The position numbers and the translations under genes are program-made. DNA of 44,152 nucleotides from a virus: IMG/VR virus record IMGVR_UViG_3300049222_000326, positions 1 to 44,152 of that record, one strand, 5' to 3'. Every line of letters begins with the position of its first letter. The first letter of the stretch is position 1. Positions 1-44,152 of the stretch are shown here, piece by piece. The notes under the pieces were generated by a model, which saw nothing but the letters and a program-made list of their open reading frames with translations, was not told the origin of the DNA and did not search any database.

Positions 1-428
1 CTAAAACTTGTTATTTGCGCTCCATTAACGTATATTTTTACTCTGTCAGTAGACGTTGCTTGAGTTGTGTCTACCGCTAAAACAACATGAAACCACGCCG
101 AAAAATCTACAAATTTAGCGTCAGTAATAAGGTTGGCTGTACTGGCGCCATTCAGTAAAAACTGAAGCTTATCAGTGCCTGGCTCGAAGCGAAAAGTCTC
201 AAATTTTGATGCGTAAGCGCCAAAAAAGTATTGATCCCCAGACGTGCTTTCTGACCTTTTTAGCCAAGCGGAAAAAGTAAAAGTGCGTCTATTTCCTGTA
301 GATGAAGGCGTTCTGCTTAAGTAGGCACTATCACTTCGATTAAAGCGAACGCTTTTAATCGGTCCTGCAGCAGCAGCATCAGCAGCCGCCGTAAAAAACA
401 GCGGGCTTGCACTTCCAGGAATACTCAT
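1..428 (-). CDS. LamG-type adhesin, N-terminal part (runs off left edge)
   Basis: The gene starts at the ATG at 428 and reads leftwards out of the window, leaving about 142 residues. They are nearly identical to the start of the complete 1039-residue adhesin at 38684-41803, including the alanine-rich N-terminus and the first concanavalin-A/LamG-like fold with its SAWLKRSES segment. The start overlaps the stop of the upstream fibre gene as ATGA, exactly as in the other copy. The role is probably a receptor-binding or decoration tail protein (inference). It is either the left-hand strain variant of the complete gene or a true second copy that continues outside the window. Confidence 0.8.
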   Translation of the reverse strand, partial: MSIPGSASPLFFTAAADAAAAGPIKSVRFNRSDSAYLSRTPSSTGNRRTFTFSAWLKRSESTSGDQYFFGAYASKFETFRFEPGTDKLQFLLNGASTANLITDAKFVDFSAWFHVVLAVDTTQATSTDRVKIYVNGAQITSF

Positions 429-2771
429 GACACGTTCAGCAGCGAGGTGACCGTAATACGGGTCGAGCTTTCTACATAGTAGGCAAGAACATCAACGGCA
501 CTAGCCGTTGTCGTCAGAGTCGGTGCCGTTCCACCAGCAAACTTGTAAACCGAGTTGTATGCAAGCGTCCTAGACCCTGTGCTGTCCTGCGTCACCACGA
601 TTACACCAGACTGACCAGCAGTCACGTTCGTTGGAGCGCCTAACGTCCGGTTGCCTGCAAGCGTCACACTAAAGTTATTGCCCAGGCTCAGATCAACAGC
701 AATCGTCGCTGCATCGGTCAAAGAAACCACCGATCCACGCTGTGCTTTGGTGAAGGTCTGAGCAACCGCAAGACCAGCAACAGTCGTGGTTGCATCAGGC
801 AGCGTGATCGTGCGATCTGCCGTTGGATCGGTAACTGTCAGGGTTGTTTCATTCGCATCAGCAGTAGCACCCTCAAAGATGATGCTGCCGTTGAAGGTGG
901 CGTTACCTACAAACGTTGTAGTGCTATCAAACGTCGCTACGCCCGCAACGTCCAGCGTTCCAGGGATGTCCACATTGCTGGTGAACTCAACACCAGTGCC
1001 AGCAGAATCGGTCTGCAGCAGTTGACGGGCAGTGCCGTTTGCAAGCTTGCTGACTGCAATCTCTGCACTTGCGCTGATGTCTGCGTTGGCGATCGTGCCA
1101 TCCAGAATCATCGTGCTGGTAACAGTGCCGCTATCACCAGTCGTTACGACGTTGCCGGTGACATTCGGGAACGTGATCGTACGGTCAGCAGTCGGGTCAG
1201 TGACCGTCAGCGTGGTCTCAAACGAGTTGTCTGAAGAACCCTCAAATGACAATGTGGCGTTCTGACCCAGCGCCACCGTGCCAGTAAACGACGGGCTGGC
1301 ACTGCCAACCTTTTCGGTGTCAAGTTCTTGCAGTGCAGACTGCACATCCGTGCTACTAATGTTGCCGGTAGCAACAACAGAGATGTTGCTTGCCGTCTGA
1401 CCAGCAATAGCGTTAGACACGTCAATCAGCTGGAACGTTGATCCCGTTCCAAGCGAAATCAACATGTCTGGCGGTGCCAGAGCTTCTGCTGGTGCGTTGC
1501 CTGAACCCGTTCCAGACGTGTCAACAACGACGTAATAGTTGAGGTTGCCAGTAGCAGGTGCAGGAAGTGCAGCACCATTGGTAAAACCAGCAGCAGAACC
1601 AGCAGTCGTAACGCTGCTCAGCAGGTTGGTGCTTGCGTCATACGTTCCAGCATTAACAAGGTTGCCGCTGATAACCGTGATCGGCAGGAACGATTCACCC
1701 GTATAGATGTAAAGGTCTTCGTTTTTCTCGTCAAAGAAGAACTGACCTTTGAAGTCACCATCGGGGAAGACAACGATGTTGTCAGTTGCACCCGCACCAC
1801 CAAACTTGGTGACTGAAGAATCCGCCAGTTTGGCTGCCGTAACAGCAGCATTAGCGAGGCGTGCAGTCGGGAATGTTCCTGAAGTTGTCTTGGCTGCATC
1901 AAGGTCTGGGATGTCAGCAGCAGCAAGGTTGACTGCACTCGTAACGTGACCTTGAGCATCAACAGTCACCTTTGTAAAGGTGCCAGCTGTTGTGCTGTTG
2001 GTGTGATTAAGCGTGCCACCAGACGCAACTTCAAGACCCGATCCAGGGACAACAGCACCTTTCGCGCTAGACGTTGCTTCGGGTAGATCGCTTGCTGCAA
2101 TAACTCGACCAGCAGTAATCAAACCGTTGGCGTCATATTGAACAAGGTGATGCTCAGTCGTTTCTGCCGTGACGGTGTTGTCAATCTGAATTTCGTCATT
2201 GCTCAGGGTCAGGCCATTGCCGTTGACGGCAACAGCACCCTTTGCTGATGAGGTTGCAGTTGGCAGATCACCGCTTGCAATCGCTCGATAGCTGACCGCT
2301 CCAGCTGCAGAAGTAGGACCAGCAAGAAACTGTGCGCCTGCAGTGGTGTTATCTAGTGAAGGCGTGATCGTTACTTCATCACCGCTTGTCGTGATGGTGA
2401 TGTTGACGATGCCGCTACTGGTGCCGACAACGGCATTAACCGAACCAGCACCTTTGACTGACTGCCATGCGCTTGAATCCCAAATATAAATTTTGTTGTC
2501 GTCCGTGTCTAAAGCAAGCTGACCCGTATAAGCGCCAGATGCCGGAAGCGTTGTGACTAGATCACAGGTCGCTTCATCAGCAATCTTTGCCGCCGTGATC
2601 GCATCGTCAGCAATCTTGGCTGTTGCAACACCAGCATCAACCAGTGCCGTGCCAGCAACCTCACCAGTACCGAACAGAATCTTTGCGCCGGGGATGCTGT
2701 CGTCAGCAATCAAGTCAACGCCAGACTCAATCAGGTTTTGCAGCGTGATCTTTTTGGTCTCAGACGCGCTG
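1..2771. repeat. Left copy of diverged terminal repeat (adhesin start plus fibre)
   Basis: Positions 1-2771 align end to end with 41376-44152. Over 1-428 I count 11 substitutions and no indels (about 97% identity, constant offset 41375). Across the fibre the offset changes to 41381, so the right copy is 6 bases longer. Differences are silent in some fibre blocks (for example 2041-2280) and replace residues in others (for example 480-600). This is either the imperfect overlap of a circular genome assembled from two strains, or one half of a tandem cassette duplication. Confidence 0.9.
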
Positions 2772-2854
2772 GTATCAACAATCGCCAGCTCATCACCAGT
2801 CGCCAGGTTCGCTCCGGCAAGAGCTGTAAGCTCACTAATCTTTAGATCGGCCAT
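425..2854 (-). CDS. Tail fibre protein, repeat-rich (complete copy)
   Basis: This 809-residue protein has the low-complexity, Ala/Thr/Ser/Gly-rich composition of marine cyanophage fibres. The N-terminus (about residues 1-130) has short helical repeats of the AAKIADDAIT type. The middle and C-terminus repeat a beta-rich module with the core ETTLTVTDPTADRTIT, seen twice (around residues 545-575 and 660-690), plus segments such as DGTIANADISASAEIA. No enzyme motif is visible. A strong Shine-Dalgarno GGAGG (bases 2866-2870 on the complementary strand) lies 11 nt before the ATG and supports this start. It follows tail-tube-like genes and overlaps the adhesin start as ATGA. It probably forms a side or tip fibre contacting the host surface (inference). 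A diverged homologue, partial in this window, is at 41800-44152. Confidence 0.8.
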   Translation of the reverse strand: MADLKISELTALAGANLATGDELAIVDTSASETKKITLQNLIESGVDLIADDSIPGAKILFGTGEVAGTALVDAGVATAKIADDAITAAKIADEATCDLVTTLPASGAYTGQLALDTDDNKIYIWDSSAWQSVKGAGSVNAVVGTSSGIVNITITTSGDEVTITPSLDNTTAGAQFLAGPTSAAGAVSYRAIASGDLPTATSSAKGAVAVNGNGLTLSNDEIQIDNTVTAETTEHHLVQYDANGLITAGRVIAASDLPEATSSAKGAVVPGSGLEVASGGTLNHTNSTTAGTFTKVTVDAQGHVTSAVNLAAADIPDLDAAKTTSGTFPTARLANAAVTAAKLADSSVTKFGGAGATDNIVVFPDGDFKGQFFFDEKNEDLYIYTGESFLPITVISGNLVNAGTYDASTNLLSSVTTAGSAAGFTNGAALPAPATGNLNYYVVVDTSGTGSGNAPAEALAPPDMLISLGTGSTFQLIDVSNAIAGQTASNISVVATGNISSTDVQSALQELDTEKVGSASPSFTGTVALGQNATLSFEGSSDNSFETTLTVTDPTADRTITFPNVTGNVVTTGDSGTVTSTMILDGTIANADISASAEIAVSKLANGTARQLLQTDSAGTGVEFTSNVDIPGTLDVAGVATFDSTTTFVGNATFNGSIIFEGATADANETTLTVTDPTADRTITLPDATTTVAGLAVAQTFTKAQRGSVVSLTDAATIAVDLSLGNNFSVTLAGNRTLGAPTNVTAGQSGVIVVTQDSTGSRTLAYNSVYKFAGGTAPTLTTTASAVDVLAYYVESSTRITVTSLLNVS

Positions 2855-2874
2855 GAGCGATTAACCCTCCAGGG

Positions 2875-3744
2875 TTACTGATCAGTCTCTAGAACGAGTT
2901 TAGCGTTTGCATCTTGATCCAAAAGTATGTCGTCGCCGCTTTCTTGCAGCAACGCATCAGGAACAATCAAGTTCATCTTGAGTTGAATTGAACCCGTAGT
3001 GACAAAATCAGCTGTGATCTGCACTGTGTTGTCTGGTGCAAACTGCACCGCGCATGATGTAATTACGCCTTTGAAGTCATAATAAATTTCATCGTTTGCC
3101 CGCGCTGCAACACCACTTGGGTTGTAATCATTCCGCTTGATGTAAAATTTGCCGCGAAACTGACTGCCAACCTTGGTGCGAAGCGACAGCTCTACCAAGT
3201 AATTCGGCAATTCGTTTGCGGTATCTCCGGTGTATTCCCAGAACGCACTCATGCGACCGGAACCAGATATCAACGTGTTAGCTCTTGAGCGAAACTCTTC
3301 AGAAAGCGCAGTTGTGTCAACGGTTTCGCGTTCTGTATTTAGCTCAAACCCAGTGACCTGAGCTAAAATCCTTGACACGCTATTTTCGACAATCACTTCA
3401 ATCGGTATCGAGTCACTAGGAACTGCAAGTGCTGTGGCGTTCGTTGATCCACCATTCACTGCATGAGCAAATGAGTCATACAGAAAAACACCGTCTAACT
3501 CGTCTACATAGATAAACTTTTTGACTGATGAATCCGTATAACTGTCAATAAAATCCAACGCACTGCCGTCAGTGCTCTTAATCACAATTTGATCACCAGT
3601 GATCAGCTGACCATGATCAAAGTCGAAACTAAAACGCTTTTTTGTTGCGTTTACGTCGCCAGTGTCAATTGTTGAAAACAGTGAGCCGCCATCAAACTCC
3701 CGTTGCAGCTCAACCTCGCCATGCGTGCCCAGGTAAACCGTCAT
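2875..3744 (-). CDS. Tail-tube-like / distal tail protein (289 aa)
   Basis: The protein is 289 residues. Its second half (about residues 130-260) contains a stretch resembling phage tail-tube proteins: TERETVDTTALSEEFRSR followed by an ISGSGR turn and a long beta-rich tail. The first half is unassigned and may be a second copy of the same fold. It overlaps the upstream 145-residue tail-tube-like gene by four bases (ATGA), so the two are probably translated together. The position after the J-like tip protein and before the fibre suggests a structural adaptor between the tip and the fibres rather than the main tube. Function is inferred from fold-like sequence and context only. Confidence 0.6.
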   Translation of the reverse strand: MTVYLGTHGEVELQREFDGGSLFSTIDTGDVNATKKRFSFDFDHGQLITGDQIVIKSTDGSALDFIDSYTDSSVKKFIYVDELDGVFLYDSFAHAVNGGSTNATALAVPSDSIPIEVIVENSVSRILAQVTGFELNTERETVDTTALSEEFRSRANTLISGSGRMSAFWEYTGDTANELPNYLVELSLRTKVGSQFRGKFYIKRNDYNPSGVAARANDEIYYDFKGVITSCAVQFAPDNTVQITADFVTTGSIQLKMNLIVPDALLQESGDDILLDQDANAKLVLETDQ

Positions 3745-4178
3745 GATCCAATAGAGGCAGTTACAACAGCGCCAGTGCCTTGGAACGCAATTTCGGCTCG
3801 AACAATGTCGCCAGTCGCTGCTCCAAGGGTTGCGCTTGTAATGTAAGCGGTCAACTTAATGTCGTTGTTGTCCGTTCCATCAACCCAGCGGAAGGTCAAC
3901 TCAACAGTGTCTGAACTGCTGACGCCATCCGTGCCAGTTTTGATCAACTTGTTGAGCAGGTCTGTCGTGTTAATTGCGTTGTTGTCATCCTTGTAATACA
4001 ACAACGTTGCACTGCCTGAATATCCGGTCACACCAGGGCTGTAACTTCTGACGCCATCACCCAAAGTTGTGGTTTCGAGCGTTTCCAAGTTGCTGGACAC
4101 AGTAAAATTCACGACCTTGGCAAGGGTCGTGCCAGCAAGCTGCATTACTCCATCCCTGCCGGTGTAAACCTTTGCCAT
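3741..4178 (-). CDS. Tail-tube-like structural protein (145 aa)
   Basis: The protein is 145 residues and its sequence is typical of a tail-tube fold: an N-terminal strand pair, the segment LETLETTTLGDGVRSYSPG, a GYSGSATLLYYKD strand matching the SGSGT turn of tube proteins, and a C-terminal beta segment. It differs from the main tube candidate at 12709-13131, which lies in the usual place beside the chaperone genes. The gene shares one base with the stop of the upstream gene at 4178 and overlaps the next by four bases. It may be a minor tube or baseplate ring protein. An extra decoration of the tip is the main alternative. Confidence 0.6.
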   Translation of the reverse strand: MAKVYTGRDGVMQLAGTTLAKVVNFTVSSNLETLETTTLGDGVRSYSPGVTGYSGSATLLYYKDDNNAINTTDLLNKLIKTGTDGVSSSDTVELTFRWVDGTDNNDIKLTAYITSATLGAATGDIVRAEIAFQGTGAVVTASIGS

Positions 4179-4552
4179 CAGAGCACACCAATTAAATTGA
4201 CTGTAACGCTACTGGTCCCCGGGCGCACAGACGAGATCTGCGGTGGTGATTCATATCGCCAGTTATTCCCCGTAGCAGCATCAATCGCTGCAGCGTCACC
4301 GTTCCATCCTGCACGAAACTCAGACGGCAACGTAAATACATCAAAGCCGCCTTTCACTTCGTCGTAGTGGGTGATGAAATCATCGGCTGCGGTGTCAGCG
4401 ATATTGGCGTACTGCAACTGCAGCTTCATGCCGGTTCGCTTGTCGCCGTAAAGAATGCGAACTTCTTTTCCAGATTGCGATGAAAAGGTTTTGTAGCGAT
4501 AGTCGCCAGCGTCAAAAGAACGGCCAGTAGGTTTATGCGCGGGAAACGCCAT
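4178..4552 (-). CDS. Minor tail protein, DUF2460/tip-associated type
   Basis: The protein is 124 residues. It contains the segments PTGRSFDAGDY, SGKEVRILYGDKRTGM and YESPPQISSVRPG, a pattern I recognise from small tail proteins encoded next to J-like tip genes in marine siphoviruses. No catalytic motif is visible. It is fused into the operon by single-base overlaps on both sides (4178 and 4552), which implies near-equal translation with its neighbours. The likely role is in tip or baseplate assembly. The family assignment is from memory and no search was run. Confidence 0.5.
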   Translation of the reverse strand: MAFPAHKPTGRSFDAGDYRYKTFSSQSGKEVRILYGDKRTGMKLQLQYANIADTAADDFITHYDEVKGGFDVFTLPSEFRAGWNGDAAAIDAATGNNWRYESPPQISSVRPGTSSVTVNLIGVL

Positions 4553-7500
4553 TACTCGCCAATGTCTCCTTCGATTGTAATCGCACCTGCAGTGTCGAGA
4601 ACATCAATCGCGAGCTGGCTTACGCCGTTGGAATTCACTGCGTAGTTGCTGGCTTTAATCGTGACGATGCCGTCTTGATCAACATCTAACGCTTCGATTT
4701 GATAGATTTCAGAAACGCTGCCTGCGCTTTCTTTCAGGCTGAACACTGAGTTAAATAGCTCGGTAGCTTTGCCGTTTTTGACGTGCAGCACGCCCTCGCT
4801 AACTGCGGTGGTCTGCCGTTCCCAGTAATAAACGTTATACGCGCCATCAGCTAAAGCGTTAATGGCAACAATCGTTCCATCATCCTGAATGATGCCGTTA
4901 TTGTCGGGACGGTATGGGCTCATCTCGCTGGCAACACGGATAAACTTGCCAGCCTCTAAGTTCAGTCCCCAGGGCAATGTCTTGAACGTAATCGTGTGGG
5001 TCAGGTTTTTGCGCAGTGACAGGAAGTACCTGGCAACCCTTGCAGCGTGCTCATCACTGGTGATGTGACTGAAAGTAAACTCTTCAATCGGAAGGTCGCT
5101 GTTGTCCGAGCCGTAGTAAGCAATCAGCGTCTTTTGCTCAGGGAACTGGTTAACCCGTGACTGCTGATAGATAATTGCAGCCTGGAACATCTTCCTTTCC
5201 TCAAGCTCCAGCCATGTAAATTCAAGGCTGTCTTCAATGATGTTGCCCTCAGTAAACATCGCTGAGATCGTTACTGGGCTGCTTGCATCAATCTTGTGAT
5301 TTGAGTCATAAGGCAATGCAGGCTCTAGGGCCATCCTGCCGTTTTTCAACGACACAAAGCACAAAACACTTGGTGCCTGCTCAGACAACCAGCTGCGCAG
5401 ATTGACTGGGTCTGTGATCACGTCGTCCCAATACAGCTTGTTGTTTTCCAAGTAACGACCAGTTGTCGTCAATAATGCCTTGTCAACGAGAGCGCTGTTA
5501 AGGATATTGCCCGCTCCAGTGTCCTTGTTCGTTACCAAGTACCAGAGCAGATCAGTCAACAGATTGCTTGATCCAGTACCTCCCTCGACTAAACGCTCCA
5601 CCTCAATGCCGTTCTTGACGTATGTCCGAAGTTGATCAAGCTGGTTGAAGTTGTCGCTTGATTTGAGTTTCAAACCAGCCATTGCGCAACCGTCATACTG
5701 AGGAGTCGTTTCTTCCGAAAGTGTCTCGTTGACGTAAACGATTTCGTGCTCAGTGCCGTTATCGCAGCTACGACTAATTAAATCACCGTAGTGGGAAACT
5801 TCAGCCAAGCCGCTGTACTTCTGCCAAAGACGTGTTGCCGTTGAGTTAAAACCTAACTGCCCTGCTGAATTAGAAGGATGCAGGAAGCGATACCTAAATG
5901 CAAATTGGACCCCGTTAGCATTTCTTGCGTGCTTTGTAAAAGTATCGCCCTCAGAATAATCACCGTTATAGCTGACTAGCTCTACTCGCTCGACGCGCCA
6001 CCACTTATTCCTGGGCGTATGATCGTAGTTCTGTTCATACGCGATTAGATGGAGTTTCATGTAAACTTCCCGGCCTGCGTCTCGCACATATTCCCAGTTC
6101 TCAATAGTGCGCCGTTCGCCAACAGGGATATTGTCAAAATAAGGGTCAACGCCTAACGCTATGGAGTATATATTGCTCTCGGTTCTGTCTAAAATTTGCT
6201 CACCAGTGCTTGTGTAAAAGCTGCCAGGAATAACATTGTTATTCGTGATACTAAGTGTTTCTAGATAGAAAGTAGAAGTATCCTTCTGAGTGCTGCTGTA
6301 GTTGATGTTGATGCGTCCCTCGTCGTCTGTAATAAGCTCAGGAACCGCAGCCATCTCAAGGTGCGTAAAATAATTTCTCGGTTGTTGAAAATACCCACGC
6401 GCTCGAATTTGAAACTGGCCGTATGTTGTATCGCTTAGCCACGCTTCTGCGCCAAGACGGCCTCCGTCCAAAACAAATACGTTGCCAGCCCCATCGCTTT
6501 GCTCTACAAAAATTGCACTATTAAAGGGACGCAGCCGATACTCGAACTGCACTCGATCAGGATGCTGGATCCTAATAAACGAATAAATATCAAGAGGTGA
6601 GTTGCCAACAATCGCAAACAGATATGGGCCTATGTTGACCCAACCGTTATTGTCGCTGCGTGAAGAGTCATAGTTACTAGGTCGAACGTCTACCGCAAAC
6701 AGCGACATTCGATGCGCAAACGACGTTACATTGCCTTCGCTCAGAGTTATATCATCATCGTTATTGTTGGCCAGTTTCCCTGGAGAGGGAACAGTATTAA
6801 AGTTAGTAATTCCGTCAAACTTATTCCAAACTTGCGACTTGATACCAATTTCGGTTACGTCGCAGGATCGGGTATTCTGAAACGTTCCGAGTTCATACTT
6901 GAGTAGCGGATACCATGCTTCGTGAATATCATCTCCTTCTTGAGTAAATGGCAGATAATCTTCGACCGTAATTGCTTCTTCAGCAACGAGACCAATTTTT
7001 CTTTGCAGGCGACTCCAGGTTTCAATACATTCGAGCGTGATCACAATTCCATTACTTACATGGTCTTCTCGTGAACCGTCATACGGATCATCGGTGCTGC
7101 GATGTGTCACCTTCCAAGTGGTGCGCCCCACCATCCATGTAGAACCACGCGAGAACATCGCGTCATACCTTGCAGATTCTGCTTGGATGGCAGATCGAAT
7201 ATCGCTTAGATCAACATCATCGAGACTTTTAGCGGAGAAAGGCTTTTCTGTTTGGCGTCCTTTGCCGATAAGAACTTTAATTTTGTCACCCACCAAGCAA
7301 TCAACCTCTTGCTTTAGGTTGTTCCAGCTTTCGTTTCCGTTGTCAGTGTCTCTTACACCATGGGTGACTCTGGTAACTGTTCCGCCACGAATGTGCTCAA
7401 CAATTCCAATACGCCTCGCATAATTCGTGCCCGTACCAGGCATCCCAGACTCAACAGCGCCGTGATCACTGTCTTTTGACTTTCCACCAAACGGGTGGTT

Positions 7501-8502
7501 ATCCATCAAATAAGGATCAACGTACTTTTTCTGTTGGTTCTTCAGTTGCCTTTGCTGTTTATCATCGTAAGCTCTTGGAATTGAAATAACTTTCCAGTTT
7601 GGTCTGAAAGGTGTGCCATTTGGAACGCCGGTAAACACACCAAATCGCGTTTGTGATGATGGCGTAAACGCACCACAAAATGCAGGCTGCGCTACGCCAC
7701 TTCTCGTAGGCGCATAAAACACTTGGTCTGAACCAGACAAGCCTGGGTTATCTCTGTCGCCATCAATCGCTAAGTTCCCGTAGCGCAGGTTATACGCACG
7801 CAGACGACTGCCAGCGCCTAAAACTTCAAAGCCACCGTTCCAATAAAAATCAAAGTAATCCTCGTAAATGCCGTCCAAGGCGTTATTGCCAAGAAAGATT
7901 CCGGCAAGCTCAGGTCTTGCCATGTTGCCTTGACCGGCAATCGCCACAATCTCAGCAACTTGATAGCCGCCCCAGCTCTTCATGCGGGACCACACCAGCT
8001 GGGGTGAAATCAACAGACCGCCTGTTCCTTTGTCGTCGTTTTGATCGTCAGGATTGACTTGACCCTTACGACGGGTAAATGCGATTGGAACGGTTTGACC
8101 GTATTGCGCCAACTCCTGAAGACTGTCAAAGCCAAACGAAGGCGCATAAATATCTTTGCCCGTGCGACCTGCAAGCTGACGACGCTCAACCTGATTAGGT
8201 TGTTTTGGTTTTGGGGCAAGCAAAATTGCAGCCGCAGTGCTTAAAACACTGACGACAAGGCTGACAATCGCAATCGTTGTTGCATCGTTTCTAACGTGAG
8301 GAATGTGTGCAAAATCTTCTGGGCGCTCCTTGTATCGACGCTCTACTTCATTCGCAAACTGTCGATATTCCTGCTCGCTACAACCAAGAGCCGTGATCAG
8401 CCGCTTTTCATACGGAAGCAGTGGTTGCTCGACATTCCGTCGATAGGGCACCATGCGACCGCCTTCAAATGCCGGTTGATGTAGAGACATCCTCTGCTCC
8501 AA
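4552..8502 (-). CDS. J-like tail tip / host-specificity protein
   Basis: At 1316 residues this is the largest gene in the window, placed after the tape measure, minor tail and NlpC-like genes as lambda J is. A hydrophobic segment (around residues 74-95, TIAIVSLVVSVLSTAAAILL followed by APKPKQPN) resembles the end of lambda gpI-type proteins, so the N-terminal 110 residues may be an I-like domain fused to J. The rest is a long beta-rich tip protein with a region near the middle reading ELITDDEGRININYSS and a C-terminal third of fibronectin-like character. The start is uncertain: ATGs at 8490 and 8454 are in frame, and the listed start (8502) overlaps the upstream gene by 106 bases. It probably forms the central tip that selects and opens the host envelope. 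Confidence 0.8.
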   Translation of the reverse strand: MEQRMSLHQPAFEGGRMVPYRRNVEQPLLPYEKRLITALGCSEQEYRQFANEVERRYKERPEDFAHIPHVRNDATTIAIVSLVVSVLSTAAAILLAPKPKQPNQVERRQLAGRTGKDIYAPSFGFDSLQELAQYGQTVPIAFTRRKGQVNPDDQNDDKGTGGLLISPQLVWSRMKSWGGYQVAEIVAIAGQGNMARPELAGIFLGNNALDGIYEDYFDFYWNGGFEVLGAGSRLRAYNLRYGNLAIDGDRDNPGLSGSDQVFYAPTRSGVAQPAFCGAFTPSSQTRFGVFTGVPNGTPFRPNWKVISIPRAYDDKQQRQLKNQQKKYVDPYLMDNHPFGGKSKDSDHGAVESGMPGTGTNYARRIGIVEHIRGGTVTRVTHGVRDTDNGNESWNNLKQEVDCLVGDKIKVLIGKGRQTEKPFSAKSLDDVDLSDIRSAIQAESARYDAMFSRGSTWMVGRTTWKVTHRSTDDPYDGSREDHVSNGIVITLECIETWSRLQRKIGLVAEEAITVEDYLPFTQEGDDIHEAWYPLLKYELGTFQNTRSCDVTEIGIKSQVWNKFDGITNFNTVPSPGKLANNNDDDITLSEGNVTSFAHRMSLFAVDVRPSNYDSSRSDNNGWVNIGPYLFAIVGNSPLDIYSFIRIQHPDRVQFEYRLRPFNSAIFVEQSDGAGNVFVLDGGRLGAEAWLSDTTYGQFQIRARGYFQQPRNYFTHLEMAAVPELITDDEGRININYSSTQKDTSTFYLETLSITNNNVIPGSFYTSTGEQILDRTESNIYSIALGVDPYFDNIPVGERRTIENWEYVRDAGREVYMKLHLIAYEQNYDHTPRNKWWRVERVELVSYNGDYSEGDTFTKHARNANGVQFAFRYRFLHPSNSAGQLGFNSTATRLWQKYSGLAEVSHYGDLISRSCDNGTEHEIVYVNETLSEETTPQYDGCAMAGLKLKSSDNFNQLDQLRTYVKNGIEVERLVEGGTGSSNLLTDLLWYLVTNKDTGAGNILNSALVDKALLTTTGRYLENNKLYWDDVITDPVNLRSWLSEQAPSVLCFVSLKNGRMALEPALPYDSNHKIDASSPVTISAMFTEGNIIEDSLEFTWLELEERKMFQAAIIYQQSRVNQFPEQKTLIAYYGSDNSDLPIEEFTFSHITSDEHAARVARYFLSLRKNLTHTITFKTLPWGLNLEAGKFIRVASEMSPYRPDNNGIIQDDGTIVAINALADGAYNVYYWERQTTAVSEGVLHVKNGKATELFNSVFSLKESAGSVSEIYQIEALDVDQDGIVTIKASNYAVNSNGVSQLAIDVLDTAGAITIEGDIGE

Positions 8503-8762
8503 ACGACTGCAAAAACAGGATCACCCTGATTTAGCAGCAACACGTCCCCATCGTACTGCGGTTGCTCAACACGAGTTCCCCACTTCAATAAATCACGCCC
8601 GTACTGTCTGACGCTTTGGTTATACCAGTCAGCCTGAAATTTAGGCGTTGGAATGTTTAACCGTGCCAATACCTCATAAACCAAATGAATGCAGTCAATC
8701 GCCCCGTCTGCCCCAGTACCATCAGCGCCTAGCCGATAAGGTTTACCAATAAGATCAATCAC
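8397..8762 (-). CDS. NlpC/P60-like tail assembly protein
   Basis: The 121-residue protein begins like lambda K-type peptidases: GKPYRLGADGTGADG followed by IDC with Cys24, the expected nucleophile, and a helix LVYEVL. Downstream, DGDVLLLNQGDPVFAVVW matches the strand that normally carries the catalytic His, but the usual position holds Phe84. The only His nearby is His98 in NRHLK. Hence it may be a catalytically altered family member with a structural role, or it may use a shifted His. It overlaps the cupredoxin-like minor tail gene by four bases (ATGA) and the J-like gene by up to 106 bases, an unusually deep overlap. Confidence 0.6.
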   Translation of the reverse strand: MIDLIGKPYRLGADGTGADGAIDCIHLVYEVLARLNIPTPKFQADWYNQSVRQYGRDLLKWGTRVEQPQYDGDVLLLNQGDPVFAVVWSRGCLYINRHLKAVAWCPIDGMSSNHCFRMKSG

Positions 8763-9604
8763 GCAACTCGAACAGCGCTAGTCAACGGCAAATGACCAAC
8801 AAGCTGTCGTGTTAAACGCTTGCGTGGTACGTCCGCTCCAACAGCATCAAACACTGATGCCATCTCCAATGTCAGTGCTGTGCTGTCCCATTTGGCGCTA
8901 ATAATCTGCCCGATGTACTGGTTGATCAAGGTGTAACCGTCTTTGTCGTCTGGGTCGATTAACACAGTGCGAACGTTGGCTAGATATTCGTCCTGCACTG
9001 CAATCGTTGCGAATGGACGGCTCAGCTCGTTGTTTGGAAAAGCGATCGTTGCAGGTTGGTTGTCACCGGACTTAGTGACGGTGACACCTGAAAACGCAAA
9101 CGGCATAAAACCAAATTCGACCCTAGCGCCAGTGTCCTGGTTAAAAAAAGGCGCGTTTTCACCGACCCAGTAGTTTTGGAACTTGTAATCACCCAAAGTC
9201 GTGGGTGAGCGCAACGTCAAGTAATGACCGAATGCAAGGCCAGCATCACTAGCTTCAATTCCAACAGTCTTAGCAGCACCACCCATTCCAGAATGGACAC
9301 TGCAGTAATAAAAAAGCAGCGGTGCTTTGTAGGCGATCGTGATCTCTGTATAAGCGCCTGAACTGCCAGGTGTCCCAGCCGTTGTTACGCCTGTTGTATA
9401 CTCCGTTCCACCGCCATGGGTGCCGTCAGGGGTAGTGCTAAATCGAAGCGGGTGGCCTGAGTTACTTGAGTCTTCCTGCGTGAATCGGTATGTCTTGCCT
9501 TCTGTCAGTTCGAGTGTTTCAGCATCCAGCGAACCACCGTCAAAGCGATAGCGGTTGCCGCCACCACTAGCAACAACAGTTACGGCAAACGTTTGATCTG
9601 CCAT
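8759..9604 (-). CDS. Minor tail protein with N-terminal cupredoxin-like domain
   Basis: The protein has 281 residues in two parts. Residues 1-115 look like a small blue-copper fold: His51 in SGHPLRF, then Cys101, His104 and Met107 in YYCSVHSGMGG. That is the four-ligand set of a type 1 copper site with the C-x2-H-x2-M spacing found in amicyanin. Residues 120-281 resemble the DUF1833/lambda M-like minor tail family (SPTTLGDYKF, DPDDKDGYTLINQYIG, LTLEMASVFD). It sits between the tape measure and the NlpC-like gene, sharing one base with the former. The tail role follows from context. Copper binding is inferred from ligands alone; the domain could be a structural fold that kept the motif without metal. 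Confidence 0.7.
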   Translation of the reverse strand: MADQTFAVTVVASGGGNRYRFDGGSLDAETLELTEGKTYRFTQEDSSNSGHPLRFSTTPDGTHGGGTEYTTGVTTAGTPGSSGAYTEITIAYKAPLLFYYCSVHSGMGGAAKTVGIEASDAGLAFGHYLTLRSPTTLGDYKFQNYWVGENAPFFNQDTGARVEFGFMPFAFSGVTVTKSGDNQPATIAFPNNELSRPFATIAVQDEYLANVRTVLIDPDDKDGYTLINQYIGQIISAKWDSTALTLEMASVFDAVGADVPRKRLTRQLVGHLPLTSAVRVA

Positions 9605-12096
9605 CAGAGACCAATCCTCTTGCGCTGCGAAGTGTTCTGTCTAAGGGTAGTCAAGGCACGTTGTTCGCCTTGTGTCGCGCCTTGTGCTGCAGCCTGCTGC
9701 ATTCCACGCTGGAACTGATCAGCAGTCACATAATCAACGCTATTGATACGTTCCACGGTGTAACGAACGTCGATTGGTTCGGCAACTGCTGTTCCGCCAC
9801 CTTCGCCTGAGGTTCCAGAACCGCCCGTTTCGGGAATGACAGAACCACCACGAGCACCGCGAGAATAACGCGCCATGCTTTCACGCATTTTGCTTTCAGG
9901 GATAACGTATTCAGGTTCACCGCCTTCACCAACAAGAGCATTAGTCGGGCCTGAAACGTAACCGCCTTCTGCATATCCTGTTGGTATGCCGCCAAGTGAT
10001 CCAAAAACATTTGAATCGACTTGAGTGAAATTGCCAGTAGCACCAGATGACATTGCGAAGCTACCACCGCCAATGCCCAGCGCCTTCATGATCGTGCCGT
10101 ACAGGATCATCGCCAGCTGCTGCGCAATGATCTTTGCCGCCATATCAAGGAAGTGTTCGGCAACCGACGCCATCATGTCGGCTAGTGCTTCCTGAGCACT
10201 CTTGCTGCCAGTGATGACAGATGTGAAGGCATTGCTGAATGCATTGCCAATAGCAGTTGCACCAGCAGCAACCTGATTTTCAATCTTGAGTAACTCTTCT
10301 AGCTGCTGTTTCATTTGATATCCAGGATCAGCCTCTTGCGCTTTTCGACGCGCTTCTTCGGCTTCTTCGGCGTCACGTCGTGCTTTTTCGGCGGCATCAG
10401 CAGCGGCTTGTGCAGCCTCTTCGCGTTGTATTTCTGCTTCCCTTGCTTCATGCAATTTCTTGATTAAAACTTCGATGTTGTCAATTTCAGTTTGTTTCAG
10501 GTCTGGGAATTGCTTTGCAAGATCTGCAATTTGATGATCCCGCTGCAAAATGCGATCTTTCGCATCATCAACTTCATTGGTTAATGCAATTTGTCGTTCA
10601 AGTTGTTTGATCATTTCAGCCGCTGATTGCGCTTGTCTTTGGCGACGTTTTTCGGCTTCCTCGGCTTGCTTTCGTTGTTGTTCTGTTAATTTAGTCTGCC
10701 TTTGTTGCTCTGCTTCGTTTGACATTTGATTGATCAAGCCCATATTCAAACCTGCACCCTGTGTTGCGTCGTACTCTTTGACGCGTGCTGCTTCTTTAAG
10801 AAGCTTGACTTGTTCGCGCATTCTGCGAACGCGTTCGATATCACCTTCAAGTACAAAATCTTCGACAGCGCCTTGTGCCGCTTTGACTGCTTCTTCTAAA
10901 CGGTCGGCTTCCTCTGTAAGTTTTTGCGCTTCTTCCTCAAGTTCAGAAACAGGTGCTTCCTCTAAACGTTTATTAAACCGGCTTTGTGCAGTGGCTGCGT
11001 CGTATAACGAATAGCCAACAGCTGCAACGCCTGCAGCCAGTGCAACCCACGGCGCTGCCGCGATTAAACCGCCAACACTAATAGCGGCAAGCAAACTTTT
11101 AATTGCAGCCAATGCGGGTGCCATCGTCACAAATGCCCCGGTGAGGCCAATGACGGCGGCCGTGAAAGTTTTAACTGGTCCCGGAAGGTCTCCAAACGCC
11201 TTAATGATTTCGGTCAGCTGTTTGACCAATGGAACAACAACAGGCAGCAATTCAGAGCCAACTGCATTGCTTAGTTCTGAAACTGCATTGCTAAATGCCT
11301 TGAATTGTTGCGCCGGAGATTCTGCTAGTAATGCATCAATCTTGCCTTTGTTCTCGTCAAAACCTTTTGCTAAAGCATTGATCAAAATGTCCGACGTAAT
11401 CTTGCCTTCACTACCAAGCTGCTTGAGTTCACCTACCGTAACACCCATCTCTTTTGAGACAAGTCGCAAAATGCCCGGCACTTGTTCCGCAATAGAGCGG
11501 AATTCATCACCCTGCAAACGACCAGAACCGAGCGCCTGACTCAACTGCAAAAACGCACCTGATGCAGCAGCGGCAGATGTTCCGCTCGCTAGTGCTGTTG
11601 CATTAAAGCCTTCGTAAACCGTTTGAACTTGTTCAAGCGAAATACCGAGCGGCCGCAAACGTGCATAAGCGTCTGAAAAATTGCTTGCCGCTTCGGCTTG
11701 CGATTGATTGAAAGTCCTGGCATTTTTACTTACAAGTTGTTGAATGCGTCCGAACTCGCCATATTCTTCAGACAGGGCTTTTAGCCGCACTTGTGTTTGC
11801 TTAAACTCTGCGGCTTGCCCAATGATTCGTTTCGTTAATGCGCCTGCACCGACGCTAAGAATCGCTCCGCGAACACCACTTAGCTTATTGGTCAGTGCCC
11901 TTGCACCTGCCGCAGCCCGATCAAAAGCAGACCGCATCTGTTTGCCCATGCGGCCAGCCACAACAGACAAATTACGCATGGCACGTTGCGTGCCAGACAT
12001 GGTGCGTTGTACTTTTTTGCCTTCCTTGTCAACCTGGCGCAACGGGTTAATAGCTTTGACCGCGTTGACAATCAGCTCAACGTTGGATACTGCCAC
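9604..12096 (-). CDS. Tape measure protein
   Basis: The protein is 830 residues. The N-terminal 300 residues match the tape measure domain (TIGR02675 type): ARTFNQSQAEAASNFSDAYARL, a long Ala/Gly helix SGTSAAAASGAFLQLSQALGSG, then GDEFRSIAEQVPGILRLV and GKITSDILINALAKGF. Hydrophobic helices at about 325-375 are followed by a long charged coiled coil (about 385-640) and a Gly-rich C-terminus. At about 0.15 nm per residue the length predicts a tail near 125 nm (family rule of thumb). It follows the chaperone frameshift pair, the standard position, and shares one base with the next gene. Confidence 0.93.
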   Translation of the reverse strand: MAVSNVELIVNAVKAINPLRQVDKEGKKVQRTMSGTQRAMRNLSVVAGRMGKQMRSAFDRAAAGARALTNKLSGVRGAILSVGAGALTKRIIGQAAEFKQTQVRLKALSEEYGEFGRIQQLVSKNARTFNQSQAEAASNFSDAYARLRPLGISLEQVQTVYEGFNATALASGTSAAAASGAFLQLSQALGSGRLQGDEFRSIAEQVPGILRLVSKEMGVTVGELKQLGSEGKITSDILINALAKGFDENKGKIDALLAESPAQQFKAFSNAVSELSNAVGSELLPVVVPLVKQLTEIIKAFGDLPGPVKTFTAAVIGLTGAFVTMAPALAAIKSLLAAISVGGLIAAAPWVALAAGVAAVGYSLYDAATAQSRFNKRLEEAPVSELEEEAQKLTEEADRLEEAVKAAQGAVEDFVLEGDIERVRRMREQVKLLKEAARVKEYDATQGAGLNMGLINQMSNEAEQQRQTKLTEQQRKQAEEAEKRRQRQAQSAAEMIKQLERQIALTNEVDDAKDRILQRDHQIADLAKQFPDLKQTEIDNIEVLIKKLHEAREAEIQREEAAQAAADAAEKARRDAEEAEEARRKAQEADPGYQMKQQLEELLKIENQVAAGATAIGNAFSNAFTSVITGSKSAQEALADMMASVAEHFLDMAAKIIAQQLAMILYGTIMKALGIGGGSFAMSSGATGNFTQVDSNVFGSLGGIPTGYAEGGYVSGPTNALVGEGGEPEYVIPESKMRESMARYSRGARGGSVIPETGGSGTSGEGGGTAVAEPIDVRYTVERINSVDYVTADQFQRGMQQAAAQGATQGEQRALTTLRQNTSQRKRIGL

Positions 12097-12120
12097 GGCT
12101 ACCTAAGCGATAGTCACATG

Positions 12121-12650
12121 CTATCGCCGCATTTTGGCGCGTTGCTGTGAACGCTCTTGCTCTTCCCCTTTAACTGCATAATATGCAGCGTAATAAATCA
12201 GCTCCGCATCGGTTAGTTCCGTGCGAAGCCGACTAACAGTCATTCCTAATTCGCAGGACAAGAAAAACTCAAAATTGAGCCACTTGTCCTGCTTCAGTCG
12301 TTTTTTGCCTCGTCAATGTCAGGGTCCGTGCTGACGCCAAACAAGAACAGCTCAAGATCATTTAACACCGTTTCAGGCAGTCTGCGTTGCAGTTTCGCGG
12401 CATCAGCAGGCGCAAAGGCTTTGGTTCCATCCTCAAGTTCTGCCATTTGGCAAAGCATCTGCGTGCTGATGTCCAATGCTTCTTCAGTACCAGCAAGACT
12501 TGAAGCTTTTTTGCGATCTGCACGAGTGATGGGCTTGAAATACAGATCCGTCAGCTTTTCACCGTCTGCATTCTTTAGCTCAAATTTACGGCGTTGGTTC
12601 AGGTCGAACGCCTCAGTAAGAAGGTCAACCGTTCGCTTTTGCGGTGCCAT
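12121..12650 (-). CDS. Tail assembly chaperone GT-type, -1 frameshift product
   Basis: A -1 shift at the A AAA AAC heptamer (12300-12306) joins the first 117 residues of the 118-residue chaperone to 59 more in the overlapping frame, giving 176 residues. The extension reads RLKQDKWLNFEFFLSCELGM and continues TVSRLRTELTDAELIYYAAY, the hallmark of T-type chaperone extensions (the CELGMTVSRLR motif). It ends at 12121, 24 bases before the tape measure start. As in lambda G/GT, the long form would bind tape measure protein and help polymerise the tube around it. This is established for the family and inferred here from the slippery site and the recognisable extension. Confidence 0.88.
12294..12650 (-). 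CDS. Tail assembly chaperone G-type, zero-frame product
   Basis: The 118-residue protein ends EAKND at the stop at 12294. It has the compact, acidic/basic mixed character of short tail chaperones (FELKNADGEKLTDLYFKPIT, AADAAKLQRRLPETVLNDLE). It lies between the tail-tube gene and the tape measure, where lambda-like G genes lie. Its last codons hold the slippery heptamer producing the longer form. The ATG follows directly on the T-tract of an intrinsic terminator (12652-12679), so expression depends on readthrough from the abundant tail-tube transcript or on a separate start inside it. Confidence 0.85.
   Translation of the reverse strand: MAPQKRTVDLLTEAFDLNQRRKFELKNADGEKLTDLYFKPITRADRKKASSLAGTEEALDISTQMLCQMAELEDGTKAFAPADAAKLQRRLPETVLNDLELFLFGVSTDPDIDEAKND
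12300..12306 (-). promoter_or_regulatory. Slippery heptamer A AAA AAC for -1 ribosomal frameshift
   Basis: On the minus strand the codons GCA AAA AAC GAC TGA end the short chaperone. A AAA AAC is a canonical X XXY YYZ heptamer in the correct register and lies one codon before the stop. Slipping back one base opens a 59-codon frame that encodes a family-typical chaperone extension. I did not identify a clear downstream stimulatory pseudoknot. Confidence 0.88.
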
Positions 12651-12651
12651 T

Positions 12652-12679
12652 AAAAAAGCGGGCCAAACTATGACCCGCT
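12652..12679 (-). terminator. Intrinsic terminator/attenuator after tail-tube gene
   Basis: Read on the minus strand, AGCGGG pairs with CCCGCT (12674-12679 with 12657-12662) across an 11-base loop and is followed at once by six T residues. The T-tract ends one base before the chaperone ATG at 12650. It would stop part of the transcripts after the abundant tail-tube gene and let fewer through to the chaperones and tape measure. Confidence 0.75.
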
Positions 12680-12708
12680 AACAGTAGCACTAAACGCCTA
12701 AAAGTTCA

Positions 12709-13131
12709 TCACTCAAGGTTAGAAGTAATGGTGCCAGAGGTGACGAAGTTGCAGGTAACAATGACAAGCTCACCAACAGTGGAAGTGATTTCCATGTCGG
12801 TAATGATGCCAGAAAATTCCAGCGAATCCGTGCCAGTGGTGCTTCCGGTGGTGAACAGCTCAAATGATGCATCAGTGGCATCATTTGCCTTCACGACGTC
12901 CTCAATCAAACCGGCTTGACCCGTTGCGTCAGGGTCATAAACCAGCTCAACGGTGCCGGAGCCAGAAATCAAACCACCAACATAAGCACGGAAAGTATCG
13001 CCGTGATCAGTGGTTTCGTAGGTCTCTTTAGTGATCGACATCGACCAACTACGAGTCCCGACAACAGTTGCAAGGGTGCCTGATCCAGTTTCAAACTGAA
13101 CAGAACCTTGCTCACCGCGAAGAATAGCCAT
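12709..13131 (-). CDS. Major tail tube protein
   Basis: The 140-residue protein has typical tube-protein features: RSWSMSITKETYETTDHGDT near residue 28, the SGSGTVELVYDPDA turn near 55-70, and a beta-rich C-terminus ending TCNFVTSGTITSNLE. It lies between the tail terminator and the chaperone frameshift pair, which is the standard siphovirus order. A GAGG Shine-Dalgarno element lies about 12 bases before the ATG. The gene is followed by a terminator hairpin, consistent with high expression of a protein needed in many copies. Two further tail-tube-like proteins are encoded at 2875-4178, but this is the best candidate for the main tube. Confidence 0.85.
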   Translation of the reverse strand: MAILRGEQGSVQFETGSGTLATVVGTRSWSMSITKETYETTDHGDTFRAYVGGLISGSGTVELVYDPDATGQAGLIEDVVKANDATDASFELFTTGSTTGTDSLEFSGIITDMEITSTVGELVIVTCNFVTSGTITSNLE

Positions 13132-13133
13132 GG

Positions 13134-13559
13134 TCAGAGTTCCTCAATGAATTCAAAGGTCACACGGACCTGGGTTTGGTAATACCCTTCAGGCGATGGT
13201 GTTGCCACTACCTCCGGGCCGATTGGTGCATCGAAGTAAACCCCCGACACAATGTTTCGATTATAGAGATCACGAATGCGCTTGCTGATTGTCAAATTGG
13301 CCCCAGCTCCTACACCTTGAGCACTGAAAACGTTGATAACAACCACTCCGGTCATGCGGTTGTCGGATCCTGTAGGTAGACCCTGCGTTAGATACGAACT
13401 GCTGTTAAAGCTGACAAGGCACTGCACCCACGATGAGTTCGGGGTTGGCTTGTATGCCATGTTGTGAAATACAACCGGCACCTGCGGGCTGTTATTTAGC
13501 TCAGTGGCAAGCCGACCTTCAATGGTCGATCTGATGGTGTTCAGGTTTGCTGCCGCCAT
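13134..13559 (-). CDS. Tail terminator protein
   Basis: The 141-residue protein begins with a helix (NLNTIRSTIEGRLATELNN) followed by PVVFHNMAYKPTPNSSWVQ and strands ending TQVRVTFEFIEEL. This arrangement is characteristic of tail terminator (lambda U / DUF4128-like) proteins, in which the phrase on input width and position precedes SWVQ. It sits between the HK97 gp10-like neck protein and the tail tube gene, sharing one base with the former. The role is to cap the tube at its head-proximal end and set its length together with the tape measure (family knowledge). Confidence 0.75.
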   Translation of the reverse strand: MAAANLNTIRSTIEGRLATELNNSPQVPVVFHNMAYKPTPNSSWVQCLVSFNSSSYLTQGLPTGSDNRMTGVVVINVFSAQGVGAGANLTISKRIRDLYNRNIVSGVYFDAPIGPEVVATPSPEGYYQTQVRVTFEFIEEL

Positions 13560-14050
13560 CAGCTTTGCCGCTTGATACGTTCATATTCTGCCTTCACATA
13601 ATCACGAAGGTCGTTGTTGATTAAATCAATCCAACCAGGCCCATTGGTTTGGTGGCTGCTTCCTTTGCCGGGCTCTGCCCAGTTCGTTACCTTGCGATTT
13701 GGGTCATACCGTTGTTCTTCTTTCTTGCCGGAACCGCCCTGCGCATAGGCGAGCTTTTCTGCGTATGGCAGGTTGTTATGGATGCTGTAATAGTTGCCAA
13801 GTTTTTCTGTGCCGTAGTTCGCTTTGCGCACTTGCGGCTGGGTGTTTCGGTAATCACCTTTAGGTAAGCCAGCAAACGGTGCAGCGTTTTGACCAATCGC
13901 CCAGCTGTTCCTAAACCGACCAAGGTCAACAGGGCTTGCCTGTTTAAGCATTGAATCGGCTTGCAAGACGGTTTTGCGCAAGACCTTTTCAACCTGCTCT
14001 TGCATGTGATCAGCAATCTGATCGAGCCGTATTTCTTTTGCCATGATCAA
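13559..14050 (-). CDS. HK97 gp10-like neck / tail completion protein
   Basis: This is a protein of up to 163 residues. The segment TVLQADSMLKQASPVDLGRFRNSW is the typical signature of HK97 gp10-like proteins (a helix, then SPVDTGRFRxSW). The likely start is the internal ATG two codons in (MAKEIR, 14044), since the first Met overlaps the upstream gene by four bases; either works. The C-terminal part has YIHNNLPYAEKLAYAQG-like features (read as YYSIHNNLPYAEKLAYAQGG), also family-typical. It connects the head-tail stopper to the terminator in the neck. Confidence 0.8.
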   Translation of the reverse strand: MIMAKEIRLDQIADHMQEQVEKVLRKTVLQADSMLKQASPVDLGRFRNSWAIGQNAAPFAGLPKGDYRNTQPQVRKANYGTEKLGNYYSIHNNLPYAEKLAYAQGGSGKKEEQRYDPNRKVTNWAEPGKGSSHQTNGPGWIDLINNDLRDYVKAEYERIKRQS

Positions 14051-14403
14051 GCACGCAAGAACAGCTCGTAAGTAATCGCGGTGTTTTCTAGCTCTTGCGT
14101 TGTGATCTGAATGATTTGATGAACGACGCCGCCAATCAAAACTCGATCATTAGTTTCAGGCGTGCTTGTCAGATCCTGCGCTGCAACTGTTAATCGCTTG
14201 TCACCAGCACGCACAAGTTCGTTGACATCACGTTGATTGACATCTTCTAAAACACCCTTGATATTGTCGCTGCTACTGCTTGTAGTAATCGTGCCGCTTG
14301 ACGTGTCATAAGCACTAGCAGTCACAAAGGTGACCGTAACGCTGCCGCCAAACTTGCTGATGGCTTTGCCTGCAACCTTTTTCAGAGAGTTAGCAAGTCC
14401 CAT
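14047..14403 (-). CDS. Head-tail stopper / joining protein
   Basis: The 118-residue beta-rich protein has a short N-terminal helix (GLANSLKKVAGKAISKFGGS) and the segment NIKGVLEDVNQRDVNELVRAGDKRLTV, then TPETNDRVLIGGVVHQI and the C-terminal ITYELFLRA. This resembles the small head-closure proteins that sit between the connector and the gp10-like protein. It shares one base with the upstream gene at 14403 and overlaps the downstream one by four (ATGA). The assignment rests on fold-like pattern and gene order. Confidence 0.6.
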   Translation of the reverse strand: MGLANSLKKVAGKAISKFGGSVTVTFVTASAYDTSSGTITTSSSSDNIKGVLEDVNQRDVNELVRAGDKRLTVAAQDLTSTPETNDRVLIGGVVHQIIQITTQELENTAITYELFLRA

Positions 14404-14657
14404 CAGATTCGATACGCAATGCAGGCACCGTTCTGAAGCTGAATGCTGGTAAACACACCGGTTAGATGGAAACCGGACGGCATCGACTCACCTGCAAGCG
14501 TGTTGCCGGTGTAATTTTCAGAGACGATTGAAGTAATCGTGCTGTTTTCGTAGAAGTCGATTTGCTTAAATCGACCTGTATGTGCAACAGAATCAGTGAT
14601 TACTTCCGCGCCAACGGTGTAATCAACGTCGCCGTAGGATCCAAAACCTTTAGACAT
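14403..14657 (-). CDS. Small virion-associated protein, tandem paralogue 2
   Basis: The 84-residue protein is homologous to the 75-residue gene just upstream (14660-14887). Both share an AHTGRF motif, an acidic hydrophobic strand (YENSTITSIVSENYTGN here), a GVxTSIxL segment near the end and a C-terminal AYR(I/L). I recognise such proteins in marine cyanophages as small structural or spike-base-like proteins, but the function is unproven. The pair lies between the connector and stopper genes, an unusual place for spike parts. The gene shares one base with the stopper gene. Confidence 0.6.
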   Translation of the reverse strand: MSKGFGSYGDVDYTVGAEVITDSVAHTGRFKQIDFYENSTITSIVSENYTGNTLAGESMPSGFHLTGVFTSIQLQNGACIAYRI

Positions 14658-14659
14658 GA

Positions 14660-14887
14660 TCAGAGTCGGTAAGCCATTACAGAGCCGCTGGTCAGCGTAA
14701 TGCTGGTGATCACACCGCAGATTTCGCAGCTTGCCTTCAATGGTGCTGCAGCCATTGAATTGCCGGTGATGTCTTCAGTGTCGATCGCAGCGATCACAGA
14801 ATCCTCAAGGGCAACGATCTTGCCGAAACGACCTGTATGCGCTGCAGTGTCGTCAATGTATTCAGCACCCGGATACATGTATTGCAT
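14660..14887 (-). CDS. Small virion-associated protein, tandem paralogue 1
   Basis: The 75-residue protein is paralogous to the 84-residue gene immediately downstream: AHTGRFGKIVALEDSVIAAI, GNSMAAAPL, CGVITSITLTSGSVMAYRL. It has two cysteines (in ASCEICG) that the paralogue lacks, which may bind metal or form a disulphide. The spacing between the pair is two bases and to the upstream connector gene also two bases, so all are co-translated. A role in the capsid or neck surface is inferred from context. No motif points to an enzyme. Confidence 0.6.
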   Translation of the reverse strand: MQYMYPGAEYIDDTAAHTGRFGKIVALEDSVIAAIDTEDITGNSMAAAPLKASCEICGVITSITLTSGSVMAYRL

Positions 14888-14889
14888 GA

Positions 14890-15450
14890 TTAACTCCGTT
14901 TGATGGAAACGTTACCCGGCCCACTGATTCTAATGCCGTTCAAATAACCCTGAACAATCGGTGGAATACGATCCAAACCGACAGCACCAAACTGATTTGG
15001 TGTGACATTCAAGCTGCCGATACTGACGTTCTTGTAATCCTCAAGACCGCTTAGGCCGATGCCATCCTTGTTGTTGTTTAGATAAACAGCAAGCACCGCT
15101 TGTGCTTTTTTGACCCGCTCAGGGATCTCTTCGTCGGTGTAGTAATCAGTGGTAATACGAAACGGAAAACCAACGCTGTAAGTGTTGATATACGTCCCAG
15201 GGCGCCTGACACCAGTTCGCGGCCATTCAAGCGCCTGCGTATCAGTTGCCTTTGCACCTAGAAACCGCTCGCGATCAATGCGCTGCGCAGCGGTATAAAG
15301 GGCACGATTCTTTTGATCCGTGGTAGCACTTGCCCACGCAGTAACGTCATCATCTTCGATCAAGCCGTCGATGATATCTTGTGCGTCACTCAGCGTCAGG
15401 TAACTGTTGGCGCTTGCGCCGCCCGCTGTTGCGTCGATTGAGATTGCCAT
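14890..15450 (-). CDS. Head-tail connector (DnaT-like structural family)
   Basis: The 186-residue protein has the pattern of the phage 'DnaT-like' connector family: ANSYLTLSDAQDIIDG near the N-terminus, WASATTDQKNRALYTAAQRIDR, then GAKATDTQALEWPRTGVRRP and EIPERVKKAQAVLAVYLNNN. Despite the name the family is a head-completion adaptor rather than a primosome protein. It lies between the capsid/decoration genes and the neck genes, the expected position. The start is the ATG at 15450. An overlapping 57-residue gene on the same strand ends 65 bases inside it. Confidence 0.75.
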   Translation of the reverse strand: MAISIDATAGGASANSYLTLSDAQDIIDGLIEDDDVTAWASATTDQKNRALYTAAQRIDRERFLGAKATDTQALEWPRTGVRRPGTYINTYSVGFPFRITTDYYTDEEIPERVKKAQAVLAVYLNNNKDGIGLSGLEDYKNVSIGSLNVTPNQFGAVGLDRIPPIVQGYLNGIRISGPGNVSIKRS

Positions 15451-15559
15451 CGGCCTTCACGGTCCGTTTTTTAGATTTTGGCGCGTCAACAGAAGAAGAG
15501 GCCACCGCATTTGCGGCAGCCTCAATCTCATGTTTTCGCCGGAAAGCGAACAACCCCAT
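15386..15559 (-). CDS. Small basic protein after decoration gene (57 aa)
   Basis: A 57-residue ORF starts MGLFAFRRKHEIEAAANAVA and continues through a basic Ser/Lys/Arg-rich tail (KSKKRTVKADGN). Its ATG overlaps the stop of the upstream decoration-like gene as TGATG, which favours translational coupling. Its 3' end overlaps the next gene by 65 bases. I recall similar very short basic proteins next to capsid genes in siphoviruses with comparable starts. Function is unknown; a head-interior or scaffold-like accessory role is possible. The overlap makes it less certain than its neighbours. Confidence 0.6.
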   Translation of the reverse strand: MGLFAFRRKHEIEAAANAVASSSVDAPKSKKRTVKADGNLNRRNSGRRKRQQLPDAE

Positions 15560-15921
15560 CAGGAAGCTGCACTCTTGATGACAACAAAGTTCAGCACAAG
15601 GGCTTCACCTGCAGTCGAACCGACGTTGGAAAGGGTCACATCGAAAGACCCAGCAGCAACGGCGCTCACACTTGCGATGTAAGTACCGGTGCTTGCACCA
15701 GATTGCACGCAGACAGACACCACATCGGTGGCGGCCACTTCGCTGTTAGTAACGGTGAAGGAAACTTCAGCCGCACCAGCAAGGGAAGCGTCGTCAGTGG
15801 TGATCTGACCGCAGGGCTGGTTCAGGGTTACGCCAGTGGACTTATCGGTCAACTGGGTAACAGCGCCGCCTTTGACATAGCCAATGGCTTTGCCGGCGGT
15901 TACTTCAAAGAGGGATGCCAT
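15559..15921 (-). CDS. Capsid decoration / head-stabilising-like protein
   Basis: The 120-residue beta-rich protein contains VTQLTDKSTGVTLNQPCGQITTDDASLAGAAEVSFTVTNS-type sequence (split here: VTQLTDKSTGVTLNQP, then CGQITTDDASLAG and AEVSFTVTNSEVAATDVVSV). This family is widespread directly after major capsid genes in marine and soil siphoviruses. Its short length, position 12 bases after the capsid gene and a GAGGT ribosome site about 12 bases before the ATG suggest abundant expression as a capsid surface protein. The decoration role is inferred. Confidence 0.65.
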   Translation of the reverse strand: MASLFEVTAGKAIGYVKGGAVTQLTDKSTGVTLNQPCGQITTDDASLAGAAEVSFTVTNSEVAATDVVSVCVQSGASTGTYIASVSAVAAGSFDVTLSNVGSTAGEALVLNFVVIKSAAS

Positions 15922-15932
15922 GGTTAATTACC

Positions 15933-16958
15933 TCAGTCTTGGTTGGAAACGTTGGTAATACGCACGATCCCGACGTTCTTGGTCTCAAAGACTTTCGTCC
16001 AGTTAGACGCAGTTTCGAGAACAGTGCGGGTCGGGTTCACGGTTGCAGAACCGTACTTAGCACCAACGGGGTGGTACACATAATGAGCGTCAAGGCTCAT
16101 TGCATCGGATTTGGCAAGGATGTCCCGGTCTTGCTCGATGTCGAGGCCGGTTTGCTCGCCAGATGCAACAGCGCCAGGAGTGAATGCATAAGTTGCATAC
16201 TCGGTTGAAGAACCAGAGCCTGCAGTCTGCACATCGTCGCTAACAATCACGCGCATTCCCATGTAAACGGGAACGGAAGGATTGCCGAACTGGCCGCTCA
16301 CATCACCACCTGACTGGGTGGTAGAAGTGCCGCGTGCATCTTCAGTGCTGACGTACTGAATTGCGTTGCGCTCAACGAGGTCGTAGTAAACCTTGCTGTG
16401 CATACAAAGCACAGAAAGCTTCTCGCCTTGGTCGCCCAGAATTGACCGAGCTTTTGCAATCTGACGCGCAGAAAGTGCGGTCGGAGTGTCACCAGACTCA
16501 GAGTCAATGCACAGATCAAAGAATGCGCTGCTGCTGGTGTTGGCGTTCAGGGAACCGAACACACCGCTAAGGGTGGAAATCAGATCCTTTTGACGCTGGT
16601 GCGCAATGTAGCCAGCAAGTTTTTGACCAATAGCGGCCATAGGGTCCGAACCAGCCGCGAGGCTTGCGAGATCACGCGATTCGAACGCACGTCCCCTGTG
16701 GAGGATGACGGCAGTTTGCTGGTTGGTTGTGATTTTGCCGGGAGTCAGTGAAGAGCTATCGGTCAGCACTTCAAAGTCGCCAGCCAGGTTTGCTGCGAAA
16801 GCAGGAACCTTGACGAAATCACCGCCCTCGGTGGCATTCAGTTCCGCCATCGGAGACACAACACCGGACTGCAGGAATGCATCCCGACGGGTGGTCTCTT
16901 CAATGATGTACGGGGTAAATACCTCGGGTACGATGATATCGCTACGCAGGGTAGCCAT
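15933..16958 (-). CDS. Major capsid protein
   Basis: The 341-residue protein starts MATLRSDIIVPEVFTPYIIE, followed by TTRRDAFLQSGVV and ELNATEGGDFVKVPAF, the N-terminal pattern of HK97-fold coat proteins of the type found with DUF4055 portals. The centre (DLISTLSGVFG, DLCIDSESGD, SARQIAKARSILGD, LSVLCMHSKVYYDLV) and the C-terminal ALDAHYVYHPVGAKYG-like region (read as SLDAHYVYHPVGAKYG) fit the P-domain and A-domain. It follows the scaffold gene and precedes a decoration-like gene. No protease gene is visible and no N-terminal delta domain is evident, so the scaffold is probably separate and removed whole. Confidence 0.9.
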   Translation of the reverse strand: MATLRSDIIVPEVFTPYIIEETTRRDAFLQSGVVSPMAELNATEGGDFVKVPAFAANLAGDFEVLTDSSSLTPGKITTNQQTAVILHRGRAFESRDLASLAAGSDPMAAIGQKLAGYIAHQRQKDLISTLSGVFGSLNANTSSSAFFDLCIDSESGDTPTALSARQIAKARSILGDQGEKLSVLCMHSKVYYDLVERNAIQYVSTEDARGTSTTQSGGDVSGQFGNPSVPVYMGMRVIVSDDVQTAGSGSSTEYATYAFTPGAVASGEQTGLDIEQDRDILAKSDAMSLDAHYVYHPVGAKYGSATVNPTRTVLETASNWTKVFETKNVGIVRITNVSNQD

Positions 16959-16982
16959 AACAAATTACCAAAAAAAGGTTTA

Positions 16983-17012
16983 CTGAGTCGGGCACAGCCC
17001 TTGTTGGCTCAG
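16983..17012. promoter_or_regulatory. Nested inverted repeats between scaffold and capsid genes
   Basis: The 77-base gap between scaffold (ends 17036) and capsid (starts 16958) contains CTGAG (16983-16987) facing CTCAG (17008-17012), with GGGC-aca-GCCC (16990-17000) nested inside. There is no T-tract, so it is not a simple terminator. It could be an mRNA processing or stabilising hairpin before the highly expressed capsid gene, or part of a promoter region. Confidence 0.4.
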
Positions 17013-17035
17013 CACAGCCTCGCCGTGATTAGATA

Positions 17036-17710
17036 CTAACGACCAGCTGCAAGTTTGAGCCTTTCGTACAAATCACGATCAGTGCGAGCCAAACGCATCT
17101 GTTCGGTGATGTTGTAATGTTCTGGGCTGAACGGATTCTTCGTTCCTGCAGGAATGTCGCCGTTGCCGCGACTTGTCGGTGCGCCAGAACCTTGTGGTTT
17201 AGGTGCTTTCTGCATCCAGTCAGGCACATTTTGTTTCGCCCAGTCAGATACAGGTGTGCGCTGATAACCGTCAACCACTACAACGGTGCCATCAGATTCG
17301 CGCTCGATCTGATTGCGATCTAGCTTCGTGTTCAGCACTAGCTCAGGATCATGCACAACATCAGCCAATGCACTAACAGCAGGGCTGATTAACTCAAGTT
17401 CACGAATACGGGCCTCAAGTTCTGCAATCCGCTTGTCTTTTTCAGACGTTGCTTCGCGGAACTGTTGTTCAAGTGCTTGGCGGGCTTCGTCATACTTGCC
17501 CTTTGACTCAAGCTTCGATTGTTCGACGCTGCGCTTGAACTCGATCAGCTCGTTGACATCGACGCCATCAGGAACAGCTTTTGACTGTTGCTTGGCTTTC
17601 TTGTACTCATCTAGAAGCTCGGCATTTTTGCGCCGCATTGCTTCTAGTTCGTTTTGCAGATTAGACAGTTCTGCATTTTGCTCCACAGGAGCAGTTTGCT
17701 CTTCAGACAT
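17036..17710 (-). CDS. Head scaffolding protein
   Basis: The 224-residue hydrophilic protein has a long heptad-like coiled coil (about residues 12-115: LSNLQNELEAMRRKNAELLDEYK..., KDKRIAELEARIREL) and a flexible C-terminal third rich in Pro, Gly and Asn. Composition, length and position directly upstream of the capsid gene match siphovirus scaffolds (family knowledge). It would guide coat assembly and then leave. No serine protease triad is seen. Confidence 0.8.
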   Translation of the reverse strand: MSEEQTAPVEQNAELSNLQNELEAMRRKNAELLDEYKKAKQQSKAVPDGVDVNELIEFKRSVEQSKLESKGKYDEARQALEQQFREATSEKDKRIAELEARIRELELISPAVSALADVVHDPELVLNTKLDRNQIERESDGTVVVVDGYQRTPVSDWAKQNVPDWMQKAPKPQGSGAPTSRGNGDIPAGTKNPFSPEHYNITEQMRLARTDRDLYERLKLAAGR

Positions 17711-17752
17711 TTAACCCACAGGGCTAATTTGCAGGCTTAGTTTACACCTTTT

Positions 17753-18028
17753 CTACCATTTGGTTTTATTTGACCAGTAGGCTGCAGACATTTTGCCCTT
17801 GGCAATGTTTTGCGCATGTCGCGCCTTAAATGATGCGCGGCGTTCTTTGGCCGCTTTACTTTCACCACTACGACGCGGTGAACCTGAAACGCCTTGTTGA
17901 CCAAAGCGAATCAGTTTCACCTTGTCGCCTTCTTTCGCAAGTACCGCGTGCGATTTCTTCGGATGACCTGGCGTCCGCTTCGGTTTGTTGTAACCGCTGA
18001 ATTCTTCGCCGCGATACTTGATGCTCAT
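17753..18028 (-). CDS. Small basic protein of DUF6321-like family
   Basis: The 91-residue protein reads YRGEEFSGYNKPKRTPGHPKK, then HAVLAKEGDKVKLIRFGQQG, SFKARHAQNIAKGKMSAAYW and ends NKTKW. I recognise this block from a small conserved family found in phage head gene clusters and in cyanophages (annotated DUF6321-like in my memory). It is strongly basic, and the paired segments KLIRFGQQGV and RHAQNI are its most conserved parts. Function is unknown; DNA or capsid-interior binding is possible. It overlaps the preceding Tudor-like gene by four bases. Confidence 0.6.
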   Translation of the reverse strand: MSIKYRGEEFSGYNKPKRTPGHPKKSHAVLAKEGDKVKLIRFGQQGVSGSPRRSGESKAAKERRASFKARHAQNIAKGKMSAAYWSNKTKW

Positions 18029-18249
18029 TTACGCTTCGGCGCGGAACGCAACTGTGAACGACGTTTCAACACAGGGTTGCCCGTGCTTTCCGACTTGATG
18101 CGGATCACCGGGTCTTCCTTGCTGCCGACTCGGGTGACAGTGCCACCGCTCGGTCCTTTAACAGATGCCCGTGTACCTGCAGAACCAGTTACGACACCGA
18201 AGGTCCGCTTGCCTTGATACATCCAACTAACGCGCTGTCCTTTTTTCAT
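18025..18249 (-). CDS. Small Tudor-like DUF2945-type protein
   Basis: The 74-residue protein starts KGQRVSWMYQGKRTFGVVTG and continues through RVGSKEDPVIRIKSESTGNP and VLKRRSQL. The pattern of GxxVxW, a basic strand and a final KRxSQL resembles the hypervirulence-associated (DUF2945) Tudor-like family, which is found in bacteria and phages. It is highly basic. Its start overlaps the stop of a 23-residue basic ORF and its end overlaps the next gene, so it belongs to a tight cluster. A role in binding DNA or RNA is only suggested by charge and fold. Confidence 0.55.
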   Translation of the reverse strand: MKKGQRVSWMYQGKRTFGVVTGSAGTRASVKGPSGGTVTRVGSKEDPVIRIKSESTGNPVLKRRSQLRSAPKRK

Positions 18250-18317
18250 TTTTTCTTGCTGCCTTTTTTCTTGACCGGTTTGGCGGGCTTTTTAGGGCCT
18301 TTCATGTAGCCAGGCAT
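18246..18317 (-). CDS. Very small Lys-rich peptide (23 aa)
   Basis: A 23-codon ORF encodes MPGYMKGPKKPAKPVKKKGS followed by KKK. The stop overlaps the next ATG as ATGA, and it begins 19 bases after the stop of the minor head gene. Ten of 23 residues are Lys. The coding frame is clean but short, so it could be chance. The overlap arrangement, which matches the rest of this operon, argues for translation. No function is assigned. Confidence 0.45.
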   Translation of the reverse strand: MPGYMKGPKKPAKPVKKKGSKKK

Positions 18318-18335
18318 GACAATGAAGACGCTGCT

Positions 18336-19586
18336 TCAATTTATCCGGCCGTAACGTTTCCGCAGGTCGGCCAGTGTTAATTCACTACCGTCATCGCGTA
18401 CAAGCTTTGCGATTGCATCACGCGGGCCATACTTGCGGGAAAGCCTTTTGAAGTATGGAACTCGTGATTCTCCTAATGCTTCTACTTGTCGTGATTTGCC
18501 TTGCTTAGAAAGCCATTCGCCATAACTCTGATTTGCAGGCACCATGCCACCCTGCGCAGCACGACGGCCAACTGGTAGCGGTGTTTCGCCTTCCTCTTGT
18601 TCAATCACCGGAACAGTCGTGGACCTGCAGTTGAAATGCTGCGGTGGTTTTGGTCCCTTGCCGTATTCAAACTCGCGGCCATCTAATGCACGACAGATTG
18701 CAGAGGTGCGCGTATCAAGCGTTGCGACGTAGCGATATCGCTTGGTGATGTCTTGGTTTGCCTCGTAGACCTGTTGCGATGCAGCGTTCGCGACTTGATT
18801 CACGCTGGTGCGCACAAGGGTCAGCACTTGGCTGTTCGTCACCCTCGTTAGTTCGCCGCCTGCTTTCTGCAGTTGCTTGACTGACAAGCCAGCTGCACGC
18901 ACTTGACCGCGCGACAACGGACCAATATCACCAAAATCCAGCCGACCTTTGATGCGGTTTGCGATTTCCTGTGTTGGCTCACCAGTTAGCAAACCTTGCC
19001 GCACAACCTGCGCAAAACGTTCAGCCTGCTTCTCTGCAATGCCGCGAAATGCTTTGTTGACGACTTGACCGCTTGGCAACGTGATCGCCGTGCCTTGCGT
19101 TGCAGTAAGGCTGAACCTCTGCGGTGATCCTTCAACAGCAGCGAACAAGTCATCGCTAAGCGTCACAACTCCGATCTGCGTCGGGTCAGTCATCACGACC
19201 GATTGTGCAAACTGCGGTGAAATCTCAACCGTGTTGACAGCAGTGCGCGAACCAGCCGGCAAAGCTTGTTCCAGCTGACCTTGTACAAATTCAGACTGCA
19301 GTTCAGCCAAACCCTGCAACTCTGACGCAGTGAGCAACGAACTGTCGCCCGCCCAGGTGTCGAGTGATTCCTTAAGTTGTGCCAATATCGACCGCAACCG
19401 TGCGGCCTTTGCTGGCGCAGTAATTGGCTGTAATTCACCTTCAGTAACGTTCGGAATCAGCCTCTGCAGTTGATCTACAGAGTCCAAAATAATACGGTTG
19501 TAATTTTCGATGATCTGCCGTGCAACACTGTTGCTGTAACGATTCAGATCAATCGCATTTCTGAACAAAACTGAGGGTGTGCTCAT
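18336..19586 (-). CDS. Minor head protein, SPP1 gp7 / Mu F-like
   Basis: The 416-residue protein has a helical N-terminus and the conserved Phage_Mu_F core: TLVRTSVNQVANAASQQVYE, then YRYVATLDTRTSAICRALDG, REFEYGKGPKPPQHFNCRST and TVPVIEQ. The Cys pair (in AICRALDG and HFNCRST) is the usual family signature. It lies directly downstream of the portal cluster and a short linker gene, with which it shares one base (19586). It is a virion minor head protein, probably bound to the portal and delivered or needed for DNA entry (family knowledge). Confidence 0.85.
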   Translation of the reverse strand: MSTPSVLFRNAIDLNRYSNSVARQIIENYNRIILDSVDQLQRLIPNVTEGELQPITAPAKAARLRSILAQLKESLDTWAGDSSLLTASELQGLAELQSEFVQGQLEQALPAGSRTAVNTVEISPQFAQSVVMTDPTQIGVVTLSDDLFAAVEGSPQRFSLTATQGTAITLPSGQVVNKAFRGIAEKQAERFAQVVRQGLLTGEPTQEIANRIKGRLDFGDIGPLSRGQVRAAGLSVKQLQKAGGELTRVTNSQVLTLVRTSVNQVANAASQQVYEANQDITKRYRYVATLDTRTSAICRALDGREFEYGKGPKPPQHFNCRSTTVPVIEQEEGETPLPVGRRAAQGGMVPANQSYGEWLSKQGKSRQVEALGESRVPYFKRLSRKYGPRDAIAKLVRDDGSELTLADLRKRYGRIN

Positions 19587-19855
19587 TACTCATGCATCCC
19601 CACTTCTTCAGGGTCATAAGGGCATTGCAGGCAAACCTCAGCGCCGCCTTCAATCGCGGTTTTCATGACCTCGGCAAAACCTTTGATAGTTTCCTCGCCT
19701 TCGTCAATGATTCGCACTTCGTCCACTTGTTCTGCGCCATGCTCTGAAAACCAAGTCATCCGCACAATGGCAAACAACGGGTGCGGCAATTCGCGCTGAA
19801 CGTAGTGGATCTGATATTTCTCTGATTTATTTGGCGTGTCCGATTCCATGATCAA
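19586..19855 (-). CDS. Hypothetical acidic protein between portal and minor head gene
   Basis: The protein is 89 residues (or 87 from the second Met) with an acidic centre: VDEVRIIDEGEETIKGFAEVMKTAIEGG and a late Cys pair in EVCLQCPYDPEEVGMHE. The CxxC could bind zinc but only two cysteines are present. It shares one base with the following minor head gene and lies 25 bases after the portal. I do not recognise the family. A head-assembly accessory role is suggested only by position. Confidence 0.6.
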   Translation of the reverse strand: MIMESDTPNKSEKYQIHYVQRELPHPLFAIVRMTWFSEHGAEQVDEVRIIDEGEETIKGFAEVMKTAIEGGAEVCLQCPYDPEEVGMHE

Positions 19856-19880
19856 TCCGCCACTAATCCATCATGCCCGA

Positions 19881-21269
19881 TCATTCAATGATCGTGTCTT
19901 CGGGTGCAGCATCAAGCAAGCCGCCAGCCTGTGTGGCTTCAAGTTCACCTTCAATGTCAAAGTCATCGCCCAGCACTTCGTTGTCGCTGAGTTGTGACAG
20001 CAAGGTTTCTTGCGTGATCGTGCCAGCGGTGTAAAGCTGCAGCAGTGCTTGAATCTCTTGCGGTTCGAGGCGTGTGCCAAGAAAATCGCGGTTGACGTAG
20101 CAGCTGCCGGGTTGGCGATCGTTCAAATACTGCGCATGAAACTGCAGGCAGTTGTCGATCATGTCCTGCATGTTTTGCGCGATGACCATCATGGTGCTGT
20201 CACCTTGACTGCGATCAAGACGCTTAGCTTCTGCGGTCTCGGCACTCAGCTTTTGACCAAGCACAGCAGACAGACCCAGTTCGTTGATCTGCTTTTCGAT
20301 TTGATCAAGTCGTTGGAACTGCGATGCAAATGCATCTGATGGCGGGGCAATATATTGTGCGTCACCTTCGGCAGGGAAGCTAATCGCCTCACCAGGACCA
20401 GCACTAACTTCCTCTGCGCTAGACGGAAAGCCCTTGAAAATCAAGAATGGCACCGCACTGATGTGCAGCTGATTGTCGAGATCGCTTTGCACCTGATATG
20501 CCTTCAGGTTCAGCATCGCGATATCTTCCAGCGGCGGCCGCGATTCCATGTAATTTACGCGGTTGGCGTATGCAACGCTGAACGGGATATCTTGCAGGCT
20601 TGTCGTACCTTCATCGACGATTTCCATCTTGCCTTTCTTCTCGTCTTTCTGAAACAGCTTGAACTCACCAGGCGTCAACACACGCACCTGTTGCACTTGC
20701 TTTTCGCCGTACTCACCGTCAGGCAGCGTCACTGTTTCAGACAACCGCAGCTGGGTTAGTTTCTGCTGCCCGTCGATAATTTCATGTCTGAAGCCTAAAA
20801 TTTGGCGCGGCGTATAAGTTACCCAGTAAGGCCTGCCGTTGCCATCAGTAGGTGCATCAACAAGAACGCCGATGTGCCCGTAACGAATCAGCTTGCGTGC
20901 TGTTTCATAGGTCCAAACGTTGAGGTCATCTTGCAGGTCAACGTTGAACAGCTGTTCACGGATCTGATCTGACGTGTCGTTAAGCCGCACCGGCTTACGG
21001 GTCAACATGCCCGCCAGCATTTTTTCGAGGCGCTGCAGGTAAGGGGGAACGACTGACCTGCTCAAACGATGGTCATAGCTGATATCTTGCTCTCGTTCTT
21101 CCTGTGGCAAGTACCGGCGATGACGACGCCGCACTTCGTAAGTGCCACCGATTAAGTCTTCGATTAGACCCCAATGCGGTTCTTGGTTGTGCCAAGCGGC
21201 ATTAGGGTCTGAGACCTGCGAAACTTTGCTGAATCGCTGGCGATCGTAATGAGAAAAACCAGAATACAC
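19881..21269 (-). CDS. Portal protein (DUF4055 type)
   Basis: The 462-residue protein matches portal proteins of the DUF4055 group: an N-terminal GGTYEVRRRHRRYLPQEERE, then RLSRSVVPPYLQRLEKMLAGMLTRKPVRL, a central IRYGHIGVLVDAP, EMAKGFPSSAEE-like stretch (read FLIFKGFPSSAEEVSAGPGE), and the C-terminal helix SAETAEAKRLDRSQGDSTMM. It follows terminase and precedes the minor head gene, as expected. The dodecameric ring would form the DNA channel at one vertex. About 30 bases separate it from cyAbrB upstream. Confidence 0.88.
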   Translation of the reverse strand: MYSGFSHYDRQRFSKVSQVSDPNAAWHNQEPHWGLIEDLIGGTYEVRRRHRRYLPQEEREQDISYDHRLSRSVVPPYLQRLEKMLAGMLTRKPVRLNDTSDQIREQLFNVDLQDDLNVWTYETARKLIRYGHIGVLVDAPTDGNGRPYWVTYTPRQILGFRHEIIDGQQKLTQLRLSETVTLPDGEYGEKQVQQVRVLTPGEFKLFQKDEKKGKMEIVDEGTTSLQDIPFSVAYANRVNYMESRPPLEDIAMLNLKAYQVQSDLDNQLHISAVPFLIFKGFPSSAEEVSAGPGEAISFPAEGDAQYIAPPSDAFASQFQRLDQIEKQINELGLSAVLGQKLSAETAEAKRLDRSQGDSTMMVIAQNMQDMIDNCLQFHAQYLNDRQPGSCYVNRDFLGTRLEPQEIQALLQLYTAGTITQETLLSQLSDNEVLGDDFDIEGELEATQAGGLLDAAPEDTIIE

Positions 21270-21298
21270 AGCTAATCTCGCAGGCCAATGCTGATAGT

Positions 21299-21643
21299 TT
21301 ACTCAGCGTTTGCAGCAGTCAGAACAACGCTGTTGCGACCCACCTTGATGTCAAACTTTGCGCCAGGTTCCAGACCCAGTTCGCTGACATATGCGCTGCC
21401 GATTAGCAGCTTGCCATCTTTTTGGATCTTGGTCTGATGCGTTAGCTTGCGACCCATCCGCTTTTCGGTCTTTAGAACAAGACCTTTTGCGGCGAGCAAG
21501 GCTTCATAAAACTCGGTGAACTTGATGCGCTCACCTTGTCCATCAGGACGCTCAGTAACGTAACCACATGCACGCACCAAGTCGGATTTAGACAGATGCG
21601 TACCCTCGCGACATTTTGCGAGCAAATCAGCGCCTTCGAGCAT
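21299..21643 (-). CDS. Cyanobacterial AbrB-like transcription regulator (cyAbrB)
   Basis: The 114-residue protein matches the cyanobacteria-specific AbrB family along its whole length: GADLLAKCREGTHLSKSDLVRACGY at residues 4-28, an FTEFYEALLAAKGL helix at 42-55, a basic linker, and the C-terminal SpoVT/AbrB-like DNA-binding half TKIQKDGKLLIGSAYVSELG with LEPGAKFDIKVGR (71-103). Host cyAbrB proteins control carbon and nitrogen gene expression in cyanobacteria (family knowledge). In the phage it sits between the basic-protein cluster and the portal gene, 30 bases before the portal, with no late-gene homologue nearby. It may modulate host promoters or late expression; this is inference. Confidence 0.85.
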   Translation of the reverse strand: MLEGADLLAKCREGTHLSKSDLVRACGYVTERPDGQGERIKFTEFYEALLAAKGLVLKTEKRMGRKLTHQTKIQKDGKLLIGSAYVSELGLEPGAKFDIKVGRNSVVLTAANAE

Positions 21644-21684
21644 GTTTCAATAAACAGAACTCGACTAAGTTACACCTGAGGCAA

Positions 21685-21819
21685 TCAATTGTCTAGTGTT
21701 TTGTCTTTGATGATTTTGGCCGTGCCGTTGGCATTGACCTTGATCACTTGATGCTTGCGTGGTTCGCCATTTTTTGGCTGCAGCATCCGGCCGACCGCTG
21801 TGACTTTAGGCTTCGTCAT
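21685..21819 (-). CDS. Small basic protein (44 aa)
   Basis: A clean 44-residue ORF (MTKPKVTAVGRMLQPKNGEP..., ending TLDN) has a Lys-rich beta-like pattern. Its ATG lies 14 bases inside the end of the preceding 46-residue ORF, so the two overlap and are probably coupled. It is separated from cyAbrB by 41 bases. The sequence shows no domain; it may bind nucleic acid by charge. Short length limits certainty. Confidence 0.5.
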   Translation of the reverse strand: MTKPKVTAVGRMLQPKNGEPRKHQVIKVNANGTAKIIKDKTLDN

Positions 21820-21946
21820 CGTCAACCTCAAACAGGCTTTCGATCAGTTCGGCTTTAGTAATTTCAAGGGCACCGACCATTTCAATGAGCGATACCCCTT
21901 CCTGTTCAGCGATCAGGTCGTTCAGCTTGGTGAGGAATGATTCCAT
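21806..21946 (-). CDS. Small acidic helical protein (46 aa)
   Basis: A 46-residue ORF reads MESFLTKLNDLIAEQEGVSL followed by IEMVGALEITKAELIESLFE and an acidic end VDDDEA. It is predicted helical with a strongly acidic C-terminus, and it lies next to a small basic ORF that overlaps it by 14 bases. The acidic-basic pairing might reflect two small proteins that bind each other. I recognise similar short proteins with a VDDDE end in cyanophages only vaguely. It begins 36 bases after the large basic-protein gene. Confidence 0.5.
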   Translation of the reverse strand: MESFLTKLNDLIAEQEGVSLIEMVGALEITKAELIESLFEVDDDEA

Positions 21947-21982
21947 AACGGAAGCATGTAGCGGCTGAACTATAGATCAGAT

Positions 21983-23101
21983 TTAACGCATTGACCTTGG
22001 CAACCTAAAACCACGGCGCGTTTTGTTGACTGATTTCAAGGCTTGCTTCGGATCCTTGTAAAACTCAAGGGCTCTTTCAGCGCGAAGATTGCCGCGTGTC
22101 ATCTTTTGAGAAGGTCGCCTGATCATGGTTGATCCTGGCTTGTTACGGGTGTCAGCAGTACGGGCAAGGTTTGCTTGTGCTCGTTGCTCACGGCCAGCCC
22201 TCGTCAGCAACTTCACCTGTTGCGATGGTGCCATGCCTTTGATCGTGGCTTTTACCTCGCTGACTTTGCGGCCAGATTTAGCAGCGAAGTCCTTAGCAAG
22301 CTGATCGCCGTACTTGCCGCGAAGTGCTTTAGCGCGTGATTGATCAGACTTGAATTGCGCGTTGCGTGCTCGGCTTTCAGCGCGTTTAGTTGTGCGCTGC
22401 TGTGTGACGTTGCGGGTGATCTCACTGTCAAGGCGACGACCGCGTGAACCACGCATCGGCACGTTTACAGAAGCAGTGTCGCCGCGTCGCCGTGCTGCAT
22501 TCTTCGCCGCAAGTCGTTGACTGGCTGCACGTCGTTCGCGTTGCGCTCTGATCGAGTTATCACGACCAGGCAGCTGACCGGTTCTTGTGAAATCTTGCGC
22601 ACGCTTCAACGTCAAAGAACGCTTAATCGCTTTGTCGTATTGACGCGGATTTGGCAAGTTTCCATAACGAGTCATGTTCCGCAGGTTCGCTTCATTCACA
22701 GCGACCTTGCGATCAACGCGACGCGCAACAGTTCTCGGGTCATTGCCTTTGGTGCGTGGTTTGGCAACTGTTGATGCAGGACGTTGAGCACGAATCCGAC
22801 GCGCTTTGGGTTGCGCAGGAATCACAGAGCCTCGATCAGCTATCAATCTGCGCTTGGCTGCAGTTCTGAGCTTCAGGCGATTTGTTGCCTGTTCGCGTGC
22901 GCTTGAAACTTTCGGCTTTTCAGTGCGCCTTGCCTTGATCGTGCTGCGCTTTGTCGTTCCACGCTTGGATTCACCAGGCGTTGCTTTCATCGTTTGCGCT
23001 TTGCGTTTATTGCCGCTTGCTGTTCTTAAACGACCGCCGCGAGCCGTTGCACCTGTGGTTGCAAATCTGCCGCGATTGTCGCGTACATATCGACGGGCCA
23101 T
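21983..23101 (-). CDS. Arg/Lys-rich protein between terminase and portal (372 aa)
   Basis: The 372-residue protein is extremely basic, with Arg, Ala, Lys, Thr and Ser making up most of it (for example GTTKRSTIKARRTEKPK and RIRAQRPASTVAKPRTKGND). It begins MARRYVRDNRGRFATTGATARG, a 'RDxxGRFAxTG' pattern seen in phage head-region proteins, and ends RTRRGFRLPRSMR-like basic sequence. No enzyme motif is visible. It is unusually long for a structural accessory of this composition. Packaging-associated DNA binding or an internal virion protein is plausible, as is a disordered RNA-binding protein. It ends 18 bases or so from the terminase gene's 3' side and precedes small ORFs and cyAbrB. Confidence 0.7.
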   Translation of the reverse strand: MARRYVRDNRGRFATTGATARGGRLRTASGNKRKAQTMKATPGESKRGTTKRSTIKARRTEKPKVSSAREQATNRLKLRTAAKRRLIADRGSVIPAQPKARRIRAQRPASTVAKPRTKGNDPRTVARRVDRKVAVNEANLRNMTRYGNLPNPRQYDKAIKRSLTLKRAQDFTRTGQLPGRDNSIRAQRERRAASQRLAAKNAARRRGDTASVNVPMRGSRGRRLDSEITRNVTQQRTTKRAESRARNAQFKSDQSRAKALRGKYGDQLAKDFAAKSGRKVSEVKATIKGMAPSQQVKLLTRAGREQRAQANLARTADTRNKPGSTMIRRPSQKMTRGNLRAERALEFYKDPKQALKSVNKTRRGFRLPRSMR

Positions 23102-23119
23102 GACTTGCAGCCGATTAAC

Positions 23120-24457
23120 TCAATAAATTCTAAAACCAGTACCACGTCCAGCCCGCATTTCCAACAGGCTGAATTGTTTCCATACCAAGTAACCCAGCGC
23201 ATCGACCATGTGGTCATACCCTGCGTCTTTATCTGGGTCGCCTGCTTCCGTATAAGACTGCAGTTCGAGGCACTCGATCAGCTTGGTGCAGTGCTTCGCT
23301 ACTTGCAATCTGACTTCCCCTTTGCCGTTCTCCAAAGCAGCTTGAACAGTAGAAACCCGATCGCGGACGGGAGGATTTGACCGACCCGACTGGTTAATGA
23401 ACCCATACGATTGCAATATTTCGATGTCAGTTCGTGTGGCGTTCGTGCTTCGATTTCCGCCTGATGCGTCAGGGTAGATGTATATCTTGGATCTTTGCCC
23501 AGCTCGTCGTTTAATTTCTTGTGCGAGCGAATCGGTGTCATGACTGCCACTGATTTCATCGACAATAAAAATCTTATCGCCGTCACGAACACCTATCACC
23601 GCCGACATGTTGCCGACGTTGAAATCTAGGCCAACATGCCATGGCTCGTCTTCATATTTTGCAGGCGTACAAAGGTGCTTTTCTCTATCGAACCTGTCGT
23701 AAACTTGGCCGGTGTTTAGGTTGACAAACTCCCCGTTCAGGTATGCCTGAAGCATCGTCGGATCGTAGTTTGCCTTTAGGCGTTCAATGAAGTCAGGCGG
23801 CAGATGTGGGTTGTCTTGCGTGCGCATACGAATCAACTTGCGATCCGTGCGCTGTTGTGCTTCAGGGCTGCCGAACTCGTTGTAGAGCCACCTAAAGCCT
23901 TCTGGCGTGCTTGCTACCGCAAACTGTCGAACATGACCAGACCGCAAGCGACCAAGGATTTTTGGAAATGCCTTCGCCGCTATTGAGTATTGAACTGTGT
24001 CCACCTCGTCAACGATGACGTGCGACAGGTTGACACCCACAATCCGTCCAACGTTCTCGTAACTGCGGCACAAGATATGCGTGTCACCCCCAGGCAAGTG
24101 CAGGGTGTAGTTCGGCAGTGGACTTGCGCGAAAGCTGTACGGGATCTCGTACTGCTCTAAGTAGGAATCGAATTCACTGATCCAAATGTCGCGGATCATC
24201 GGGCCAGTCGGCTCCATGACGCACCCGGTGAACCCTTGATTTGCAATCGCAAGGGACACAGCCTTGCAAAGCAGCGATCTGGTTTTACCTGCGCCATACC
24301 CGGCGCTAATCGCGAGGATTTCTGATTCTTGGTCTTCGACAAACGCAAGCTGACCTGGGTGTAGGTCGGCCTTCATGCGTTTAAGCAGCATGTCAGTGTC
24401 AAGGCCCGATGAATCACCGAGCACATGACCTAGCGGTGCAGCATCAAGGATTGACAT
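23120..24457 (-). CDS. terL: Terminase large subunit
   Basis: I use the start at 24457 (MSILDAAPLG), 445 residues. An earlier in-frame ATG at 24499 would overlap the upstream small gene more deeply. The ATPase half has Walker A GYGAGKT at 53-59 and Walker B HVIVDE at 146-151. The nuclease half has the acidic motifs LDFNVGN (first Asp), YPDASGG (second) and a late DHMVDALGY (third), as in RNase-H-like terminases. It packages concatemeric DNA into heads through the portal. The start overlaps the 53-residue ORF by 14 bases. Confidence 0.93.
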   Translation of the reverse strand: MSILDAAPLGHVLGDSSGLDTDMLLKRMKADLHPGQLAFVEDQESEILAISAGYGAGKTRSLLCKAVSLAIANQGFTGCVMEPTGPMIRDIWISEFDSYLEQYEIPYSFRASPLPNYTLHLPGGDTHILCRSYENVGRIVGVNLSHVIVDEVDTVQYSIAAKAFPKILGRLRSGHVRQFAVASTPEGFRWLYNEFGSPEAQQRTDRKLIRMRTQDNPHLPPDFIERLKANYDPTMLQAYLNGEFVNLNTGQVYDRFDREKHLCTPAKYEDEPWHVGLDFNVGNMSAVIGVRDGDKIFIVDEISGSHDTDSLAQEIKRRAGQRSKIYIYPDASGGNRSTNATRTDIEILQSYGFINQSGRSNPPVRDRVSTVQAALENGKGEVRLQVAKHCTKLIECLELQSYTEAGDPDKDAGYDHMVDALGYLVWKQFSLLEMRAGRGTGFRIY

Positions 24458-24605
24458 TTCGCAGACACGCCCCACGCAGCTGGGCACGCTTCTCTTCAAT
24501 CAAGTGCATCGACGAAACAGTGCAACTCATGGTCACATCGTCGATCTTCATGAAGACGCGGTACATGTCGTCTTCAGTTGGCTCGTACCAGAATTCTTCG
24601 GTCAT
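24444..24605 (-). CDS. Small protein between terminase subunits (53 aa)
   Basis: A 53-codon ORF, MTEEFWYEPTEDDMYRVFMK and on to IDDVTMSCTVSSMHLIEEKR, ends 14 bases inside the terminase large gene. Its ATG overlaps the stop of the small terminase gene as ATGA. Perfect coupling with both flanking genes indicates it is translated. It is acidic at the N-terminus and basic at the C-terminus. I do not recognise the family. Its position suggests a packaging accessory that adjusts terminase assembly (inference). Confidence 0.65.
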   Translation of the reverse strand: MTEEFWYEPTEDDMYRVFMKIDDVTMSCTVSSMHLIEEKRAQLRGACLRNVNP

Positions 24606-24925
24606 GAACAGAGCTGTGCAAGTTTTGCGGCGGTGTTGATGGCACCCAGGGCGATGTGATATTGGCCTTTAGCGCGTGCTTCCTGCTGCAGGGTGGCGCA
24701 TTGCGACAAGAGGTCTGCGACCATCTGCGGTCGTTCTAAGTCCCAATCAGCGCGAATCTGATCGCGTGCGAGGGCTAGATACTTGTCAACCGTCCGATCA
24801 GTTACCCCCCAGTGATCTGTCGCATATCGAATGCAGTCAGACCGACGACCACCGCTTGCAACGATGCGAACGAATTCAGCAACGCGCAATTCAGTTTCTG
24901 CTTTGGTGGTATTTTTTGCAGCCAT
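24602..24925 (-). CDS. terS: Terminase small subunit candidate
   Basis: The 107-residue protein is mostly helical: AETELRVAEFVRIVASGGRRSDCIRYATDHWGVTDRTVDKYLALARDQIR forms a winged/HTH-like DNA-binding N-terminal part. The C-terminal helix, ERPQMVADLLSQCATLQQEA and onward, is suited to oligomerisation. Small helical HTH proteins directly upstream of large terminase genes are usually small subunits. Two cysteines flank the HTH. The gene is preceded by a 20-base inverted repeat (24941-24960) within 16 bases of its start. A transcription regulator is the main alternative. Confidence 0.7.
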   Translation of the reverse strand: MAAKNTTKAETELRVAEFVRIVASGGRRSDCIRYATDHWGVTDRTVDKYLALARDQIRADWDLERPQMVADLLSQCATLQQEARAKGQYHIALGAINTAAKLAQLCS

Positions 24926-24940
24926 TAGTAACAGGCTTTC

Positions 24941-24960
24941 GCCCTAATGATAACTAGGGC
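24941..24960. promoter_or_regulatory. Inverted repeat before small terminase gene, candidate operator
   Basis: GCCCTA (24941-24946) and TAGGGC (24955-24960) are perfect arms around an 8-base AT-rich core. The site lies 16 bases upstream of the small terminase ATG on the minus strand, and the ribbon-helix-helix gene at 25024-25299 ends 63 bases away. This is the largest gap in the packaging block. It could be the binding site of the ribbon-helix-helix protein or a weak hairpin. Confidence 0.4.
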
Positions 24961-25023
24961 TAATCAATAAATTGTGGACGATTGGGGTTGTTGCGGTCTT
25001 CGTAGAGCGCAAGGTGATAGTGA

Positions 25024-25299
25024 TCAAGTAGTTCCAGCAGTTCGCCCAGTTTCTTGTCGCATCTGATGTGCGATTTCAACGATGGCGATCGCGGCGGCTT
25101 GCTCGGCTTGCTGTGCGGTAAATACACCATGGAAGCGTTTACGGATTGCGCCTGTGACGCGATGCAGTGCGCCGCTACCGAAGCCGGATGAACGCAGCAG
25201 TTGACGGATGATCTCTGAACGGGACACACCTTCCTGCCGTGCCATCCGGTCGTAAGTTTCGATGTCTTCAGGCGACAAACTAACTTTTACGTCTCTCAT
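25024..25299 (-). CDS. Ribbon-helix-helix (CopG/Arc-like) regulator
   Basis: The 91-residue protein starts MRDVKVSLSPEDIETYDRMA, then RQEGVSRSEIIRQLLRSS: a short beta strand (DVKVSLS) followed by two helices, the standard ribbon-helix-helix DNA-binding arrangement, with the RSEIIRQLLR turn typical of CopG/Arc. The rest (residues 45-91) is a helical, Gln/Ala-rich oligomerisation part. It lies between early small genes and terminase, overlapping the upstream gene by 20 bases. It may repress the late operon through the inverted repeat at 24941-24960. Confidence 0.75.
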   Translation of the reverse strand: MRDVKVSLSPEDIETYDRMARQEGVSRSEIIRQLLRSSGFGSGALHRVTGAIRKRFHGVFTAQQAEQAAAIAIVEIAHQMRQETGRTAGTT

Positions 25300-25510
25300 G
25301 AACCGATGCAGCGGTGAACAGATATTCCTTGATCATCTCAAGGTCTTTAGCGAAAGATGATACCAGAGCCATTGGTATTTGCCGCTGTTCGTCAAAGGCG
25401 TTGTCAGAAATTGCAGCAGCGGTTGCAAGGGCATCTTCCATGATCGTTTCTAGTTTTGCGATCACGGGTTCTTGACGCTTGGAAACGTCGATCAAGTCGT
25501 TAAGCGGCAT
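25280..25510 (-). CDS. Hypothetical helical protein
   Basis: The protein begins MPLNDLIDVSKRQEPVIAKL and is predicted mostly helical. I chose the ATG at 25510 because it overlaps the upstream gene by only 11 bases; an earlier ATG at 25567 adds 19 residues with a CGC element but overlaps by 68 bases. At 76 residues it shows no recognisable motif. It overlaps the ribbon-helix-helix gene by 20 bases, so the two may be translationally coupled. Confidence 0.5.
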   Translation of the reverse strand: MPLNDLIDVSKRQEPVIAKLETIMEDALATAAAISDNAFDEQRQIPMALVSSFAKDLEMIKEYLFTAASVHERRKS

Positions 25511-26015
25511 GGGACATCCGCAAGTCTTTGAGGATTCCTGAGGAAGCTGACAGTTGTCGTTTGACATTAGTAGCAGTGGCGTTTGTGGGTGTTGGTTGAA
25601 GCTGCTGTTGATTCATGAATGCAGCAGTTTCAAGCCATTGTTGTTTACGTCGCTGGTGCAGTTTGCGTGCGGTGTCTTTGTCGATTGAAATGCCTACAGA
25701 ACGCGGCCCAGCATCGGTTTGCACCGTGATGGGTTCTGATGTCCCAGAGTCACGCAGACCACCGCGTGCGGTGCTGCCGTCTGGTGCGTAGATGGTGTAG
25801 GCGCACTTGCAATGACAAATCAGGGCAAGGTCTGCACCGCCTTGGCGGTGAAGTACACCGTCGATGATTTCGGCGTCGTAATCCGGCAGGTACTCATTAA
25901 CGAGACCGTCTGAATTACTGATGATTCCCGAATCGTTACAGGCGAAGCATTCGTGTGCGGGCGGCCGCCACGAAGTATCACGGCTTTGTGCAAGCCGTTT
26001 GTGATTTGCAGTCAT
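25500..26015 (-). CDS. Cys-rich hypothetical protein, likely zinc-binding
   Basis: The 171-residue protein has CFAC at residues 23-26 and CHCKC at 67-71, which could form a four-to-five-Cys zinc site. The spacing (CxxC, about 40 residues, then C-x-C-x-C) resembles a degenerate zinc ribbon of the DnaJ type. Residues 100-150 are basic and helical (DKDTARKLHQRRKQQWLETA). It lies downstream of the 118-residue gene by 7 bases. The role may be nucleic acid binding; not identified with any named family. Confidence 0.6.
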   Translation of the reverse strand: MTANHKRLAQSRDTSWRPPAHECFACNDSGIISNSDGLVNEYLPDYDAEIIDGVLHRQGGADLALICHCKCAYTIYAPDGSTARGGLRDSGTSEPITVQTDAGPRSVGISIDKDTARKLHQRRKQQWLETAAFMNQQQLQPTPTNATATNVKRQLSASSGILKDLRMSHAA

Positions 26016-26022
26016 GACGCGA

Positions 26023-26379
26023 TCAGATCACCGTCTTGGTGTTGTGATTCGGGTCGGTGCTGTCTAAGTGTGCTTCGGGGCCGAAACCTTCAGCAGCGAT
26101 CCGTTGATGAGGAAAGTCTGCCTGCGGTTTTTGGTCTGTATCGAAGGAATCAAACCAAGCGACCAGTTGATCGCGTGTCGCAGATCCTTTAGTGAGACGC
26201 AAATGGCGACGAATATCTGCCGGGTCATGAAAAAACCTGGCGGTGTTGCGGTAGTACAGAACGAAGGTCGGTGATGGACCTTCGCGTGAGATCAGCCGGT
26301 GAACCTGTAGGCCACCAGCCCGAAAGGTGTTCGGCTTCAAAATTGCTGCTTCCGCGCTCACGGAAGGGCTAAAAATCAA
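26023..26379 (-). CDS. Hypothetical protein following replication initiator
   Basis: The 118-residue protein has the segment DPADIRRHLRLTKGSATRDQLVAWFDSFDTDQ, whose 'RLTKGSATRDQLVxWF' portion resembles a small helical DNA-binding domain. The N-terminal third reads PSVSAEAAILKPNTFRAGG. Its ATG overlaps the stop of the initiator gene by four bases (ATGA), so it is coupled. The position of lambda P, the helicase loader, would be similar, but no such domain is visible in this short protein. Confidence 0.6.
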   Translation of the reverse strand: MIFSPSVSAEAAILKPNTFRAGGLQVHRLISREGPSPTFVLYYRNTARFFHDPADIRRHLRLTKGSATRDQLVAWFDSFDTDQKPQADFPHQRIAAEGFGPEAHLDSTDPNHNTKTVI

Positions 26380-27236
26380 AACGGGTCGTCCCCGTTCGGC
26401 GCATGATCACGCGGGTCGAATGGTTTTTCAACCCCTGAGGCACCGTTCTCAAGGAACGCTTCATATTTGCCGTCTCGCAGCCAACGGAAGCAATCGGGGA
26501 ACGTGGCCGCAAGTGCCCCTGGGGTGCGTTCTGCGCGTGACTGTTCGTTGACAGCAGCCTTTAGAGCGTCCTGCAAGGCGCTGTGAGGCGCTTGACGCAG
26601 TGCGATGGCGTATTCCTTCGCAGCTTTCGGTTTGGACTGCCCTGAAGCCTTTTTGTCGATGGCTTGGTATTGCTTCCAGAAGGCGCTGAACTCGTCGGTG
26701 TAGGTCGTGCGCTTGCGGGCTGTTTTGTTCGGAACTTGTTCCGTGCCTGCCTGCCGTTGGTTTCCGTTCGTCTCAGGCGTGTCAATACCGTCCAGCACCT
26801 GGAAACCAACAGTATTGGCTGTTGGTTTTATTTGTTTTAGTTGATTTGTTTTAGTTAGGGTGTCAGGCTGACACCCCCCCCGTGTCACTGTGACACTAGT
26901 GTCAGATTGACACCCCGGATCAACACTAGGTTTAGGGGGTGTCAGATTTACACCCCGGTTGTCCCACACGCGGACTTCGTAGACGTTGCTGGTCTGCCCG
27001 TTTTCCGCAAATCGGTCGGTCTTCACCAGCCAGCCATCGGCTGCCAGTTGCTTTATGACGCGGATCACCGTGCTACGCGAAAGCTGCGTGTCGTTCGCAA
27101 TCCGCTCGTAGCTCGGGAAAATTTCCGGGTAATAGCTCTGCAGCACCCACAACACTGCAAGTTGGTTCGGTGCAAGGCGACCCCGTAACGCTGTTGGCAG
27201 CGCGACAAACGGGGTTTGCTCTGGAATGAATGACAT
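26376..27236 (-). CDS. O-like replication initiator protein with winged-helix domain
   Basis: From the ATG at 27236 (MSFIPEQTPFVALPTALRGR) the protein has about 286 residues. An earlier ATG at 27332 would overlap the upstream gene and adds a non-conserved stretch. Residues 18-100 form a winged helix (NQLAVLWVLQSYYPEIFPSYERIANDTQLSRSTVIRVIKQLAADGW). Then comes a linker encoded by palindromic repeats (GCQSDTS and GGCQPDT in the protein), then a basic helical C-terminal domain (DEFSAFWKQYQAIDKKAS...). The layout matches phage O-type initiators, whose gene holds the origin (established for lambda). It would open the origin and recruit the host helicase. Confidence 0.78.
   Translation of the reverse strand: MSFIPEQTPFVALPTALRGRLAPNQLAVLWVLQSYYPEIFPSYERIANDTQLSRSTVIRVIKQLAADGWLVKTDRFAENGQTSNVYEVRVWDNRGVNLTPPKPSVDPGCQSDTSVTVTRGGCQPDTLTKTNQLKQIKPTANTVGFQVLDGIDTPETNGNQRQAGTEQVPNKTARKRTTYTDEFSAFWKQYQAIDKKASGQSKPKAAKEYAIALRQAPHSALQDALKAAVNEQSRAERTPGALAATFPDCFRWLRDGKYEAFLENGASGVEKPFDPRDHAPNGDDPF
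26819..26956. other. Candidate replication origin: palindromic iterons and AT-rich repeats
   Basis: Inside the initiator gene lie four palindromic repeats of a GTGTCA core: GGGTGTCAGGCTGACACCC (26858-26876, perfect 9-base arms), GTGTCAC-T-GTGACAC (26882-26896), GTGTCA-GAT-TGACAC (26899-26913) and GGGGTGT...ACACCCC (26936-26956). Directly beside them, 26831-26842 and 26845-26856 are two copies of TTTGTTTTAGTT in an AT-rich block. Iterons plus an AT-rich unwinding element within the initiator gene is the lambda-type origin architecture. Confidence 0.72.
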
Positions 27237-27303
27237 GGTATTTTCGGTGCGGGGTCGGCATACCCTGTGAGTTGCGTTTGGTTTGACGGTGTTGCCTACA
27301 CCG

Positions 27304-27552
27304 TCATTTTTTTTGCCCATCCATTGCGGCAAAAAACGCTTTCAGCGTTTCTTCGTGCTGCGTCAGCATCAGACCTGAATCCTGTCTGACCTGTTCGGCT
27401 TCACTGCGGGTCACGTCGCGCCAAATACCGGTTTCCCAGTACAGGGCCTCTTCATGCTCGCGTTGCTGCCGCAAGAAATCAACCGTCTTGCGGGTTTGCT
27501 CTAGATCCTTTCGCAGCGCCTTCAACAGCGCATCACGTTGTTCTGGGGTCAT
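27304..27552 (-). CDS. Small coiled-coil hypothetical protein
   Basis: The 82-residue protein is charged and helical throughout (EQRDALLKALRKDLEQTRKT, FLRQQREHEEALYWETGIWR). It has no recognisable catalytic or metal site. Its start overlaps the stop of the 171-residue gene upstream by four bases. It ends 68 bases before the initiator start at 27236, so a regulatory stretch could lie there. Function is unknown; a protein-protein interaction role in replication is a guess from context. Confidence 0.55.
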   Translation of the reverse strand: MTPEQRDALLKALRKDLEQTRKTVDFLRQQREHEEALYWETGIWRDVTRSEAEQVRQDSGLMLTQHEETLKAFFAAMDGQKK

Positions 27553-28064
27553 GCTTCAAGACCTGCTTTCATTGCGGCACGGATGATGTCCATCACGGCT
27601 TTTGATCCAGCCGTGTTGCCGGTGTAACCCTTCTTTTGCGCAACTTCTCGGCAATGCTGCGCAAGGAAAGATTCGTTAATGGTCACGCGCAACGGGTCGC
27701 CGCTTACAGGCTTGATAACTGCACGACGGATCTGCACGACCTTTGGCAGCTGCTTTTCTTGCGGGTTGGCAGCTTCCTGCACCCAGATCGGTTGCTCAGC
27801 CAGCGGTCGCATGTAGGCACGCCACTTAGTGCCGCGTGACTTGGTGTTTTCTTTCGGCTGTCGAATGTGAACGACGGTGCCGACTTCAAGCACTTCTAAA
27901 ACGTTCTGTTCGCCGTAGGCAGGATTAAGGATTGCTTCCTCAAATTTGCCTGATGGGGCTTGCCATTCACCGAAGAGCATTTTGCGATCTTCTGTGATGT
28001 GGTAGATCTTGAGTTCGATAAACGGATTTACGCTTTCTTGGTGGAAGCCGATCTGTTGAATCAT
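27549..28064 (-). CDS. Hypothetical protein, first gene of leftward operon
   Basis: The 171-residue protein has a beta-rich N-terminal half (LFGEWQAPSGKFEEAILNPA and VLEVLEVGTVVHIRQPKE) and a basic helical C-terminus (AQKKGYTGNTAGSKAVMDII). Its ATG shares the tetranucleotide CATG with the plus-strand RusA gene start, so the two genes diverge from the same four bases. An internal Met at residue 29 (MLFGEWQ, about 27980) with an upstream AGAAG could be the real start. I do not recognise the family. It opens the minus-strand series and might be an early regulator. Confidence 0.6.
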   Translation of the reverse strand: MIQQIGFHQESVNPFIELKIYHITEDRKMLFGEWQAPSGKFEEAILNPAYGEQNVLEVLEVGTVVHIRQPKENTKSRGTKWRAYMRPLAEQPIWVQEAANPQEKQLPKVVQIRRAVIKPVSGDPLRVTINESFLAQHCREVAQKKGYTGNTAGSKAVMDIIRAAMKAGLEA

Positions 28065-28521
28065 GAAAAATGAAGCGGATGAAAATAAACGTGAATTCGA
28101 GCCAATTCACATTGCGATAAATGGAATTGACCCAGCTCCGCAAGGCTCAAAACGCCATGTCGGTGGCGGCAGGTTAATCGAGGTTTCCAAGCGATGCAAG
28201 CCATGGCGCATGGCGATTGTTGGCGCGTGTCCATCTGTTTCGCGTCCAATGGATGTGCCTGTAGCGGTGTCGATCGTGTTTCGTTTCGCTCGACCTAAGA
28301 CTCATCTGACGACAAACGGGCAACCGCGTGCGAATGCACCGAAGCAATACACGGTGAAAAGGAACGATATCGACAAGTGCTGTCGGTCAACTCTTGATGC
28401 GTTAGTGGACGGTGGTGTGCTGCAGGATGATTGTTTTGTCGTTGTGCTGAATGCGAGCAAGCGGTATTGCCTGCCGTATGAACCAGCGGGCGCGATCATT
28501 TCAGTCATCCCGCAGTATTGA
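28063..28521 (+). CDS. rusA: RusA-like Holliday junction resolvase
   Basis: The 152-residue protein has the RusA signature: an N-terminal INGIDPAPQGSKRHVGGGRL strand region, a basic PRANAPKQYTVKRNDIDK loop, LDALVDGGVLQDDCFVVVL and KRYCLPYE. The acidic residues D102/D104 in KRNDID, D112 and D122/D123 in QDD match the metal-binding catalytic set. It cuts four-way junctions to resolve recombination intermediates before packaging. It begins at the CATG shared with the opposite-strand gene and has no clear Shine-Dalgarno element. Confidence 0.88.
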   Translation: MKNEADENKREFEPIHIAINGIDPAPQGSKRHVGGGRLIEVSKRCKPWRMAIVGACPSVSRPMDVPVAVSIVFRFARPKTHLTTNGQPRANAPKQYTVKRNDIDKCCRSTLDALVDGGVLQDDCFVVVLNASKRYCLPYEPAGAIISVIPQY

Positions 28522-28540
28522 ACCAGTTGCGTCCCTGTCA

Positions 28541-28573
28541 CACGTCAGGGTAGACATCAGGGCACATCAGGGT
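28541..28573 (+). repeat. Three short direct repeats upstream of a small gene
   Basis: ACGTCAGGG (28542-28550), ACATCAGGG (28554-28562) and ACATCAGGG (28564-28572) lie in the 85-base gap between RusA and the gene at 28607. Centre-to-centre spacing is 12 and 10 bases, near one helical turn. They may be a cluster of regulator sites for the recombination block. Their meaning is unproven. Confidence 0.4.
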
Positions 28574-28606
28574 GCATACTTGGATCAGTTCAAGCCAACG
28601 CAACTC

Positions 28607-28774
28607 ATGAACTACTGGACACCCGAACGCTGCAAAACCATCCCCACCTTGGTGCTGATGGATAACTCGCTCGAAATCTCTGCACAAGGCGCTGTTTCTA
28701 AAAACCCCAGCATCCGCAAGCGCAATGCAGAAATCGTCGAAATGATTCAAGCCGAACTTCGTTCCCGCGTCTGA
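28607..28774 (+). CDS. Small hypothetical protein (55 aa)
   Basis: I use the ATG at 28607; longer readings extend across the repeat block and overlap RusA. The protein reads MNYWTPERCKTIPTLVLMDN followed by SLEISAQGAVSKNPSIRKRN and a basic helix IVEMIQAELRSRV. The C-terminal helix resembles a DNA-binding or dimerisation helix. It lies between RusA and a Pro-rich short ORF that starts three bases on. Function unknown. Confidence 0.5.
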   Translation: MNYWTPERCKTIPTLVLMDNSLEISAQGAVSKNPSIRKRNAEIVEMIQAELRSRV

Positions 28775-28776
28775 TC

Positions 28777-28890
28777 ATGCTTCAAATCATCCGCAAGCAA
28801 CGCCCGGTCCTTCCGGGCGAACAGACCCCACCCCCACCAGTGGTCTGGAACAAACCCGCACCGCAACTCCCCAAACTGCCTCAAAACTGA
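28777..28890 (+). CDS. Pro-rich small protein (37 aa)
   Basis: The 37-residue ORF reads MLQIIRKQRPVLPGEQTPPP and continues PVVWNKPAPQLPKLPQN. Nearly one third is proline. Its stop overlaps the next ATG as TGATG, which favours coupled translation. The DNA contains a strong hairpin (7-bp arms around 28801-28819) that is a by-product of the coding repeats or a regulatory element. No function is assigned. Confidence 0.5.
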   Translation: MLQIIRKQRPVLPGEQTPPPPVVWNKPAPQLPKLPQN

Positions 28891-29153
28891 TGGAAGACTT
28901 TCACAACTATTCGCTGCGCTACAAAGAATGGCTCGAAGACACCGTTGACGAGTCTGAAGTGCTGCCAGAAGACCGCGCAGAGGTTTACTACCTCGAAGCA
29001 CGGCGGCGCAGCCTGTGGCGTCGTTTACTTGGCTTAGAAGGTCGCGTCATGTGGACTGAATGGGTCAACGATCTAAGCGATGCACAACCGCTAATCGACG
29101 AAGCCACTGATGCCGGTTACGTCGTCACTATCGAAGCTCAACCGTTGCGCTAA
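28890..29153 (+). CDS. Hypothetical acidic helical protein
   Basis: The 87-residue protein starts MEDFHNYSLRYKEWLEDTVD and continues with two charged helices (RAEVYYLEARRRSLWRRLLG) and an acidic end. It shares one base with the following HNH-like gene and with the Pro-rich ORF before it. I see no motif beyond amphipathic helices. Its place in the recombination block suggests an accessory of DNA metabolism, unproven. Confidence 0.55.
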   Translation: MEDFHNYSLRYKEWLEDTVDESEVLPEDRAEVYYLEARRRSLWRRLLGLEGRVMWTEWVNDLSDAQPLIDEATDAGYVVTIEAQPLR

Positions 29154-29599
29154 TGCCTGCCGCATATCAACTCGAACAAGCACGCAGCAGAGGTTTCTGC
29201 ACTTCCTGCTGTATGCGTCCTGCACGACCTGGCCGCAAGTCCTGCGCACACTGTCGCCTGAAATCATCCATCTACGGATTGTTCAGGACACGCCGCAAGA
29301 CTTCCACGCAGGGCCTTAATTCACTGGTCAAGGGTTACGACAAGACCTGGGTGCAACAAGTGCTCGACACCTTCAACGGTCGATGTGACTACACCGGCAA
29401 ACCGATTGAAATTGCCGGCAAGGAAACCGCTGCAGTCGTCTTGGATATCCCCAGGTCTTACGTTCCCATTCACGGTCAGTCGAAGATTCATCACCCGTCA
29501 AACGTCAAATGGTGTCACCGCGACTTTGTTGAGTACAAACGCGGTATGACTGGCACTGAATTTAAAGACCTTTGGATCTTTATCAATGACGGCAAATGA
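29153..29599 (+). CDS. HNH-like protein with altered catalytic site
   Basis: The 148-residue protein has a zinc-ribbon-like N-terminus (CTSC at 16-19, CAHC at 31-34) and a C-terminal half laid out like an HNH nuclease: GRCDYTG at 77-82, AVVLDIP at 95-100, HHPSNVKW at 113-120, and GMTGTEF at 131-137. In active members the segment before the loop is LDH; here it is LDI (residues 97-99), so the key His is Ile. This may be an inactive DNA-binding relative. It is in line with RusA and the exonuclease. Confidence 0.6.
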   Translation: MPAAYQLEQARSRGFCTSCCMRPARPGRKSCAHCRLKSSIYGLFRTRRKTSTQGLNSLVKGYDKTWVQQVLDTFNGRCDYTGKPIEIAGKETAAVVLDIPRSYVPIHGQSKIHHPSNVKWCHRDFVEYKRGMTGTEFKDLWIFINDGK

Positions 29600-29609
29600 C
29601 CTGGGTCTG

Positions 29610-29681
29610 ATGATCTTGCTGCTACTGCCAGCAATGTTGATGAGCTGCATCCTTCTATGGACGTTTGCAGCTGGTGGTTAA
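29610..29681 (+). CDS. Single-TM micropeptide candidate (23 aa)
   Basis: A 23-codon ORF starts at the ATG at 29610, two codons into the gap after the HNH-like gene: MILLLLPAMLMSCILLWTFA followed by AGG. It is almost wholly hydrophobic, long enough for one membrane segment. It has no clear ribosome site and could be chance. If translated it may be a membrane effector or holin-like peptide. The rest of the gap up to 29800 shows no gene and no clear promoter. Confidence 0.3.
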   Translation: MILLLLPAMLMSCILLWTFAAGG

Positions 29682-29799
29682 TAGTTGCGGACTAAGGCCG
29701 ACTCACGCATCCGCACCCCTCGCACCCTGTCCGCTGAGGGTGACTTGTCCTTCGCCCGTTTCAGGGTGAAGAAACCAAAGCATAACAGCAAAAACGGCA

Positions 29800-30627
29800 A
29801 TGTCTTGCACTGACGAAAAAACCGGTTTAAGCTGCGCTGACCCCTGTGGCACCCTGATGATTTCCAACGCGGAATATCACGCGGACCCTGCGGTTTCGGC
29901 CTCACATCTGCACGCAGTGTTGCAATCCCCGCGGCACTATTTCAAAAAGTACATCGACCCCAATCGCCCAAAAAATGACCCGACTGCTGCGATGCGGCTT
30001 GGCACTCTCTGCCATACTGCTGTGCTTGAACCCGATGACCTCAAAAAGCGACACCCTGTTATCTCATCACGGCGAACCAAGGAAGCGCAACAACTCATCA
30101 ACGACGGATTTGAACCTGTTCTGCAGTCAGAAATGGACACCGCAGAACAAATGGCCGAGTCAGTCCGTAATCACCCTGAAGCAGCTTGGTTGCTGTCAGT
30201 GGGTGAAGCCGAATACTCACTTTGGTGGGATGACGACGAGCACGGCTTGCGATGCAAATGTCGCCCCGACTGGTGGGCTGGTGATCTAGTCGTCGATCTA
30301 AAAACGACGCAAGACGCCTCACCTAAGTCGTTTGCAAAGTCGGTCGCAAATTTCGGCTATCACCGGCAGCAAGCGCACTATGTGAAAGGCACAAACTGCG
30401 CCAGGTTCATCTTCATCGTCGTGGAAAAGACCTATCCTTTCCAGACGGCTGTGTATGAACTTGACACCGAAGCATCTGCTATCGGTGAAGATCAACGCAG
30501 ACGCGCCATGCACCGCATTGCGACTTGCAAGCAACGGGACGAATGGCCCGGTTATGGCGACAACGTGCAAACCCTTTCACTGCCCAGCTGGGCGACCTAC
30601 GACGAAATTCCTTTTTCTGACTTCTGA
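29800..30627 (+). CDS. PD-(D/E)XK exonuclease, RecE/exoVIII-like
   Basis: The 275-residue protein has the markers of phage PDDEXK exonucleases: SASHLHAVLQSPRHYFKKYI, MRLGTLCHTAVLEPDD, and the core EYSLWWDDDEHGLRCKCRPD then DLVVDLKTTQDASPKSFAK and YHRQQAHYV. Here RPD..., VVDLKT and the Gln of YHRQQAHY match the catalytic motifs. It would degrade one strand from a DNA end to expose 3' tails for the ERF annealase encoded next. The stop overlaps the annealase start by one base. An internal ATG at 29857 (MISNAEYH) is an alternative start. Confidence 0.85.
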   Translation: MSCTDEKTGLSCADPCGTLMISNAEYHADPAVSASHLHAVLQSPRHYFKKYIDPNRPKNDPTAAMRLGTLCHTAVLEPDDLKKRHPVISSRRTKEAQQLINDGFEPVLQSEMDTAEQMAESVRNHPEAAWLLSVGEAEYSLWWDDDEHGLRCKCRPDWWAGDLVVDLKTTQDASPKSFAKSVANFGYHRQQAHYVKGTNCARFIFIVVEKTYPFQTAVYELDTEASAIGEDQRRRAMHRIATCKQRDEWPGYGDNVQTLSLPSWATYDEIPFSDF

Positions 30628-31220
30628 TGTCTGAACTAACAAAAGCACTGATTCAGTTCCAAAAAGACGTTGACAAGATCGAGAAAAACGCACGGGCGAA
30701 CTACGGCAAGTTTGCTGATCTCGCCAACGTGCTGTCAACGGTGACGCCTGCGCTGAACAAAAACGGTTTGGCGCTGACTCAAACGTATCTCGATGATTCG
30801 TTGGTCACAACCTTGCATCACGTCAGCGGTGAAACTATTCACAGCAGCTGCAAGCTAGTCGTCTGTGACGGTCGCAATATGACCCAGGAATGGGGCAAGG
30901 CAAGCACTTTTCACCGTCGCCATTCCATTTGCTCGATTTTGGGCATCGTGGCCGACATGGACACCGACGACGTGCCTGACCTGCCGCCATCAAACAACGC
31001 ACCGGCAGCCAAGAAAGCATCAAGCAAGCCTGCAACCAGTGCTGCATTCAATGCAGGCGCAAAGGTAATTCAAGCCGCCAAAGATCTTGCTGCGTTGCAG
31101 ACTCTAAGCAAGCGTGTTGCTGAACGGAACGAGAAAAAAGATTTTAAGCCTGGCGAGTATGAACAGCTGGTTGAACTGCTCAAAAATCGCGAAGCGCAAA
31201 TCAAGGAGCATCAGCAATGA
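30627..31220 (+). CDS. erf: ERF-family single-strand annealing protein
   Basis: The 197-residue protein has the ERF pattern: KALIQFQKDVDKIEKNARANYGKFADLANVLSTVTPALNKNGLALTQTY-type N-terminal half, TLHHVSGETIHSSCKLVVCD, and the conserved HRRHSICSILGIVADMDTDD segment (residues 97-116). A basic linker and helical C-terminus follow. It pairs with the exonuclease as a two-component recombination system, as in many phages (family knowledge). It overlaps the next gene by four bases. Confidence 0.85.
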   Translation: MSELTKALIQFQKDVDKIEKNARANYGKFADLANVLSTVTPALNKNGLALTQTYLDDSLVTTLHHVSGETIHSSCKLVVCDGRNMTQEWGKASTFHRRHSICSILGIVADMDTDDVPDLPPSNNAPAAKKASSKPATSAAFNAGAKVIQAAKDLAALQTLSKRVAERNEKKDFKPGEYEQLVELLKNREAQIKEHQQ

Positions 31221-31447
31221 TCGACAACTTAGGAAACTGCAAAGGCTGCCGTTTTTTTGTTTTCGAAGGCGGCAACATTGGCGAATGCCATCGCTATGCG
31301 CCAAGACCGATTTTGATCAACGAAAAAACACGGGCAGAGTCCAGTCGATCTCTCTACGAAATGGCTGAGTGGCCGACACTTGACGGTAACAATTTCTGCG
31401 GTGAATTTAAGCCATCATGGTCTATACACGAAACAAAAAATGACTGA
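31217..31447 (+). CDS. Small four-Cys protein
   Basis: The 76-residue protein has C8, C11, C24 and C61 (CKGCRFF, GECHRYAP and NNFCGEF), suited to one zinc or iron-sulphur site. The segment EWPTLDGNNFCGEF is distinctive. I recall this kind of small Cys-rich protein in phage and bacterial genomes without a known role. It overlaps the annealase stop by four bases and the HTH gene by eight. It may help recombination or control. Confidence 0.6.
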   Translation: MIDNLGNCKGCRFFVFEGGNIGECHRYAPRPILINEKTRAESSRSLYEMAEWPTLDGNNFCGEFKPSWSIHETKND

Positions 31448-31658
31448 CGACATCCAGACATATCTAACCACTGAAGATCTTGCCATCCGTTATGGCGTCA
31501 CCTATGGCACCATTAAACGCTGGCGGCGTGAAGGTCGCGGGCCTGTCTATCAAAAACTTGACAAGCTCGCATTAGATCCCAGACTGCCTCGCGTCAGGTA
31601 TTACCTGGCCGACGTTCTTGCTTTCGAGCAAGCCAAAAACATCACACCTCTGTCCTGA
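31440..31658 (+). CDS. HTH_17/excisionase-like DNA-binding protein
   Basis: From the ATG at 31440 the 72-residue protein reads TYLTTEDLAIRYGVTYGTIKRWRREGRGPVYQKL, a MerR-superfamily HTH of the type used by excisionases and small regulators, followed by a winged segment (LPRVRYYLADVLAFEQ). The ATG overlaps the preceding stop by eight bases. No integrase is present, so it is more likely a regulator of the recombination or early genes than an excisionase. Confidence 0.75.
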   Translation: MTDDIQTYLTTEDLAIRYGVTYGTIKRWRREGRGPVYQKLDKLALDPRLPRVRYYLADVLAFEQAKNITPLS

Positions 31659-31659
31659 A

Positions 31660-32001
31660 ATGACCCTGCAAGCAAGCGGCATCATCCGCATCCTGGGTGA
31701 CATCGAACTGAAAAACGTCGGTGACACCACCGTCGCCAAGTTCTACGGCGGCATCAACGAAGGTAAAGACAAAAACGGCAACTGGATCAACAACGCCATC
31801 GACGTTGAAGTGTGGGGCCGTTCCGGTGAAGTCATCAAGGAAAAGATGGGTCAAGGCGACAGCTTTTATGGCATCGGCAAGATCGTCATGAACGAATGGG
31901 AATCTGACGGCGGCAAACGTCGCAAGCACATTTTCAAATGTGGTCGCTTTGAATTCCTGCCCCGCATCAGTGATACTTCAACCGGTGAAGTCCCCTTCTG
32001 A
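31660..32001 (+). CDS. ssb: Single-stranded DNA-binding protein (OB fold)
   Basis: From the ATG at 31660 the 113-residue protein has an OB-fold pattern: GIIRILGDIELKNVGDTTVAKFYGGINEG, NNAIDVEVWGRSGEVIKEKM and a final KHIFKCGRFEFLP. The acidic-aromatic tail GEVPF resembles the short C-terminal tip of SSBs that recruit partners. It follows the HTH gene by one base and lies with exonuclease, annealase and RusA. It would coat single strands in replication and annealing. Confidence 0.75.
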   Translation: MTLQASGIIRILGDIELKNVGDTTVAKFYGGINEGKDKNGNWINNAIDVEVWGRSGEVIKEKMGQGDSFYGIGKIVMNEWESDGGKRRKHIFKCGRFEFLPRISDTSTGEVPF

Positions 32002-32018
32002 TTAACTGACCTTCATAA

Positions 32019-32053
32019 GCAAGGCTGATAGCCTTTGCGTTATTCAGCCTTGC
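32019..32053 (+). promoter_or_regulatory. Switchable hairpins before sigma factor start
   Basis: A segment AAGGCT (32021-32026) can pair with AGCCTT at 32030-32035 (short hairpin) or with AGCCTT at 32046-32051, extended to a perfect 10-bp arm GCAAGGCTGA / TCAGCCTTGC (32019-32028 with 32044-32053). The two pairings exclude each other and the longer one ends two bases before the GTG start at 32055. No Shine-Dalgarno is visible. This could be a translational attenuator or a protein-binding operator. Confidence 0.5.
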
Positions 32054-32054
32054 C

Positions 32055-32984
32055 GTGACTGATTCATTCAAGTTTTACCTAGACAACATCGGTAAGTTTC
32101 CGCTGCTTACTGCTGATCAAGAAATCGAACTGTCGCGGCGAATCGTTGCGTGGCAAGAACTTGACGAGCAACGCAAAGAAATAACCAACCCGCCACCTCT
32201 GACGACGGCAGAGAAGCGTGTCATTCGATCTGGTGAGCGTGCGCGGCAACAACTAATCAACAGCAACCTGCGACTGGTTGTGAGCCTTGCACGCAAGTAT
32301 GCAAACCGCATTCAAGGTACGGGTCTAGAACTTGCTGATCTATGCCAAGAGGGCTGCATTGGTCTTGCACGCGCTACAGAGAAGTTCGACGGCACTCGTG
32401 GCTACAAGTTCTCGACGTATGCGTATTGGTGGATCCGACAGAGCATTTCACGGTCGATCGATCATCACAGCCGGATGATTCGCATTCCGACCAACACCAT
32501 CGAAAACATCAACCGGCTGGCAACGTGGTCGAATCAGTTTCATCAGCTAAACGGCAGGGCTCCATCACTGCAAGAAATGGCGGATCACGTCGAACGCAAG
32601 CCTGAAGAACTGATGATGTGGTTTGAGCGTTCAACACCGACACGCAGCCTTGATGCGCTTTGTCACGAAGACGGATCGCCGTTGATGAATCAAATTGCCG
32701 ACACGTCCAAAGATTCTGACGTTGTTAGCCACGTCATCAAGTCAGAAGAAGAGGAAAAGCTCGGTCGTGCCATCAACAAGCTGACAGACCGTGAATACGA
32801 CGTGCTCACGCGGTACTACTCAGGCACTAAAGGGATGCCGTTGGCGCACATCGGTGCAGAACTGGGCATCTGTCGCGAACGCACCAGGCAAATTAAAAAC
32901 CGTGCATTAAAGAAGCTGCGACTAATTGCGGCGCAAGATCACACGCCACCAAGGGCGTCGGACGGTCTTAACCGGTTCGAGTAA
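32055..32984 (+). CDS. Sigma-70 factor, cyanobacterial group 2 type
   Basis: The 309-residue protein starts at GTG and carries regions 1.2 to 4.2: DSFKFYLDNIGKFPLLTADQEIEL (1.2, residues 3-26), NLRLVVSLARKYANR (2.1-2.2), YKFSTYAYWWIRQSISRSI (2.3-2.4, residues 117-135), RMIRIPTNTIENINRL (3.0) and GMPLAHIGAELGICRERTRQI (4.2, near residues 265-285). Region 1.1 is absent, like alternative cyanobacterial sigmas. A phage sigma could redirect host RNA polymerase to late promoters. A two-way hairpin lies just before the start. Tail overlaps an opposite-strand gene by 63 bases. Confidence 0.92.
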   Translation: MTDSFKFYLDNIGKFPLLTADQEIELSRRIVAWQELDEQRKEITNPPPLTTAEKRVIRSGERARQQLINSNLRLVVSLARKYANRIQGTGLELADLCQEGCIGLARATEKFDGTRGYKFSTYAYWWIRQSISRSIDHHSRMIRIPTNTIENINRLATWSNQFHQLNGRAPSLQEMADHVERKPEELMMWFERSTPTRSLDALCHEDGSPLMNQIADTSKDSDVVSHVIKSEEEEKLGRAINKLTDREYDVLTRYYSGTKGMPLAHIGAELGICRERTRQIKNRALKKLRLIAAQDHTPPRASDGLNRFE

Positions 32985-33194
32985 CTGCCTGTCGTCGGCC
33001 GCAAGCTCCAGTTCGATGATGTGCTTTGTGGCGTTACGAAGCAGCAGGGCGTAATGGTGGTTTTGCTGCAATAGTGACTTACACAGATCTTTTATGGTCT
33101 CGGTATCACATTGCTCGGAAATTGCTCTAATTTGATTCTCTACAGTTAATTGCTCCTCTAAGGGGAGTTCCGCCGCCATCCAGTCAAAAGTCAT
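32922..33194 (-). CDS. Small helical protein, picocyanobacterial type
   Basis: From the ATG at 33194 the 90-residue protein reads MTFDWMAAELPLEEQLTVEN and NQIRAISEQCDTETIKDLCK, then LLQQNHHYALLLRNATKHII. It looks like a family of short helical proteins I recall from marine picocyanobacteria and their phages (helix with PLEEQ and a later RNATKHIIELE). The start shares CATG with an opposite-strand gene. Its 3' end overlaps the sigma gene by 63 bases. It could be host-derived (inference); no function is known. Confidence 0.55.
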   Translation of the reverse strand: MTFDWMAAELPLEEQLTVENQIRAISEQCDTETIKDLCKSLLQQNHHYALLLRNATKHIIELELAADDRQLLEPVKTVRRPWWRVILRRN

Positions 33195-33549
33195 GGAAAA
33201 GAAAGCTTTTGCGCAGGATACTCGCAAGACGATTCCCAAACTTGAAGTAATAGAAACGAAGTTAGGGAAGCTGTATCGCGTTTGTTACGGCGGCATGTGC
33301 AATGAGTTCACGCAAGAGCTTGCAGCCCGTTCACTGCATGAACAGCTGCTAGACATGTGGCGTCACCGGTTCATGCTGAACGCGACACTGCAATATCTGG
33401 CATCACAGTCTGATGGTTCATGTAATGAGCACCGCCACGCTGATCTGGGTAGCTCAGAACAGGGGTTTCGTCCATCCAATGAAAAACCATCTGGCCGATT
33501 TTTAGACCGGGATATAACGGCAGCGGATGATATCGACGATTGTTTTTGA
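33193..33549 (+). CDS. Hypothetical protein, starts at shared CATG
   Basis: The 118-residue frame begins MEKKAFAQDTRKTIPKLEVI and ETKLGKLYRVCYGGMCNEFT; the N-terminal 60 residues look like a small conserved cyanophage protein. The last 60 residues lie antisense to the end of the dCTP-deaminase-like gene (33371-33549) and may be a chance extension. It begins at the same CATG as the minus-strand gene ending at 32922. Cys31 and Cys36 are close together. Function unknown. Confidence 0.5.
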   Translation: MEKKAFAQDTRKTIPKLEVIETKLGKLYRVCYGGMCNEFTQELAARSLHEQLLDMWRHRFMLNATLQYLASQSDGSCNEHRHADLGSSEQGFRPSNEKPSGRFLDRDITAADDIDDCF

Positions 33550-33949
33550 GTTCGACGGTTAGTTTACTGCCCGCCCAACCTGGGTCCGCCCACCCGGCGA
33601 GAGCGTGATCATACCCGGCACGCGCACGGGACGATTTAAGGACGAATTGTGCGCTGATTGTGTTCGGCAGGTTGAACGTTTCGCGGGTCTCGCCTAGTAC
33701 AAACTCGCCAGGGTCAAGCAGCCACGGGTTGTCTTCGGTGTGCTCTGAAATATCGACCCTTACCAAGTCAAAATTGCTCGGGTCTTCAACCATAATGTAA
33801 GGCCCCAAAACAACATCCAAAGAGGCAGGGTTAAGCAGATCCAAAATAAAAGGTTCGACCATAGGCGAATCACCTTCGCAGCGACTACGGATCTGCCAAT
33901 CAGCAAGAACACCCACCGTTTCGTAATTATGCTGCAGCAAGATTATCAC
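33371..33949 (-). CDS. dCTP deaminase/dUTPase-like protein
   Basis: The 192-residue protein has the dUTPase/dCTP-deaminase fold pattern: NPASLDVVLGPYIMVEDPSN (typical of the family's N-terminal strand), the SSRARAGYDHALAGWADPGW motif (residues about 112-131) and LTVELKNNRRYHPLPLYPGLKIGQMVF. The SSxARxGxxH...AGWxDPG motif is the strongest evidence. It would reduce dUTP and balance nucleotide pools. It overlaps the HNH gene by four bases upstream and an opposite-strand frame at its 3' end. Confidence 0.75.
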   Translation of the reverse strand: MIILLQHNYETVGVLADWQIRSRCEGDSPMVEPFILDLLNPASLDVVLGPYIMVEDPSNFDLVRVDISEHTEDNPWLLDPGEFVLGETRETFNLPNTISAQFVLKSSRARAGYDHALAGWADPGWAGSKLTVELKNNRRYHPLPLYPGLKIGQMVFHWMDETPVLSYPDQRGGAHYMNHQTVMPDIAVSRSA

Positions 33950-34257
33950 CCATCAATCCATTTTTCAATCCATTGCTCTCGATAATTGTCGTGAAAAATT
34001 TGCCGTTGATACCAGTCGCGCCAGTCTTGGTGGCCCTTTGAGCTATTACAACCAAGACAGCAACTTACAAGGTTGTGTTTGACTGTCAGGCCGCCGTTTG
34101 CTTTCGCTTCTACATGATCAAGCGTTACATCACGCTCTGATAATTCACGGCCGCAATATGCACAGGACCAACCCCATGCATTGTGAATTGAGCTGCGAAA
34201 TCGTTCCTTAGCTTTTTTGCGTGGAACTAAAATCGTCTCGTCGATTCTATGTTCCAT
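33946..34257 (-). CDS. HNH endonuclease
   Basis: The 103-residue protein is a clear HNH nuclease: zinc-binding CAYC at 32-35 and CLGC at 67-70, catalytic TLDHVEAKANGG with D47/H48, and HNLVSCCLGCNSSK with N62. A Trp/Lys-rich C-terminus follows. It may aid packaging or act on host DNA; HNH partners of terminase are known in other phages, but this one lies far from terminase. It overlaps the deaminase-like gene by four bases (ATGA). Confidence 0.9.
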   Translation of the reverse strand: MEHRIDETILVPRKKAKERFRSSIHNAWGWSCAYCGRELSERDVTLDHVEAKANGGLTVKHNLVSCCLGCNSSKGHQDWRDWYQRQIFHDNYREQWIEKWIDG

Positions 34258-34319
34258 GCAGTTGCCTGATAGAAGTCATTGACCGACATCTGCAACTGCA
34301 AACATTGTATCTAGAACAA
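34258..34319 (-). promoter_or_regulatory. Gap with -10-like box before HNH gene
   Basis: The 62-base gap between the C39-like gene and the HNH gene contains TACAAT on the minus strand (34304-34309), five of six bases matching a sigma-70 -10 box. A weak -35 candidate (TTACGC) lies 15 bases further upstream, shorter than ideal. It could start transcription of the HNH and deaminase genes, but the evidence is slight. Confidence 0.25.
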
Positions 34320-34997
34320 CTATTGCGTAATAATCATCCAACCAGTGCCATCACCTTCAACTTCCCACCTGGGCTTGAATGCTTGCCGACTGATGCGCAC
34401 ATAATCAGCGCGGTCGTTGTTTTTGTGCCCGCCGTTGATCATGTCAGGCACGCCCATCGGATCATGCACGATTAGCTCTTCGCGGTTGTAACCAACGACA
34501 AGCACGACATGACCGCAACCATCGTCGTTGCACACAGGCTCGGTAACGGATCCCCGATGCAGATACATCACGATGACCGGGCGACCTGCGTCAATCTCAA
34601 TCTCTAGGTCATCAAACCTTCCATCAGTTCTGAATTCAGCGTCAAGACCTAACGTCCGCAGCGCGTTTAGCTGCACGTCAACTGACGTTGTATCCCCAAG
34701 GTGCTTTCTGATTCGGTTGTAGACATCAAAGCTGTCAACACGACCATGAAACGCAGCTGCCATTCCAGCCACTGCAGAAAAGCACTCGCGGTAGCCGTAA
34801 CCAGTTTTTGACGTTAGTTGGTGGTAGTACGGCGCATGAACCTGCTGTTCAATGCCTGCTGCTTTCCACGCTTGCAACCATTCAGCATCTTCGTCCTTCA
34901 GATGTTGCGGCAAATCCTGTTCCAACTGCGCAATCGCTGCGAGTTGGTACGGATTGCCAAATCTGAAGTGCTCGAAATACTTCAACAAATCAAGCAT
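34320..34997 (-). CDS. C39/papain-like cysteine peptidase, candidate endolysin
   Basis: From the ATG at 34997 the 225-residue protein has a papain-like triad: YGYRECFSAVAGMAAAF with Cys72, GCGHVVLVVGYN with His163 and ELIVHDPMG with Asp179. An N-terminal helical part precedes it. The fold matches the C39-like peptidases. No muramidase or amidase gene is seen elsewhere, and the flanking genes are membrane-like, so this is the best endolysin candidate, cutting peptide bonds in peptidoglycan. A proteolytic role on phage or host proteins is also possible. Its ATG overlaps the preceding small gene. Confidence 0.7.
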   Translation of the reverse strand: MLDLLKYFEHFRFGNPYQLAAIAQLEQDLPQHLKDEDAEWLQAWKAAGIEQQVHAPYYHQLTSKTGYGYRECFSAVAGMAAAFHGRVDSFDVYNRIRKHLGDTTSVDVQLNALRTLGLDAEFRTDGRFDDLEIEIDAGRPVIVMYLHRGSVTEPVCNDDGCGHVVLVVGYNREELIVHDPMGVPDMINGGHKNNDRADYVRISRQAFKPRWEVEGDGTGWMIITQ

Positions 34998-35154
34998 TAG
35001 GGGGCAGCAGATTACGCTCGACAAGAGCAACCAGTTGATCATCGACCGTATTGGTTGATTGCTTAGCTGCCGCCTTAAGCAAATCAATCAACAACTGGCG
35101 CACCGCCTTGCTGTTGATGAATGACATCAAGATCGGCTTGAATAGCAACAGCAT
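34990..35154 (-). CDS. Small amphipathic protein before peptidase (54 aa)
   Basis: The 54-residue ORF reads MLLLFKPILMSFINSKAVRQ then LLIDLLKAAAKQSTNTVDDQ and ends VERNLLPPNA. It has a hydrophobic N-terminus and an amphipathic helix, and its stop overlaps the peptidase ATG by eight bases. I recall similar short proteins (motif KAVxxLLxDLLKA) in marine phages next to lysis genes. It may be a holin or a regulator of lysis. Not tested. Confidence 0.6.
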   Translation of the reverse strand: MLLLFKPILMSFINSKAVRQLLIDLLKAAAKQSTNTVDDQLVALVERNLLPPNA

Positions 35155-35180
35155 GGCGAAAAACCAGCAACGCGCAAATT

Positions 35181-35432
35181 CTAGGTGCGTTCTTGTTTCG
35201 CTTCAAGCCTTGCTACTGAAGCCTCTAGATTCCGCAACCTTTGAAAGACTTCGCTGTCTTTGCGCATCACGTCGTCATGAAATACGTTCAGCCGTTCTGC
35301 CAAATTTTCGACTGCAATCGTTAGACGTGCCAACGTTTCACGGGTCTGCAGGTTTTGCCTGCCTGCATTATTTATGGACATCGCAGCAGCAGTAACGCTG
35401 GCACCTGTGACGGCCGCAAGAATCTCTAGCAT
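35181..35432 (-). CDS. Small membrane-anchored coiled-coil protein
   Basis: The 83-residue protein has one N-terminal hydrophobic helix (LEILAAVTGASVTAAAMSI, residues 2-20) followed by a charged coiled coil (residues 30-80: TLARLTIAVENLAERL, EVFQRLRNLEASVARLEAKQ). This topology fits a holin-accessory or spanin-like membrane protein. It lies 26 bases upstream of the small amphipathic gene and the peptidase, making a lysis cluster. No lipobox is seen. Confidence 0.6.
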   Translation of the reverse strand: MLEILAAVTGASVTAAAMSINNAGRQNLQTRETLARLTIAVENLAERLNVFHDDVMRKDSEVFQRLRNLEASVARLEAKQERT

Positions 35433-35458
35433 GACAATCGACGGTCGTCCTAACCATC

Positions 35459-35704
35459 ATGGCTGAACCGACTGAAACGCAAGGGCAGGAACAAGAACAT
35501 TCACGCCTAGGTGATCTTGTCAAACTTGCAGTTCTTGCGTGGAGCATGGCAATCCTTACCGCCAATTATTTGGGGGTGTTTAAACAGTCGCTCGATCCAA
35601 CTTTCCCGGCCAGCTTGCTGACGGGGACCATGGCCGCGATGGGTGTCAATATCAGGCAGAACAAGAAAAAGGACGAACCCAAACCACCCACCACGGTCAA
35701 ATGA
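35459..35704 (+). CDS. Holin-like membrane protein
   Basis: The 81-residue protein has two hydrophobic stretches (about 20-40: LVKLAVLAWSMAILTANYLGV; about 48-63: FPASLLTGTMAAMGVNI) and a basic tail NKKKDEPKPP, the size and layout of a class II holin. The charged N-terminus has no signal peptide. It starts 26 bases from the divergent coiled-coil gene and overlaps the next gene by four bases. Holin action is inferred from topology and neighbours. Confidence 0.65.
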   Translation: MAEPTETQGQEQEHSRLGDLVKLAVLAWSMAILTANYLGVFKQSLDPTFPASLLTGTMAAMGVNIRQNKKKDEPKPPTTVK

Positions 35705-36060
35705 AACGCTTTCTTGCTCTTGCGATCCTGCTGACTGCTGCACCAGCAACAGCGCAAACGATCTCACCGCGCTTCACCTCTGCAACCGTCAACGCGACGA
35801 CGACCACGACGCAGACGATTGATGAAACCGTTGCGCATGAAATTTACGGTGCAGCTGTTAATACTTGGTCTGGCACTAACGTAAAGCCGAATGCCGCTGA
35901 CATCACCAACAGCTCCACCACATGGGACATCGTTACGGAGGGCGCGGATTTCAACTTGGAAGTCACCACCAGGGCCGCAGGCATCATCGAAACGATCGAC
36001 ATCGACCGCACCATCGAAACCGAATCAACTACCACTACGCTTTCGGTCTTTGCGCAATAA
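35701..36060 (+). CDS. Exported Thr-rich protein, cyanophage type
   Basis: The 119-residue protein has a clear signal peptide (MKRFLALAILLTAAPATAQT, cleavage after AQ expected) and a mature part rich in Thr and Asn (ATVNATTTTTQTIDETVAHE and onward). I recall such short exported Thr-rich proteins paired with a second exported protein in marine cyanophages. It overlaps the holin-like gene by four bases and the following frame by 139. Role unknown; virion surface or periplasmic action during lysis is possible. Confidence 0.65.
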   Translation: MKRFLALAILLTAAPATAQTISPRFTSATVNATTTTTQTIDETVAHEIYGAAVNTWSGTNVKPNAADITNSSTTWDIVTEGADFNLEVTTRAAGIIETIDIDRTIETESTTTTLSVFAQ

Positions 36061-36662
36061 TTTTTGGCGGTGCAGTCAACGCAGCAGAAGTAAGCAATAT
36101 CGCTGGACCGCAGGCAGCGGCAACCAGCAATAACACCAACACGTCGATGCAGTTCAACAACAACGGTGCGCCATCAAGGCAGCACATGGGTAAGGGCATA
36201 TCTTGCAATGGTCCAACCCTTAACGTCACGCCGTTTTATCTCGGTGCAGACACGCATACCACCAGTTACACACGGTCAGGAAATTGGGGCATCCAAATCG
36301 GCCTAGCAGCACCGCTTGACGGCTCGATCAGTGAAATGTGTAAGGAACTAGCGCGACAACGGATCTACAAAGACAAGCTTGACTCCCTGCTAGTTAGAGC
36401 AAAGGAATGCGCGAACCTATACGACCGTGGTTACATGCTTGACCCTAAGAGCCAGCTGGGTGCTCTTTGTTCCGGCGTTGTCTCAATCGCTGCCTACCAA
36501 AAGTTTCAGGCGCAGGACGACCCCGTAGCTTTGCAAGACGCTTCATACCAGTCTTCATTACAGGCTTTAGAAGCTGAACGAGCCGCTTTAAAAGCGTTGA
36601 TGCAACAAGTGTCCCAGCAACTGCAGCAACAGAAGACGCCCCAGCCGTCACAATCGCAGTAG
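35922..36662 (+). CDS. Second exported protein of the cyanophage pair
   Basis: The frame encodes up to 246 residues, but the first 45 overlap the preceding gene and look like non-coding Arg/His-rich sequence. The likely mature product begins after the signal-like FGLCAIIFGGAVNAAE (near residue 50), so the true start may be a non-ATG codon in that region. The rest has SCNGPTLNVTPFYLGADTHT and IGLAAPLDGSISEMCKELAR, then a Gln-rich C-terminus. The 3' end overlaps an opposite-strand gene by 218 bases. Function unknown. Confidence 0.55.
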   Translation: MGHRYGGRGFQLGSHHQGRRHHRNDRHRPHHRNRINYHYAFGLCAIIFGGAVNAAEVSNIAGPQAAATSNNTNTSMQFNNNGAPSRQHMGKGISCNGPTLNVTPFYLGADTHTTSYTRSGNWGIQIGLAAPLDGSISEMCKELARQRIYKDKLDSLLVRAKECANLYDRGYMLDPKSQLGALCSGVVSIAAYQKFQAQDDPVALQDASYQSSLQALEAERAALKALMQQVSQQLQQQKTPQPSQSQ

Positions 36663-36984
36663 ATAGGATTTCTTTCCGTGGAACTGGGATGCTGATGTCA
36701 GTCCCAGGTAGCGTGATTTCAGTTACTTCCTTGAACTGTGCGGTTTTCGGCGGCGTTTGTATGTTTGGGCGCTTCTGTGGTTTTAAGCGTTGTAGGGTCT
36801 GTTCTTTATTCTCATCTAGCGCCTCTTGCTCTTCTTGAATCTGCTGCCTCATCTGCTTTGCGGAGGGCAGGATCAAACCTCGACCACGAGGAATTGAAAG
36901 TTCCAGTGTCGGCAGGGGTGGTTCAACCCCAAGTTCAGGGCTTGCTGGAATCCCCCAAACAGGAAGCACAGGAAGCTCAACCAT
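36445..36984 (-). CDS. Membrane-spanning protein with Pro-rich N-terminus
   Basis: From the ATG at 36984, with GGAGG six bases upstream, the 179-residue protein begins MVELPVLPVWGIPASPELGV. Then come a charged helix (SAKQMRQQIQEEQEALDE), a strand segment ITLPGTDISIPVP, and one hydrophobic segment (ILSTAIVTAGASSVAAVAGT, near residues 105-130) before a basic tail KRLAKLRGRPAPE. The LPVLPVWG start is a pattern I know from cyanophages. The 3' end overlaps the opposite-strand exported protein gene by 218 bases. A membrane-linked role is inferred. Confidence 0.6.
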   Translation of the reverse strand: MVELPVLPVWGIPASPELGVEPPLPTLELSIPRGRGLILPSAKQMRQQIQEEQEALDENKEQTLQRLKPQKRPNIQTPPKTAQFKEVTEITLPGTDISIPVPRKEILSTAIVTAGASSVAAVAGTLVASTLLKRLVQLLKPVMKTGMKRLAKLRGRPAPETFGRQRLRQRRNKEHPAGS

Positions 36985-37023
36985 GTCCACCCTCCATGAA
37001 CTTGATTCACCCTTACATGCAAT

Positions 37024-37061
37024 AAAAAAGCCCTTCCCGTGTGAGGTGAGGAAGAGCTTTT
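37024..37061. terminator. Hairpin terminator, strongest on minus strand
   Basis: AAAAAGCCCTTCC and GGAAGAGCTTTT pair with a single mismatch across a 12-base loop. On the minus strand the stem is followed by TTTTTT (37024-37029 complement), and the plus-strand side ends in TTTT. It ends the long leftward transcription unit on the circular reading, after the gene at 37068-37274, and may also stop plus-strand transcripts arriving from the left. Confidence 0.75.
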
Positions 37062-37067
37062 ACAACG

Positions 37068-37274
37068 TTAGTCGGCTTCCAACAAGTATTCACGTTCTTT
37101 AGCGTATGGGGCCTTCGTGTAGTAATCACGCAGGTCCGACAAGTAAGGAACGATCCAGGTTGGCGGGAAGCAATAACGCCAGTACGAGGGATGCATACAC
37201 GGAACGACGACCACATGAAAGAAGTGGTAAACGTAGTTCAGTGCCTTTTGCGCCTCAAAAGGCGTATTTGGCAC
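37068..37274 (-). CDS. Small aromatic-rich protein of cyanophage type
   Basis: The 68-residue protein starts MPNTPFEAQKALNYVYHFFH and continues PSYWRYCFPPTWIVPYLSDL then RDYYTKAPYAKEREYLLEAD. It is rich in Tyr, Phe and Trp; I recall related short proteins in marine cyanophages with a final KEREY motif. Its start overlaps the preceding gene's stop by 20 bases and its stop lies just before the terminator hairpin. Function unknown; the aromatic part could contact membrane or a partner protein. Confidence 0.6.
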   Translation of the reverse strand: MPNTPFEAQKALNYVYHFFHVVVVPCMHPSYWRYCFPPTWIVPYLSDLRDYYTKAPYAKEREYLLEAD

Positions 37275-37611
37275 CCAACTTCAGCCCATAACCAGCATCG
37301 CTGTCTTTGAACTTGGCGTAGCTGGCTTCGGTGTAAAGGCTCATGTTTTCAGCCAAAGAAGCTGATGCACCGGCTTTACCAGAAAAACCCCATTCGCTGT
37401 CAACGGTGTCGTTTAACATGGCGGGGCCTGCCTGAATGTAAAAAGGGCCTTCCTCATAACCAACGTGCAGCTCTAGCGACGAACCGCCAAATTCAGAGCC
37501 AGAAAATCCAGCATTGAATTCCGGGTTGAAATACAAACCATCCAAGCCTTCGGCCATTACAGGTGTGCCAGCTAACGCAATGGCACTTGCAATGGCAACA
37601 GGTTTAATCAT
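37255..37611 (-). CDS. Outer-membrane beta-barrel-like protein (signal peptide)
   Basis: The 118-residue protein has a signal peptide (MIKPVAIASAIALAGTPVMA, cleavage after AMA/A-type site near residue 20) and a mature part with alternating beta strands: GSSLELHVGYEEGPFYIQAG, SGKAGASASLAENMSLYTEA and the final YGLKLGAKYAF ending in Phe, typical of outer-membrane barrels. Mature length (about 98 residues) is short for an eight-strand barrel, so it may be a partial or small barrel. Phage barrel genes may alter host surface receptors. Similar genes are known in cyanophages (from memory). Confidence 0.6.
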   Translation of the reverse strand: MIKPVAIASAIALAGTPVMAEGLDGLYFNPEFNAGFSGSEFGGSSLELHVGYEEGPFYIQAGPAMLNDTVDSEWGFSGKAGASASLAENMSLYTEASYAKFKDSDAGYGLKLGAKYAF

Positions 37612-37638
37612 TTGAAAAAAAGTGAAACCGCTGCCACC

Positions 37639-37764
37639 TTAAAGCGGATCTGGCTTGCCAGCAAGAATTGCTATCGCACGCTTATAGAAGTAAGAATCAG
37701 TCTTCCCTTGTCGTTCCAACGCTTCTTTAACTAAGCGCCAGTTGTTCAGGGTTTGTTGATCCAT
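37639..37764 (-). CDS. Very small cyanophage protein (41 aa)
   Basis: The 41-residue ORF reads MDQQTLNNWRLVKEALERQG and KTDSYFYKRAIAILAGKPDP with a final Leu. It is a clean helical pattern I recognise from marine cyanophages (start MxxxTLNNWRxVKExLE). It lies between the beta-barrel-like gene and another 42-residue gene that ends next to its start. Probably real. Function unknown. Confidence 0.7.
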   Translation of the reverse strand: MDQQTLNNWRLVKEALERQGKTDSYFYKRAIAILAGKPDPL

Positions 37765-37893
37765 TCATCGACCTTGACCTCTATAACGCTTTTTACCCCT
37801 TTTGGGCAGGGAATGACGCCCTGAACCCTGACGAGTTTTTTTAGGTTTTCCCTCAATGAAGGTTTGACCTGAAAGAGATCTAGGCTTTGCCAT
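37765..37893 (-). CDS. Very small basic protein of cyanophage type (42 aa)
   Basis: The 42-residue ORF reads MAKPRSLSGQTFIEGKPKKT and RQGSGRHSLPKRGKKRYRGQ with a final GR. I recognise the block SGQTFIEGKPKKTRQG from T4-like and other cyanophages. It is highly basic. The ATG at 37893 overlaps the stop of the upstream gene as TAATG, so it is translationally coupled. Function unknown. Confidence 0.75.
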   Translation of the reverse strand: MAKPRSLSGQTFIEGKPKKTRQGSGRHSLPKRGKKRYRGQGR

Positions 37894-38084
37894 TACACGT
37901 CAGTGGATTCCAACAGTGCATATTTATTGGCAAGGCCGGTAAAAAGACCTCGCATTGGGTGCGAAGCTTGATCGCGTCCATCAAGGAAAAACAGTTCCTC
38001 CATCCACTTTAGGCGGTTGTTTTGGCAGGCGATATCCTCTGCGCCAGGCTTGCAGGGAATCATTGGATCAGGTCGCTTCATCAT
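37893..38084 (-). CDS. Small cyanophage protein (63 aa)
   Basis: From the ATG at 38084 the 63-residue protein reads MMKRPDPMIPCKPGAEDIAC and EELFFLDGRDQASHPMRGLF, then TGLANKYALLESTDV. The DPMIPxxPG and GLFTGLxxKY patterns match small proteins I recall from cyanophages. Its start overlaps the end of the 28-residue membrane ORF by 17 bases and its stop overlaps the next gene. Two cysteines 9 residues apart might form a disulphide. Function unknown. Confidence 0.65.
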   Translation of the reverse strand: MMKRPDPMIPCKPGAEDIACQNNRLKWMEELFFLDGRDQASHPMRGLFTGLANKYALLESTDV

Positions 38085-38154
38085 CACGGGGGTTGATCGC
38101 AAACAGGCTATCGCCCATTAGCAGTAAAAGCATCAGGGCTGCAATGCCAATCAT
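38068..38154 (-). CDS. Single-TM micropeptide (28 aa)
   Basis: The 28-residue ORF reads MIGIAALMLLLLMGDSLFAI followed by NPRDDEAT. The hydrophobic N-terminus and short hydrophilic tail suit a small inner-membrane peptide. Its ATG overlaps the stop of the tail-fibre chaperone-like gene as ATGA and its 3' end overlaps the next gene, giving stronger support than its length alone. I recall similar short peptides in cyanophages. Role unknown. Confidence 0.55.
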   Translation of the reverse strand: MIGIAALMLLLLMGDSLFAINPRDDEAT

Positions 38155-38660
38155 TCTGCAGCGTTATCAGGGTCAGCAGTCCAAACGTTGTAGCTGCTGC
38201 CTTCGATGTACTGCTGCAAAGCTTCGACGCGACCAAAGTCTGCATGGGGCGCTGTGTCGCCTACATCAGCAGTTGCTTCAATAGCAGTCACCATCGTTCC
38301 ACATTCAGTGCGGATGGCTTGACGCCAAGTTTTCCATGCAGCGTTCATCGTGGTGCCACGTTCCTTGGCCTTGATGACGCGCCAATCAGAAGGCTGCAAC
38401 AGCTTGTTTGCTGTTTCTTTGGTCTTAGCGATCCACTGCGTCTTCAGATCGGTGTAGGTCTTGGGAAGCAGGTTGCCGTCAGCGTCGTAGCCCCAATACC
38501 ATTTCTGGTTCCAGCTAGAGCCTTCTGCTTCCCAGACAATGCCAAGCTCACTGCGATCTTGCGCAGTGCTCAAGCGAAGCCAATTCGCTGGGTACTGAAT
38601 ATCGTTGTGCTCCCAAGGAACATCGAGAGCCAGCGTGCGATCACCAAGTTTGTAGGGCAT
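38151..38660 (-). CDS. Tail fibre assembly-like protein
   Basis: The 169-residue protein has the DUF4376-like pattern: TLALDVPWEHNDIQYPANWLRLST, SWNQKWYWGYDADGNLLPKTY and KQTANKLLQPSDW-like (read ETANKLLQPSDWRVI), followed by an acidic C-terminal part. It lies directly downstream of the LamG adhesin gene, where fibre chaperones often sit. It would help fold or join the fibre. The assignment is from memory of the family; the four-base overlap with the next small gene links them. Confidence 0.65.
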   Translation of the reverse strand: MPYKLGDRTLALDVPWEHNDIQYPANWLRLSTAQDRSELGIVWEAEGSSWNQKWYWGYDADGNLLPKTYTDLKTQWIAKTKETANKLLQPSDWRVIKAKERGTTMNAAWKTWRQAIRTECGTMVTAIEATADVGDTAPHADFGRVEALQQYIEGSSYNVWTADPDNAAE

Positions 38661-38683
38661 GGTTCTGGACCGATGAAGTGAGT

Positions 38684-41600
38684 TTAGAAGGCGAGCCCGC
38701 CATTGGCGCTAAAAGAATTTGAAGCAAACGCCATGTACACATAAGTTTCATTCGCAACATTAAGTTCCGCTCCACTGCCAAGCGCCATAAAGCCGTTAGA
38801 AAAGAAATTTATGATGTTTTCTGAGCCTGAAGCGGCAGAACTGCCGTCACCTCTTTTGCCTTCTTGGGCGTCTCTATTTGCCCATAAAGGAAAATTGTAT
38901 GAACTTGTTCCGGTGGTATTAAATGTGCTTCGAGTGCTGTCGTATATCGCCCATGAGCCATAAGTGCTAGTATTGTCTGCGCGTTTTACTAATATCCAAG
39001 CGGGCCTGAAATTGGTGTTAACGAATACACCTGCTGTTGTACTTCCATTGCCTTCATACGAACCAATTTTGCTAAATCCAGCAACAGAGGTAAAGCAAAG
39101 GGCAAAAAGGCTTTTGGTGTCATCAGAGTTATATGAGCCTACAGGAAAGACAGTTGACGTGGCTGTTCCGTCGTTCCAAAAACCTGTAAAGTCTGTAAAT
39201 TTTCTCGTGTCGTTTAGATAAGCGTAATGAGTTCCATCAAAGACTGAGCTGTAAACAGGCCAGTTGTCTGAATAACTAGAGTCGCCATACACTTTGGCAA
39301 TAATCAGATCAGGTTTGCTGTTCAAACCGTGCCCAATAGTTCCAGCGGAACCTGTTCCTGTCCAGGTCACATGGGATATGCCAGCATCAGCATTTTTTAC
39401 GACAGAGGAAGTAATTGTGCCGTCAGTATTGCTTGATGCAGACCCTGGTATGTTCCAAGCCCACGCAACGTAAGTCCTGTTGCTTCCGTTCGTTTCTGCG
39501 TAATTTCCAATGTCAAAACCATCAGAATTAAATGCAGTTACGCCATTCTGCGTACTTTCTCCTGCGGCTGAAGAAGGTATCAAAAGCTTAGTCGCTCCAC
39601 GCACAGTGTCATAAAGACCATGCTTGTCTGGATCTGAACGGCCCTTTAGCCATACGAGATTTGGGGCAAAATTGTAACCATTTACGGTTATCGTGCTGCT
39701 GCCGCCGTTGCCTGTATATAGCTTGACATCAAAATGATCTCTACCGTTGGCAATCGTCGGCGTCGGGAGCAGCGTGCTGCATAACGGGGAAAATCCACTT
39801 GGGGCGGTGTAGTCAAAACTTCTAGCGCCAAAGTTAATTACGCCTGAAGCAACTACAGATGAGTGATACGCAGATATCCCAACGACGAACGATTTGCCCC
39901 CCGGCGTAAATGTAACCATAGCGTTTGAGCCAGCGCCTGGATCCCCAGAGTTCTCAAATGTTCCGTTAAGTCCCCACCAAGCCTTTCCGTTATCAATGTC
40001 TAACGCAAGCATTACTACGTCACCCGAACTAATGCTTGTCAGGCTGGAAACCACACTGCTGCTGTTGTTATATACAACTGATGTGGTTCGCAACCATCCA
40101 TCAGAAGCTTGACCAATTCCATAACTACCCCCAGCACTTGCAAGTGATTCTGAATTTATAAAGCCAAGACCGTTTGAACTTCCTACGTTTGTGCCTATCG
40201 TATATTCAACGTACCACTTGCCGCTGCTAACAGCGATCGTTCCAACAGAATTAGTAAAGTTGCTATTAGTATCGGCGCCAAAATCAAGATTTCCGTTGGT
40301 CAGTGTTGGATCTCGACCCGTTGTTTTAGCCAAAGGATTTAGCGTGCAATAATTCCCTGAGACTTCTCCGCCCGCACCAGTGTCATCATCGGTGCTGCCG
40401 TTTGTTGGTACGTCAAACAGAACGTCAATAACCGAGCCGTCTCCTGACCCTGAAATAGTAACGCCAGACGGTTTAACGGTCGCAGCAGTAGGGCTAGTTG
40501 TTGACTGCGCCATCAACAACTTAGTATTAGTTACATTAGTCAGGTTTCCAGTCGGAGCTGTAAAGTTACTTGTGTAAAGGCAAGTCCCCTTGATTAAACG
40601 CAGGTTAGAAATGTACCCGTTTGTAAAGGCATTATTAGTGCGGCCAAGGCGGAAAGTTCCCTGATAATTCTGAGTGTTATTCGTTGAGGTGCTGCCAGAC
40701 TGAGTACCGTCAACAAACAGTCTTACGTTGTTACTGCTATCTCTTGTAACAGCAACATGATGCCAAGTATCTTCCGAAAATGCAGCACCAGTAATGTCAA
40801 ATGCTTGGTCACTACGTTCAACCATAAGCGTGCCAGCACCCACACGGCGGAGAACAAAAGATCCTGCGCCGCCAGGTGAGCCATCGTAAATACCAAACTC
40901 AGCACTACCGCCAGATAAGGCATACGCATAGCATTCAAGGGTAAAAACACCGCTGCCTGGGTTCACATCGGCATCAGACGAGAGAGTGATCTCTGCATTA
41001 GTGCCGTTAAAAGAAATACCGTCTTTACCTGCGTGAGTCCCAGCGGTGGCATAAAAACTTGCTTCAGCTGACAAATTATTTGCCGTAAAGTCATTGTCAT
41101 TGCCGCTGGCATCATCGCCGATCCCGCTTTCATTGGCAAAGTCGAAAAGGTGGAATCCGTTCGTTCCAAATGTTCCGCTATAGGCTGCAGCTTGCCAGAC
41201 GCCGTTATCGTCAAACGCTCCAAATGATGTCGGGTCAAGTTGCTGGCCGTCAATTAGATACAAATCAGCCATATATCCATGGTAAAAACCGCTAGCTAAC
41301 GTGGCTCCAATTTGCTGTGAAGCACCACTATTGTTATAGTCTGAATCGTAATTTTGAGTAGGATATGTTTCAGTGCTAAAACTTGTTATTTGCGCTCCAT
41401 TAACGTATATTTTTACTCTGTCAGTAGACGTTGCTTGAGTTGTGTCTACCGCTAAAACAACATGAAACCACGCCGAAAAATCTACAAATTTAGCGTCAGT
41501 AACAAGGTTGGCTGTATTGGCGCCATCCAGTAAAAGCTGAAGCTTATCAGTGCCTGGCTGAAAGCGAAAAGTCTCAAATTTTGATGCGTAAGCGCCAAAA

Positions 41601-41803
41601 AAGTATTGATCCCCAGACGTGCTTTCTGACCTTTTTAGCCAAGCGGAAAAAGTAAAAGTGCGTCTATTCCCTGTAGATGAAGGCGTTCTGCTTAAGTAGG
41701 CACTATCACTTCGATTAAACCGAACGCTTTTAATCGGTCCTGCTGCAGCAGCGTCAGCAGCCGCCGTGAAAAACAGCGGGCTTGCACTTCCAGGAATACT
41801 CAT
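38684..41803 (-). CDS. LamG-type adhesin with SPRY-like and DUF7483-like modules
   Basis: The complete 1039-residue protein has an Ala-rich N-terminus, two concanavalin-A/LamG-like folds (about 45-215, with AWLKRSES and VNGAQITSF; about 265-435, with EDTWHHVAVTRDSSNNVRLF), an SPRY-like part (about 505-650, KWYVEYTIGTNVGSSNGLGF) and a C-terminal DUF7483-like part (about 680-1039). This modular layout is common in large marine phage tail proteins. Its start overlaps the upstream fibre gene as ATGA. It is probably a host-binding tail protein. The N-terminal 142 residues recur at the left edge, 97% identical in DNA. Confidence 0.8.
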   Translation of the reverse strand: MSIPGSASPLFFTAAADAAAAGPIKSVRFNRSDSAYLSRTPSSTGNRRTFTFSAWLKRSESTSGDQYFFGAYASKFETFRFQPGTDKLQLLLDGANTANLVTDAKFVDFSAWFHVVLAVDTTQATSTDRVKIYVNGAQITSFSTETYPTQNYDSDYNNSGASQQIGATLASGFYHGYMADLYLIDGQQLDPTSFGAFDDNGVWQAAAYSGTFGTNGFHLFDFANESGIGDDASGNDNDFTANNLSAEASFYATAGTHAGKDGISFNGTNAEITLSSDADVNPGSGVFTLECYAYALSGGSAEFGIYDGSPGGAGSFVLRRVGAGTLMVERSDQAFDITGAAFSEDTWHHVAVTRDSSNNVRLFVDGTQSGSTSTNNTQNYQGTFRLGRTNNAFTNGYISNLRLIKGTCLYTSNFTAPTGNLTNVTNTKLLMAQSTTSPTAATVKPSGVTISGSGDGSVIDVLFDVPTNGSTDDDTGAGGEVSGNYCTLNPLAKTTGRDPTLTNGNLDFGADTNSNFTNSVGTIAVSSGKWYVEYTIGTNVGSSNGLGFINSESLASAGGSYGIGQASDGWLRTTSVVYNNSSSVVSSLTSISSGDVVMLALDIDNGKAWWGLNGTFENSGDPGAGSNAMVTFTPGGKSFVVGISAYHSSVVASGVINFGARSFDYTAPSGFSPLCSTLLPTPTIANGRDHFDVKLYTGNGGSSTITVNGYNFAPNLVWLKGRSDPDKHGLYDTVRGATKLLIPSSAAGESTQNGVTAFNSDGFDIGNYAETNGSNRTYVAWAWNIPGSASSNTDGTITSSVVKNADAGISHVTWTGTGSAGTIGHGLNSKPDLIIAKVYGDSSYSDNWPVYSSVFDGTHYAYLNDTRKFTDFTGFWNDGTATSTVFPVGSYNSDDTKSLFALCFTSVAGFSKIGSYEGNGSTTAGVFVNTNFRPAWILVKRADNTSTYGSWAIYDSTRSTFNTTGTSSYNFPLWANRDAQEGKRGDGSSAASGSENIINFFSNGFMALGSGAELNVANETYVYMAFASNSFSANGGLAF

Positions 41804-44152
41804 GACACGTTCAGCAGCGAGGTGACCGTAATACGGGTCGAGCTTTCCACATAGTAGGCAAGAACATCAACTGCACCGCCAACTCCTGCGGTCAATGTCG
41901 GTGCTGTTCCACCAGCAAATTTCCACTTGGTTCCTGCATATGCAAGTGTTCGGCTGCCTGTTCCATCTTGCGTTACCACGATTACACCAGACTGACCAGC
42001 AGTTACATTTGTTGGATCCCCTAAAGTGCGATTTCCGGCGAGGAGTAGAGAAAAATTATTTGCTAGCGATAAATCCACCGCCACAGTGGCCGCATCGGTC
42101 AACGCAACCACTGTTCCACGCTGCGCTTTCGTGTAGCTCTGAGCAACAGCAAGACCGGCAACAGTGGTTGTTGCATTAGGCAGCGTGACAGTAACGTCAG
42201 AAGTCGGGTTGCAGGTCAGCGTCAACTCATGGGCATCAGCAGACGTGCCCTCCATCACGATGTTGGCGTTAAACGTCGCAACACCATCAACCTGCAACGT
42301 CGAATCAAGCGTCACCGCTCCAGTGATATCTAACGTGCCAGGAATATCGACATTGCTGGTGAACTCAACGCCAGTGCCAGCAGAATCGGTCTGCAGCAGT
42401 TGACGTGCAGTACCGTTTGCAAGCTTGCTGACTGCAATTTCTGCACTTGCGCTAATGTCTGCGTTGGCGATCGTGCCATCCGCAATCATCGTGCTGGTGA
42501 CTGTTCCCGTATCACCTGTGCTCACCAAAGTGCCAGTGACATTAGGCAGTGACAAAGTTCTGTCAGCCGTAGGGTCAACAACTGTCAGCGTGGTTTCGTA
42601 ATCGTCAGCAGTTGCACCTTCAAAAACAAGCGTTCCAGCAGTGTCGATCGTGACGTTGCCGGTGAATGTTGGATTGGCGGTGCCAACCTTTTCGGTGTCA
42701 AGTTCTTGCAGTGCAGCTTGCACATCCGTGCTGCTGATGTTGCCAGACGCGACGACAGAAATGTTGCTTGCAGTTTGGCCCGCGATTGCATTGGAAACGT
42801 CCACTAACTGGTACGCGCTTCCCGTGCCCAAACTCACGAGCATGTCTGGGGGTGCTAAAGCAACTGCAGGTGCAGGAGAAGACCCAGTTCCGCTCGTATC
42901 GACAACAACGTAATAATTAAGATTGCTGTTTGCCGGATCGGGCAAGCCAGATCCTGATGTAAAACCAGCAGCAGATCCAGCCGTTGTGACGCTGCTTAGC
43001 TGATTGGTGCTTGCGTCGTATGTTCCAGCGTTTACAAGGTTGCCGCTGATAACTGTGATTGGCTGGAATGATGACCCGGTCCAGATATACAGATCGCCGT
43101 CAGTGGACTCGTCGTAGAAAAACTGACCTTTAAAGTCACCATCAGGAAAGACGACCACGTTGTCGGTCGCCCCAGCACCACCGAATTTGGTAACCGATTC
43201 GTTTGCTAATTTTGTTCCAGTGACAGCAGCGTTAGCAATTCGCGCAGTCGGCAGAGTTCCAGACGTAATCTTGTCTGCATCAAGGTCTGGAATATCAGCA
43301 GCAGCAAGATTGACTGCACTCGTAACGTGACCCTGAGCGTCAACAGTAACCTTCGTAAAAGTGCCAGCGGTTGTGCTGTTGGTGTGATTCAGAGTGCCGC
43401 CAGACGCAACTTCTAGGCCCGATCCAGGGACGACAGCACCCTTCGCGCTAGACGTTGCTTCGGGCAGATCGCTTGCTGCAATGACGCGACCAGCAGTAAT
43501 CAGACCATTCGCGTCGTACTGAACAAGGTGATGCTCAGTAGTTTCTGCCGTAACGGTGTTGTCAATCTGAATTTCATCGTTGCTCAGCGTCAGGCCATTG
43601 CCGTTGACGGCAACAGCACCTTTTGCTGATGAAGTTGCAGTCGGCAAATCACCGCTTGCAATCGCTCGATAACTGACCGCACCAGCTGTAGATGTAGGGC
43701 CAGCAAGAAAATGTGCGCCTGAGGTGGTGTTATCCAGTGATGGCGTGATCGTTACCGTGTCACCGCTAGTGCTGATGGTGATGTTGACGATGCCGCTACT
43801 GGTGCCGACAACAGCATTGACCGAACCAGCACCCTTGACCGACTGCCAAGCAGACCCGTCCCAGATGTAAATCTTGTTGTCATCGGTATCCAGCGCAAGC
43901 TGACCCGTGTAACCACCAGAAGCAGGCAGTGTTGTAACTAGATCGCAAGTCGCTTCATCAGCAATCTTTGCTGCTGTGACAGCATCATCAGCAATTTTGG
44001 CTGCCGTTACACCAGCATCGACCAGTGCCGTTCCAGCAACCTCACCCGTTCCAAACAGAATCTTTGCGCCGGGGATGCTGTCGTCAGCAATCAGGTCAAC
44101 ACCAGACTCAATCAGCGTTTGCAGCGTGATCTTTTTGGTCTCAGACGCGCTG
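41376..44152. repeat. Right copy of diverged terminal repeat
   Basis: This segment is homologous to 1-2771, as described there, and runs right up to the window end. It holds the N-terminal coding part of the complete adhesin and most of the second fibre. The window ends at the position matching base 2771 in the left copy, about 28 codons before the fibre start, so this copy is truncated by the window edge. Confidence 0.9.
41800..44152 (-). CDS. Tail fibre protein, second copy (runs off right edge)
   Basis: The frame is open to the window edge and lacks only about 28 N-terminal codons present in the homologue at 425-2854. The two products are identical in blocks (for example GLTLSNDEIQIDNTVTAETT) and differ strongly in others (for example the module with EGTSADAHELTLTCNPTSDV here versus FEGATADANETTLTVTDPTA there). 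Most nucleotide differences in the conserved blocks are silent, showing selection on the protein. Its stop overlaps the adhesin start by four bases (ATGA). Whether it is a strain variant of the same gene or a true second fibre cannot be told from this window. Confidence 0.8.
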   Translation of the reverse strand, partial: SASETKKITLQTLIESGVDLIADDSIPGAKILFGTGEVAGTALVDAGVTAAKIADDAVTAAKIADEATCDLVTTLPASGGYTGQLALDTDDNKIYIWDGSAWQSVKGAGSVNAVVGTSSGIVNITISTSGDTVTITPSLDNTTSGAHFLAGPTSTAGAVSYRAIASGDLPTATSSAKGAVAVNGNGLTLSNDEIQIDNTVTAETTEHHLVQYDANGLITAGRVIAASDLPEATSSAKGAVVPGSGLEVASGGTLNHTNSTTAGTFTKVTVDAQGHVTSAVNLAAADIPDLDADKITSGTLPTARIANAAVTGTKLANESVTKFGGAGATDNVVVFPDGDFKGQFFYDESTDGDLYIWTGSSFQPITVISGNLVNAGTYDASTNQLSSVTTAGSAAGFTSGSGLPDPANSNLNYYVVVDTSGTGSSPAPAVALAPPDMLVSLGTGSAYQLVDVSNAIAGQTASNISVVASGNISSTDVQAALQELDTEKVGTANPTFTGNVTIDTAGTLVFEGATADDYETTLTVVDPTADRTLSLPNVTGTLVSTGDTGTVTSTMIADGTIANADISASAEIAVSKLANGTARQLLQTDSAGTGVEFTSNVDIPGTLDITGAVTLDSTLQVDGVATFNANIVMEGTSADAHELTLTCNPTSDVTVTLPNATTTVAGLAVAQSYTKAQRGTVVALTDAATVAVDLSLANNFSLLLAGNRTLGDPTNVTAGQSGVIVVTQDGTGSRTLAYAGTKWKFAGGTAPTLTAGVGGAVDVLAYYVESSTRITVTSLLNVS

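Follow-up and report, generated by a model that had tools for sequence, protein, structure and literature searches.

A conserved RNA hairpin with a probable nested promoter precedes the sigma factor gene of a cyanophage-like virus

Timing of translation by a hairpin with a nested promoter is best known from bacteriophage T4. There, the long transcripts of genes e, soc, 49, and I-TevI fold and stay silent, and translation of gene e and I-TevI proceeds from transcripts that start at late promoters and have no 5' arm (PMC3014915, PMC2988022). Cyanophages shape the productivity of oceans and lakes, and in the literature we found no account of how their sigma factors are timed. In this study, we analyzed a DNA stretch of 44,152 nucleotides (the window), positions 1 to 44,152 of the 44 kb, cyanophage-like virus record IMGVR_UViG_3300049222_000326. 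A conserved RNA hairpin, probably with a promoter in it, was found directly before the sigma factor gene.

The minus strand of the window carries siphovirus-like tail-tape, portal, terminase, and head genes. A rightward module follows, with genes for RusA, an exonuclease VIII-like protein, Erf, a helix-turn-helix (HTH) protein, SSB, and the sigma factor. The SSB-like gene (31660–32001, plus strand; Pfam SSB, E = 1.3e-5, marginally short of the family cutoff; PHROG SSB, E = 7e-5) lies directly upstream of the sigma gene in this recombination operon, and 53 nt separate its stop from the sigma start. The sigma gene (32055–32984, plus strand) begins with GTG at 32055–32057 and encodes 309 amino acids. 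Pfam detected all four regions, 1.2, 2, 3, and 4, in the protein, and the alignment to SigA showed that the WWIRQ and RERxRQI motifs, which contact the -10 and -35 elements, respectively, are retained. These features and the PHROG match place the protein, as judged from its sequence, among the group-2-like sigma-70 factors. In the region-3 extended -10 helix, a conserved H is replaced by N; this H is presumably a residue of the helix that serves extended -10 promoters. The named phages closest by sigma protein were Synechococcus phages (40–44%), and the closest cellular sigma factors were those of picocyanobacteria and other cyanobacteria; therefore, the host is probably a picocyanobacterium. 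A search of host genomes gave only cyanobacterial sigma factors of at most 44% identity and no prophage copy of the window sigma clade.

Next to the sigma start, the arms GCAAGGCTGA (32019–32028, plus strand) and TCAGCCTTGC (32044–32053, plus strand) form a perfect 10-bp stem with 15 nt between them. An earlier note on this DNA had described this stem, and its arms were confirmed; the stem abuts the start, with one base (32054) rather than two between its end at 32053 and the GTG. The minimum free energy fold adds four inner pairs and reaches -20.2 kcal/mol, and a 121-nt stretch here had a folding z of -3.4. None of 33 gene leaders in the window is more stable than the sigma leader, which shares the top rank, and an equally stable fold is reached by 0.8% of random 48-mers drawn from the window. 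Four perfect 10-bp stems with a loop of 3–20 nt were counted in the window, against 0–4 in ten Markov simulations; such a stem alone is not rare by chance in 44 kb. No Rfam family matched the hairpin. A covariance model found one sense-strand match per genome, with weak reverse-strand shadows at the same site, and a family of repeated hairpins was rejected. The note had also pointed out that no Shine-Dalgarno element is visible. Indeed, there is no such 4-mer ahead of the sigma start; however, 27 of the 34 window genes checked lack one and only seven carry one, so its absence is not special here and was discarded as a sign of regulation.

Two other hairpins of the window, both on the minus strand, were recorded. 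One at 34258–34310, GCAGTTGC...GCAACTGC (-20.2 kcal/mol), adjoins the ATG of an HNH endonuclease gene (33946–34257), persists in L235, a more distant sequence (-22.7), and resembles the start-hiding hairpins of T4-group homing endonucleases. The other, a terminator-like hairpin AGCGGG...CCCGCTTTTTT at 12651–12680, immediately precedes the ATG with which the gene at 12294–12650 begins.

Subsequently, the leader was compared among relatives. IMG/VR gave ten more distinct sequences, nine by protein search and one (L085) by motif, and the comparison set consisted of 11 distinct sequences including the window. The sigma proteins of L001 and L002 were near-identical to that of the window, and the others showed 56–61% identity where measured. 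A loose degenerate pattern applied to IMG/VR returned chance matches; a crude check left L177 as the sole new locus with the sigma start, and L177 is the L001 contig already in the set. Between the SSB stop and the sigma start, the 11 sequences align almost gap-free, and in all ten relatives a hairpin ends at the sigma start. Standard pairs of the 14-bp structure were formed in 84.4% of the cells, as against 22.7–53.9% when the partner strand was slid. Six stem pairs are altered on both sides, and the covariation score was reached by none of 500 shuffles. The cleanest compensatory changes were at columns 34-62 (AU to GC, in L007 only and against its close relatives), 35-61 (AU/GC), and 40-56 (UG/AU/UA). 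G-U wobbles occur at columns 40-56, 41-55, and 43-53, which favor pairing in RNA over a DNA dyad. Comparison of related phages for covariation had been proposed in the earlier note, and the stem passed it. The independent hairpin lineages number just three or four; covariation events are accordingly few, and the support is good without being massive. The hairpin before the sigma gene is a real, conserved RNA hairpin; its conservation with compensatory changes is the deciding evidence. By its folding energy, its distance of one base from the GTG, and its covariation, it is a stable RNA helix over the translation start region.

Two observations on the relatives concern their proteins. In L010, from position 1173, the sigma frame ends at about residue 250 with region 4.2 incomplete, possibly by a deletion or an assembly fault. 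The N-terminus of the ssDNA-annealing protein is of the Erf type in L085 (889–1491) and of another kind in L089 (3951–4607), with nearly the same C-terminal tail in both, as if a module had been exchanged inside a single gene.

The hairpin also holds an element that resembles a promoter. The invariant block TGATAGCCTTTGC (32026–32038, plus strand) consists of an extended -10, with TG at 32026 and TAGCCT at 32029–32034, and TTGC. A -35-like hexamer, CTGACC (32006–32011, plus strand), stands 17 nt before the -10. In the ungapped register, its GAC is invariant in 11/11 sequences; the hexamer is TAGACA or TAGACC in relatives, and the overall forms are CTGAC(C/T) and TAGAC(A/C/G). The block TGNTANCCTTTGC, with the extended -10 form TG-N-TANNNT, is invariant in all members, as is the CUUUGC of the hairpin loop (11/11). 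Outside the arms, the GAC of the -35 and TGNTANCCTTTGC at 17-nt spacing are the main conserved elements, and the spacer varies. The -35/extended -10 block sits in the 5' arm and loop. The common distance between a -10 and +1, about 7 nt, would place the predicted transcription start downstream of it, at 32041–32043 (plus strand). TAGCCT and TACCCT differ from TATAAT in the middle positions, and a consensus promoter scan made no call on this -10 in the window, L003, or L010; because of this, we only infer promoter activity from the sequence of the block.

Seven related records have the same layout ahead of the exonuclease start, with TTGC(A/G)G or TAGCAG as the upstream hexamer, a spacer of 17 nt, and TGTTACCCT; part of it may be coding there, and the TG is absent in L005; the window's own exonuclease leader lacks the TGTTACCCT element. 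Of 20 matches to TGNTA[CG]CCT, 17 were before sigma and exonuclease genes. The motif was not enriched beyond these genes, and it was rejected as a genome-wide phage promoter; no regulon could be defined from it. Elsewhere in the window, at 33945 on the minus strand, TAATCT with TTGAAA 17 nt upstream is a good candidate for an extended -10 promoter before a dCTP deaminase gene; the candidate is present in G001 and G002 too.

The extended -10 was then sought before more distant sigma genes, with 30 sigma lineages defined by N-terminal identity under 80% and 139 other ORF starts of the same loci as controls. TGNTANNNT was found 20–26 nt before the start in nine of the 30 lineages and at two of the 139 control starts (p = 2e-6). 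With the hairpin clade, the source of the pattern, excluded, it preceded the sigma start in six of 27 lineages (p = 2e-4). Where the intergenic gap measured 25 nt or more, seven of nine lineages carried it, and where there was no such gap, two of 21 did. In the cultured phages KBS-S-2A and S-CBS1, the element reads TGTTAGGCT and TGGTACTTT, respectively, and stands 24 nt ahead of the annotated sigma start in both, whereas no extended -10 of this kind was found before the sigma start in S-CBS3, S-LBS1, or P-SS2. Since there are cyanophages with the promoter element but no such hairpin, the hairpin is not essential for cyanophage sigma genes. At L312 1441–1503, a TGTTACCAT extended -10 lies inside a strong hairpin of different origin (-28.3 kcal/mol), whose arm includes and pairs over the sigma ATG; the nearest relatives lack this hairpin, and we therefore treat it as anecdotal.

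A promoter nested in a translation-blocking hairpin between the SSB and sigma genes is, in our judgment, the best explanation of these findings, and we hold it to be somewhat better than an even chance. RNA that reads through from the recombination/SSB operon would carry both arms and would fold into a hairpin of 10–14 bp one base before the GTG, so that sigma would be poorly translated. An internal promoter, with the -35 CTGACC, 17 nt, and the extended -10 TGATAGCCT, would start RNA near 32042. This RNA would have only the 3' arm and hence no hairpin, and sigma would be translated from a short leader of about 13 nt without a Shine-Dalgarno element. In this way, the early operon would no longer set sigma output, which would depend on the promoter of the sigma gene itself. 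Promoter activity, RNA start, read-through, ribosome blocking, and sigma timing are steps of this model that we infer. In folding predictions, the 12 nt that precede the start became more open when the 5' arm was removed: openness went from 0.17 to 0.68 in the window, from 0.37 to 0.74 in L003, from 0.37 to 0.79 in L007, and from 0.19 to 0.74 in L008; there was no rise in L010, and the start codon itself gained no predicted openness in L008 or L010.

The hairpin may instead be an intrinsic terminator of the SSB operon, in which case an overlapping promoter would make sigma and there would be no control of translation. A T-run of 5–7 T follows the hairpin in L003, L004, L005, L007, L009, L010, and L085, and a terminator scan reported it in L003 and L010 as terminator-like, with 11 pairs; in most relatives, the T-run is at least as compatible with an intrinsic terminator as with the nested promoter. 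The scan, however, made no call in L009 or the window, and L008 has CTTCTTT after the stem. Furthermore, the window, L001, and L002, which have the longest stem, have no T-run (TTGCC-GTG): a U-run straight after the hairpin is lacking in the window RNA (UUGCC-GUG) and present in relatives such as L003 and L010. The hairpin is thus retained where the T-run is lost, and we consider a pure terminator possible but doubtful. Both the nested-promoter and the terminator readings insulate sigma from the upstream operon, an end that the hairpin may also serve in T-run relatives by terminating transcripts that read through.

Binding of a protein to the dyad or to its transcript would be another way to regulate the gene. 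The inverted repeat is centered on the promoter and its short core GCTG/CAGC is invariant, as would suit a DNA operator around the -10 for a dimeric regulator, possibly in autoregulation. The arms, however, vary by compensatory pair changes and do not keep their sequence, G-U wobbles that break a DNA dyad are retained, and no further dyad copies were found in the window or relatives; this reading seems improbable to us. We would give slightly less credence to an RNA operator, in which the CUUUGC loop would bind a phage protein (SSB or sigma) that represses translation, as likened to T4 gp43 and RegA repression at their targets. The invariance of the loop is consistent with it, but a promoter better explains both the similar block before the exonuclease gene and the extended -10 at the same distance before distant, hairpin-less sigma genes. 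The earlier note had read the leader as an attenuator or RNA switch with mutually exclusive hairpins. The AAGGCT at 32021–32026 is complementary to both AGCCTT copies (32030–32035 and 32046–32051), and the window sequence allows either pairing. The alternative 6-bp pairing, however, has -6.0 against -20.2 kcal/mol, 14 kcal/mol weaker, and it cannot form in the L003-like relatives, which carry TACCCTTTGC in the loop, unable to pair with AAGCTG. With the alternative weak and not conserved, and without an Rfam family, two competing conserved structures were rejected, and such a switch is scarcely credible. The AGCCTT copy in the loop appears better explained as part of the conserved extended -10 block than as a pairing partner. 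The suggestion that the hairpin may delay sigma translation finds support in the covarying stem; its attenuator or switch form does not.

If the nested promoter is real, it provides a concrete, testable control element for a cyanophage sigma gene and directs attention to an extended -10 promoter that recurs ahead of such genes and is open to mapping in cultured KBS-S-2A and S-CBS1. We also considered, as an unlikely extension, that the sigma factor itself recognizes the TGNTANCCT extended -10 in the hairpin, which would give a self-reinforcing switch. The read-through RNA would be silent, a first trickle of sigma would fire its own nested promoter, and the hairpin-free RNA would then lock the phage into a sigma-driven program; sigma would also recognize the similar promoter before the exonuclease gene in relatives. 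If this were true, cyanophages would have joined autoactivation of sigma to start hiding of the T4 type.

To judge by its anatomy, the window element works like the leader of T4 gene e (lysozyme), a likeness that does not establish membership in the class of T4-type start hiding, and we claim no homology to the T4 leaders. In gene e as well, a hairpin on upstream-initiated RNA hides the start and a promoter lies within the hairpin region (PMC3014915, PMC2988022). The window gene differs in that it encodes a sigma factor and has no Shine-Dalgarno element; its putative promoter is of the extended -10 sigma-70 type, in contrast to the T4 late TATAAATA box. If the reading is true, the gene e arrangement extends to a transcription regulator in an unrelated, mostly Shine-Dalgarno-free phage group. 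The homing-endonuclease genes Aeh1 mobE and T4 segB are likewise free-standing, with a hairpin-hidden start and a promoter close by (PMC2988022), and they differ from the window sigma gene in gene class and promoter type. The cyanophage group-2 sigma genes of KBS-S-2A, S-CBS1, S-CBS3, and P-SS2 encode the same protein family and, unlike the window, lack the hairpin. Most relatives resemble an intrinsic (Rho-independent) terminator in having an 11-bp hairpin and then a T-run; the window clade, in contrast, has no T-run, its loop holds the invariant promoter-like block, and the start codon follows immediately.
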